Position numbers and translations under genes: made by a program. This document shows, piece by piece, positions 1 through 64,000 of a DNA stretch of 64,000 nucleotides; the first letter of the stretch is position 1; the number at the start of each line of letters is the position of its first letter. Origin of the DNA: Henckelia pumila (Eukaryota; Streptophyta; Magnoliopsida; Lamiales; Gesneriaceae); contig NC_133121.1 in assembly GCF_033568475.1 (NCBI RefSeq), positions 4,402,001 through 4,466,000 on the forward strand. The letters are read 5' to 3'. Under the pieces are notes generated by a model that saw nothing but the letters and a program-made list of their open reading frames with translations, did no database searches and had not been told where the DNA came from.

Positions 1-1854
1 TTATATTTTTGTATAAATGATTAAATTTATTAAAAAAAAAAATTAAAAAATCAAAAGTTGATAGTGTTTGGAATCAAATGTGAAAAATCTAAAAATCATA
101 GTTGGATAGTGTTTGATAAATAATATTTAGAATGATTTTAACATTGACTTTTTTATTAGAATCATTTTTAGAGAATCATAATCATCATAGGACTAGTTTT
201 TGTCTTTTTGGATTTCAATTAAGTTAAGCATAAGCTAACACATGATTTGGGTTTAAGAAACACACAAAAGTAATTTTTTAAGTCAAAATCTAACAATCAT
301 TTATTTAATGATTGCAAACACTCTCCTAATCAATATTAGTGTGTGGTTTAAATCTACTATGGCTTATAGAATTATAGTTCTATTTATGTTTAAAACGACA
401 AAAACATTCACAATACGTGTTAACGCATGGCGTAGATCTCTAATCAAGTGGCACACACCCTTGCTACTTTGGTTTGGTCTTCCAAGCAATCTCATGTGTG
501 CGAACTCTTAGACCTTTATTTTTGAGACTTTTTGTAACGGATGACTATATACATTGATTGATAATAATATATTTTATTATTTATACAAATACTTGAAATA
601 GTTATAGTTGTCAGATCATATTGTATAGACGTATGAGCAATATTATATCCTTAATAATTATAAAAAAATAATTCTTTTAAGTCTACACCGATGATGAAAT
701 AATGAACACCAAATTTAAAATCATCATTTGCACCACATGCTTTCAAATTGACTTTATCGAATATATCTGGAATTTACGTGAAGATGAATAATGGTATTCG
801 TATACTTGTTAATAATTTTTTATGTTTTTTTTTTTTTGTAAAAATTTGTGTGTTTTAAAATTTAATTATTTTTAGTTGTATTGCCATGTTTTTAAAATAT
901 AAAAAGTTATCAAATAGCATAAAAATTTCACAGTTCAAACATCGTCTCACCATTGAAAAAATAAGGAGTTATCAATGTTGAAATCAACGTGACCAATCTT
1001 ACCATTGACACGTGCTCTAACAATCTATATACAAACATGTGTTGTAGCGCGGCGATGATGCTCCAGTAATATAAACATTTGAAGCCGACAACATGAGTTA
1101 ATTATTAAATAATTATTTTTGGATGTATATTGAGCAACTTATCAAATCAACATAATATCTTGTAAATCAAGTTAGTTAGATAAAATTTATTGAGCAATTA
1201 ATAATTCTGACACACTCATTCGAAAAAATATTGGTAACTGAAAATCAAACTATTGGCCACTGACCAAACGCTCGTTACTCCACCAGTTTAGATATTCGAC
1301 AATGTTTTGAATCATGTGATTTGCTATTTCATACTTTGAATTGAAGTCATTCGAATTGATCCTAACTCCATAGAATTATAATGCAATTTGAATAGTGAGT
1401 ATTCAATGTTGGGAAAAAACCATATAATATAACCTGATAATCCATCGTGTTAAATCGTCGAGAATATAAAATCATGAATTGCAGCGGATGCATACCGGAA
1501 TTTATAACAATTGGTAGTCATATAGATCTGCATGGTTTGACTTTTCAGATCAACACGATTTGTCTTGAGATTCTTTTAAATTCTCTCACGCGCTAACTAT
1601 CGATTAGGTATAGTATAGTATGACTTCGTCGTATGATTCGAGAACCATAACCCTTTATTTATATGTAAGGATTCTATTTAAGCTCATCAATCAAATAAAA
1701 AAGTCAATTAGTATCTACACATTAAAGGTTCACACCATGTTAGATACATTAAACACATATAACTCGAAACTTTATTTAGATCACTTTTATGGGTTAACCT
1801 TATTCGACCGTACACGATACAAAATTATTTATATATAAACTCAACGTTGAATTT
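1..1854. other. AT-rich intergenic DNA, no gene seen
   Basis: Both strands carry only short open frames with no recognisable domain. Base composition is strongly AT-rich with homopolymer runs. I see no RNA gene and no bounded repeat. Confidence 0.6.
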
Positions 1855-2848
1855 ATGATCTAACAATTTACGATCCAACATTAAAATCGACCATATAATA
1901 TAATATGAACTTTAATATTGGGTTGAGCATATGCTATATCAATCGTTGTTGTTATTTAAATGTACCACGAGCAATACAATTCTTTCATCATTCATACTAG
2001 CATATTTGCACACACGATGTATGTGACAAAAGTTTTTTTTTATATATTTTTTAATAAAAAAATTAATAAATTGATATCAAAAAAAAATTATTTGTTAAAA
2101 ATGGTCACCCTAAGTAGTTAAAACACTATCTTTTCTATTAAGTATTTTCTATTTCATTAGTTTTTTCAAATAATTTGGAATTTGAAAATAGGTAAATAAA
2201 ATGATTGTATTATGTATTAAATAATATTATTAAAAATAAAATAAATGAAGATAGTGGAGAGAATCAGTTTTAGTGTGTGTGTGTGTGTTTTTTAATATAT
2301 TTTAATTTTTGACATACCAAGAGACCAACTAAGGTCTCTTGCATAATAAAAGTAATGATCTAACAATTTACGATCCAACATTAAAATCGACCATATAATA
2401 TAATATGAACTTTAATATTGGGTTGAGCATATGATATATCAATTGTTGTTGTTATTTAAATGTACCACGAGCAATACAATTCTTCCATCATTCATACTAG
2501 CATATTTGCACACACGATGTATGTGACGAAAGTTTTTTTTTTATATTTTTTAATAAAAAAATTAATAAATTGATCTCAAAAAAAAAAAATTGTTAAAAAA
2601 GGTCACCCTAAGTATTTAAAACACTATCTTTTCTATTAAGTATTTCCTATTTCATTAGTTTTTTCAAATAATTTGGAATTTGAAAATAGGTAAATAAAAT
2701 GATTGTATTATGTATTAAATAATATTATTAAAAAAAATGAAGATAGTGGAGAGAATCAGTTTTAGTGTGTGTGTGTGTTTTTTAATATATTTTAATTTTT
2801 GACATACCAAGAGACCAACTAAGGTCTCTTGCATAATAGAAGTAATAG
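1855..2848. repeat. Tandem direct duplication, 500-bp unit, two copies
   Basis: The block starting near 1855 (taacaatttacgatccaaca at 1861) is repeated from 2355 (same words at 2361), so the period is 500 bp. The copies differ by scattered substitutions and by length changes in A/T and GT runs, which points to a fairly recent duplication. Each copy ends with the same short palindrome, agagacc...ggtctct (about 2319-2340 and 2808-2830), then gcataata. No coding capacity is seen. Confidence 0.85.
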
Positions 2849-3082
2849 ATATATCACACGTAGAATTCACGTGATAGATTAGGGAACCATCGAACACCGT
2901 GAGGAATTTGAATTCAAAGAATTTTTTTTTTATATATTATATATTAAAAAATGATTCCGAACGGGCTTATACGAAACTAGGTCTTGGGCCAACCCACCAT
3001 GAAATTGGGCTTAAATTAATATGGGCTTTTGGATCATAAAGCGACCCCTTCCGTGGCCCGTAAAGCTTTTGCCCCTTAGGGG
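2849..3082. other. Short intergenic spacer
   Basis: AT-rich spacer between the tandem duplication and a hAT-type MITE. The last eight bases (3075-3082, CTTAGGGG) are the left target-site duplication of that element. Confidence 0.5.
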
Positions 3083-3646
3083 TAGGGGTGGGCGCGGGTC
3101 GGGTTTCATCGGGTCAGGTAGTCATTTTGACTACCCGAACCCGATCCGTACCCGACTGCGGGTACCTTTTCTTTTCTTTTCTTTTTTTTTTGCAAATTTT
3201 TTTTATGTAAAAATTAAAAGAAATCCATATATTTGTGGTTGTGATATACTTCTATCCTCATATATTTACTTATTTTGCACAAGTTTTGAAAAAAAAAAAA
3301 TTTCAACTCCATCAAACAATTAAATAATCGAAATTTATGGAAAAATAATCATAATTTCGTAAGTGATGTATGTATATCTAATCCAAGAAAAACGAACGGT
3401 CATTTTAGTTGAGTGCGATATAATGAAAATAGAGAGGATATGTGCTCAAATAATACATACTAATATATATTGAATTTTCAATAAAAAAAAAATTATCGGG
3501 TTTTGTCGGGTACCCGAACCCGATCGGGTAATTATACTACCCGACACCAACCCGAAAATCGGAACCCGAACCCAATTTTTAAAAAGTAACCGGCCCAGTC
3601 GGGTCGGGTCAGGTATCGGATACCCGACCCCAAACGTCCACCCCTA
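3083..3646. mobile_element. Non-autonomous hAT element (MITE) with 8-bp TSD
   Basis: The left end reads TAGGGGTGGGCGCGGGTCGGG. The right end, reverse-complemented, reads TAGGGGTGGACGTTTGGGG, which is a terminal inverted repeat of the plant hAT type. The same 8 bases, CTTAGGGG, lie directly outside both ends (3075-3082 and 3647-3654), the TSD length typical of hAT. Subterminal regions are rich in CGGGT/ACCCG words in both orientations. The interior is AT-rich and has no transposase. The 100-residue frame at 3021-3323 runs through the left end and is not a gene. Confidence 0.9.
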
Positions 3647-3689
3647 CTTAGGGGAACACGCATTTAAGAGGTGTCTATGTACCTAATAT

Positions 3690-3905
3690 ATATATTTTTT
3701 TAATGACGTTGGAACTCGCAGCCGCTATCTTTTGATGCGCATTGGATAAATCCTTGAACTAACACAATAGTCTGCAAACTACGTTAGCCAGGTAAATCAC
3801 ACTAGACAAGCTAGTCCAACAAAGTGTTGGTAAGGAGAATTGAACTTCTGACGTCTGTCCAAGAGTTCACATATTTCACCAACTTGGACACTCTCATGAG
3901 GGCGC
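3690..3905 (-). mobile_element. tRNA-derived SINE with 15-bp TSD (copy A)
   Basis: Read on the minus strand, the element begins with a tRNA-like head (CCAAGTTGGTG resembles a pol III A box; a B-box-like AAGTTCAATTCTCC follows). It continues with a body that recurs at 48.9 kb and 50.0 kb, including AAGATAGCGGCTGCGAGTTC, and ends in an A-rich tail. The 15-bp word CTATGTACCTAATAT flanks it exactly at 3675-3689 and 3906-3920, a clear target-site duplication. At 216 bp with A/B-box-like motifs and no reading frame, it fits a plant SINE. Confidence 0.88.
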
Positions 3906-3958
3906 CTATGTACCTAATATTGTTCAATTACTCTCAACACGATTGCAATTAATGTTTA

Positions 3959-5870
3959 GAGCATGTACAAGGATGTGAGAAAGTTGGTGTGGTCAAGTTG
4001 GTAACTTGATCGTTTGATGATGTCATTGTTGATAACTTTATTGTACGTTTTTACAATGGTGTTGTGATGTTGTAGCGAATATGTTGAAATATTATTATTT
4101 TATTATATTTAATATTTTTAAACATAATAAAATTGAATATAAATATAATAAATTTAAAATACACATAATTAAAATTTAAAACTTACTTGAAATATAAAAT
4201 CACTCGAAATAAAAATTGCACGCAATAACAAAATACAAGAAATAAAAAAAGACAATAAATTTAAAAATATTACAACCGAATAAAATATAATGAGACAGCA
4301 CTGAAATAAATTACTAATTGAATCTTTTTCAAAAAAATTGTTCTTGCATCTTCATGTAGTACTGATGTTGAATGTCAGTGAACCTTGGATCGTTAACATC
4401 TTTTTTCATGATTCGATTTTCTCGTTCTATCTCCATTCTTTCTTGCTCCCTCACCCTTATCTCGTGCTCCATCATCCCCATTTCGAATTTTTTTTCCATA
4501 TTTTGAGACATTGTTGCATAATGTCTTTTATCAAAGCAGTCATCTCTTCATCCCTTTTTTCTCTTCTTCATGTATTGTTTTTAACATTTAAACCATGTTT
4601 GCATCTTTCAATCCTTCTCCTCTCATTGCCCTTTTGAAGGCCTTCCGTCCCATCGGCCTAGTTGTTTTGCTCACTTCTTGCACATCATCTCCTTATTCGT
4701 CGGTTTGTGTATCAGATGGTGTGGAGAAAGGAGATGGAGAGAATTTACCATCAATATTCTTAAACTTCTTCGTAACATTCGTCGAACCTCCTACGAATTT
4801 ATCGAACGACCATATCTTCCATTTCAATACTAACCAAGCTTTCTCATCGGACCATGAATGATTATGATCTTGCTCGTACATCGTTTGATCTTGAGCATAC
4901 TAAATCAAAAAAAAAGTTCGAATATTTTGATTTTAAATTTAAAAAAATTATGACTTAATACCCTCATATCAAATGAAGATCCGCTTTGGTTGAGTGCTTC
5001 AAGTTCGCTCTATTTGTTTTGGAAGACGAACATTCGTTTTGAAACATAATCCAATGTTGTCGCATGTTGTCCGGTGAGTGTACTTTTCAACCATTTGGTA
5101 ACTTATGGTTATATTCATTTCAAACCAATCCCCAAAAACTCGAGTTGCTTTGATCATTGCCAATTGTCGGATTGGTTGAAGCGTTGCACCATGACTTTGC
5201 GAGACATTCATCTTCAACCTTCGTCCAAGGTTTCCTTCTGATGCCTTCACCACCATCGTCAACGACAATATTTTTTCCTTTCCTTCTAGATTTAGTAGAC
5301 GGGGCTTCAAAAGTAGAAGGCGAGACTTCAATGGGATTTTGGGAGAATTGAGTTTGGTTGAACATAAAACTCAACATTTGCTCGTCAGTGAATTGAGAAT
5401 TATTTGGTGAAGGAGTATTGAGATCATTATTTTTTCATGAATCCATTTTTTAAATTGGATTAATAGAATGAAAGTTTGAGAATATTGATTTTTTGGAATT
5501 CAAGTAGTAGAAATTGTGAATTTAATGAGATGTATCCAAACATATTTATAGAACAAAACTTGAATTTAAAAAATATAACCGTTCGTACTTTTTCAGATTT
5601 TTTTTAAAAAATCGAATTTTTTTAGAATTTTTAATAGTTTTTTTTAAAAAAATAGGCTAGATCAACGACCAGATCATCTCAACCCTTCTTTTTTAAAACT
5701 TATTTTTTATTTAATTTTCAACGGCCAGAAATATCTAGCCGTTGATTTAATTTTTTTAAAAAATTAAATTGGTGGGATTCAGTATCCTCGCCCCTTGGAG
5801 GGGCGAGTGATTAAGTGGGCCTGTCAAGTTGGGTTTGATCGCTCCACTTGAGCGGCCCTTGGACATGCTC
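3959..5870. mobile_element. Decayed PIF/Harbinger DNA transposon without transposase
   Basis: The ends form an inverted repeat: GAGCATGTACAAGG on the left and GAGCATGTCCAAGG for the right end reverse-complemented. Flanking triplets are TTA (left) and TTG (right), close to the TTA duplication of PIF/Harbinger. Inside, on the minus strand, is a relic of the family's second protein, the Myb/SANT-like accessory protein; no DDE transposase is seen. This is therefore a non-autonomous or internally deleted copy of about 1.9 kb. Confidence in the family rests on the terminal repeat plus the accessory-protein relic. Confidence 0.75.
4329..5446 (-). pseudogene. Harbinger Myb/SANT-like accessory protein relic
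   Basis: Minus-strand pieces read like the DNA-binding accessory protein of plant Harbinger elements. They have a low-complexity N-terminus, then a basic stretch with KPWTKVEDECLAKSW (a Myb/SANT helix start), then FWGLV and NEYNHKLPNG-like words in shifted frames, then a WSFDKFVG-like middle. A charged, coiled C-terminal part (MSQNMEKKFEMGMMEHEIRV) completes it. The probable ancestral ATG at 5446 is followed by a stop at codon 4, and the remaining homology is spread over at least two frames, so the gene is dead. In intact elements this protein helps the transposase bind DNA and reach the nucleus. Confidence 0.7.
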
Positions 5871-6463
5871 TTGCACTTTCAAATTTCAACCATCTATCTC
5901 CATATCAAACTTTCTCACTCTAGGCTAGTGTCCTACCGATAAAATAACGATTGATTGCATAGTCCACGCTTAATATATACGAGCAAATAAGCACACGTGT
6001 ATGTGTAATGAAAAATGTTAATGAATGCAATAAAAACAAAGGTAGTTGTTCTAATTTTGCCAAAAATTGATCGGATTTTCGATGTGTTCAAAGGGTTGGA
6101 GTTTTTGCTATTTATTTGCACGACAATTGTTTGTGTCTTTTAAGAAACTTTTAGAATTTTTGTGTTGAGTTGGGAAAGATATTTTTACCTAGATCTAAAA
6201 AATGAGAAAAAAGGAGGGAAAAATTGTAGATCCTCTCTACCTTTGGGACTTGGGACGGAAATATAGAATGTGAATTGGTTGAAAGTTGAAACCGTGAAAA
6301 TGTGGAGAGATTGAGTGAGAGTAGTTTAGGTAGTTAAAAAAAAAACGATATATCATTTAGTTATCCTATCAAGCCCAACTTTAATAAATAGTCAAAAATA
6401 TCAAATTTTCATATAATTAGTATACTATATAAATTACTTTATATTTATTATATTTTTATCACA
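5871..6463. other. Intergenic DNA, nothing recognised
   Basis: AT-rich sequence between the Harbinger relic and a LINE fragment. It contains no bounded repeat and no frame with a known domain. Confidence 0.45.
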
Positions 6464-7110
6464 CTTTTTTTTATTGACAGAGAAACTTGTAATTTTTATT
6501 GCAGACTATAAAAGTCACTCATTACAAGATTAACCAATCAACTCGGATAATTCTCAGTCATCCAACAAAAATATGCAGAGGAAGAACAAACAAATTTAGC
6601 TAGGGAGTGTGCTACAGATTTGGCAGTTCTCCTAACATGAAAAGAGAAAAAAACATTTAAATCAATAATCAAGGCTTTAACTTCTTGATCATAGAGATTC
6701 ATGTAGCTCAGACCACATAGTGACTCCGTAACTATTTGCACTGCCAAAAGTGAATCATATGATACAAATAACTGAAAAAATCCCTTGTTTTTTTTTCCAA
6801 TTGCAAACCTTCCCGAAACGCTAACAATTCCCCAATGACAATTGAATCCGGATTTGGAATTTTTTTGCCAAAGACTGCCACTGCCCGACCCCAGTGGTTA
6901 CGTATCACCCCAACTGAGTATCGACCTTTTGAGTCGTATTTCCAATACCGAATATCCCCAACAACAGATAGAGCTAAAGGAATTTTAATAATTTCCTGCG
7001 CAACAAATGTTAGACAGACCTCACTGATTAATGCATGTCAATATCCCGTGATAATCTTAGACTTGTCCAATGCATCAAACAATACTCAGGTGTACACGGA
7101 GGTTGTGCTT
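6464..7110 (-). mobile_element. LINE fragment (zinc-binding/RNase H region), internally deleted
   Basis: On the minus strand the sequence reads IPLALSVVGDIRYWKYDS then KGRYSV, the usual start of the zf-RVT region of plant L1-type LINEs. It jumps straight to an RNase H-like domain (GVIRNHWGRAVAVFGKKIP, then IGELLAFREGLQL) and ends with VRRTAKSVAHSLAKF. The zinc-binding block between YSV and GVIRN is missing, which indicates an internal deletion, and the RNase H part shifts frame near 6780. A T-run at about 6463-6472 on the plus strand is the poly(A) tail of the minus-strand copy. No TSD was found. Confidence 0.75.
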
Positions 7111-7508
7111 GAGTTTTATGGATTTGATCACGGAAATAATTAGATAGATGCATTTGAGCATTTCCAATGATAAGTCATTTTCGTCACAATTACTTATGCA
7201 ATGCTTGCATGAATATTAAATGATGTTTGGATTTGGATTTTAAATATAAGGATTAAGAATCACATTTATTGTTTGGCAGAAAACTTAAAATGATACTTGA
7301 AAATCGGATCTGATAGTTAAAATAATATTATTGTACATGAAAATTATATCACTTGTTTTTAAAATATCTTATTAATTAATAAATTTTATGTAAATAATGG
7401 CAAACACTTGTGTGAGACAGTTTCACGGGTCATATTTCGTGAGACGGAGTCTGACCCACAATCCATAGCCCGTGTTCGATTTCAATAGAGAAGCTCGCCC
7501 CTGGCTCC

Positions 7509-7704
7509 GGCCCCGTTTGGTTTCAAAAGTCAGGCAAAAAAAGCACTTTTTTAAGTATTTTTCAATTAACAAGGTGTTTGGTTGACCAAAAAAGTGCTTA
7601 AATAAGCACATTTTAAAGTCAAAATTAGAGCTTTTTTAAAAGCAAAAAATTATAGCTTTTAAAACCACTTATTTTAAAAAATCTCTACAAAATCCAAACG
7701 GGCT
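7509..7704. mobile_element. MITE-like element with GGCCCGTTTGG-type ends
   Basis: The left end, GGCCCCGTTTGGTTTC, and the right end (reverse complement GAGCCCGTTTGGATTT) form a short inverted repeat around an AT-rich, non-coding core with internal tgtttggtt words. This is the look of small plant hAT-type MITEs. No clean target-site duplication could be picked, so the exact ends may be off by a few bases. Confidence 0.45.
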
Positions 7705-8688
7705 CTCCATCTAGAATCGTAACATATCGATTTCGATGGATTCGAACTGAGAAGCTCGCCTTCAACATTGAAGAACAAAGATTTACCGTGTGAGTGTCAA
7801 AATTTCTCTCTATTTTGACTCTAGCAGATTAGTTTTTTTTTTCCTTTTGATCAAGCTTTGTCGGTATGATTTTTCTTTTTGCGCTTTGGGATTGGTTTAA
7901 TTGGTTGATAAAGCTTGGTCGGCCGCCACGATCTGCCTCTCAGGATATCGTCTTGATCGACACCACTTTGCGGGAATCTGTACTGTCAGAACCCTTCGAG
8001 TTTGCTTGAAAAACAGAATTAATGGTTTTTCAGTTATCGGGAGCGTGTGAATGCATAAAAATATAAGAAGACCAGACATCTTGGTGTGTGGGCTTGATGT
8101 ATTGGTTACTGCAGTTTTGGTAAGAGTTGAGAAAAATCTATGAGACTTGAGGTTGACAAAAGTGATGTATAGGAATAGGAGTGTACGAGGTTGGCAGGTA
8201 GAGCTAGATTGGAGGAGAGTGTAAGCATTGTATTCTCATTTATGTTACCTTGTCGGGAACATATTGTATCATTCAATATTTAAAGTCGACTCTCACAATC
8301 AAGTTATCATAATGGTATGGTAAATTTATATGATTTTATTTGATTTAGTTGAATGGTTTCTCAACCATGTTTCTTTGCAAATGTAATGCGAAACACGGTC
8401 TTAGAACTTTCTGGAAAATTTCAATGCTTTATAGATTGTGAGGTGATGGAGAGTTATGATATTGCTTGTAAGTTTTGGTGCAGCCATGGATTGTGAGAAC
8501 TGGGTAAGTAATGAGCACGCGTTAGACTCAGTTACTGGAATACCGTTTTCACAATCCATAAAATTTTGACATCTCGAATAAGTCTAACTTAGTAGAATAC
8601 TTTTTTTGAATACTGGCCAGATTCTTGTGACATTTGTCTCCACCACATTTTTTATTTCGTTATACTTTTTCTTGATATTGTCATGTAG
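7705..8688. other. Non-coding DNA upstream of captured gene fragments
   Basis: No domain is recognised in either strand. The stretch precedes the glutamyl-tRNA synthetase exon fragment and may be part of the same transferred segment, but neither end of such a segment could be identified. Confidence 0.35.
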
Positions 8689-8808
<120 letters not shown>

Positions 8809-8909
8809 TAAAGTACAAGCATATCGATGCCAACAACACACACAACTCTGCTTCCCAATGAATTTAGCCATCACTTGATAAATCTGTCAGCGATATCCAC
8901 TTAGTAAAT

Positions 8910-9400
8910 CACGTTGAGTGTTTGGAGGTGGTGGATGCCCGAAAGAAATATCCCGAGGAGTACACAACATGGAGAGAGGATCCTTCAAATGGCGTATATC
9001 CTGTTCGACAATTGTGGCAAACAACTCGTGAAGCTTGGTTAGAAATCTTGTTCTCCCCAGTAAGGCTCTTTTCTTGACCAAAAAATCAATCTATTCCCTA
9101 GCTGTCCTAGTATATCTTACATATCTTCTAGAATGGACAGGGAGAAAGTTTCTTGGTTGTGACTCATAAGTCAATTTTGAGGGCGTTGATCTGCACGGCT
9201 CTTGGACTGGGGCCAGAGAGGTATGTCGAGATTCTCAGTTGTTTATAGTTGAGTCGAGTTTTGCAGAGTGAGCTTAAAAATGCAGTTTATGAATTTTGAC
9301 TGCACAGGTTTTGCTTTATTGACATAAACAACGACGTGTTGTGCGTCTTAGCTTTAATATACATGGGGAAGCAATGATCCAAGGCTTGAATATGACAGCT
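8910..9400 (+). pseudogene. Fragment of 2-carboxy-D-arabinitol-1-phosphatase-like gene
   Basis: Three adjacent exon-like blocks match the plant phosphoglycerate-mutase-family phosphatase that removes the Rubisco inhibitor CA1P in plastids. Block 1 (to about 9059, donor gtaagg) has KKYPEEYTTWREDPSNGVY and PVRQLW. Block 2 (about 9132-9220, acceptor ctag, donor gtatgt) has FLVVTHKSILRALICTALGL, including the conserved second-half histidine (VTH). Block 3 (from about 9308) has FIDINNDVLCV, then a one-base frame change before GEAMIQGLNMTAHL. The N-terminal half, with the RHG catalytic histidine, is absent. The gene is thus a 5'-truncated pseudogene with preserved splice sites. Confidence 0.78.
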
Positions 9401-9419
9401 CATTTGTAAACCGATCACA

Positions 9420-9839
9420 TTTACCAATACTGAAGGATACAAACAACACACGCATGATAATGCAATAGTGCAAGTGTTTGCAAAAGCTCGAACTTATTTA
9501 AAAATTCTCTTTTTAGATACCATTATTTTATTATAAAAAAATATGTGAGATCAAGATGTTTGAATATTTGGAATAAAATTTCAAATTTAATATAAGCTAA
9601 AAATCTAAGCATTTTAGGAAAAATTGCTTTTAAACTTAAACATCTAAAAAGTTTTCTTGATGGGAAACCATTTGATCAATTTGTAAGGATTATTTTCATT
9701 TCATTGAACTTCTTGAATGCTTGCTTAGCATCTAAAGAGTTGACACTATAACCTTATATATTGAGCTAGAGAAAACCTCGGTTGTACACATTTGAGATGG
9801 CTAGAAACATGTTTCATGATTCACATTAATGATTTAAAT
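9420..9839. other. Non-coding DNA, nothing recognised
   Basis: AT-rich stretch after the phosphatase fragment. Its first part may be derived from that gene's 3' untranslated region. No bounded element is seen. Confidence 0.4.
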
Positions 9840-10940
9840 TATCATACTCTAGAAGTAATACTTTTATCATAAAAAATAATATTTTTGACTAAAAAAGTAA
9901 TGTTTTTTTTATGTCAAATCAACATACAATTGAAGTAATACTTTTAACAAAAAAAATAATACGTTTGACAAAATATGTAATACTTTTGACATAAAAAAAT
10001 ATACTATTATGTCAAATAAGCATGCATTAATTTTGTCATATGTAAACACATACGTTAGAAAAATACTTTTAACAAAAAATATAATATTTTTTATAACAAA
10101 AGTAATATTTTTTGCAGAAAAAGTAATACTTTTTATGTCAAATTAGCATACATTAGAAGTAATATGTTCATCACAAAAACTAATACTTTGCACAGAAAAA
10201 ATAATATTTTTAACTAAAAAAGCAATATTTTTATGCAAACGATAGAATTAATACTTTTAACGAAAAAATTAATAATTTTGACCTTAAAATAATACTTTTA
10301 AAATAAAAAGTATTACTTTTTTATGTTAAATATGCATACTTTAGTTAGAAGTAATACTTTTCACATACAAAATAATATTTTTATCATAAAAAATAATATT
10401 TTTCACAGCGAAACTAATATTTAAAAAAAAAAAATACTTTTTATGTCCAATTAACATACGTTAGAGATAATACCTTTAATAGAAAAAACTAATATTTTTG
10501 ACAAAAAAAGTAATATTTTTTATGTCAAATTAACGTAATCTAAAAATAAAAGTTTTATCATAAAAAGTAATATTTTTTATTAAACAATTAATATTTTTCA
10601 CAGAAAAACTAATACTTTTTATGTCAAGTAGCATATTTTAGAAGTAATACTTTTAACAGAAAAACTAGTACTTTTTATCGAAAAAGTAATATTTTTCATA
10701 GAAAAAATTATACTTTATTTTATATTCAATCATTCATATTATAAATATTAATAGAATGTAGTATGAAGTTAGTGTTTCCATAGTAAGTCACAAATTATTA
10801 GAATGTCATTAAGTCGTCAAGGTATTCTCAATTTTTTGCAAAATAATATTTTGATATAAAAAATAATATTTTTGCAATAAAAACAAATATTTTTCACATA
10901 AACAGTGATAATTTGGAGTCAAATAAGCATATATTAGTTT
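9840..10940. repeat. Degenerate AT-rich satellite-like array
   Basis: The stretch is built from variants of AAGTAATACTTTTNACA and AAAGTAATATTTTT, repeated dozens of times. A longer-period anchor, atgtcaaat(t/a)agcatac, recurs at about 9911, 10009, 10135, 10323, 10443, 10522, 10621 and 10917, with spacing of roughly 80-300 bp. This looks like a decayed higher-order tandem array. No coding potential is seen. Confidence 0.8.
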
Positions 10941-11383
10941 TCTAATATCTGTTTAGCAAAGAAAAAGACGGTAAAAACAAAAATTCAAAAACAAGCATAA
11001 ATCATCAAAAGAACTCGTTTATCCGTCATTTCCAGCTCAAAAACCAGAAAAAAACCTAAAAATCTCCGAGATTTGGAACACATCAAGAATTAATTCAATT
11101 TTTAACTTTGCAAAACCCAAAAATCAGCTTCCAATTTCTCTTTCTAGTGATCCAATCAATATGCTGCCACAACAGCTTCCAAGTTCTCTTGCTTCGGCAG
11201 CAGGAGTTTCAATGGCAGAACAAAAGTTCTACGAATTTTTTTTACCACACTCAAAAAAAGAAAAGGAAAATCTAGCAACAAAACATAATAAAGATATGAT
11301 CTTCAATAAGAGTAGACAAAGGCAAAAAGCAACAGAATGTTAGAGGAAAATGAAAATTAGACTCTTCCCACTTTTTCACTTAT

Positions 11384-11577
11384 CTATTCTGTATCTGAGG
11401 GCAAGTAAGAAGAATCAGAAACATTTCCAAGCATAAGGCTTTGTAATCCCGGATTCAATTCACGCTTACAGAAATCCTCATATTCCGTACCATCCCCTCC
11501 TTGTCTCCTTACCTCTACCACACTACATTGAATGGTTGGAGATGGCCGACTTTGAATGGTTACCGAAAATACATTTT
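11384..11577 (-). pseudogene. Unrecognised C-terminal exon-like fragment
   Basis: On the minus strand an open frame of about 64 codons reads NVFSVTIQSRPSPTIQCSVV, then EVRRQGGDGTEYEDFCK, and ends ...SDSSYLPSDTE before a TAG. The composition looks like genuine protein and unlike the surrounding AT-rich DNA. A stop lies just upstream of the first residue, so this is either the last exon of a gene or a relic. The family was not recognised. A loose resemblance of VVEVRRQGGD to kinase-associated C-terminal domains is only a guess. Confidence 0.4.
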
Positions 11578-12357
11578 ATGTCTTGAATTATGCCCATGTC
11601 TTCTTCAATCTGTAATAACTCGAACTCTTTTGAAATTTCTTTCCTTCACAAATTCTCTATCAAAGCGAAAACAAATGAAAATTATTGTTGCGACGATTAC
11701 CGATTTGATGGATCCGAGTTCCACAACCCTGTCAAGAATAGGAATTCACACACAAGTCTGAACAACACATGATTAATTTAGCCATCAATATCATGTATAC
11801 ACATCAAACAGAAATCATGTGTATGGACAATGCGAAACAAACAGACAACAAATCACCTTGAATCATCGAGAAACTATTTTCTAATTAAATTTCCTACCTG
11901 ATATTTTCACTTATTATTCGAAGAACAATTCCATTAAAGTAGAAATGCCACAGCTCAAACGTATTTAAGGATTGACACACAAGAAACTTTGCTACTTCTG
12001 GATTCCACTTGCAACTAGCTGGCTTCAACCTTTAACAACTTTTCTAGTACCAAACTCAAAAGATTCTTATGCATAACAACAACATTAAGAATACCATTCC
12101 CATTTTAATAGCATAAATAGATGCATATATTCAATACAAGAAGTCATGGGATTTCTAAATAAGCTCTCAAACACAAGTTTGATTTCTTCTTTCACGTATC
12201 AAACAAATCAAAGAAGCAAAAAACTATGAACCTGAAAATCACACAAACCATAACAATCATATACGCTCATCTATTTACATGCATGTAAACAAAGTTATGA
12301 AATTGAATGACACCTTTTCTGAAAAACAAACCGACTTTCGGAGATTGCTGCCTTGGC

Positions 12358-12520
12358 CTATATGGGTTTTTGATCCGTAGCTCGAAACAATGAATTAATC
12401 TTGCTCAACGTCTTCATATATGACTTGAATAACCTGTTGGAAGGGTGCAGTTTCACGAGCTCTTGTTTGATTGAGACATGTTCTTTTTAAGGTCAGTGAG
12501 CCTCATTCTCATGCTGGCAA
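12358..12520 (-). pseudogene. NPH3-family (BTB/POZ) C-terminus-like relic
   Basis: The minus strand gives MRMRLTDLKKNMS. After a small frame change it gives IKQELVKLHPSNRLFKSYMK, then TLSKINSLFR before a TAG at 12358-12360. This resembles the coiled C-terminal tail of some plant NPH3/RPT2-like BTB proteins, which are adaptors of CUL3 ubiquitin ligases. The NPH3 and BTB domains are not found nearby. The resemblance comes from memory of family motifs and needs a protein search. The frame change makes it a relic. Confidence 0.4.
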
Positions 12521-13002
12521 CATATATAAGCAACTTAGAGTCAAATGAAACAAAACAAACCCAAAAGTTCAGATTACAAAAAACATAGGAGATGTGAAAA
12601 TCAGAAGCAAGCATTCAATATCAGTAACTCAAGCGCACATCATTCGAACATCTTAAAAGATAAACTCTAACAACATCAAAAGACCAATATTTAGACCCCA
12701 CGACATCTGAAATATGATTATGGAAATTATGTAAAATCACTGAAAATCAGAACAAACAAGAATTGGTAGCAATTCACCAACGGACCCCAAAACCCGTGTC
12801 CATACCAAAATTCCCAAAAAAACACAACTAAATCCATAAAAAGATAAAAACCTTAATTTTATGCATCCAGAATCAAATTTATAGCAAAGTATCGAATTTG
12901 AAAAAAAATAATGAAAACCGATCAAACGGATTACTGCGATCGACAAATTATGTATCAAAAAACATGGAATACGATTAAATACAAAAATAAAACAAACCTT
13001 AC

Positions 13003-13178
13003 TGGATGTATGAGGCCGTTCAATTTTCACGTTGTTGCGGGAGAATCGACCGAACTCACAAAATATATATGCCTTGTGAAGCTTAAATGGTTGCTGGTTA
13101 TCTTGCTTCACATCAGTGGCTTCAAAATATCTGCATAGCTTCCCATGTTGATCTCCAGAATCGGCGCACACCTTCTTT
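13003..13178 (-). pseudogene. Unrecognised exon-like fragment with a splice donor
   Basis: On the minus strand an open block reads VCADSGDQHGKLCRYFEATD, then VKQDNQQPFKLHKAYIFCEF, and ends at a good splice donor (CCA|gtaagg at 13003/13002). Upstream there is an alternative frame with FHPRKQKEGVRRFW and a possible acceptor. It may be an exon of the same minus-strand gene relic as the pieces at 11.4 and 12.4 kb. No family was recognised. Confidence 0.35.
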
Positions 13179-13549
13179 TTGTTTTCTTGGATGAAAACAG
13201 ATCATATTTCGAAAGCTTCCGGCAAGCATCTTCGTTTTTTTTCTTAATATAATTAGGCGGATTCGTATGAGCCGCCTGACTATTGAAAAAACATCCATTT
13301 TCTCTCCCAAATTGGATTGATATTCAAAGAAGAATCCATTTTCTAACCGAAATTGGATTGGAATTGAGTGAGAATTAAAGAAAAATCAAAGAAGAATTTA
13401 TGCTTTTGTTTGGGTAAAGAACCGAACGAAAATGCTGATTTTGACCAAAGATCCAAATATTGTATACGTCGCACGTCTCACGAATATAAATTCGTAAAAT
13501 AGTTTTACATGAATGTTACTCGTAAATAATTTATATATTGTTTTGTTGA

Positions 13550-14335
13550 CCAGTGGTATTTTGTGCCGTTAAACTTTTATCTTTTAAATTAGTTTTGTTA
13601 GTATTTTTTTTGGATTGCTTTGGAATATCATCTTTTGAATCTTGTGATGATATTATCTTTCTGTTTTAGTGCTGTTAATATTTCATCTTGCTAGCCTTAT
13701 CCTTTAAGTTGTTTTAAAAATCAAATTTTCTTGATTAGGCTTAGATGATATTATTTGTGTGATTTTCTTTCTTGAATGGATGTGATAAGATATCTACAGG
13801 AGAGCAGAATATAAGAAGGGTATGGAACGTCGTGTTAAGTAGTATTTGCAAGTGCAAAAATCGAATACATGTTCTACTGTGTGTTCTGACAGAAAGCAAG
13901 ACAAGCTGAGTGAATATAACTAAAATATATTCTGAGTTGACAGTTCGAGTATTTGATGGTGATACAAGATTACAATTGATGCTTGATACATTCCTTCGGA
14001 GATGAAAGTGATATTCTCGAGAGAGGAAAATCCGCGACTTTGAAGGGATTTCAAGCAAAGCGGATCAAGACGAGTGGTGCTCGCCAAATGACTTCACCAA
14101 ACGTGTTCTTCATTAAGGCGTCATGAACAAGAGGGAGTCTTGTGGTTTTTGATTAAGTCCTTATTTAGTTGTAACACATTGAAACGTTTGTGAAATCATT
14201 TGAAATCTAGGCGTGACCTCATAGACGTAGGTCTTTTGACCGAACTACGTTAAAAATCTCGTGTTCTTATTTTTAATCTTCTATTATAATTTTTTATTGT
14301 GTACTCCATATAAAATAAACAACTGCAATCACAAC
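13550..14335 (+). mobile_element. Possible solo LTR (copia-type) fossil
   Basis: The 3' part resembles the R-U5 end of plant copia LTRs: gcgtcatgaacaagagggag, then a 'gacgtaggtc...gaccgaactacgtt' stretch, then aaaaatctcgtgttctta. No matching second LTR, primer site or coding region is present in the window, so if this is an LTR it stands alone and is old. The ends are approximate. Confidence 0.38.
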
Positions 14336-14580
14336 ACATATTACATATTTATTATGCTGTAGAGGCAAAATAAGTTGCGAAAATAACAAGAAAAAACCAC
14401 ATTGTTATTAAATGAGTTTTTTCTTAAGAATTAAAAAATAAATAAAGTTCATCATTAGGTTTTGACCAAAATTTGACAAATTAAGTTTTTAATATTGAAA
14501 ATAGGGTTTCAAAAATAAATTATATTATAGAACTCAAAAGGTATCAAAATATTTTAATTGATTTTTTACATCACTTTCTT

Positions 14581-14583
<3 letters not shown>

Positions 14584-14629
<46 letters not shown>

Positions 14630-14637
14630 ACACACAT
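14584..14637. repeat. (TA)n microsatellite flanked by TG/CA runs
   Basis: A run of about 20 TA units follows tgtgtgtg and precedes acacacac. It is a compound simple repeat that can form a hairpin. Confidence 0.9.
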
Positions 14638-14639
14638 AT

Positions 14640-16343
14640 ATAATTTATTAAATTTGATTTAGAGATTATAAAATTTATGAGGTATATACAACCATTGATA
14701 TTAAAAATATATTTATTTACTATAAAAATATTTTAAGATTTCAAAATTAAGTAATTGTTTTGAAATGCAAATTACTATTAATGTAAATATCTTTATACAT
14801 TGTTTATATAATTTCAATATCAGTGAAAATATTTTCAAAACTTAATTGTACTCGTTTTAGTTTGTTAATGATGTAAATATTTTGCCAATTGAGTTATAGT
14901 ATTCTGTTTAGCATGAGAAAACTATTTACAAATCTTTCATTTTTTTAAATGTCCCTTAAATTCACGAATAATTAGCTAAGCTTGTATAGTTTTATTTGAT
15001 AATCTAACCACCATTTTAGTTTTAATAATATCCGACATACGTGTATATGTACTCATAATAACTGATTCTTATTTAAAAATATGATATACTAAATATAATA
15101 TCTTCTTTCTTTGAAATTTGTTATGGACGATGGATTTGAAACTCTGGTATTCTGAATTCTTACATGCCTAACATATTTGATTAACAAAATTTCAATTAAA
15201 ATGAATATGAAATACTTGTTATCAGTTATTCTTGCATCAAATATGTAATCGCGTTGAGTTGAGTCGAATATGTGAATGCTTGAGTTTGATTCGTTTATAA
15301 TCAAGTCGAGCTCTAGCTTTATTTAAGAAATACATTTAGTTATGAGCTTAGTCAAGCTTTTGTCGAGATAAAAAAATGAACATAATAATAGTAAATTATA
15401 AATATTTATTAAATTCATTAAATGTGTAATAATTTGTTTGGAGCCAATTTATAATTTTATTCTAACAAATAAATTCAATAGATTTTTCTATAGTTGTGAC
15501 AGGTGAAAACGTAAAATCTATAAATTAAAAACCAAAACTATAATAATAATTATTTTATCTAATAGTTGACTCATAAATCTAATAACGAACAAGTTCACAT
15601 ACTAATAAATCGAATATGGTAAAATATAAGCTTGGTCTGTTTATCTATATGAGATTTTATTAAACAAGTTTTTATCAAGTCGAACCAAAAAATCATCAAC
15701 AACTTGATTGATGGCAGACAGCATCGGAAGATCTTACATAGTATTTGAGATTGTTTGAAAAAACACTCAAACACTTGCCTTAAATAATTTTTCACTGGAA
15801 CAAAAGAGATCAACCCACCCACCCACGGCTTCCACCACCAGAAATGATGGCCGAAAAACAACAGAGACACGAACCCCAACAACCTTCCTCATTTTTCACC
15901 AGAAAAGAGGGCGAATTTTGAGAAAAAAGCAAGCCATAAAATAATGTAACGTTGGCAGAAATCTAAGCAAAAGGAATATTATTTCAAACGGTGTGATGTG
16001 GATAACGGCGTGGGTGGCGTGGGGGTGGGGGTGGGGGTGGGGTTGGTTTCAGTTACTTAAAAGCAAACGCCACCTTCTTCATCCACCCTTCACGTTTTGT
16101 GTTCTGCCCTTTTTTTCCCATTCAGTGCTTCCTAACTTTCAACTCCGAATCATACAATTCAGTTGTGTATATGCCTTTACAATCATGATACACCATCATT
16201 ATATGCCCATATCCACCTTTTTACCGTTGTGACAATTTTGCTGTCTCCTCCATTTTCCTGCGTTTTATACTTGCGCTGATGCTGTTTTGATTTGCTCTGC
16301 GTCTTTCTCCGCCATCGGTTCATCGTAAGCAAGGATATACGAA
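14640..16343. other. Intergenic DNA and presumed subtilase promoter
   Basis: No gene is seen from 14640 to about 15.8 kb. The last 500 bp before the subtilase ATG probably hold its promoter and 5' untranslated region. A small G-rich repeat (gggggtgggggtgg, about 16018-16046) lies about 300 bp upstream of the ATG. No firm TATA box or transcription start could be assigned. Confidence 0.45.
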
Positions 16344-19937
<3,594 letters not shown>

Positions 19938-20375
19938 AGGGCCTCATTTTAAACAAGTGAGAAATGAGGTAATCTTGTTACCATTTCAAACTTGATGATA
20001 TCTATTTGATTGATTGATTTCAAGATTTTCTTCAAGTATGCCGCTTCTTCAAATTACACTGCTGTGTCCATCGTAGAGTTACATCAGCATTTTTTCACCT
20101 CTTCCACCTATCAAATCTCATTTTTGGTAGAATTTTTCTAAGTAGTGTTTGCCCAGTTGGATTTCCTGTGTAACAATTTTGGAAGGTTATTTGGGAGCAA
20201 AACACAAAACAACATTTTGACAACAGCATACGTTCCCATATAATGAACATCTACTCTGGGCACCAATGTGAGTATCGATCGAAGCGACGTCCACCAATAT
20301 AGGTGACACAACTTCAATTGATGCTCATAAATCAAAATAAAAAAATGCCGAAAAGTAAAAATTCATAAAATTTAA
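19938..20375. other. Convergent intergenic spacer
   Basis: This 438-bp gap separates the subtilase stop from the stop of the convergent uroporphyrinogen-III-synthase-like gene. It presumably contains both 3' untranslated regions. No other feature is seen. Confidence 0.5.
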
Positions 20376-21275
20376 CTAATGGAAAGAGTTCCAGCAGCGA
20401 TCAAGCGCATCCACAAGACCGTCGAAACTATCAAATCTACTACTCACAACATCAACGCACACACCCAATCTCTCAGCCCCCGCCGCCGTGACAGGGCCAT
20501 GCGCCGCCGCCACCATGCTCGGACACATCCGCCTCACCGTCCCCCAATCCAATCCCACCTCACCCAGGCTCTTCAGCAGCCCCTCCACCTCTCCGGTACT
20601 CGTGAAGACAATGGCATCCACTCCACGTCCGTCCTTCATCCTTTTCACCAATTCCTCGACGCCGCCGCCGCCCTCTCCACGGCGCCACCGCGTCTCGTAC
20701 GCATTCACTCTCAGCACCACCCATCCCCTCCGACCCAAATCCGCCAGGAATTCAGGCACCACCGGCGGCTCTTCGATCCCAACAACGAGAGGAACCGGGC
20801 ACATGACCATTCTCCCCTCCCCCGATCCTATCGACTCCACCATCCCACCAGGCGTCGCAATCGGAGGAACCACGACCCTTATCCTCCCAGGATTTCCACA
20901 CAATTTCTCAACAAAAGACGCGTCCAGCAACTCCGAATCTTTCCCAAGCGCAGAAATGGTGAATGCCTCGCCATATGGAGTTAACGGAGGCGTTTCAATG
21001 CCGGAAAGGACGTCAGCAAAGGCCGTGATCCCAGATCGTGAAGTGAATGCAATGGCGGAGCAATGGAGGAGGGAGGCGGAGATGGCTGCTTGGATGCAAG
21101 AAATGGTGTGTGGGGTGGATTCGACGACGAGGGTGGGACACCACAGAGGAGCCCAACCTCGGAGATGGACGAGGTGAGAGAGCCTACCGGCGTAGTTCTG
21201 TGGTGTGGTGAAGGCAACTGCACGAGCTGCTGTGGAAGCAGACTCCGCACTCGACCTTATCATCATCATCTCCAA
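20376..21275 (-). CDS. Uroporphyrinogen-III synthase-like (HemD fold) protein
   Basis: Single exon of 299 codons. It starts with MEMMMIRSSAES and then RAVAFTTPQNYAGRLSHLV, LWCPTLVVE and SAIAFTSRSGITAFADVL. These are the first-lobe landmarks of the uroporphyrinogen-III synthase (HemD) family; the second lobe has AIVFTSTGEVEGLLK and AAAHGPVTAAGAERLGV near the C-terminus. HemD closes and inverts ring D of hydroxymethylbilane to make uroporphyrinogen III for haem, chlorophyll and sirohaem. I see no obvious plastid transit peptide, whereas the plant enzyme of tetrapyrrole synthesis is plastidial. The sequence also belongs to a plant subgroup with the VAFTTPQNYA start. Enzymatic activity is therefore not assured. 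It has higher GC than its surroundings and no intron. Length fits the family (about 250-320). Confidence 0.85.
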   Translation of the reverse strand: MEMMMIRSSAESASTAARAVAFTTPQNYAGRLSHLVHLRGWAPLWCPTLVVESTPHTISCIQAAISASLLHCSAIAFTSRSGITAFADVLSGIETPPLTPYGEAFTISALGKDSELLDASFVEKLCGNPGRIRVVVPPIATPGGMVESIGSGEGRMVMCPVPLVVGIEEPPVVPEFLADLGRRGWVVLRVNAYETRWRRGEGGGGVEELVKRMKDGRGVDAIVFTSTGEVEGLLKSLGEVGLDWGTVRRMCPSMVAAAHGPVTAAGAERLGVCVDVVSSRFDSFDGLVDALDRCWNSFH

Positions 21276-22277
21276 ATTTCATCACAAATACATTGTATAT
21301 GACGACAGAAACAAGACCAGGTCTATATTTCCGATTCTTTTGGATTACCCGCGCTTGACTAGCGGCTAAGATGACGATAATCATGTAGAAATAGAAGCCA
21401 AAATGAATCGATTCATTTTGTCAATGGTTGATATCTTTTGGTTTCCTTCTAGGTTGATGTTAAAATTTGAAGACTTTTAAAGTAATGTTTTGAAGAACTT
21501 TTTAAAAAGCGTTCATCAACTTTTCTTTCATAAAATTTTAAAATTTTTGTGAAAATAAAGGTAACAAATGCTTCATAGAAGTTTTTCCAAACACTTTTTA
21601 AGTCTACATAGGACTATATATTTTTACCATTGTTCACTAACTTACTGAAACAATTATATCTTTCACAATTCGAAGTTAATTGCTTTTAGACTATCTTCTT
21701 GAAAAATACATGGTTGAACTTGTACTTATATTATTTTGAAAAATACATGGTTGAACTTATACTTTATTAATTAATTAAGTTTTTTTAAAAAAATAAATTT
21801 ATAATACTTCAAAATTTATTATTAATTATTATATATGCCAACGTGGAGACTAATAATTTAATAGTTAATACAGTAAATTTATTATTTAAAATCTTCTTTA
21901 GATTGTTTCTCTGAGTTTATCAACTATAATAATAATAATTGTTTTAATAAAGGCGAAAAATGAAAATATAATAAGCAAGCCGGAAGCGCCACTGATTTAA
22001 AGCAATGAATCAAAACTTTGCTATGATACAATAATGTTTCCCAGCTGCAATACTAAACATGGATCTATATACTCAGAAAATTTCAATGTATTTCAGAAGA
22101 AGCCTGGATTTTAGAAAAATTACAGCAAAAGATAACGCTGAACTACATAAAATCAAAAGGTAAACTGACCTCCGAGTTCATGGAAAAATCCATGAACTAA
22201 AAATATACCGAGATTTCGGACGAAAAACGAACCTTGAATCATCAGCAATATGTTTTCCCTCCTCATACCATCAAGAT
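21276..22277. other. Intergenic DNA, promoter side of the HemD-like gene
   Basis: This holds the presumed promoter of the HemD-like gene and the 3' untranslated region of the acyltransferase. An AT-rich patch at 21480-21610 with actttttaaaaag and gtttttccaaacactttttaag words resembles decayed MITE sequence, but no ends could be defined. Confidence 0.45.
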
Positions 22278-25200
22278 TCAGTTGCGTGGCTTTAAAACTG
22301 TTTTACCAGCAGAAGCAGCAACATTCCGCAAACCCTCCATGGCCACGCGAATGCGTTCTGAAATAATGTTATATAGACACCTTTGTGCAGCTTCATCGAG
22401 TCCACAAGGAGTGGTGTTGGGCCATCCAACACTGGAAAACGATAAATCCTTTGACATCTCTACGGCCCTCTGCTTTAATTCATGGAGGTCGAACATCATT
22501 GGTTCACCGATAACTATCCTTATCTCCCTGTTCCACAAGGGAAAAGGGGGTCTTCTACCAAAAATATACTTCTCGGGCATTACCTGTAAATGCAATAGAG
22601 GAGAGAGGAGCAATGACAAATATCAAGCATCAGAACTCGAGTTTTTCATGGGAACTCAAATTTTAAATAGACTATAATTGACTCTGATAGAGGTGACTCA
22701 CATATAGAGTGGGTATTCTTATTGAATGGCGTTCATATACACATAATAAAAGGTTCCAGATAGAAAGCAAAACAAAGATGAGTATAAGAGGCATCCTCCA
22801 GGTCCTGGATGGACTAAGGTTGTGATTTGAAAGACATTTCTAACATAACCGATCTTTACCAATCATGTTTCAGTTGTCAGCTAAATTAGTAGTCCTTCAA
22901 CGAAAATCTACAAACACAACCTCGAGGGATGAAGTTCTATGATAGTTTGTGGTGTTATTATTATTATTTAATAAAAACCGGTCCTTTGTTTCCTCAGCCA
23001 TCACTTTTGATGCTCCAACAGTTTGTTCATCCCAGTACTACCTAGTATCAAATTCAACTCAGTGTTTTCCTTATTGATCCAACAAGATGATATACAAGAA
23101 ATTCATATACCTGATTCGTATGAAATCAAGTCATCATGGTTGATATTAATAGATAGTTTTTTTTTAAAAAAAACAACTGCCTCCAAACCTCCATACCACG
23201 CAGACTAAGAATGCAAAGAAGGTAGATCAACCAGTTTCAATACAAAAAAAGGAAAGCATGATGAGCATAAAAAGTAAAAAAAGAAAAGGCACAAACTTTT
23301 CCATGATAGGGATCACTTTAGACTTTTGACAAGAAGGATCACCTTGTCAAAACCATTATGAACTATTGGCAAAACTATTGGAGTTATGGGGGCCCGAACA
23401 ATAAGACTGGCAGCCCCCCACTTCAATCTTCGTATAGGTGCATCTTCTTGACACACTTTTCCCTCCGGAAATGTATGCAACTGTTTGTTTGAGTCGAGAG
23501 AGAAAAACTTCAGAACTATAACTCAATCCAGACAAACCACTAACAGAAGGCACAGAACAGACGCTGGGCAAATACATGCCAGACTTGAAGCAAAACAACA
23601 TCAAATATGGCAATATACATGAGTCACTCTGAATCATTCCCTTACTTGAGCATCACAAATTCCACCAAAATTATCACCAGATTAAATTTTAGTGGTTGAA
23701 GTTATAAGATATATAAGGTAGTTACAAACAGGAAATTGCCTAACGTTGACTTCTTTAGTTGTTAATCCCTGCACAATAGTATACACATTTCAAGCCCAAA
23801 TCCAAGATATTTCTCAATTGTTTCACATATGATTGTTTCTGCATTCAGGAAACCTAGTGTGTGTTTGTAGGAGCAAGTACAGGAGGTATATTTTCAAACA
23901 TGTAGAAAAATAACTGAGTAAATAGAGAACCCAAGATCCATCTCTCAAGTGGTCAAGAGCCTCATTCATATGCTCCTGATAGATTCCACCTCCCCTTGTT
24001 ATCGGAATACATTTACCTACAAAGTTTACACATGAAGAATCAGACAAACTCGAGTTCAGATCACAAAATTTGTAGAAATCAATAATAACTTACCACATGA
24101 AATTAAATAAGATAAAATAACACCAGAAACAACCTTGTATGTGTAATTTCAAGTTTTTGGTGGGATTGGTTCTCAACTTAGGCTTCAACTCTAATATGCA
24201 TGGTGATTAATGTCTTAAACAATCAAACCTAGTAGAAAATAATAAAAAAGAGACGAGCAATTAAAACGTTAAGATTGACTAGAGCCAAAGTATACGTGTC
24301 ACCCGCAGAGAACCAGCAATAAAATCTTGAATATGAGACACCAGTTTTCAAAAATCAGAACCACATGAAGCTTTGATATATTCATCTTAAAGTGAAATCT
24401 CTAGTTCCCATTGGTGAGCTTAATCACAAAGTTTGAGTTCTTGATTCAAGTAGCTGAACCATTTACAAATGAGTGTGTTAAAAAATAAAAAATCTGAATA
24501 GGTACTATAGAACAGCTGTTCTGAAGTAGTTGTGGGCACGAAATATAACTAAGTAGCCATGTCACGCGTTCATCAATCAAGGAACCATTGAAACATGAAA
24601 AAAAAAACGCACCAACTCGGAAAAAATACGACAGCATGGAATTTTTGAAGCATATGTCTTCTGCAGCTAGTACCCATCTACCTAATTTTGGGTCCGTGAT
24701 TGGGAAATCCTTAAACCCCCACATCAATGGGTCATCCATCCTGAATCAGTAGAAACAGTAAAAAGTTAAGAACTTGATTCTTGGTGCGTGATTCAATACA
24801 AGAATGTTATCCCAGTGTTAAATCCAATAAGATGACATAAGCACTACATTCTAGAGACACCAAATCATAAAAATCAAATCTTTCAGTGACATTCACCACA
24901 TGATACAAGATAAGACCGTTCTTCCATTGTAAAATACAACGAGATAGCATAACATTACATTTTCGAAAAACAATACACAAAAAACCAAATCTTTCAATGA
25001 GACTTGTAAGCTAATTGCTAGATTTCTTACCCCAAAAAGTCACTGTTATTAAGGTTATTCAATAAAATTCACGGAGATAGTAGTAAACTTGATCAATGCA
25101 AAGATCCCGTGGTTCTACCATCGGAAGTAACCAACTGTCCAAATATTAACATGTTTTTTCAATAAAACTCGACTCCTGGGAGAGAAGGATCAAATTCAAA

Positions 25201-25503
25201 TTGAAAAGGGTACTTTCTTCATTTCGGAAAAAAGAAAATTACATAGAGAATGACTGACGTTGACATATGATTGCTCACAGTGAGTAACGGAACGCCGGAA
25301 GGGCGGGATCGGACGAGGCGGAGGAGGGTTTCGACGTTGTAAACTGTGGTGGTATTGAACAGATTGACTACTGCCTTAGCGAGTGCTCCCACAGCCAAGA
25401 ACACTAACTTCCGAGGTACTCCACCCAGGTGCTCAGCTCTCGCCGCCCACTCCATCTTCCTCATCCCGCCGCCGCCGCCGCCGCCGACGTGATCGGTTTC
25501 CAA
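22278..25503 (-). CDS. Tafazzin-like / lysophospholipid acyltransferase, 5 exons
   Basis: Exons in transcription order: 25503-25259, 24740-24613, 24016-23931, 23480-23343, 22583-22278. Phases agree and give 300 residues. It resembles the plant protein described as tafazzin or N-acyl-phosphatidylethanolamine synthase (Arabidopsis At1g78690 type), a PlsC-family acyltransferase that transfers acyl chains between phospholipids. Landmarks: a Gly-rich start, MEWAARAEHLGGVPRKLV, the HX4D motif NHMSTMDD (His79, Asp84), ICFKN, the second motif CIPITRGGGIYQ, then HTFPEGK (159EGK161) and IVLPIVHNGF, then EKYIFGRRPPFPLWNREIRI and VIGEP. It is probably membrane-associated (LVFLAVGALAKAVVNLF, about 33-49). 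The poly-Gly tract comes from a GCC repeat in exon 1. The length is close to the family's (about 280-300), and no damage is seen. Regulation is not visible. Confidence 0.92.
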
Positions 25504-25788
25504 TTTTTCCTTGTCGGTTTTTATAATTAAATAAAAATAATAAATAATATATGAGAACTCATATTACATTTTTAGCAGCCCCATAGCCATTTCCCCTAGG
25601 ATTGTATTGGTGATACATAAATGTGTAGTTAAATTAAAAAAAAAAACAAAAACAAAACTGACAAATACATCACCAATCATATGAATTAAAAATACAAAAC
25701 GTTTTATAAGTCAATTTTATGAAATATATATCTAATTTGAGTTAATTTATAAAAAAATATATTGATTTATAATAAACTTCGATTTACG
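25504..25788. other. Presumed promoter of the acyltransferase gene
   Basis: AT-rich spacer upstream of the acyltransferase ATG, ending at a hAT-type MITE. No specific promoter element could be assigned. Confidence 0.4.
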
Positions 25789-26246
25789 AGGGGTGCAAAC
25801 AAACCGAATTAAACCGAATAATGATGAAATTTTAAAGTTTGAATTCGGCTCGATAAGAGTATATTCGAGTTCGAGCTCGATTCGAAGCTCGATAATTTCA
25901 AATATTTTGACTCGAGCTCGGCTCGAAATAAAGTTCGAGTTCGGCTTGAAACATTCAAACCTATTCGTGAACTATTGCTCAGATATTATGGTTTTAAAAG
26001 GTCGAAATGTTCGAAAAAGTTCAAAATGTATATATCTTTATTATATAATTATATTATATTAATTAAATATTAAAGCTCGTGAACTATTCGCGAACTATCG
26101 AACAGAATAATTTTTGTTCGAGCTCGGCTTGAAAAAAAATTTGAACATGTTCGAATTCTGCTCGAGTTCGATAAGCTCGAATACAAATCAAATATTTATC
26201 GAACGAGATCGTAAAGCTCACGAACCGGCTCAGTTCGTTTGCACCC
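25789..26246. mobile_element. hAT-type MITE (AGGGGTGCAAAC ends)
   Basis: The left end, AGGGGTGCAAACAAACCGA, and the right end reverse-complemented, AGGGTGCAAACGAACTGAG, form a terminal inverted repeat. Subterminal regions are packed with TCGAGCTCG, GCTCGAT and GTTCGAG words in both orientations. The core is AT-rich without a transposase. No convincing 8-bp TSD remains, so this copy is older than the one at 3.1 kb. It lies about 290 bp upstream of the acyltransferase ATG. Confidence 0.75.
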
Positions 26247-27017
26247 TAATAATAGCTCGTCCCCTTGAAAAATTAAAGGATGGTGTCGGGGTTCTCCATC
26301 TTTTAAATTTCCAAAATCATATATTTTTAATTACTCTTAATCAAATATATGAAATTTTATTTTAACATTTAAAAATACTATTATCAATTTATATATTTTT
26401 CTTCAAACGAAATTCATCGATTTAAATATAACCAAAAAGGAACAAAAACTCTACTTAAACAAGTATTTATAAAACATTTTTATAAAAGTATTTTTTTTTC
26501 AATTTTTTTAAAATGTTTTAAAAAACATTTTAAGAGTAAAAATAAACGTTTGAACAACAATTTATGAAAAAACATTTCTACAATTAAAAAACGGTATGTT
26601 TTGTTTCTCATCATTATTTCATATTCTAAAATCATCATAAAACACATTTTAATTATTCTTTAAAAATTATACGTGAATAATATTTTTTAAAAAAATATCT
26701 TTCAAAATCGTTTTTGCAAAAAAATTAAACTTTTCCTTCTATTTAAAAGGCGAGAATATGAATTAAAAATAAAAAATAAAAAATATATTAAAACCATCTA
26801 CCTTTTATAATAATAATTCTAACCTTCACACATCGGGTCCATATATAAAAATAAAAAATAAAAAAAGTCATCGACTGAAAATGGTACCTACAATATATAA
26901 TGATGAAGACATCTTTTTTCAAATACAAATCTTTAAAGGAACAAGTACAATAGAATGGCCATCATCCATGCCGGGTATAAATTAAAATCAAACTTTTTTA
27001 TGTACAAGTCACCATAA
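26247..27017. other. AT-rich intergenic DNA
   Basis: It contains no gene. The last 100 bp or so may be 3' untranslated region of the LRAT-domain gene. Confidence 0.5.
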
Positions 27018-28876
27018 TCAGCCATCCATGTCTTTCTGCAACATCTTGGATTCTTCTTCCTCAGGATCCTGTGCTGTCCCTTCCGGCAAATCTAAGTTGG
27101 GGCGTGCCACAAGTCTCTCAACAGGTATTTTCATCACATCCCTCCGTATTCCGATATCAGAGACGATTCGACTCATACAATATATGCCACAACCCACCAG
27201 CGCCAAACCAGAGAATCCAGTGGTCATAAAGCGAAGTGGTGACGAGACGACGACGGTAGCTGCTGCTATAAAGGATGCAGCTTGCCCACTTCGTCCAACA
27301 CTGACGGTCGTAAAGACGAGCAAACCTGTCTTGCAGTATATGGCGAAATCCTCACAGTTGTTCTTGAAAATGTGGTAGACACCGAAACCATTCTGAAGGA
27401 GGTATTCAGCACGGTGAAGGACATCATCGGGTGGGTCAGAACAGGCAAGGGTACACGTTCCCCCTCGAGCTTTGGCGATGAAATATGGTGTCGAGACACC
27501 ATATTGAAACACATATAGCTCGCCACCAGAAAGAAAACATTCAAGGCAAGAAGAGATGACACCGCTGTCACCGGAGTGGTCCCCACATCTAGGACATGGA
27601 GAGCCGGATCCATCCGATGGAGATGCGCTGAAAATAAAGCGATCCAACACTGTTCCAATTCCGATCTCGTGTCCTGCTCCCCGCGTAAAATGGATAACTT
27701 TTCCATTTCCAATGTATATTCCTGATTTTTACAGGAGAAGAAACAGTCAAGTTACAATGAAAATGCCATCACAGTAGAAAACAAATTTCTTGACATGCTC
27801 TAAGGATAGAACGATGAAATTGACAACATAGCAAAAGCCAATCATATAAACGTTTATAACAATATTAATAACAAAAAATAATCAGAACACATAGGTACAA
27901 TACAACCAAGAAGATCATAACGTAAGGATATGAATCGGATAGTGAAAACATTAAGAAAGCTAACACGAAGAATAAATATGCATGATATGATGTTCTTATT
28001 TTGGCACTTTGCATAATACAGTGGTATTTTGGGATTAATTTAGATTTCTATAATACCATTGGTGTATTGTCAACCCATTTGTCATGACCAGAATAACCAA
28101 AGCAGGAACAACCAGCTGGGACTGGGACTTGGACTTGGACTTGGACTTGCACTTGCTTATAGTAGAATAGCTTATATACCAGCACAAGTGAAAGGGAACT
28201 TGAGACGTTTGTCTATAAAATTGCAAGTATGGCCAGTAAATAACACCTAGTAAAAAATGATAGATTGTCCCAAAAATCAGTTTCTTCTCTCCTTTCTTGA
28301 TTTTTCTGGAGGCCAAAGTTACTAGAATAACATAAAGTCGAATTTGATTCACAGCTCACACAACACAATGTTAGCTCTAAGACCTCACCTTTTGAGGTTC
28401 AGCCATGAAAGCATTCAGCAACATACTTAACATCCATTTCAAATTTGTTCTCAGACGTTGGATTAAATTAATGCAATATATAAACAGGTTCAAAATTTAA
28501 CCAAGACGGTATCTTTATCCTGCCCTCTTCTTCAAATTTCAACCTTTCTTCCTAAAGTAACCGATATATTTCCGACACTAATAATGCCCAAAAACACAAA
28601 TTCTTTATTTCTATATATATATATATAGAAAGGATTCATCCGATCTCTGATTTGCGACAGAAACACAACATTCCAGAAACGCGATCGATCATGAATCTAA
28701 TAACAAGCAATATTAGAAATTCAAAACAACCGCGATTCAAGTATAGAAAAGAGAGAGATAAGGAAGAAAAAGAGGTGACCATGGTGAGCGTAAAGATAGG
28801 AGTGCCTCCACGAATAGACATGATCGCCGGGCTTCACTTGATCTCTCTGGATTTTGTCGGATAGCACTCCCACCAT
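27018..28876 (-). CDS. LRAT/NC-domain protein, 2 exons
   Basis: Exon 1 runs 28876-28780 (MVGVLSDKIQRDQVKPGDHV, then AHHG). After a 1,058-bp intron, exon 2 runs 27721-27018. The phases agree and give 266 residues. The protein belongs to the plant LRAT-domain family that includes LEAD-SENSITIVE 1. The NlpC/P60-like catalytic triad of the LRAT fold is visible: His31/His32 (AHHG), His43 (GKVIHF) and Cys155 (NNCEDFAIYC). A four-Cys element (CPRCG...SCLEC) sits between them. A hydrophobic stretch, FIAAATVVVSS to LALVGCGIYCM, suggests membrane association near the C-terminus; the tail is acidic (EEEE). LRAT-fold enzymes are thiol acyltransferases or phospholipases, but the reaction of plant members is not well established. 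Simple repeats lie in the intron and upstream. Confidence 0.92.
28115..28157. repeat. GGACTT short tandem repeat in the LRAT-gene intron
   Basis: About six units of the hexamer gggactt/tggact run through the intron (actgggacttggacttggac). Their purity suggests recent slippage. They lie well away from the splice sites. Confidence 0.75.
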
Positions 28877-28906
28877 TTCCCCCAAAACTTCCCAACGAAG
28901 AAGCAT

Positions 28907-28979
28907 TTGATTGATTGATTGATTGATTATCCTTCGATTCGATTTTCCACATATCCGATCCGATCCGATCCGATCCGAC
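28907..28979. repeat. Simple repeats (TTGA)n and (CCGAT)n upstream of the LRAT gene
   Basis: About five or six TTGA units (28907-28929) and five CCGAT units (28955-28979) lie 30-100 bp upstream of the LRAT-gene ATG, probably in its 5' untranslated region or core promoter. Length variation here could affect expression, but that is only inference. Confidence 0.8.
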
Positions 28980-29369
28980 CATTTTTGTCGGGCTTTGGAT
29001 ATGTTTCTTGTAGGAGATATTCCAATACTGGGCCGCATATTCCAACCCAAAATTTAGGCACTTCTTCTTCGAATAATACCTTTTATCGAACCATATAATA
29101 ACTGATTTTTGTATCATAATATCTTTTATTTTATTTGATATCAGATTTTTTTAAAAAAACTATATTGTCATAAATTTATTACACACGAGTATCACCGCTC
29201 ATCCAGAATTGATTATCATAAAACACCATAAGCTATTTAGACTCTATAAATTTAGATTTTAACCCTTTAAAAAAAAAATGAGACAGAGAAATTTAACCCA
29301 AATCCTTTAACCATATGAGACTGAGAAATTTAACCCTTTAATACTGGGCCGCATATTCCAACTCAAGAT
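28980..29369. other. Upstream region of the LRAT gene with short direct repeats
   Basis: Short duplications are visible. The word aatactgggccgcatattcc occurs at about 29024 and again at about 29340, just before a foldback element. A gagaaatttaaccc block is repeated at about 29285 and 29325. The DNA has otherwise no recognised content. Confidence 0.5.
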
Positions 29370-29818
29370 TGGAATTTTATTTTGGTGTTTGGTAAAAATT
29401 TAAAATATAACAACGTGTGAATTGATAATATAAATTTTTTAAAATGGTTTTTTGTAAAATTCGTAAATAAAACTTGAAATCTACGAGTATGTAATATAAT
29501 ATAAATTTTTTTGAAAAAAATTTATTATTTTTTAAACTCAAATCCTATAAAATCCCACGAAATCCGATCAATTTCATAAGAATTTCATTCAGTTAAATGA
29601 AATCCTATTAAATCCAATCAAATAATAATCTCGTTTCGAAATTTCATTTTACCAAACACCAAAAATATATTTATAATTCCAAAGCCCACAAAATCTAATG
29701 AAAATCCTTGAATCCAAACACAGTGCAAATCCTTTAACCATTTTAAAAAATTTATATTATCAATTCACGTTGTTATATTTTAAATTTTTACCAAACACCA
29801 AAATAAAATTTCAATTCC
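29370..29818. mobile_element. Foldback (long inverted-repeat) element
   Basis: The arms, 29370-29449 and 29736-29818, are near-perfect reverse complements of about 80 bp. They include ttttggtgtttggtaaaaat on the left and atttttaccaaacaccaaaa on the right. The AT-rich centre has further, weaker inverted words around aaatcctattaaatcc. It has no coding capacity. No clean target-site duplication was found, so the class is unknown; it fits a MITE or foldback element. Confidence 0.8.
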
Positions 29819-30418
29819 ATGGATTTGAAATCCAAATCCAATTACAAATCCGATTCCAAATTCTATTTTTTAAACATCCAAACACACTGTTGGTATAATT
29901 GGTAGGGACGGAGTCAGAAAATATCACTTTGCGCTGAAACGAATATTTAAAATAGCTAAAAAATCAATATAAAAATATGTTAAAATAATTTTGGATAAAT
30001 TGGTTTAAAATTAACATGTATCGCTTTTTTATTATCTTACTTTTACTTCCTTGGACTTATTTTTCAAAATTCTATTAAAACAAACATTAATAGTACCAGT
30101 GAGATAATTTTATTTGATCGTACAAATCGAAAATTATTCTCAACAACAACAACAATAAAACTCGTAAAAATACATATTTTAGGTGGTTAATTTGCGAGGA
30201 AAAGGGGAAAAAAAGGGGGGAAAAAGAAAAAGAAATTATCCCTTTAAACAAGGCTAAAAAGAATAATGTACATTTGTACATATGAATTATGAATCTATGA
30301 TTGTGGTTAAGTACAATGACATTAAATTAATTATACAGTGATATTTAATCATGCATGAAGTGTATACACTTGCGAGACAAAGAAATATGAAGAATCAAAT
30401 GTAACTTTCGAAAGGCAA
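29819..30418. other. Intergenic DNA, nothing recognised
   Basis: AT-rich spacer between two inverted-repeat elements. Purine-rich and pyrimidine-rich stretches at 30180-30240 are low complexity. Confidence 0.45.
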
Positions 30419-30428
30419 TTTTAATATA

Positions 30429-30978
30429 GAGTTTATTGCACCAAACCCCCTTGTGAAATATTGAAAATATACACTTCTCTCATGTGAAATTTTGATAGGC
30501 ATCTCATCCATTAAACTTTTGTAATAGCTAGTTGCACGTTTAACCCTTGCCATGACGATTATGTTAAACATGCGTTGTTTTTACGTCAAAATAACCATTT
30601 TTATAATATTAGGATCATCATACGAAAAATTCATTTTATTATTGTAATAATTTTCATATATACTCATATACAATATCCACACAAAAATAAATAATTTTTA
30701 TTCACAAATACACGTGATGTATTTGAGTAAATATGAAAAATACTACAATAAAATAAAGACGTTTTCGTACTATAGACCTAATATTGTACCATAGACCTAA
30801 TATTATAAAAAAAAATATTGATTAGGTGATGTAACAACGCGTGCTCAATAACTTGTTGACGCAGAGATTAAACGTGCAACTATTACAAAAGGTTAAAGTT
30901 TTAGGGTGCCTAATAAAATTTTACAGGGAAAAAGTGTGTATTTTCAATATTTCGCAAAGGGTTTGGTGCAAGAAACAC
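30429..30978. mobile_element. Mutator-like MITE with 10-bp TSD and long inverted repeats
   Basis: The two ends are long inverted repeats of more than 100 bp: GAGTTTATTGCACCAAAC on the left and GTGTTTCTTGCACCAAAC for the right end reverse-complemented. Matching continues through 'aatattgaaaatacacac', 'aggcacc' and 'gtgcaactattac' words. The 10-bp word TTTTAATATA flanks both ends (30419-30428 and 30979-30988). TSDs of 9-11 bp plus long terminal repeats fit Mutator-like elements. The 550-bp element has no open frame of note. A small internal duplication (catagacctaatatt) sits near 30780. Confidence 0.85.
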
Positions 30979-30988
30979 TTTTAATATA

Positions 30989-31385
30989 TATTAATACAAT
31001 ACTTGATGTATACTTGTTTTTATGAGTCCTTTAATAATTAAATGCATGCATAACTTATAAACCTAATAGCATTTGTAGCATATCAATATGTACAGACCTA
31101 TCAATTTGCTGGTGAAGCAATGGTGGAGTCAAACTCATTAAATAACCAGAGTGGGAGTTGAAAGCATTAAATTCACAAATTTTTGCCTACCTACATTACA
31201 CGCACTCCACCCATTTGTCTAAAAGATATGTGCCATCGTAGGGGTCTGTGTTCGAACTCAGATGATAGGGAGAAGAAACACATATTCTATTTAATTTTAA
31301 AAAAATTAAAAAAAATAATTTGTTTGCGAAGAATTTATATATGTATATATATATATTGGGGGATTAAGATCGATATCATTTTATG
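30989..31385. other. Intergenic DNA, nothing recognised
   Basis: AT-rich spacer with a short TA run near 31340. No gene is supported, although a 67-codon frame exists. Confidence 0.45.
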
Positions 31386-31393
31386 AAACGGAT

Positions 31394-31611
31394 TAGGGGT
31401 GGTTTTTTGATATACCGTACTAAAAATATTGATATGAAAAAAATTCACATCGATAACAAAATTTCGAAATTTTGGCATGGAAAAAATCTATATTAATACT
31501 GTATAGATACCGAAAAAAAATTCGATATACCGAAAAAATTTCTGTATATCGAAAAAATTTCGGTACAATATGCCGAAAATTCGGTATTTTAGTCTGGTAT
31601 GACAGCCCTTA
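31394..31611. mobile_element. Short hAT MITE (218 bp) with 8-bp TSD
   Basis: The 8-bp word AAACGGAT flanks the element exactly (31386-31393 and 31612-31619). Ends are TAGGGGTGG on the left and TAAGGGCTG for the right end reverse-complemented, the hAT pattern. The interior is made of repeated ataccgaaaaaattt and cggtat words in both orientations. It has no coding capacity. Confidence 0.88.
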
Positions 31612-31619
31612 AAACGGAT

Positions 31620-34373
31620 CATGCACCATGTTGTATCTACTAGCTAGTTTATGTATTTATTATATTATATATATCAAATGACGGGTTTTAAATGTGTCTT
31701 GCTTAGAGTTCTCTAAAGTCTTCTATTTTTTATGAGTTCCGATCCGTACTTTGTTTGTGTTTATGAATTTATGTAACGATGTGATCAAGAGCAACAATTT
31801 TAGTTACAAGTACTTATTATTAAATAATGTTGTAATAAAAGATTCACGTACATTACATCAATTTTCTACTTGCATAGAAACTATATATATGTTACCCGTT
31901 TTGTACGTTTAAGTACCGTCGAGCTAGCGAGCTTAATTCCCCCTAATAAATTTTCTCCGGACCATAGCTGCAACCACACTCCCAACTTCCAACTAATTTA
32001 TTTTCAACACAGAGTTATAATAAATGCATGGGTCTATAAATAAATAAATATGATATAATATTATAGATGGTATAATATAGTATTATATAGATGGTATATT
32101 TTCCACTCGTTGAACAGCTTGAGGGAGATTAGATTATACTCACATGAACTAAATATTATATTATTAAAAACTGATTAAAAATTTGGTGTTCTACAAAATA
32201 ATACTCTCTCTCTCGAGCCGATTTCGTCATCTGCACCATTAAAATCGTGTGTTGCATGTCCGATTTACGCTATTTTCGTGATACAATGAACGATCATAAG
32301 ATTCTCGCATGCGATCTGTCGATTTCTTGGTCACGAAAAAAGGGTTGGTTTTAAAGTTGGGGGTGCATGGGAATGCATGTCTGATTTCTTCTTTTGCCCA
32401 TAATATCATGCAAATCAAATGTATTTTTTTTTTGGAAGAACAAGACAAACCAATTTATGATTTTTAATTATTAATCTTTTTTCTTCTTGCAAATAAATTT
32501 ATAATCTCCAAAAGATTTAAACCAAAATTTGGTCTTTATAGGGTTTACAAATTCTCAAGTTTTGTTTAAATCTTGAATTTAAGAATTTTATTAAAAAATA
32601 TGTAAGATATTATTTCTTAGAAAGTGGGGTAACTAAGGTTTATTTTTAATTGTTAAAAAATAAAACTGAAGAAGAGAGAAAAAGAGAAAATGATATATAG
32701 TCACGTGAAAAGGAACAAAGAAGGGGTTGATATTATTACTCACTAGTCACTCCGCTCATACATAAATACCGCATTTACTTTTTCATTTGTCTCTTATATA
32801 GAGTTCAATTTTCATATTTAATATCATTTTATCTATTCTTTTATCAATCTACCTCAGTCATTAAATACATTGCACACTTCCAACATTTTTATAATCTCAA
32901 AATATTCATTAAACAATAGTAAAATCTAAAATTTATTTTTTCAATAATTTTCTTAATTTGTGTACAAATACACCACCAAAGGACTTGTACCAGTGATCAA
33001 GACAATTCGCTAATGGAGCGAGTTGTTTGGCAAAAGAAGGGACGACAGGTCCCCTTCAACTTAATTTGGTACATGAACCGGGCAATGAACCTTGCCATAT
33101 TTGACCCGCTAGTGGCTCGCGTTATCCTTATCATCGGGCGTGTTTCAAATCAATCATAATTATCTATACTCTAAGTAAATGAATAGAACTTGATTTTGAA
33201 TGGTTAAAAGTAGTCTCTTTATCCATACATGATCTCTATAAATTCAAGTAAAATGATTATTTTCACCTTAGACGTGGTCGGATCGATGTCCAATCTGACT
33301 CGATTATTTCGATGAATGAATTTCAAATATATTGGCGTAAAGTGGAATTCAATGAATCATTCATCTAATCAAATCTTAATTAAATGCAAGCATGGAATTC
33401 AAACATAAATTATGTTTATAATATAACATTAATTACAAAACAAGTATAATGGTCCAATTTCATCCAATATTGAACTATCGAGCACTTGAAAGATCTTTAT
33501 TTGGATACGGTGTATTTAAGAAATTTGTTTGCTAGATAGAGCTATTAAGGCCCATTCTGGTCTACGTGGACGGAAACAAGGGATAGCTCCACCAACCCTC
33601 CAACTACTAATTAAAGCCTTGTGTTCAACACATCAAGTGTCTTATTTTAAAATTTTATAAAATTATTCCCAAAAAGCTTACTCTCAGTTTGTATTTCTAA
33701 AATTAAATAACTAAATACATTTGGAAGACAATATATCACGTCGACGATTCTTTTTGCCCCGTGAAAAGAGTATTTAAGTTGGTGTTGTAGATGACCGTTT
33801 AACCATTAACTTCAACCAACATTTCATTCATCAACAAGTTAGTCACACATAATTTATCTAGTATATATGATAACATCTACAAGACATATATATAATAAAA
33901 AAAACATCTTTTAAAAAACAAAAATCCTCATCCCAAACATTCATCATCACATTCCTCGATTAAAAATAATGAATGATATGATCCGTATTTTTTTTGGTTA
34001 TATATACACTCCACTTACCTGAATCATATATATATAGGATAACAATAAAGAGAGTTTAAATTGAATAAATTTCTGAAGTTAAAGGTTAACATAGATTTAA
34101 AAAGAAATAAGAATACACGTAAAACACTATAATCATTTATATGTATATGTATAACACACACAAACAAAGCAAAACATAAACACAAAACAAAACAAAACAA
34201 AGAGGTGTCTAGACTATACTCGTGCAAGTCCCAACGGTGCACCTTGTAATAAATGCACGCATCAAATAATGCCACAAATTAAAGCAGCTACATTAATCCA
34301 ATATAAGCATGGTAAAAGCTTATATTCTTCATAAATCAAGAAACAAGATTGCAGCTAGCAAACCAGATCAATC
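31620..34373. other. Long intergenic region; last 0.9 kb is a duplicated promoter
   Basis: No gene is recognised. From about 33420 to the AAE ATG the sequence has a diverged partner upstream of the second AAE gene (about 45240-46519). Shared words include cacttgaaagatct / cacctgaaagatct, tagagctatt...ttctggtctac, gggatagc and ttcttcataaatcaag just before the ATG. Promoter and gene were thus duplicated together. A less AT-rich patch at 32990-33140 was not identified. Confidence 0.55.
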
Positions 34374-36278
34374 ATGTACCCACTGAAGCAATCTCCCGCA
34401 AATTACAATTCTTGGCTTCTTTTGTCACCAGATCTCCAAGAAACACACAACCCACTGTGGAAGAAATCATGGAAACCGAGTTGTAAAAAGCTTGATTCCA
34501 GGGCTGCAACAAAATGCATCATTCAAACTCCTGAATCTGTGCCTCTCATGAATAACAAATCCGCACCTTTCGTTCATGAAACCGAAAGATTCCCAGAAAG
34601 CAAGATGAAGCGAAGATCTCGTGCGGCGAACACGACTCCTCTCACTCCTGTAGGGTTCTTGGAAAGGGCTGCTGTGGTTTATGGAGACTGCACTTCTGTT
34701 ATTTACAAGGAGGAAACTTATACATGGTCTGAAACTCACGCCAGATGTGTGAGATTGGCTTCTTCGATCGTGTCTCTTGGCATCAAGAAAGGCGACGTGG
34801 TTTCTGTAGTGGCGCCAAATATCCCTGCCATGTGTGAGCTCCATTTTGCGGTTCCTATGGCTGGAGCCATTCTCAATAACGTTAATCTTCGGTTGGATGC
34901 GAAAGCCATCTCCAATTTGCTTCAGCACAGTGAGTCTAAGCTTGTGTTTGTTGATTATCAATCATCTTCGTCTGTTCTGGAAGCTGTTTCTCTGTTTCCT
35001 CCGAATCTGAAACGCCCTGTTTTAGTTCTGATCAATGAAGATGATCAAGATGATAATCAGATCAATGGGAGTTATGATCATTTCCAAATGATTTACGAGA
35101 AAATGGTGAAAAATGGTGATCCGGGATTCAAATGGATTCGTCCCGACAGCGAGTGGGAACCGATTACTCTGAATTACACCTCCGGCACCACCTCTTCTCC
35201 TAAAGGAGTGCTGCACAGCCACCGCGGAGCATTCTTGATAGCTATAGATTCTTTACTTGATTGGTCAGTTCCAAAGCAGCCGGTGTACTTGTGGACGCTT
35301 CCTATGTTCCACGCCAACGGGTGGTCCTACGCCTGGGGCATGGCCGCCGTTGGCGGCGTTAACGTGTGCCTCCGCCGTGTCGATGGACCCTCCATCTGTG
35401 ATGCATTACGCAAGCATAAAGTAACACACATGTGCGGCGCACCGGTGGTGCTAAACATGATAACTAATTACCTCGGCGGGAAACCTCTGGATAGTCCCGT
35501 TCAAATCATGACCGCCGGCGCGCCACCTCCAGCGGCGGTCCTCGGCCAGGCGGAGAGATCAGGTTTCATCGTGAGCCATGGATATGGGTTGACGGAAACC
35601 GGCGGGCTTGTGGTAACATGCGCGTGGAAGCAAGAATGGAACGATCTGCCGGATCAAGAAAGAGCCCAACTGAAAGCAAGACAAGGAGTGGCGAGCATCG
35701 GATTCGCGGAGGCCGACGTAGTGGAGCCCGAAACAGGGGCGAGCGTGAAAAGGGACGGGGCGACAATAGGCGAAATCGTGTTAAAAGGTGGATCCGTGAT
35801 GCTTGGATACCTCAAAGATCCCGAAGGAACCTCGTACTGCATGAGGGACAACGGCTGGTTTTACACCGGAGACGTGGGCGTGATGCACCCGGACGGATAC
35901 TTGGAAGTGAAAGACAGGTCCAAGGACATCATCATCTGCGGCGGCGAGAACCTGAGCAGCGTGGAGGTGGAGGCCGTGCTTTACTCCCATCCGGCGGTGA
36001 ACGAGGCGGCGGTGGTGGCGCGTCCCGACACGTTCTGGGGAGAGACGCCTTGCGCGTTCGTGAGCTTGAAGGAGAATTTGAAAGAGAAGCCGACTGAGAA
36101 GGAGATAAGGGAGTTCTGCAAGGCGAGGATGCCGCTTTATATGGTCCCGAGAATGGTGGTTTTCAAGGCGGAGCTTCCGAAGACTTCGACTGGTAAACTT
36201 CAGAAGTTTCTGCTCAGAGATATGGCGAAAGCTTTGACTCCGAAGTTGAGTGTGGTTGAATCCGATAAGCTCCATTAA
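34374..36278 (+). CDS. Acyl-activating enzyme (AMP-binding acyl-CoA ligase), tandem copy 1
   Basis: Intronless, 634 residues. It resembles the plant AAE1/5/6 'peroxisomal' group, which activates a carboxylic acid through an acyl-adenylate and passes it to CoA. Landmarks: TPLTPVGFLERAAVVYGDCT (from about 87), the P-loop NYTSGTTSSPKG (about 267-278), HANGWSYAWGMAAVGG, HGYGLTETGG, GWFYTGDVGVMHPDGYLE, KDRSKDIIICGGENLSS, and the catalytic Lys near the end (PKTSTGKLQKF, about 607). Catalytic motifs look intact. Two oddities: residues 11-86 are an insertion between the family's N-terminal SPAN and TPLTP words, and the C-terminus (ESDKLH) is not a canonical peroxisomal signal. The ATG was chosen because copy 2 conserves MYPLKQS. 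Substrate unknown. It is closely related to the gene at 46.5 kb. Confidence 0.93.
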   Translation: MYPLKQSPANYNSWLLLSPDLQETHNPLWKKSWKPSCKKLDSRAATKCIIQTPESVPLMNNKSAPFVHETERFPESKMKRRSRAANTTPLTPVGFLERAAVVYGDCTSVIYKEETYTWSETHARCVRLASSIVSLGIKKGDVVSVVAPNIPAMCELHFAVPMAGAILNNVNLRLDAKAISNLLQHSESKLVFVDYQSSSSVLEAVSLFPPNLKRPVLVLINEDDQDDNQINGSYDHFQMIYEKMVKNGDPGFKWIRPDSEWEPITLNYTSGTTSSPKGVLHSHRGAFLIAIDSLLDWSVPKQPVYLWTLPMFHANGWSYAWGMAAVGGVNVCLRRVDGPSICDALRKHKVTHMCGAPVVLNMITNYLGGKPLDSPVQIMTAGAPPPAAVLGQAERSGFIVSHGYGLTETGGLVVTCAWKQEWNDLPDQERAQLKARQGVASIGFAEADVVEPETGASVKRDGATIGEIVLKGGSVMLGYLKDPEGTSYCMRDNGWFYTGDVGVMHPDGYLEVKDRSKDIIICGGENLSSVEVEAVLYSHPAVNEAAVVARPDTFWGETPCAFVSLKENLKEKPTEKEIREFCKARMPLYMVPRMVVFKAELPKTSTGKLQKFLLRDMAKALTPKLSVVESDKLH

Positions 36279-36957
36279 TGGAAGCTGAAGGGGCTCAGCT
36301 CTTCTCTCACTCTGCAGTAAAATAAAATTATTATTATGGGAATTGAGAGTGAGTCGATTTCGTTTTATTTTCTATAAAATTACATGTGATAATCCATTAA
36401 TTAGGTGAAATATTTATTCAAAGTTTATCTTAATCAAATTCGATGATTATGCTTGTCATTTGCAGTGTGACATATTTGCAGTGAAGTGTAATATCTATTT
36501 TTTTTTAAAAAAAACAACAAATTAATATGTGTTGTTTCGTGTTGTGATTGTGATTTGATATATGGTATCCAATTTTGTTCCATGTAATTAAATTTCAATT
36601 GTTTGAACCATTAATTAGGTTGTAGGATGATTATAACATGATGCATAGTTGGGTTAATTTAATTACTTAATGAACATATATGGGGTATATAGATCATTAC
36701 AGCCAATAGTTCTACTGTATGTTTTATTTTTTTTTATTTTTAAAAAAATTCTTCCTCATGTAATGAAATAATTTGGAGAACTAATTTTAAAAAATCGCAC
36801 GCCCACACGCACAATAATTTATGAAAAGCCACGATCCAAAATTCATTTACCCTAGTGTATGTTTTGGGGCAGACATGGATTTCCTGCATTTGCCGGGATG
36901 CTTGATTATACTTTGCTAAGCTATTTCCAAATATACTTTATTTGAAAGTGTGCCCTT
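36279..36957. other. 3' flank of AAE copy 1
   Basis: Includes the 3' untranslated region (tggaagctgaagggg resembles the start of the copy 2 flank). The last five bases (36953-36957, CCCTT) are the left TSD of the copia element. Confidence 0.5.
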
Positions 36958-37201
36958 TGTTGTGAAAAAGTAAAAATTTCAAAACTCAAAATATATCAAA
37001 CTCTACACTTCACAAATATTTTTCTCTCAACTCAATTGTATTTTTCATCACAAATGAAGACCTATTTATAGATCCACATTTGAGATTAGTCCAAAAATTA
37101 AAACATCATCATCTACATCATCACACACTAATTTTCCATATTTTACAACTCAATATTCAACATTCAATATTCAACAATAATAAAATAATATATTTTCAAC
37201 A
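36958..37201 (-). repeat. Left LTR (3' LTR of the copia element)
   Basis: 244 bp. Read on the minus strand it starts TGTTGAAAATATATT and ends CACAACA. It is nearly identical to the right LTR apart from a couple of substitutions and one short length difference. Confidence 0.93.
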
Positions 37202-40200
37202 CTCCCCCTTGTGATGATGATCGTCATATGATGATTGTCTTTATTACGTGTTTTATGTTGCCTCGTTAAAAACCTTACAAGAAAAAACCCAGTGGGATAA
37301 AAACCATAGTAAGGAAAAAAGAGTGCAGCCACGTAAACTCCTCCTCATGTTAACATGAGTGATTCTTCACATATTCCGTAGATTGCGCATCCCAATGTTG
37401 TATATATGCTTTCTGAATATCGTCGTGGGAAGTGCCTTTGTGAAGAGATCTGATGAGTTCTCACTTGATTGAATGTAACAGATATCAATATCTTTATTCT
37501 TCTCAAGCTCTTGAGTGTAGGAAAAGAATTTTGGGGGGATATATTTGGTTCTGTCACTTTTGATGTATCCTTCTTTCATTTGAGCAATACATGCAACATT
37601 ATCTTCATATAGTGTCACAGGCTTCTTTTCTACTGTCAATCCACACGATATTTGAATATGTTTGGTCATTGACTTTAACCATACACAATCACGACTTGCT
37701 TCATGTAATGCAATAATCTCGGCGTGATTTGATGAAGTTGTTACGAGTGTTTGTTTCTGTGAACGCCAAGAAATTGCAGTGCCTCCACGAGTAAATACAT
37801 ATCCGGTTTGGGAACGTGTCTTATGTGGATCAGATAAATTTCCAGCATCAGCATAACCAATGATACTTTGATTGGTGTCTTTTGAGTACAAAAGTCCCAA
37901 ATCTGTCGTTCCTCGTAGATAACGGAATATATGTTTAATTCCGTTCCAGTGCCTCTTTGTTGGATATGAAATGAATCTTGCCAATAAATTTACAGCAAAA
38001 GATATATCAAGTCTAGTGCAATTTGCAAGATACATAAGGGCACCAATGACACTTAGATATGGTACTTCTGGACCAAGAATAACTTCATCATCTCCACATG
38101 GACGGAATGGATCCTTTTCTATGTTTAATGATCTTACAACCATTGGAGTACTTAATGGATTTGATTTATCCATATTAAAACGTTTAAGGATCTTTTCTGT
38201 ATAATTTGTCTGGTGAACAAAAATTCCACATTCTTTTTGTTCGATTTGCAAACCCAGACAATACTTGGTTTTTTCAAGATCCTTCATTTCAAATTCTTCC
38301 TTCAAGTACATCATAACTTCTTGAATTTCTTTATTCGTTCCAATGATGTTTAAATCATCAACATATACAGCAATAATTACACATCCGGATGTTGTTTTCT
38401 TGATGAAAACACAAGGGCATATTGGATCATTTACATATTCCTTTTTCATCAAGTGCTCACTTAGCCGATTATACCACATTCGACCGGATTGCTTTAACCC
38501 ATATAATGATCTTTGCAATTTTACAGAATAAAATTCTCTGAGTTTTGAACTTTGTGCTTCAGACATCTTAAATCCTTCAGGGATTTTTATGTATATATCA
38601 CTATCAAGTGATCTGTATAAGTAAGCTGTAACAACATCCATAAGACACATGTCCAAATTTTCAGACACTGCCAAACTAATCAAATATCGAAACGTAATTG
38701 CATCCATAACAGGACAATACGTTTCTTCATAATCAATTTCAGGCCTTTGAGAAAAACCTTGTGCAACAAGTCTAGCTTTATATCTGACTATTTCATTTTT
38801 CTCATTTCGCTTTCGAATAAAAACCCATTTGTATCCAACAGGTTTTACACCTTCAGGTGTGAGGACTATAGGTCCAAAAACATTGCGTTTATTCAACGAA
38901 TCCAATTCAACCTGGATGGCATCTTTCCATTTGACCCAATCATGACGAGTTTTACATTCACCAAAAGATTTTGGTTCATGATCCTCATTTTCATTTACGA
39001 TGTCACAAGCCACATTATAAGAAAATATCTCATCAATATCTTCTATGTCTTTTCGGTTCCATATTTTTCCAGTATTAATATAATTGATAGAGATTTCACG
39101 ATTCTCGTCAGTTTGTGGTTCTGACAGAATATTTTCATCATCAGGTGATTCTTCTGGAACACTATTTTCTATTTTATGGTCGTCGTGTTTCTTTATGCCT
39201 TTTTTTGTTCCGAGGATTTTTATCCTTGGAACCGACTGGTCTTCCATGCTTCAAGCGTTTTATGACATCATGAGTGTCTTCAATTTGTTTCTTTGGAATT
39301 TCAATTCGAGCAGGGGCATTTACAGCATGTATATATGATTTTGTTACCCCTTTTGTGTCTGCAAATGCATCTGGCATTTGATTTGCAATTCTTTGCATGT
39401 GCACAATTTGTTGTACATCTTTCTCACATTGTTTGGTCCTTGGATCCAAATGTAACAATGATGATATATACCATGTGATTTCTTTTTCGATGTGTTTCTT
39501 TTCTCTCCCTAACACTGGGAAGATTTCTTCATTAAAATGACAATCAGCAAAGCGTGCTGTAAACACATCTCCTGTCTGAGACTCAAGATATCGAATGATT
39601 GATGGACTATCATAACCGATATAAATACCGATTTTTCTTTGTGGACCCATTTTTGATCGTTGAGGTGGTGCAATAGGCACATACACCATACATCCAAAAA
39701 TTCTCAGATGAGAGATATTTGGTTCTTTACCAAATGCAAGTTGCAATAGGGAGAATTTATGATATGCACTTGGTCTGATGCGAATTAATGCCGCAGCATG
39801 TAAAATTGCATGTCCCCATATAGAAATAGGGAGTTTTGTTTTCATAATCATTGGTCTAGCAATCAGTTGTATACGTTTAATCAATGATTCAGCTAATCCA
39901 TTTTGCGTATGAACATGAGCTACGGAATGTTCAACAGTGATTCCCATTGACATACAATAATCATTGAAAGTCTGGGATGTAAATTTTCCAGCATTATCAA
40001 GTCTTATTTTCTTGATTGTATAATCGAGAAATTGATTTCGCAATTTTATTATTTGAGCCATCAATCTTACAAATGCCACATTTCGAGTTGACAATAAGCA
40101 TACATATGACCATCTGCTAGAGGCATCGATCAATACCATAAAGTATCGAAATGGTCCACATGGTGGATGAATTGGCCCACAAATATCACCCTGAATACGT

Positions 40201-42310
40201 TCAAGAAATATGGGTGATTCAGTTTGGATTTTAGCTGGCGATGGTCTTATAATAAGTTTTTCAATAGAACATGCTTTACATTGAAACTTATTATTCTGAA
40301 AGATCTTCTGGTCTTTCAATGGATGACCATGCGTATTTTCAATAATTCTTCGCATCATTATTGAACCAGGATGTCCCAATCGATCATGCCAATTTGTTAA
40401 TATTGAAGAACTATTAACCACCATATTTGATTCGATTGGCCTTATATGTGTATAATGCAATCCAGTAGGGAGCATTGATAATTTTTCAACCACATATTTC
40501 TTTCCTGATTTATATGTGGTAAGACACATATATTTCTGATTTCCATCAGTTATCGTCTCAGTATCATACCCATGAGAGTATATGTCATTAAAACTCAACA
40601 AATTTCTTTTCGATTGTGGTGAATATAAAACATCATTTATCAGAAATTTTGTACCATTAGGTAACAAAAAATGTGCTTTTCCACAACCTTTAATCAAGTC
40701 TACATGACCTGATATGGTATTCACCATTGTTTTTGTTGGTTTTATTTCCAAGAAATATCTTTCATCTCGCAGAATAGTGTGTGTTGTACCACTATTTGGT
40801 ATGCAAATTTCCATGATATTATTTCCATATTTGCTCATAGCATTTTCCATACTTCAAAAAAATGCAATAAAGAAAATCAAGGATAATATATATATGCAAA
40901 ATATAGCATGTTTCATAAGAATGCATAAAAAATATAGCATGTTACATTTCAGTCCCACCAATATATTAATCAATGTTCTCGAAATCATTTGAAAAAATCG
41001 ACGACATTGAAATAAGTTGAACCATTTAAATGGTTACTGTTTTCAACAAAATTGGTCTCTTTTTTTTTCCCTTTTATCGATATTTTAAAGAGCTTACATA
41101 AGTGCTCAGGGGTACATGACCAATGTCTTGGAGTGCCACATTTATAACAAACACTCTCATATCTTTTTGAGTGATTTTTATTTCCACTCATATTTTCATG
41201 CTGCCTTTTTGGGTGGTTCGTGACGTTCTTTTGAGATTAGTTATTGAAGTAACTATCTCGATTATTTTCATATTCACGGCCATAACCACGACCACGATCA
41301 TTTCTACGTCCACGTTCATGACCACATCCTCGACCTCAACCAAAATCTAGTTTATGCCTTTGATTTTGGTTTTCATTTTTTACTTACGACATTTGCTTCT
41401 GGAAATGCCGTAGATACATTGAGTCGGGATTGATGATTTCTCATTAACATTTCTTTGCTCTTTTCTAGTGATATCGAGAGCAACGAATTTAAACTTTGCC
41501 AAATTTGACATGGTGGTACTAGAAAAATAACAATGTATTTTATAAGTTAATTTCCATTAATATGACAATACAAAATAATGGATAAACGATGAGTACAAGT
41601 ACGTGTACAAATAGAGAAAAAGTATGTGGTGGAAAATCGCTAGTGAGTACAAGACTCGTGAGCATGATGATCATAATCGTTATGAAAAATAGCCTTAGAA
41701 ATGTCATCATCTTCATCTTCGAAAAAACCGAGGAGAAAATATTTTGAGAGAAAGAGTGAATTTTGGTGTGATTGGAAATGAGTTTGAGTGAACATTTTTA
41801 TAGGCCAAAAACTAGCCGTTTGTGCCCGTTTGTGACCGTTGGGGGTAAGAAAAAATCGAGTATGTGTTGAATAAAAATTCGTGATAATGATGCAATGCAT
41901 ATAATGATAATCATAATTAAATAATTACGTATATCATATCACATTATTATAAGGTCGGTGTCATAGACAACCTTTTATATAATAACATGAAATTATATAT
42001 TAATATAGTTAATATATATACATAATAAATATATATCATGTTATTGTTTAAAAACTTTAGAGGCTTTTATACTTGTCGTATCCCTTACCGGGAGTGTGGG
42101 ATGTCGTCTTAACATCCTCCCAGGATTTATAACAAGTTTTTAAAAAAACTAATTTTTTTTTCATAACATGATAATATATATTAAATATATATACAATAAA
42201 TAAATAAACAATAAAATAAATATTCTTACTTGTTGAATATTTTTGACTTCTTCTTGTATTTTGGAGCGTCGAAAAATATAGAGAACCTTCGAGCGATCGT
42301 GCTGATAACG

Positions 42311-42574
42311 TGTTGTGAAAAAGTAAAAATTTATGGTAAAAAGTAAAAACTCCAAAACTCAAAATATATCAAACTCTACACTTCACAAATATTTTTCTCT
42401 CAACTCAATTGTATTTTTCATCACAAATAAAGACCTATTTATAGATCCACATTTGAGATTAGTCCAAAAATTAAAACATCATCATCTACATCATCACACA
42501 CTAATTTTCCATATTTTACAACTCAATATTCAACATTCAATATTCAACAATAATAAAATAATATATTTTCAACA
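42311..42574 (-). repeat. Right LTR (5' LTR of the copia element)
   Basis: 264 bp, matching the left LTR end to end. It differs mainly by about 20 extra bases near its outer R/U5 side. It is followed by the CCCTT target-site duplication. Confidence 0.93.
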
Positions 42575-45500
42575 CCCTTATATATGCGCTTGGGAAATAT
42601 GGACAACAAAGTCAAATCCTTCATTATCTTAGTGTTTTTTTTTTTTGTTTTTGTTTTTTTTTTGTCTCGCATTTACAAATATATGATTACGTACGGTTGC
42701 ATTTACGTGAAAGAACTTGATTTGAAAGAAAATATTTGATTAAGATATGATTAAACAATTGTGAATCATGAATAAATGTATGTCAAACAAAGTTCTAAAA
42801 AGTTTAAAGCGTATTGTAACGTGAAAGCCAAATTTTAAATTTTTTAAACTTAAGCGAGAATAATACAAGCTTAAGCTGAAAAAAATATTTTCAATTTAAA
42901 CTATAATTTTAGTTATCACAAAAAAATTAACGGAGTAAATAATGCATAAATATAATAAAGTTCAAGAGTAATGCATTAATTTTTTTCTGAGATTCGAATT
43001 CAATTTAATTTATTTCATCATTCATTTCATTTTTTGTGTCATTATGCATAAATTAAATTATCTGATCTACATGACAAACAGTAGATGTAATATCCTTTAA
43101 TTTGTACTGCATTCACATCATCGATTTACTTAACCATCCAAAAGTGTACATTTCTAACATAATTTACTAGCAAAATCGCTAATTTGTGCCCTTCGTTTTA
43201 TTAATCGATTTTGGTTTTTAAAAAAGTCGCATTTGAGCTTATTTAATTACATTTAATATGGTTAACTTATATTTGACCACTTTTGATCGAAGTCAAGCGT
43301 TTTGGGGAAGCTTCAAGCTTAAATAAGATTAAAAAAAGGTTTAATCAAGTTTTTTAGAACACTGATTCTAATATATTTCCACACAAAAAAACAAAAAACT
43401 CAAGTAAGATCATATAAAATTATTTTGTAAGACAGATTTCAGATCATCTCGTTGAAATTATTATTTTATATCTAAATATCATTTCACTAAAAATTATCAT
43501 TTTCGTTAATTATGTTAAAAAAAAATATTGTGTTATATATGGTTTTTTTTTACGTTGAAAATATTCAGCTCATAAAAAATAATAATTTTTATGTTAAAAA
43601 TATTAATTTTTATTGTAGATATAAATCATATCAACTCATTTAATGGATACGCGCACAAATCCGTGACACTGTTACGTATAAGACCTACTTCCAAGTTCCA
43701 ACACAATTGTTGTTATATTTAACTAAATGCATAAATGGTGGAGTTTAGCCCAAAAATAAAATGGATTTAAAATCGTAGATAGCGTGAAGGGATGAAAAAT
43801 TTTTCTTCCTATTGATTTAATTTGTTCTCACAAATTGTTGGCCAACTAATTATAAGGGGCTAATTTCAAAATTCCTTTAAGTTGGCGTATATAAGATTTT
43901 TGGTCCTCCAATTAATCAAATCGCCAATAATTTTCACCATATTGATGTTAGTACTAACCATGCTGTCGAGAATAATGAAAGTAACACACAAAAAACTTGG
44001 AGTTGGAAAAAATAAAATGCAATATTTTTTTTATTTTTTTACACAGTAGAGGTGTGAGATTTTTCTATCTAAACTACGTACAAGTCCCATAAGGAATATG
44101 TCAGTTTTTGTAGAGTAATTGACGAAAATTTTCTTAAACTCGAGATTTTATGTCAAACTTGTGAAGTTAGCACAAATAACATGGTTTTTGTATTAGATGG
44201 TTTGATCCATAGTTAATGAAATTAGTTTTCTAAAATAAAAAAAAAAAACATCATGATCCGTTTTGTCTTTTCATGACTTCATAGAAGCTGTTTGTTAGTC
44301 CAATGAGTCCATTCATGGAATGTGTGCCCAAAAACCAGAAGATAGCCCGACCATTATCATGAGGTGGGCTGATATTCCATTTTTGTCATGGATTCAAGAA
44401 TATCGTTTTTCTTTTGGGCCCAACAGTAATTAAATATTATATTTCATTTTTTATATATGTAAATCTACATGGCATTGTATACATATATAATCTAAAAACG
44501 TTCTATGTAAAAAATATTACTTTACACGATAACGTGAATAAAATCTACTTGCTAAGATTGTGTTTGGTTACGGAAGCAAATCAAAGAAAAACACTTATTT
44601 TTTTTAAACAAGTGATTTTTTAAAAAAATTTAGGTGTTTGGTTAAAATTCGTTTTTAAAAACACACTTATTTAATATAGTGTTTGGTAGAGCTTTTTGAA
44701 AGCACTTCACAACTTTTTTTTAACAAAATTTTAATTTTTTTTGAAATTTCGTTAAGAAAAAACTGATAAATACTTCCTAGAAGCTTTTTCAAACACTAAA
44801 TAAGTTCAAATAAGCGTGTTTTTTAAAGCCAAAAATTTTGGTTTATGGACTTCTACTTATGTTTTTATTTAAAAAATCAAATTTTCAACATTTATTCAAA
44901 CGCTAAAATCGCTTCTGTTTTTTTTTTTATATATAAAAACACTTTAAAAAGCTGAAGTTATTTAAATGATTTTTTATGTCAATGACTTTTATATCCAAAC
45001 GAATCCCGGATATATACTTGTGAAACTATCTGACAAAATACTCACTCAAACAAAATATAATCGAGTGAAGGACGTCAAACAAAGATATAAGATCTTCTTT
45101 ACTTGTACTCCGATCCAAGTCTCACCTTTTTCACTTTTTTCTTAAATTGTGCTTTGATTCATCAATTTGATTTGAGATTAAGTTAAAAAGATATATTTCA
45201 CATGCCTCAAAAAAAGTTCGATAATACGAGTACAAGAAGTACCTTTACAGATATAGGCTTAACTACAAGTCCAGTAGCGGTCAAATTTCATCCTTTTTTT
45301 ATTATTTTTTTGAGAATTTCACAAACTAAATTATTAAGCACCTGAAAGATCTATTTTGGATTATTTTTAAAAATAATAATAATAATATAATAAAAAGAAA
45401 AAAGAACAAAAAATATCTATTTTGGAGTTCGGTCGATGCTACCCTTCGAACACTATCTGAATGATGCATCTTAAGGTCCAATTTTTTTTCACCCAAGATG

Positions 45501-46519
45501 TTCATGGAAACTTGACGGATGAATTTTTTTTTTTTTGATCCTTAGATCTAGCACACTAGCATCAACTAATTCCTATTTTGCATACGGTGCCATTAACAAA
45601 TTAGTTAGCCAGTTAGAGCTATTCTGGTCTACATATTTGTTTGGGAAATTAGGGATAGCACAAACCAACCCCTGCGCCAACAACGAATTAAAGCTCTATA
45701 TAGTAAATTAAAAATCTAAAAATTACATTATACATAAAGCGTTACAATACTATTAATTTATTATTTTATATTCCCCCAAAAAATATATATGTTTCATGAT
45801 AACATTTCACATTTCTCAGTCATTCTTTGTATTAATTATTTAATTCAACTTCTCATCTCTTCCAAAGATAAATTAAATTCCAACGCTTCATGGTATCTAT
45901 ATGACTATGTTTGTAACTTTGTACTATATATAAAAAAACGAGTGACGTTCGTTGTTATGAAAAATTATAATTTTTATACTAATCCCTGTCCCTGCTCTAA
46001 TAAGAGTGTTCACCCAAAAAAAAAAAATCAAATTTACAAAATCAAAGTTGAAAAATAAAATCTGAAAAATTATATGAACATAATCACACTTTCAATAAAA
46101 TTACTCTTTTTTTTTCTTTTTCAAAAAAAAAAACGGTACATAGGTTTAAATGCACACAAGGAAGGCTATCAAATTTATATATTATACTTAAAAAACGAGG
46201 TGGCCAAACTTTATCCGCTCAATCCCCCACCTTAGTTAACTTCTAACATCGGTTAATTTCTTTGTTTTACCTTTGTAATTTCAATGTTATAGTAATATAA
46301 TATTAAAAGATAAAAAAAAAATTTAAAGTTATTTCATCAAATGCAATATAAGATTATCTAATAGACCAAAACTTTAATTTAATTTCCCCCCAATAAAAGT
46401 ATGATGTCAATTAATGCTAGTAAGCAGCTACGTAAATCCAATATATATAATATATTACATTCACAAAGCTTTTGTTCTTCATAAATCAAGTCCAAACTTG
46501 CACCCGCAAGCCAAGAACC
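42575..46519. other. Intergenic region; distal part is the AAE copy 2 promoter
   Basis: No gene is seen. A decayed patch at about 43390-43680 has aagacagattt and repeated 'ttttatgttaaaaatatt' words and resembles an old interspersed repeat. From about 45240 to the ATG the sequence is a diverged copy of the region upstream of AAE copy 1 (33420-34373). Confidence 0.5.
44558..45006. mobile_element. MITE-like AT-rich element (weak)
   Basis: Weak inverted ends are seen: ttgtgtttggttacgg on the left and ttcgtttggatataaaa for the right end reverse-complemented. Between them lie repeated tgtttggt, acactttaaaaagc and cttatttaa words in both orientations. It resembles the element at 7.5 kb in style. 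No target-site duplication was found. Confidence 0.35.
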
Positions 46520-48379
46520 ATGTATCCACTGAAGCAATCTCTTGCAAATTATAACACTAGCCTTCTTTCCTCACCATATCTCCAAGAAACACACAACCTC
46601 CTGTGGAAGAAATCATGGAAACCGAGTTGTAAAAAGCTCGATTCCATGACCGCAACAAAATGCATCATTCAACCTTCAGAATCCGTGCCTCTCACGAATA
46701 ACAAATCCGTCCCTTTCGTTCAAGAAAACGAGAGATCTTCTGCGGCGAATTCAACCCCTCTCACTCCTTTAAGGTTCTTGGAAAGGGCTGCCGTGATTTA
46801 TGGAGACTGCACTTCCGTTATTCACAACGAGAAAACTTATACATGGTCTGAAACTCATGCCAGATGTGTGAGATTGGCTTCTTCGATCGTGTCGCTAGGC
46901 ATCAAGAAAGGCGACGTGGTTTCTGTAGTGGCGCCTAATATCCCTGCCATGTGTGAGCTTCATTTTGCGGTTCCTATGGCTGGAGCCATTCTCAATAACG
47001 TTAATCTTCGGTTGGATGCGAAAGCCATCTCCAATTTGCTTCAGCACAGTGAGTCTAAGCTTGTGTTTGTTGATTATCAATCATCTTCCTCTGTCCTGGA
47101 AGCTGTTTCTCTGTTTCCTCCGAATCTGAAACGCCCTGTTTTAGTTCTGATCAATGAAGATGATAATCAGATCAATGGGAGTTATGATCATTTCCAAATG
47201 ATTTACGAGCAAATGGTGAAAAATGGTGATCCGGGATTCAAATGGATTCGTCCCGACAGCGAGTGGGAACCGATTACTCTGAATTACACCTCCGGCACCA
47301 CCTCTTCTCCTAAAGGAGTGCTGCACAGCCACCGCGGAGCATTCTTGATAGCTATAGATTCTTTACTTGATTGGTCAGTTCCAAAGCAGCCGGTGTACTT
47401 GTGGACGCTTCCTATGTTCCACGCCAACGGGTGGTCCTACGCCTGGGGCATGGCCGCAGTTGGCGGCGTCAACGTGTGCCTCCGCCGTGTCGATGGACCT
47501 TCCATATGCGAAGCGTTACGAAAGTATAAAGTGACAAATATGTGTGGTGCACCGGTGGTGCTAAACATGATAACTAATTACCTTGGCGGGAAGCCTCTGG
47601 ATAGTCCAGTTCAAATCATGACCGCCGGTGCGCCGCCTCCAGCGGCGGTTCTAGGCCTGGCGGAGAAACTGGGATTCGTCGTGAGCCATGGATATGGGTT
47701 GACGGAGACCGGCGGGCCTGTGGTAACATGCGCGTGGAAGAAAGAATGGAACAATCTGCCAGCACTAGAAAGAGCCAAACTGAAAGCAAGACAAGGAGTT
47801 CGGACCATCGGATTCGCGGAGTCCGATGTAGTCGATCCCGAAACAGGGGCGAGCGTGAAAAGGGACGGAAAAACAATAGGCGAAATCGTGTTAAAAGGTG
47901 GATCCGTGATGCTTGGATACCTCAAAGATCCCGAAGGAACCTCGTATTGCATGAAAGATGATGGCTGGTTCTACACCGGAGACGTGGGCGTGATGCACCC
48001 GGACGGATACTTAGAGGTGAAAGACAGGTCCAAGGACATCATCATCTGCGGCGGCGAGAACCTGAGCAGCGTGGAAGTGGAGGCCGTGCTTTACTCCCAC
48101 CCGGCGGTGAACGAGGCGGCGGTGGTGGCGCGTCCCGACACGTTCTGGGGAGAGACGCCTTGCGCGTTCGTGAGTCTGAAGGAGGACTTGGAAGAGAAGC
48201 CGACGGAGAAGGAGATAAGGGAGTTCTGCAAGGCGAGGATGCCGCTTTATATGGTCCCGAGAACGGTGGTTTTCAGGGCGGAGCTGCCGAAGACTTCGAC
48301 CGGTAAACTCCAGAAGTTTCTGCTCAGAGATATGGCGAAAGCTTTGCCCCCGAAGTCGAGGGTGAGCGAATCCGATTAA
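46520..48379 (+). CDS. Acyl-activating enzyme (AMP-binding acyl-CoA ligase), tandem copy 2
   Basis: Intronless. An upstream in-frame ATG exists at 46472, but 46520 was chosen because it opens with MYPLKQSLANYN, matching copy 1, giving 619 residues. The same family landmarks are present: TPLTPLRFLERAAVIYGDCT, NYTSGTTSSPKG, HANGWSYAWGMAAVGG, HGYGLTETGG, GWFYTGDVGVMHPDGYLE and PKTSTGKLQKF. The reaction should be ATP- and CoA-dependent activation of a carboxylic acid; substrate unknown. It carries a 67-residue version of the N-terminal insertion seen in copy 1, without the PESKMKRRS part. The C-terminus is ...RVSESD, so no peroxisomal signal: a stop replaces the KLH found in copy 1. A central 247-bp block (47211-47457) is identical to copy 1 (35101-35347) while flanking parts differ more, suggesting gene conversion. 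Confidence 0.92.
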   Translation: MYPLKQSLANYNTSLLSSPYLQETHNLLWKKSWKPSCKKLDSMTATKCIIQPSESVPLTNNKSVPFVQENERSSAANSTPLTPLRFLERAAVIYGDCTSVIHNEKTYTWSETHARCVRLASSIVSLGIKKGDVVSVVAPNIPAMCELHFAVPMAGAILNNVNLRLDAKAISNLLQHSESKLVFVDYQSSSSVLEAVSLFPPNLKRPVLVLINEDDNQINGSYDHFQMIYEQMVKNGDPGFKWIRPDSEWEPITLNYTSGTTSSPKGVLHSHRGAFLIAIDSLLDWSVPKQPVYLWTLPMFHANGWSYAWGMAAVGGVNVCLRRVDGPSICEALRKYKVTNMCGAPVVLNMITNYLGGKPLDSPVQIMTAGAPPPAAVLGLAEKLGFVVSHGYGLTETGGPVVTCAWKKEWNNLPALERAKLKARQGVRTIGFAESDVVDPETGASVKRDGKTIGEIVLKGGSVMLGYLKDPEGTSYCMKDDGWFYTGDVGVMHPDGYLEVKDRSKDIIICGGENLSSVEVEAVLYSHPAVNEAAVVARPDTFWGETPCAFVSLKEDLEEKPTEKEIREFCKARMPLYMVPRTVVFRAELPKTSTGKLQKFLLRDMAKALPPKSRVSESD

Positions 48380-48594
48380 CTTCATTAATGGAGTTGAAGG
48401 TGCTGCAGGGCGACTCGATTTCTTGAGCATCATAATATCTATTTTTATGCATTAATAGGAAAAATAATATGGGTTGTGTGACATATTATTATACCATAAT
48501 TTGGTAGTGTTTTTTTTTTTTTTTTTTTCTGGTACTTGGGTGCAATATTTATTGAGACAAAATTTTGTGTTGTGATTAAGATTTGTGCTGCATG

Positions 48595-48641
<47 letters not shown>

Positions 48642-48911
48642 TGTTAGAATTTGTTTGACATTTGGGAGCAATTTTCATTGAGACTAAATCTTGTGCTCTA
48701 ATTGATATTTGGATTTGTATGCCTGTTATTGGCAATTAGGAGCAATATTTATTGAGACAAGAACTTGTGTTCTAATTGAGATTTTGTATTGCATGTTATT
48801 AATAATGTAATTTTCTCATTCATAAATAAAATTTTATAACACCTTTATTATAAAAGAAAATTTATTACACTTATATTTTATTACGTATATACATATATAT
48901 ATGTATATCAT
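48380..48911. repeat. 3' flank with threefold direct repeat and (ATT)n
   Basis: Three related blocks, each opening with gcaatatttattgagacaa or a variant (about 48541, 48669 and 48741) and continuing 'cttgtgttctaattgagatt...ttgtatgc/gcatgttatt', form an imperfect direct repeat. A run of about 15 ATT units sits in the first (48597-48642). A T-run lies at about 48511-48529. The array follows AAE copy 2 directly and has no clear partner after copy 1. Confidence 0.7.
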
Positions 48912-49038
48912 TTGTGCATGTCACACAGGACTTGTCTAGTGTGGTTCACTTGGGTAACGTAATTTGCAGACAATTGGGTTAGTACGAGGGTTTACTTAGT
49001 GCACATCGAAAATAACGGTTGCGAAATCTCACGTCACA
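48912..49038 (+). mobile_element. SINE (copy B), 5'-truncated
   Basis: It matches the 3' half of the SINEs at 3.7 and 50.0 kb: cacaggacttgtctagtgtg, then ttgcagac...attgggttag, then gggtttacttagtgcacatc, ending 'gaaatctcacgtcacaa'. The tRNA-like head is missing. No target-site duplication was found. Confidence 0.7.
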
Positions 49039-49061
49039 ACAATTATATATATATAAAGGAA

Positions 49062-49939
49062 TGTTTCCCTGCACCCTAGGGGTACAGGGGAACTTGGGCG
49101 CCAGCATAATTTTTTAATTTTTTTTTTGTATTTTTCTTTTTCCTTTTATTAAAAATATTTGGGCCCAAATTGGACCCAATTTTTGAAAGATTCCATCGTC
49201 TTCATCCTGTCTTCAAATCCCACTTCCGAATCTGTTGCCGCCGCCGGGCAACCATCTCAGCCGCACCACCCCACCCATAACCGCCATCACCCACCACCCT
49301 ATCTCACGACAGCCTCTCACCACTGTCCTCTTTCCTCTCTAGCTCCTCTCTCAAACAATCATCACCGCCATCACGCCGACCAACCATCACCCACCCGGCA
49401 AGAAGATTCCTTGCAGCACCACCTCCCATTGTTGCCGTATCCGACACACCACCACACTCCTCATCGAAGACCAAAGCACGGGCGGATTGCAGAAGACCAT
49501 GAGAGCTCAGATGTTAGCAGCTCTGGGAAGTAGCAGATATGGAGAGACGATGGCTGTTGTAGATCTTGGAGACTGCAGATCTAGCATTTGGAGATGGGCT
49601 TGGCCACAAGAGACTGCGGTGTTGGCAGAGGTGCTTAGGGGAGGTAGGGTTGGAGATAGTCTTGGCCATAAGAGACGGCGATGTTAGCGGAGGCGCTCGG
49701 AGGAGGCAGGGTGGCGTCTGGTTTGTGGTTGTAGAAGATAATAATAATGGAGATGCTTGGGGGAGGTAGGTTGACGTGTAGATTGTGTAGTGATGGTGAT
49801 GGGTGATAATGAGAGGAGTGGGGAGAAGAGAACAGGTGAGAAGGGGTCCAATTATTAAAAAAAAAACAAAAAAAAATTGTTGGGGGTGCCAGCTGGGCCG
49901 CCAGCTCAGCTGGCGCCCAAGTTAAGGGTGCAGGGGAAC
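49062..49939. mobile_element. GC-rich non-autonomous element inserted in (TA)n DNA
   Basis: The ends are inverted: GTTTCCCTGCACCCT on the left and GTTCCCCTGCACCCTTAAC for the right end reverse-complemented. Both are followed inward by CTTGGGCGCCAGC. The left end also contains its own hairpin (ccctgcacc...ggtacagggg). TA-repeat DNA flanks both sides. The core is unusually GC-rich and Pro/His-rich when translated (124-codon frame at 49159), but no domain is recognised. A related element in opposite orientation is at 50803-51381. Superfamily unknown. Confidence 0.65.
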
Positions 49940-49944
49940 AAAAT

Positions 49945-49985
<41 letters not shown>

Positions 49986-50012
49986 AGGTTACGCTTCCAA
50001 TGGCTTCCAATG

Positions 50013-50234
50013 GGGATGTTCAAGTTGGTGAAGTAGGTGAACTCTTGGCCAGATGTCAAGTGCTCGATTTTCTCTGCCAACACTTTCTTGGACTAGCGTG
50101 TCACACAGGGCTTGCCCAGTGTGGTTTACCTAATTAGCATAGTTTGTAGACTATTGCGTTAGACTGGGGGTTTATTCAGAGTGCATCGAAAGATAGCGGC
50201 TGCGAGTTCTCAGGTCACAAAAAAAATATAATAA
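50013..50234 (+). mobile_element. tRNA-derived SINE (copy C), full length
   Basis: It begins gggatgttcaagttggtgaa (A-box-like), has a B-box-like 'gtgctcgattttc', then the shared body (gtttgtagactattgcgtta; atagcggctgcgagttctca) and an A-tail. GCTTCCAATG (50003-50012) and GCTTACAATG (50235-50244) form a likely 10-bp target-site duplication with one mismatch. It is the best-preserved plus-strand copy in the window. Confidence 0.82.
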
Positions 50235-50244
50235 GCTTACAATG

Positions 50245-50802
50245 TAATTCAATAATTCAGAGACATAGGCTTTCATAAGGTCACTTATTTATTATTTGTT
50301 TCCTACATATAATTATTTATTATATTTTCTTGACTATTCCATGATTTTCATCATTTTGTTTTTGTTTACAATGTCATGTTTTAATTTCAGGTCTGTTATA
50401 TGAACAAGAAACTAATTCCACTGTTAAAAAAAATTGTGGCTGAATTGTATGAATTGCACAGGGGAGGGGCAAATTTTTTTAAAAATTTTGACCGAGGCTA
50501 TTTAGTGAAATGGCCCTAGATTAGTAAGTCGATTAATAGAGTATTGAATAAGCCATCACCGCAATTTTGGTTATATTTTGAGGGTTTGGACAAGTACCTT
50601 TATAATTTTTTTATAAAAGTTTTGTTTTAAAAAAAATTTATAAAATATTTTTTAAGTTGTTTTAAAAATTAATATGTATTTGAACAATTATTATACAAAA
50701 ATATTTTTAGAATAAAATAATTATTAGTTTTTATTCTCCTCGTTGCATTCAATTATACGAGACCGGGCCGGGCATGTAGCCCAATTGGTCTCACCTATAT
50801 GA
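50245..50802. other. Intergenic DNA, nothing recognised
   Basis: AT-rich spacer between the SINE and the second GC-rich element. No gene is seen. Confidence 0.4.
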
Positions 50803-51381
50803 TATTACCTCACCTTTATGACCCATTATCACTTGGGTAGGTGGTCGGGCGTGGGGATGATGGTCGGGTTTGGGGTGGTCGGACGTGGGTGACTGGCCCC
50901 CGAAATGAGAGCAGGTTGAAGGGCGACCCCATGACCGGTGGCGCGGAGAGGGACGGTCGAGGCGGCGGCTATGGTAGGCAAGTATTGCAGATCGGACGGG
51001 GTTGTTGAGCGCAAGTGTTGTAGATGGGTCATTATTTTTGCATTTGAGATGTTCGCGTGAACATCTCAAATACAAAAAAATTTTGATCGTTGGATCCCAT
51101 TCATACACTAGGAAGGCATAAACAAGGCCGTTGTAGGCACCAAGGGTGGGTGGTGGTTGGAAAGGGAGGGCGGTGGAAAAAAAATTGGATTTGAGAAAAG
51201 GTTTGGTGACAGAAACGGTGGGTAGACGAAGGGGAAGGGGTGGCGTGAGCGAAGAAGAACCGTGAGGCTTCTCCAAAAATTGTGGCCCAAATTTAGTTTT
51301 TTTTTTAAACAATGACATGGACTCCAGTTGGGCGCCACGTCAATCGACGCCCATGGTTCTCTACACTCTAGGACGCGAGGT
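50803..51381. mobile_element. Second GC-rich element, inverted relative to 49.1 kb
   Basis: The right end, read as the reverse complement (tgttacctcgcgtcctagag, then cgtggcgcccaact), parallels the left end of the 49,062 element, with TA-rich flank, end motif, GGCGCC word and 'aaatttgggcc' core start. The left end (attacctcacctttatgacc) is its weak inverted partner. The core is GC-rich and low in adenine. Frames of up to 175 codons on the minus strand have no recognisable domain and are probably not genes. Ends are approximate. Confidence 0.5.
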
Positions 51382-51454
51382 AACATTTATATATATGGTT
51401 AATTGTACTCATTTTGTGAAAGAAAAATTTATTATCACTTATTTTAGAGGTAGT

Positions 51455-51785
51455 AAATATTATAAAAGACAACGCTTTTTCCGCGTTGTTAATGTCCCCG
51501 AAAAAGCGTTGTCGTAGCCAGTGTTGTAAAATACCACGCTGAAAGATAACGCGAAAAAAGCGTTGTCGTTTCTGGAAAAAGACAACGCTTCGTATCTAAA
51601 AACGACAAAGCTTTTTAAGCGTTGTCTTTTATAAAAAGCGTTGTCTTTTATAAAAAGCGTTGTCGTTTCTAAAAAATACAACGCTTTTTAAGCGTCGTTG
51701 TATCTGGAAAAGACAACGCTTCAAAAAAGCGATGTCTTTTTTGGTAAAGACAACACTTTAAAAAGCGTTGTTTTTGTTCAAATAA
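51455..51785. repeat. Dense AAAGCGTTGTC/GACAACGCTTT repeats, CACTA-like
   Basis: About 15 copies of the word (a/g)acaacgctttt or its reverse complement (aaaagcgttgtcttt) are packed into 330 bp in both orientations. This is the pattern of subterminal transposase-binding repeats in plant CACTA (En/Spm) elements. No CACTA-type terminus or transposase was identified, so the element's extent is unknown; it may reach to about 53.4 kb. Confidence 0.6.
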
Positions 51786-53490
51786 AAAAAAAAAATTAAT
51801 TCAAAAATTTTCAATATTATAAATCACTCAAAATTCAAAAATTTGTAGAATAAAATTTAATATAGAGTATTCCAATATTATAAATCATTCAAATAAAAAA
51901 ATAATCGAATTCTAAATTAATGAACACTAAGAAAAAACTGTGCATTAATCTCGAAAAACTTTGATTCCTTTCTTCAGCACATGTTAGCGTCGACCCAAGC
52001 TTTCATAAAAGCCGCAACAATCTCTTTTCCTTTAATTTGTATTTCCATACTGAAAATTATTAAAAATAAAAACAAACATAAAACAAATATAAATAGATTA
52101 CAATGAAAAGTAAAAGCAAACACATTTATCAGTAAAAGAACATGAACTACGAATGACGAAACTATCACTAAGCGATTGGAATTATCAAATGAACTACGAA
52201 TTACGAAATTATCACTAAGCGATTGGAATTATCAAGTTGTGATCCATTTAATTAAGGAATGCGGAAATAGCTTCTTTCCATATACTAGATTTAACAATCA
52301 TGACTTTGTTGTTCAATTATTTAATGATAATGTGTTCAGATTTCATCAAAAGTTGTATTCTTTTCGCGACGTGTTTTCCCGTCGCCAAATGTAAGGTTTT
52401 GCGTCGTCAAATGTCTTGTATTATTTTATTTGATTATTAAGCAGACTAATATTCAGATTGAATATTTCTAATTATTAATTGCCCAGTAAAATTAGATTAG
52501 CACCCGAGGTCCCACAAATACAAAAACAAAAGTACCGATTGCGATGATAGCACTTGTTTGAGAAGACACCCTGAATTCCTCTTCAACAAAACAAAGAAAA
52601 TTAAATATCCAAAAAATAGAAAAAGAAAAAAAGAATAAAATGCTCGTACCAAAAGAAAATAGTGATTTTCAAATGGTTTATGAGCCCTTCAAAATATTCA
52701 TACATCTACACATAACAACAAAAATTGGATTTTTATTGGGAAATTTTGTCAAACATTTGGCATGCGTGGTTTACCAATAGCCAAGGCTCAGATTAAAGAA
52801 AATACCATATTACCTTCATCGACAATTGTAATATTTCGAGCGCATCAGGAAATCAATCATAATATTTTGTGCGCATCTGCAAATCATACATAACTCTACA
52901 TTGAGATTAAAAAAAAGAGCAATAATACATGAGAAAATGAATTGTATGCATACTTAACATGAGTTTGGGGGAGATGAATTGGAAAATTACCTCAAATTTT
53001 ATCTATTCAATAAGTGTACAGCGTCAAAGATGAAAATATGTACCAACAACTCTGAAAATTGTAAGCAACCGATAGAATTAAAAAAATTTAAGGAGATAAC
53101 AGCGTTTTATCTCTTCAATAAGCGAGCAGAAGTGTGAAAATTGGGAGCGGAACCTCAAATAGCATTGGGAGAGCGAACCCGATCGAATAAGCCACAATAC
53201 CGTTGGAAGAGTAAGAGTAAATAAGGAGAGGAATCGTAAATGTGAAGCCAAAGAAACCTCAATAGCGGAGAGTGGAGAAAAAACCTCGATTGTGTCGGGA
53301 GAGTAAGAAGAAATCTGGAGCCGAAGAAACGTGAAGCAGTTTTTGTGGATGAGAGACAACGTGAGGCAGTTTTTGTGAAACGGGGAGTGAGAAGAGGGTG
53401 GATAAGAAATAAGAAATTAAAATCAAATGCCAAGGAGGGGTAAAAATGGTATGAAAAATGGTGTCCTCATCTGAGTAGTTTTTATTTTTA
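51786..53490. other. Probable interior of a decayed element, no gene recognised
   Basis: Words such as ttttcgcgacgtgttttc and gcgtcgtcaaatgtcttg near 52370-52420 are reminiscent of CACTA-related repeats. No open frame carries a known domain. A more GC-balanced stretch (53090-53440) is not identified. Confidence 0.35.
52142..52235. repeat. 47-bp tandem duplication
   Basis: The unit, starting atgaactacgaatgacgaaa and ending ggaattatcaa, occurs twice in direct succession (52142-52188 and 52189-52235) with two differences. Confidence 0.9.
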
Positions 53491-53690
53491 CTAGTAAAAA
53501 ATGCACACGCTTTGCGTGTGTAAAAGAGAAGTTATATAAATATATATATATATATATATTAAAGTAAAAGATAGAGGAGTGGAAGAGATTTAGTAGGTAG
53601 TATATAGGAAAGGGTAATTATGGAATAACTAATTTTGGTGTCCTCAAGGTAGTTATTATAGTGTCCTCAATTTTTATATAATAGTATAGA
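53491..53690 (-). mobile_element. Non-autonomous Helitron, 200 bp, with both canonical ends
   Basis: On the minus strand the element starts TCTATACTATTATATAAAA, the classic plant Helitron 5' terminus. It ends with a perfect hairpin, CACACGC-AAA-GCGTGTG, followed by CATTTTTTACTAG. The 3' end is therefore CTAG with the hairpin about 10 bases before it. The bases outside are A (5' side, 53691) and T (3' side, 53490) on the minus strand, the AT target site expected for Helitrons, which make no duplication. It carries no coding sequence. A ggacacc-containing segment just outside resembles its interior, hinting at insertion next to or inside a relative. Confidence 0.88.
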
Positions 53691-54122
53691 TAATGGGCTG
53701 AAGTTTTATAAGATAGTAAGATATTATTCAGATAAATTCGTTATGAGATTGGTTGGCTAAGGATTTATCAATGTATTGTGTTATGTGTATGTTTGAGGGT
53801 ATACGTGTGTTTTAGTCTTTTAGAAGGACGCATGGGAAGATTAATTTGAGCTAAAATTGGTTTGTATTGTTTAAAACTATGTTGACTTTGTGTGTATGTA
53901 TATGTTATATATTGGTTTTAATTTATAAGATGTGACAAATAAAAAAATTTATTTAAAAATAAAAATAATTACATGTAATATGATTTATTATTTTTTTTTA
54001 AAAAAATAAACATGTAATATGATTTGTTAGTGAGTTTGTTTTTTGGTCTCTCTATTATAAGTTTATTCTTGGCTCCTTAGAAAAAATCGCGGGCCCACTC
54101 TTTACCCATTTTGTTTAACTAA
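53691..54122. other. Intergenic DNA, nothing recognised
   Basis: AT-rich spacer between the Helitron and the LINE. No gene is seen. Confidence 0.4.
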
Positions 54123-54135
54123 TTAATAAATCTTT

Positions 54136-55382
54136 TAGGAATTCACCATGGCTGCCGGATTTGGAGAACCCCTTTATTGCATCAGACTGCCCAACAGACT
54201 TGCAACATGCAAAGGTAAATCAACTAAGAGTAGCAGGTGCTGGCAGCTTGGATATGGATATTCTGGATGATCTTTTCAATGAGCGAGATAAGCTATTGAT
54301 CACGGCTTTACCCTTGAGCAGAAGAGTTTGTGAAGATAAGTAGATGTGGGGAGCAGAAAGGAATGAAGTATACTCTGTGAAGAGTGGTTATAAATTACTG
54401 CAATTGAGCCGTGGATGGATTCCTCAGAATTTAGGTATAAATTGGCTTTATCTTTGGCGTTTGAACATTCCGCCTAAGGTAAAAAATTTCATTTGGAGAG
54501 TTCTATCCGATTGTCTTCCAACAAGAGTAGCTCTCAGACGAGGAAGAGTGGATATCGGGGATTGGTGTCCTATTTGTCTCAATGTGCCAGAATCAGATTT
54601 TCATTCTCTTATTCTCTGTCCAGTGGCTCGCGAGGTTTGGAACCTAACTTCTATTGACAGTTATGTGGGTTCATTCATTTCATTCAAGGCTTGGTGGTGT
54701 GATTTAGTGACTAATCGAACCAAATCTGATCTTGAGAAAGCGGCTGTGGTTCTGTGGTCAATCTGGAGTAATCGTAACGATGTGGTTTGAAATGGCCGAA
54801 GCATAGTACGTCAATTCATATTTTTCAATCAGCCATGGAAACCATCTCCTTATGGCTACAAGTACATCAGCAGACAGCTTCTGACAATCCTCATGTATTC
54901 AGCAGAGAAATTCTTATTGGATTAAACCACCATTGCAGTTCCTTAAATGCAATGTTGAGGCGGCCATTTTCAACTCTCCTCCTCGCATGGGCTTCGGGTG
55001 TATTGTCAGGAATGATAGTGGGGAGTCTATTGCTGCTGTACATGGATGTTTTGCAGGTGTTTTTGACCCAAGAACAGCAGAGGCTTTAAGCATTCGTGAG
55101 GCGCTTAGTTGGCTTAAGGATCTGTCCTTTCTAATATCATTGTGGAATTGATGAATCCAGTGTGGGTTTGATATGAAGATTGTAGATTCCTTTCTATGGA
55201 ATTGCACTCTTTTTTTTTGTTTTTGCTCGTAGATAAGCGAATCAGACAGCTCATTTACTAGTGAGAGCAGCCAGTTCTTTTACTGGTCGGGAAGGTCGAG
55301 TTATTCATTCGCCTTTTTTTGTTTTTTTTTTTGTGGTTGGTTCTGATATTTAATATTATTTTCTTGGTTTCAAAAAAAAAAT
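54136..55382 (+). mobile_element. 5'-truncated LINE with 13-bp TSD
   Basis: Retained parts: the end of the reverse-transcriptase ORF (SPWLPDLENPFIASDC), the zinc-binding zf-RVT region (YSVKSGYKLLQLSRGW; IPPKVKNFIWRVLSDCLPTR; CPICLNVPESDFHSLILCP), and an RNase H-like domain (MGFGCIVRNDSGESIAAVHG; TAEALSIREAL). The coding frame is broken: there is an in-frame stop just before MWGAERNEVYS (54341-54343), another at about 54788, and the RNase H part lies in another frame. The 3' region ends in a short A-tail (55372-55381). TTAATAAATCTTT flanks both sides (54123-54135 and 55383-55395), a clear target-site duplication. It is a dead but well-bounded L1-type insertion, probably not very old. Confidence 0.9.
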
Positions 55383-55395
55383 TTAATAAATCTTT

Positions 55396-56000
55396 AAAAT
55401 CTTATTTCCATCTCAGCCAAATATTATCGTAAATCAGAAGCATATATTTTATTGAAGACAGAATAGACTTCCAAGGAATCTTTCTAAAAAAAATTTTAAA
55501 GAAAGGAATCTTTCTAAAAGGACCAAAAATGGGCCGTCCGTATCATTGCCACACGTATCTTTAAAATAAATCCTGTTTGTATCATAGTTATTTTATAAAA
55601 AAAAATTGTATAATCAAATTTATATCATTTACCTGTATTGAAAATGATTTTGATTCACAAACTATTGATAAAATATTAAATTAATATATCTTTTCAATCA
55701 ATGACTGATACATACGAGAGATACGCGTTTGCTTCAACATTTAATCTATCTTTGGAAAAAGACAGTGTTATGAGTTTTTTAAAATTATTTAATTAATATA
55801 TAATCAAATGTAAAACTTAATTTTGACATTTATTTAAATTGTTTTAAAATCTAATATTATTATTAAATTCAACTATATACATATTTCATTTTTTTAATTA
55901 TTGTATTGATTGAAATTTTAAAATAAATTCACATCTACTACTATTATTATTATTAATAGAAAAAAAAATTTATTCAAAAAATATTCAACGTGAAATTTGT
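55396..56000. other. AT-rich intergenic DNA
   Basis: No gene or bounded repeat is seen between the LINE and the foldback element. Confidence 0.5.
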
Positions 56001-56010
56001 ATATTATAAA

Positions 56011-57168
56011 GAGTAAAATGTATTTTGTTACACGAACTATTGGTAAAATGTCATATTGGTACACAAACTATTGAAAATGGCTTAATTGGTACATGATCCA
56101 ATTAAAAGGTCAATTTTACCTTTAATAGGAATTAATATTATATTTATTAATTTTAAAATATCATATTTATCTAAAAATTAATTGAGTAAAATTTAATTTA
56201 ATACATGAACTATATGTAAAATGTCAATTTGATACACGAACTATAAGAGAATGATTTAATTGGTACATGGTTTAACTAAAAAGTTTAATTTATCCTTTAG
56301 TAATTGATTTTAAGTTCAATTATTTTTAATAATAAATTCAACTAAGTGTACATTTTATTTTTTAAATTAATTTTTATTTATTGCAAATTAAAATTTATAT
56401 TAAATTAAAAATAATAAAAAAATTATCTTAATATTTTTATAATATATTTATATTTTACTCATTAATAAATTATTTATATATTTAAAATATTAATAAAATA
56501 TAATATAATTAAATAAATATTTATTTATTTAAATTTAATTTAAGTGCGAATAAAAAAATATAAAATTACAAATTATTAAATCGAGTAAAAAAAATTTGGG
56601 TTATTAGAACTAAGTAAATTGAGACAATGAGTGAGATTTTTTCTTTGATATTTGTTTTTTCATGATCTAATCTTTAATGTTGAAAATTTTTATACTAAAT
56701 TTTAAAAAACTAAAATGGAGATTATGTTTGTTTCAATCATTTAAACACAAGATCAACAGATTTCAGTGATATATATTTTAATCATATCAATATATTATAA
56801 TATTTGTTGTATAATTTGACTCAACAATTGTTTATCATTATATATATAATTAATTTTTAAATACATACGATATTTTAAAATTAATCAATATAATATTAAT
56901 TCCTATTAAGAATAAAATTGAACTTTTAATTGGATCATGTACTAATTAAGCTATTTTTAATTATTCGTTTACCAATATGACATTTTACCAATAGTTCGTG
57001 TATCAAAATACATTTTACTCTTTTAAAATTAATAAATATAATATTAATTTCTATTAAGGGTAAAATTGACCTTTTAATTGGATCATGTACCAATTAAGCC
57101 ATTTTCAATAGTTCGTGTATCAATATGACATTTTATCAATAGTTCGTGTACCAAAATACATTTTACTC
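56011..57168. mobile_element. Mutator-like foldback element, 1.16 kb, with 10-bp TSD
   Basis: The 10-bp word ATATTATAAA flanks both ends exactly (56001-56010 and 57169-57178). The outer arms (about 56011-56160 and 57010-57168) are near-perfect inverted repeats of about 150 bp beginning GAGTAAAATGTATTTTG. Inside each arm lies a second, more diverged copy of the same unit (about 56183-56310 and 56885-57010), so each side is a tandem dimer. The centre is AT-rich with no transposase. TSD length and long terminal repeats fit a non-autonomous Mutator-like element. Confidence 0.87.
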
Positions 57169-57252
57169 ATATTATAAATGAAAAGACATATATATATATA
57201 TATAGTAATTGAAAAAATCAATAACTTCTAAACACCAACACAATATCATTTT

Positions 57253-57375
57253 GGGAGTTGATATTTACACTCTATTTTTTGTTATTTGCACTCCACTTGT
57301 GAGTAAATTGGACACATATTTTACACATAAAATTGAGTGTAGATAACATAAAATGAAATGTAAATATCAACTCCC
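57253..57375. mobile_element. Short MITE with GGGAGTTGATATTTACA ends
   Basis: The left end, GGGAGTTGATATTTACACTC, and the right end reverse-complemented, GGGAGTTGATATTTACATTT, share 17 identical leading bases. The 123-bp element has a further inner inverted word (ttatttgcactc / gagtgtagataa). A TSD could not be fixed. Superfamily uncertain. Confidence 0.7.
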
Positions 57376-57704
57376 TATTATTTTTATGTCCCGATTTTCC
57401 CAATTATAATTATCAAAATTTAATAATAAAAATTAAATTATTTTTAATATATAATTCATTTGTCAATTTTAATTCGTGGTAAAATGAATTTCAATCTATT
57501 CACATTTTACATGGCATTTTTAAAATCCATCAATTCACAAATCAATAATATTAACTTTAATAAAAATAAATCATTATCGTGAACACAAAATTTATTATGG
57601 ATCAGACCAAACCTTAAATCGTTGTTCAGTTTGATAGTCGCATGAATTTTCCAGAAGTTGACATTGTCAGATGCTACCCGGATTCTCCGGACCGGGTTGA
57701 CCCG

Positions 57705-59396
57705 CTAAAGCCTGCTCATTTTCGACGCCCCCATCGCCGCCGCCGCCTTCCTCAGCACAAATTTCTGTATTTTTCCGGTGGAGGTTTTCGGCAGCTCATC
57801 CATAAAAACCACCGTCTTCGGCACCATGTAGCGCGGCAGTTTCTCCCGGCAGAAGGCTATGACGTCGCTCTCCGCCGGCCTCTGCTTCACCCCCTCCTTC
57901 AAGCTGACGTACGCACACGGCGTCTCACCCCAGAACTCGTCCGGCCGCGCCACCACCGCCGCCTCGTTCACCGCCGGATGAGTGTACAGCACGGACTCCA
58001 CCTCCACGCTGCTCAGATTCTCTCCGCCGCTGATGATTACGTCCTTTGATCTGTCTTTGATTTCCAAGTACCCATCCGGGTGCATCACCCCGACATCTCC
58101 GGTGAAGAACCAGCCGTTTTTCATGGATTTCGACGTGCTTTCGGGATCGTTAAGGTACCCAAGCATTATGCATCCACCTCTCAACACGATTTCGCCAAGA
58201 GTCTTCCCATCTCGAGCCACGCTTTTCTCCGATTCAGGATCGATCACATCCACCTCCGCCATTCCCACCGTTCTCACTCCCTGTCTAGCCTTCAGCCGCG
58301 CCCGCTCCGCCGCCGGGAATCTGTTCCAATCTCGCTTCCAAGAACAGCAAACCACCAGCCCTCCCGTCTCCGTCAGCCCATACCCATGACTCACAACAAA
58401 CCCGAGTGACTCTGTTTTAAAAAGAACCGCCGCAGGCGGCGGAGCGCCGGCGGTCAGGATATGAACAGGCCTTTCCAGCGGCTTTCCATCTGGAACATTC
58501 GACAGCATGTTGAGCACCACCGGCGCGCCGCACATGTGGGTCACTCTGTGTTGGCGTATGTTGGCGTAGATAACAGAGGCGTCGAATTTTCGGAGGCAGA
58601 TATTGGTTCCCCCGACTGCAGCCATTCCCCAGGGGAAGCTCCACCCGTTGGCGTGAAACATGGGCAGAGTCCACATGTAAACAGGCTCTTTCGGAACAGA
58701 CCACTCAAGCAATGAATCCAGAGCAACGATGAATGCTCCCCGATGGCTATGGACTACTCCTTTCGGAGCAGAGGTGGTTCCGGAAGTGTAATTCAAAGTC
58801 AATGGATCATACTCAGATTTCGGAAGAACCCAATCGAAATCATCACTACCCATCGAAATCATCTCTTCGTAATTACCCTGAAAATCCCGATTCTCCGACT
58901 CCCCTTCACTTATAATCACAAGCAAAGGTCGCCGGAAATCACTAGGAAACAGAGACAACGCTTCAAGAACCAAAGACACCGATTGATGATCGACGAATAC
59001 AAGCTTCGGCCGAGCATGGCGGAACAGAACAGAGACCGTACGTGAATCGAGCCGCAGGTTGACGGTGTTGAGCACTGCTCCGGACATGGGTATGGCGAAA
59101 TGAAGCTCGTACATGGCCGGGATATTCGGAGCCACCACAGAGACCACGTCTCCCGGGACGATGCCTAGAGAACAAATCGAAGACGCCATTTTCAAGCATC
59201 TGCGGTGGGTCTGAGACCATGTATAGGAGACGGAGTCGTAAACGATTGAAGGGCAATCGGCGTAAACGGTGGCGGCTCTCTGGAGGAATCCGATCGGCGT
59301 TAGAGGGCTGGAATTCGCGGGGCTGGGCTTGAGTTGATCCATGAATCTCTGGTTTCCTTCCGATGGAGATGGAGATGTTTTGTTCTTTGGATACAA
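57705..59396 (-). CDS. Acyl-activating enzyme, peroxisomal type, third paralogue
   Basis: Intronless, 563 residues from the first ATG. An internal Met19 opens MDQLKPSPANSSPLTP, which matches the usual family start and could be the true start (59342). Landmarks: NYTSGTTSAPKG (202-213), HANGWSFPWGMAAVGG, HGYGLTETGG, GWFFTGDVGVMHPDGYLE, KDRSKDVIISGGENLSS, and PKTSTGKIQKF with the catalytic Lys. The C-terminus ASKMSRL ends in SRL, a canonical type 1 peroxisomal targeting signal. It should activate a carboxylic acid (for example a short- or medium-chain fatty or aromatic acid) to its CoA ester in peroxisomes; the substrate cannot be read from sequence. It lacks the N-terminal insertion of the two copies at 34.4 and 46.5 kb and is clearly more diverged. 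It lies in opposite orientation and closes the AAE cluster. Confidence 0.94.
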   Translation of the reverse strand: MYPKNKTSPSPSEGNQRFMDQLKPSPANSSPLTPIGFLQRAATVYADCPSIVYDSVSYTWSQTHRRCLKMASSICSLGIVPGDVVSVVAPNIPAMYELHFAIPMSGAVLNTVNLRLDSRTVSVLFRHARPKLVFVDHQSVSLVLEALSLFPSDFRRPLLVIISEGESENRDFQGNYEEMISMGSDDFDWVLPKSEYDPLTLNYTSGTTSAPKGVVHSHRGAFIVALDSLLEWSVPKEPVYMWTLPMFHANGWSFPWGMAAVGGTNICLRKFDASVIYANIRQHRVTHMCGAPVVLNMLSNVPDGKPLERPVHILTAGAPPPAAVLFKTESLGFVVSHGYGLTETGGLVVCCSWKRDWNRFPAAERARLKARQGVRTVGMAEVDVIDPESEKSVARDGKTLGEIVLRGGCIMLGYLNDPESTSKSMKNGWFFTGDVGVMHPDGYLEIKDRSKDVIISGGENLSSVEVESVLYTHPAVNEAAVVARPDEFWGETPCAYVSLKEGVKQRPAESDVIAFCREKLPRYMVPKTVVFMDELPKTSTGKIQKFVLRKAAAAMGASKMSRL

Positions 59397-61028
59397 ACTC
59401 TGATCATGATAAATAAATAAAAAAAGTCTATCGAGATTCGTTTTGTTTTTTTAATTAAATTATTACTTGCAAAGTTTCGATGCATAATCATATTATTTAT
59501 TAATTATAATTATAATTATAATATTTTATTTTGTAATAATATTACGTATTCGGTCAATAGACTAATGTTTTTTTTCTTAATATGACTAATTCAATTGTTT
59601 TAATATTTTATCCTCACTTTCAAACCAAAAGATAAAGATAACGTATATATTTATGATGAAAAATAAATTTTTTGAATGTTGCTCTTTTTTATGGTTCGGA
59701 TGAAAAAAACAATGGCCTATAAAATTAATGGGTAAATTTGTGTTTAGTCTCTAAATTTAAACTAAAATTTGAAAATGTTGTACAAATACTACACTCTCTC
59801 ATTCATAAATATTTTTTTTGCAATACTTGGACCCCACGTGTTTTTTTTTTTTTTCAAAAAAGTCTTTATAAAACATTAAAAATATTGTAAATATGATATT
59901 TAAACATTAACGGTTTCAAATATGATATTAATATCTGATTTTGAAATACTTCAACATGTAATCAACTATTGATATTAATGATACATTTTTTTTCTTTGAA
60001 TTTGAATAAAAATTGCTACAAAACATTATAAATATGATATTAATATGTTATTTGAGTATCAAATGTGTTAAATATAATGCATATCTATTATTTTTTTAGT
60101 GTTGATCAAACATTTGCAATAATAAAGATGTTCAAATTGTATTACTCAAAATCTTATCAATTGTATCAGATCTAAATCAATTAGTGCTCGAATATTATAT
60201 ATGAATATTATATTTTCAATGTTTTGTACTAAATCACCCGTAAAAATACTTGTGGTTAGGAAGTGCAGAAACAATATATTTTTGGAACAGGAAATGCAAA
60301 TATTTTTTTTCCTTGACAAGAAAGTCTGAATATCAACTTTAGTTTAAGTTTAGAGATTTAAAATAAATTTGCCCTAAAATTAATCCGCAATATCATTTTA
60401 TAAAAAATTTTGTGTACATGCAACACGTGTAGATGATTTTGATAAGAGTGTGTTTCACATTTAGTAAGATAATGATAAAATACGTCTTTTTTTTGTTTTT
60501 CCGGAACATACATAAAAATACAAAAACTTAATGGCCAATAAGTCGTGGCGTTGCAATCATCCAAGAAAATGTGTGCTTCTTGGAAGATTTACAGAAACTA
60601 CCCAGAACTTTATGATATACTCGAATATAAATTATTTTTAGTACAATATCATAAGATTGATTCAATTATATAACAAGTGTTACATATGATTTTTTTTTTG
60701 GTTCAACATTTGGATTTCCTGAAAATTCAAACGTGGTTCAATACATGTAATTGGAAGCATGAATCCAACGTATACTAAGACAGATATAAATAAAAATATA
60801 TAACATATATCTTTTGTTTTTTTAAAAAATGTCATACTTTATGTAGCATAAAGACCCAATGGATGTGAGAGGACGATAGATTTTTTCTAATCAGAAATTG
60901 AGAGTTTATATCTAATTTTTTGTAAAAAAAATCATATTTTATTCTCCATATATTCTACTAATCCAGCCATTCCCTCCCAATAATATCTCAGTACATCCCG
61001 AATTATGATACAAATGAACTGTATGTGT

Positions 61029-61060
<32 letters not shown>

Positions 61061-63640
61061 AGGTAATACACATGAACTTTGTGAATGTGAACGTTAATTT
61101 CGCATTCGAAACAAGATTTTAATGAAATTGAATCACACCGGCAAATAATTCATTATTTTCCTATTTTAGTGCCTTAAATTACACTCACATTTACGTGGCA
61201 ATGGATAAGTACGTGAAATCTCAACAGTCAAATTCCGTTTATAAAATATAAGTATTACGACAATTACACCACCATGATTTTAATCGATAACTATCAATGG
61301 GTAGAGTTCAACTTATCTTAAGGTTTTACTCGAATCATAAATCAAATGTCTCATGATTTGCCACATCAAAAATATCCCATTAATTATGTTCATGTGTAAA
61401 AATATTGATTATCGATTGCATGATTTGTGTAATACCCATGAAATATGATCTCATTAACCCATCCCCAAGTACCTAGCCTTGCAACGCTACTTCCAAAATA
61501 TATATATATATATATATAAAAGATGATCTAATGATGGTCAGTGAACTCTATACATTTTTGTTTTGAATTAAAATAATCAATCAATTGTTTTGTATAAGAG
61601 TACATTTGCTATGAGACGGTTTTATATATCTACATTCGTAATATACATGGACCCGATTTATATTTATAATAAAATATAATATTGTTTCATGAATCATTGA
61701 CTTTCTTAGTTATTATTTATTCTTTCAGTCAATTTCAATTTATTAGTGAGTAGAGGCCTAGGTGTATCACTACACTAGGGCTTTGATGGGTTTTCACGTA
61801 AATTGTTAAAATTTATGTCGTTGTATTTCATAAGAGAACAAATTTTTTAAATATAATTATTTATATTTTATAAACACATTTAAACAAATAAATTTATTTC
61901 CACTTCAGAAAAAAATAATATGTAATTTTCAGAATGGAAATAAAATTTTACAGAAATTATAGAAATTTACATTTAAAAAATTAAAAATTAAAACACAACA
62001 AAAAATATTTAATTATCCGATCTTTACATCCAAAAATCCCGACTACGACCTCTGTACTTGAGCTTAACCAATGTTGGAGCTCAGAATTTGTGAATAGCTA
62101 GCTCATGTTATCGTAGTGCGTGATAGTGCGCAAAAGGCCACAGCCCACACAACATAAAGTAGAAATATAATAATGAACCCAAGGAAAAAAGAAAAAAGGA
62201 AAAAAAAAAAAAAAAGTGATGTGTAAGGGTTCATCTTCCAATCATTTTCTTTACTTTAGGAAGTAAAATAAAATACTTTATGTTTTTTCTAAAGTTTGTT
62301 TCGATTATTTCATATTTTCTTATTATTCGTTATTTTTTTATTTTTTCTTTCATATTTTCTGGAAATAATAATAAATCCTATTAAATTCAGTAGAATTTGT
62401 TTTTAAATATTACAAATATATTATGATCAATTTGACTGAAATGGCACTAAAAATCTAACTTCTAATGACCAAACGACAGTGAATTCCAAACTTGATTGTC
62501 AGTTTTAATATCCTAAGAAAATATTAATACGAAAGAAACTAAACTAAAACCTCAAGAAATAAACTCCTATGTCCTAACACCGTTTAAATATTTTCAACAA
62601 ACAGTAGAATTTTACAAAACATAAAAATATTCATGCGAATTTGAGAAAAGCTAGAAAAATCAACTGACGCGACCATAAACCAAAAAATTATAAGAATGTT
62701 GTGGAAGTTGAAATTTGTAGAGATTTTTGCATAGTGATTGCAAGTTTGTGAGTAGTTGATTGTGCTTGTTCTCCTTTCGTCGATTTCGTTTTGTTCAAAT
62801 TTAACGTAGTTTTACCCACTCCCCATTTCACTATATATACACGATTTTCACAACGATCTTTTCATCCGAATTTCTTACCCGCTTTTCACCATAAAAAATA
62901 ATTCAAATTATTTATTGGGCTTTTTCTGTGCGATTTTTTCAGCAACAATTTGTTATTGGGCTTGGACTTTGCACGTATCGGGCTAATTTTATTTTTAGTG
63001 CAAACGATGTCTAGATGTTCACACATTGATGGATGATATGATCGCATTCATAATATTCATTGATGCTTTAATTAAATTACATGTTTTACTTAATTTCATC
63101 GTGCACTTTATTTTACTATCCTTAATTCTAACAAAATTTATTTTTCCAATTTTATTTTAGATTATTTTTTAAAAAAAAAAACAGTCGAATATCCTTTTCA
63201 TGTTAAAAACAGTCTTACATGTTAATTTTATGAAATAAATATCTCATTTAGATCATTAATAAATAAATATTACGTTTTATGTCAAAAATATTATCTTTTT
63301 AATAATAAATATTATCACACTAGACATGATATTATTATTTCGATCATAAGCAAGCCATGTAAGCATCTGCCTGCCATCAGCACGTACTCTATCCTATATA
63401 TGCATGGCAGAACCGTAATGCACATGTAAATTTTATATTTATTATATATTATATTATTTATGCTGATCTTCGTAACGTGTGCCAATTGTGATTTGTGTCA
63501 ATCCTCACACCCTATCACGTTTTCCAGATCTCCCCTTGAAAAACAAATTAAATTTAAAACAAAAGAACTCTTTAAAACAACAACAATAATAATAATTATA
63601 ATAATAACACTAATAATTTAAACGGGTGTTGTACTGTTGT
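59397..63640. other. Long AT-rich intergenic region, no gene recognised
   Basis: The first few hundred bases hold the promoter of the peroxisomal AAE gene, without assignable elements. A T-run lies at about 61031-61059, a TA run at about 61500-61518 and an A-run at about 62200-62214. A patch at 61600-61700 (atgagacggttttatatatc) looks like a decayed interspersed repeat. No coding frame has a known domain. Confidence 0.5.
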
Positions 63641-63941
63641 TAGATGTGTTAAAATGGATTGGCGGACGGGTTAGCCTATAACCCATCGCAATTCATCATT
63701 AGGCGGGGTGGGACGGGGCGGGTTCGGCCCACCTTTAAGGCGGGTTGAGAAAAACCCAACCCAAACCACCTGTTTTAAGTGACGGGGTGGGTCAACTCGC
63801 AACCCACCACGACCCACCATTAGATGGGCCAGTGTGAGTCGACCACTTTTTAAACGGGTTGTAAAATTATCAACTCAACCCACCTATTTTATATGACGGG
63901 ACGGATCAATCCAACAAATCTAATCTATTTTGACACCTCTA
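63641..63941. mobile_element. hAT-type MITE near the window end
   Basis: The left end, TAGATGTGTTAAAATGGATTGG, and the right end reverse-complemented, TAGAGGTGTCAAAATAGATTAG, match at about 17 of 22 positions. The interior is rich in gacgggttg, cccacc and gcgggt words in both orientations, as in the element at 3.1 kb. No target-site duplication is preserved, so it is an older copy. Confidence 0.68.
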
Positions 63942-64000
63942 GGTGTCCTCCTATAGTTACCATCTATATTATTTTATAATTATCTTTCTATTTGTTTATT

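Follow-up and report, generated by a model that had tools for sequence, protein, structure and literature searches.

AAE proteins without a peroxisomal PTS1 have been described close to relatives that carry one. In Cannabis, CsAAE1 lacks a PTS1 and is assigned to the cytoplasm, beside the PTS1-bearing CsAAE12 (PMC11380790), and this arrangement of a PTS1-less AAE near peroxisomal relatives resembles that of the Henckelia pumila tandem gene pair described here. The accessible portion of that report mentions no inserted N-terminal block, whereas the tandem pair has one, and the likeness does not imply a common subfamily. Among Arabidopsis duplicates, location has also shifted after duplication through N-termini or C-terminal peroxisome signals, as we propose for the tandem pair, although in the accessible part of that source the N-termini were altered by a start-codon switch or by substitutions and not by an inserted block (PMC4202327). 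An inserted N-terminal block in any AAE is not reported in the titles or abstract openings of the literature matches listed, which is a partial and weak indication.

The window that we analyzed is a 64,000-nucleotide stretch of the H. pumila genome (contig NC_133121.1, positions 4,402,001 to 4,466,000 of the forward strand), and it contains both tandem copies as well as a third paralogue. Copy 1 (34374..36278, + strand) encodes 634 aa and copy 2 (46520..48379, + strand) encodes 619 aa, each in an uninterrupted ORF. In copy 2, position 46520 is the first family ATG and 48377-48379 is the stop; the ORF as listed opens upstream of this ATG, with a TTG at 46472. Both copies exceed the Pfam cut-offs for the AMP-binding and AMP-binding_C domains (copy 1: PF00501, E 9.1e-76; PF13193, E 5.4e-24), and copy 1 scores 712 bits against NCBIfam NF006020, for which the cut-off is 677. 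The motifs YTSGTTSSPKG and YGLTE and the C-terminal PKTSTGK region are found in both copies, and we take them to have the roles assigned to them. The third paralogue (L005, 57705..59342, - strand, 545 aa) is a PTS1-bearing plant AAE with two domains identical in kind to those of the tandem pair. It is 66% identical to copy 1, while a further paralogue, L006, is 64% identical, and the CDS of both is uninterrupted, as in the tandem pair. Both nevertheless differ from the pair in having a contiguous start (unbroken MDQLKPSPANSSPLTP in the third paralogue) and a C-terminal SRL, whereas the tandem copies have a block of 67-76 aa and no PTS1. We presume that the third paralogue and L006 are peroxisomal proteins of the AAE5/AAE6 type, and that the product of the tandem pair acts on short or branched-chain, or aromatic, acids, as family knowledge would suggest.

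The preliminary description of this locus had noticed that the family start is interrupted in the tandem pair, and this observation held throughout. The contiguous start M..LK.S.AN..PLTP is broken in both copies, with the start word separated from its xTPLTP continuation by 76 residues in copy 1 (34404..34631, + strand, 76 codons) and by 67 residues in copy 2 (46550..46750, + strand, 67 codons). The block is conserved between the copies, as LWKKSWKPSCKKLDS and ATKCIIQ are identical in the two, and the AAN said to echo the start word at the second junction can be read in both. Family codons 9-10 are present at both junctions of the block. On the left, they are followed by one base in GCAAATT, both in copy 1 (34398..34404, + strand) and in copy 2 (46544..46550, + strand), and on the right they recur as GCGAACA in copy 1 (34626..34632, + strand) and as GCGAATT in copy 2 (46745..46751, + strand). 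The left and right junctions are thus equal at 6/7 bases in copy 2 and at 4/7 in copy 1, and GCGAATTCA at the right junction of copy 2 equals L006 at 9/9. Copy 1 has a 27-nt segment within the block (34587..34613, + strand) that is absent from copy 2 and holds an in-frame ATG at 34605 (MKRRSRAAN). In an 885-Mb H. pumila genome, none of the eight other AAE paralogues with a readable start contains the block, so the possibility that it is common to most plant AAE proteins is not borne out, at least within this genome. Since the block is shared by both copies and missing from the 8/8 other paralogues, the insertion most likely preceded the duplication, and an in-frame insertion within the family start, retained by both tandem copies, is the best-supported reading of these comparisons.

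The block of copy 1 is open in the frame that is used and in no other of the six, which exceeds chance, as 1014 of 20000 random 228-nt stretches of the window were open in one frame. Two internal CDS indels separate the genes (27 and 9 nt), and both keep the frame. Between the codons of copies 1 and 2, dN/dS is 0.39 in the block, with a bootstrap interval of 0.18-1.02 that includes neutrality, and 0.19 (0.13-0.28) in the body. Between the genes, the block changes faster than the adjoining body, with approximately 25 changes in 200 block sites and 12 in 280 body sites assigned to copy 2 or the stem. The excess of synonymous change in the block over the neutral expectation has a P value of 0.03-0.23, varying with rounding and assumption. 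Taken alone, it has no sequence match in Pfam, NCBIfam, or PDB, and AlphaFold2 gave a poor model of copy 1 from a 4-sequence alignment (mean pLDDT 37).

Under an insertion, the start word on the left and the family start should be homologous, and the DNA comparisons indicate that they are. Apart from the third paralogue itself, the ATG of copy 1 ranks first and that of copy 2 second among window ATGs (2490 others) in likeness to the start of the third paralogue. An ungapped 30-nt comparison with the third paralogue, made over 63970 + strand positions, gives its top score to the copy 1 ATG, with 20/30 bases matched at offset 0 in copy 1 and 19/30 in copy 2, against 14 and 17 for the runners-up. 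The signal is weaker with the L006 start as the query, for which 34374 ranks 8 and 46520 ranks 133 of 2491 ATGs. It could be argued instead that the block is a former 5' leader made coding by the gain of an upstream ATG and that the likeness of MYPLKQSPAN is accidental. A protein aligner indeed sets the paralogue starts against the second junction, and the score of one of four leader comparisons, that between L006 and copy 2, was reached by just 1/200 shuffles. Homology of the block to a paralogue leader is nonetheless unsupported in the other three comparisons, which were equalled by 45, 67, and 72 of 200 shuffles each, and in the DNA comparisons it is the start on the left that matches best, while the second junction resembles the family only from GCGAAT onward. 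A leader origin is accordingly very improbable. A different objection is that the block goes untranslated, either because translation starts downstream of it or because it is spliced out. Copy 1 could begin at ATG 34605, yielding MKRRSRAANTTPLTP, a protein of near-family length that would dispense with most of the block; yet when the 2491 ATGs are ordered by resemblance to the start of the third paralogue, this one comes only at rank 220. Copy 2 does not have it at all, and from codon 43, within the block, its next in-frame ATG is codon 144, inside the AMP-binding domain. Consequently, a working copy 2 would translate part of the block, barring a non-AUG start, and the downstream translation raised in the preliminary description as an objection to the insertion would not spare it the whole block. 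As for splicing, we listed in-frame GT-AG pairs delimiting 70 nt or more and found 20 within the first 300 nt of copy 1 and 9 within the first 270 nt of copy 2. None of them removes the whole block while sparing the start codon, and the partial pairs common to both copies use a donor, GTGGAA, that is poor by eye. The GC content of the block (0.43, against 0.29-0.31 upstream) also speaks against an untranslated block, which we consider unlikely.

Returning to an insertion, its source and its consequence have each been open to another interpretation. A genome-wide DNA search with the block gave seven matches, namely the two genes and five loci that all carry further AAE sequence, so no source for its DNA emerged from the genome. 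No donor was found there by DNA, by sense translation, or by part of one antisense frame, with only the best candidates scored, and the only additional matches in the translated searches were insignificant (E 6.6 and 2.3). Three of the five loci are Pack-MULE-like elements (L042-L044; C2:88.81 Mb, C4:221.26 Mb, and C1:139.14 Mb) that contain copy 1 sequence from the upstream region through the leader into the 5' CDS (34183..34940, + strand, as 34183-34342 plus 34340-34940). They have the long TIRs (114-127 bp, 86-92% identity) and a target-site duplication within the 9-11 bp expected of Pack-MULEs, with 10-bp flanks identical in 3/3 at end offsets of 0-2 bases, the flank of L044 being AT-only, and the AAE 5' end lies inside. 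With the Pack-MULEs described elsewhere, they share TIRs, distinct target-site duplications of ~10 bp, occurrence in several copies, and a captured host-gene fragment, and against the accessible portions of those reports nothing about them seems unusual; the captured gene would already have contained the block (PMC13317346, PMC8277862). The other two loci (C1:12.93 Mb and C1:121.14 Mb) belong to a larger repeated segment (L040/L041) of at least 12.9 kb with a piecewise identity of 94-97%, whose largest copy 1 piece is 34410..34650 (+ strand) and which additionally carries pieces 35544-35600 and 35661-35722. The location of all five in mobile or duplicated DNA, together with a junction repeat of the target-site-duplication type in copy 2, might suggest that a transposon delivered the block and that the dispersed copies, instead of having been captured, are related to this transposon. 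We find this highly doubtful. All five hold AAE enzyme-domain sequence and three hold the copy 1 upstream region, indicating a flow from gene to element; no AAE-free copy is among the matches, and no terminal inverted repeats of the block could be seen by eye. Moreover, within the block the elements agree with copy 1 at 23 sites where copy 2 differs, the Pack-MULE-like copies alone agree with copy 2 at 1 site, and there are 0 sites at which copy 2 and every element copy agree against copy 1. Mobile DNA thus appears to have spread the first part of copy 1 around the genome later. The 27-nt segment is kept in 5/5 dispersed copies, with its ATG retained in L019 and L021 and altered in L013-L015. 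Each of the five has a frameshift or stop, while both tandem genes remain open; the three Pack-MULE-like copies have 8 common indels within the captured CDS, of which 7 have a length not divisible by 3, and further lesions are a stop in L013, two stops in L019, and a 1-nt deletion plus a stop in L021.

With regard to consequence, the preliminary description had suggested a new targeting region, and one could picture a new mitochondrial or plastid presequence in place of the PTS1. The block does lie at the N-terminal end, and a PTS1, judged by tripeptide, is missing from both tandem copies, which end in ...ESDKLH (36243..36278, + strand; KLH) and ...SRVSESD (48344..48379, + strand; ESD), while 6/8 other paralogues show SRL, SKL, or SRM (none found in L045; L047 not resolved). 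In the distant paralogue L045 there is an Arg-rich extension and no PTS1 was found, which suggests that targeting switches may occur in the family. The tandem N-termini nevertheless lack the composition and hydrophobic moment of a mitochondrial or plastid presequence, as the first 40 residues of either copy are devoid of Arg and include acidic residues (2 in copy 1 and 1 in copy 2), the best hydrophobic moment is 0.35-0.37 compared to 0.50 in L045, and no PTS2-like motif occurs. A presequence is thus improbable, and with no Arg, low amphipathicity, and weak constraint the targeting role is unsupported; what stands of the preliminary description is the shared, in-frame insertion. A change of location is instead predicted from the C-terminal end. 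As both copies are without the PTS1 that 6/8 paralogues show, we consider it most likely that the enzyme is cytosolic and that its added tail is tolerated.

The history that we favor, with a probability of roughly 0.65, starts in the common ancestor of the tandem pair. There, an AAE gene with an intronless CDS would have received ~220 bp of DNA, for which no source was found, in frame behind its codon 10, so that codons 9-10 came to flank the insert (a ~7 bp duplication). Along this stem the gene would also have lost its C-terminal PTS1, possibly by loss of a stop behind an SRV/SRL-like end, and the gene with the block and without the PTS1 would then have been duplicated in tandem. Copy 2 would afterwards have lost 27 nt of the block, including the internal start codon kept in copy 1. 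Judging from sequence, the pair most likely encodes an active acyl-CoA ligase, presumably cytosolic because its PTS1 is gone, and the block would not serve as an organelle address but would form a tolerated N-terminal tail under weak constraint. Several results count against this account: the junction repeat is 4/7 in copy 1 and terminal inverted repeats are unseen by eye, the protein aligner favors the second junction, the L006 query ranks the two starts 8 and 133, and the block has a dN/dS interval reaching 1.02 and changes faster than the neighboring body. It is also conceivable, if rather unlikely, that the block is protein sequence born from inserted non-coding DNA and kept by selection, along with the PTS1 loss, for a new location or partner, in which case the pair would represent a lineage-specific cytosolic or organellar branch.

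Among the family members found in the genome, the combination of the block and the PTS1 loss appears to be a remodelling unique to the pair. If the relocation is true, it would parallel the PTS1-less, cytoplasmic CsAAE1 of Cannabis, as far as the accessible portion of that report goes (PMC11380790). The case opens no long-standing question. It may offer a readable example of an enzyme remodelled before tandem duplication, through a new N-terminal segment for which no source was found and the loss of a peroxisome tag, both common to the pair, with the element-borne copies serving as a built-in control on whether the block stays coding.

The tandem acyl-activating-enzyme (AAE) genes comprise copy 1 (34374-36278, + strand), an uninterrupted CDS of 634 aa, and copy 2, which runs from 46520 to 48379 and encodes 619 aa, while a third paralogue of 545 aa (L005) lies on the - strand at 57705-59342. 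In both tandem copies, the AMP-binding and AMP-binding_C domains are complete and the usual AAE motifs are shared. The window corresponds to C2:4402001-4466000 of the assembly searched (884.7 Mb, 133 contigs), which also includes a fourth close paralogue, L006, on the same contig ~83 kb upstream of copy 1. Between the tandem genes are two long ORFs (37367-40850, - strand), which we presume to resemble the halves of a Ty1/copia-type polyprotein, and there appears to be a retrotransposon here. A direct 238-bp repeat (98.7% identical, 36965-37202 and 42338-42575) flanks the ORF pair, as expected of either long terminal repeats or a local duplication of recent date. Within the tandem genes themselves, the DNA is near-identical over protein alignment columns 163-314 (34860-35315 and 46979-47425; dS 0 to 0.04), with greater divergence on either side (dS 0.18 and 0.41), a pattern suggestive of gene conversion from one copy to the other.

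The preliminary description held that the family start is split in both tandem copies by an inserted block of 76 (copy 1) or 67 (copy 2) residues, and these sizes and the words quoted are correct. Two positions are possible for the start of the other paralogues: the left word, MYPLKQSPAN, or the second junction (MKRRSRAAN in copy 1). Since the protein aligner favored the second junction, the placement was tested at the DNA level. With the third paralogue start (-20 to +33) as the query against the 2491 ATGs in the window, the ATG of copy 1 at 34374 was the best match after the third paralogue itself (score 51), followed by that of copy 2 at 46520 (score 36), whereas the ATG at 34605 ranked only 220 (score 18). 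The signal was weaker with the L006 start as the query, as 34374 ranked 8 and 46520 ranked 133. In ungapped 30-nt comparisons, offset 0 was best in all four tests, with 20, 19, 19, and 17 of 30 matches. Of the 63970 + strand window positions, 1, 2, 2, and 9 reached these scores, respectively. The second junction is family-like solely from GCGAAT rightward. Over the 36 bases after codon 11, L005 or L006 match it at 22-24 positions vs. 9-11 for the left junction. Together, the ATG ranks, 30-nt comparisons, and junction matches indicate that the family start is split with codons 9-10 on either side, and thus the insertion is well supported. The junctions of copy 2 (GCAAATT and GCGAATT) are equal at 6 of 7 bases, and a match this good or better at a fixed place has a chance of ~0.13% by a hand calculation that ignores picking the better copy; judged from sequence, the repeat resembles a repair scar or the trace of an old target-site duplication. 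However, the junctions of copy 1 (GCAAATT and GCGAACA) are equal at just 4 of 7 bases, which slightly lowers our confidence in the explanation as a whole (in-frame insertion before the tandem duplication, loss of the C-terminal peroxisome signal, and a probably cytosolic ligase) to roughly 65%.

All eight further AAE paralogues in which the start region was read (the third paralogue, L006/L051, and L045 to L050, leaving aside more distant AMP-ligase matches) lack the block and run AN-x-x-(P)L(T/S)P, though L048 and L049, which are on small contigs, are closely alike and could be one and the same gene. The block DNA has seven matches in the genome: the two tandem copies plus five dispersed loci. 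Three of these (L013-L015, or L042-L044) are copies of a ~2-2.2 kb element, 97-98% alike across 1785-2000 bp, bounded by terminal inverted repeats (114-127 bp) and 10-bp identical flanking repeats that differ in sequence per site (end offsets of 0-2 bases; the AT-only flank of L044 is weaker), a structure that would class them as Pack-MULE-like. They carry 34183-34342 and 34340-34940 of copy 1, i.e., the upstream region, leader, and about the first 189 codons. As complete elements, they are also a possible source of small RNA against the donor gene, copy 1, an idea taken from passages of PMC13317346. The other two loci (L019/L021, or L040/L041; C1:12927001-12937000 and C1:121135001-121145000) are copies of a larger segment (12.9 kb or more; pieces compared one at a time are 94-97% alike), which may be a large transposon or a segmental duplication. 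Both hold three AAE gene pieces in order (34410-34650, 35544-35600, and 35661-35722). Because enzyme-domain sequence is present within all five dispersed copies, the direction of transfer was from gene to element. At 23 block sites, these five side with copy 1 against copy 2; at no site does copy 1 differ from copy 2 and all five at once. Three derived sites are common to the dispersed copies, a hint that the source of both groups was an earlier allele or a third gene copy that is no longer seen.

The dispersed copies serve as a natural control for the coding status of the block. The Pack-MULE-like copies share eight indels in the captured CDS, seven of which are not multiples of 3, and L013 has an additional stop, L019 has two stops, and L021 has one stop plus a 1-nt deletion. 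Copies 1 and 2 differ internally only by indels of 27 and 9 nt, both in frame. The simplest reading of the former is that copy 2 lost these bases, as the segment is present in copy 1 and all five dispersed copies, a polarity short of proof given that these side with copy 1 anyway. Between the tandem copies, dS and dN are 0.29 and 0.11 for the block (ratio 0.39, bootstrap 0.18-1.02) vs. 0.17 and 0.033 for the remaining CDS (ratio 0.19, bootstrap 0.13-0.28). Synonymous changes accounted for 10.5 of 27 observed vs. 21-27% expected under a neutral substitution model, an excess with a one-sided P of 0.03 to 0.23 depending on rounding and assumption. Thus, the frame has been kept, though the constraint is weak and, on the synonymous test alone, inseparable from neutrality. 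Copy 1 has extra in-frame ATGs at codons 59 and 78, while copy 2 has none from codon 43, within the block, until codon 144, within the AMP-binding domain. Therefore, if the copy 2 enzyme is active, part of the block is translated, barring a non-AUG start.

The suggestion that the block is a targeting region found no support. The first 40 residues of the tandem copies contain no Arg, six Lys, and two (copy 1) or one (copy 2) acidic residues; over 18 residues, the hydrophobic moment reaches at best 0.35-0.37, and no PTS2-like motif was found at either N-terminus. With a mean pLDDT of 37, the AlphaFold2 model was of too low quality to be informative. By comparison, L045 (C1:92147001-92153500, minus strand), which we take to be AAE1-like, bears an Arg-rich extension of its own at the N-terminus (MNIFLRRCTAPRRIFGG...CPANHVPLTP) with five Arg in 40 residues and a moment of 0.50, and no C-terminal peroxisome signal (PTS1) was found at the stop of its main exon or within 1.2 kb behind it. 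These features would make L045, rather than the tandem pair, the stronger candidate for an AAE targeted to an organelle.

At the C-terminus, copy 1 ends in ESDKLH and copy 2 in SRVSESD, whereas six of the eight other paralogues end in PTS1 tripeptides: SRL in L005, L006, L048, and L049, SKL in L046, and SRM in L050 (the remaining two being L045, as above, and L047). The SRV followed by four further residues would fit loss of the original stop in copy 2. There are 54 known plant PTS1 tripeptides (PMC3487989), and a term search for SRV and KLH found neither in the main text of that source, whose passages do not include the full tripeptide list. PTS1 loss alone predicts a cytosolic enzyme. The tandem pair would in this respect resemble Cannabis CsAAE1, an AAE without a PTS1 that passages of PMC11380790 assign to the cytoplasm beside PTS1-bearing relatives, and passages of PMC4202327 document Arabidopsis duplicates that relocated through changes at the N- or C-terminus. 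Overall, one tandem pair in this genome shows a known enzyme family in remodelled form, accompanied by transposon capture of an ordinary kind.
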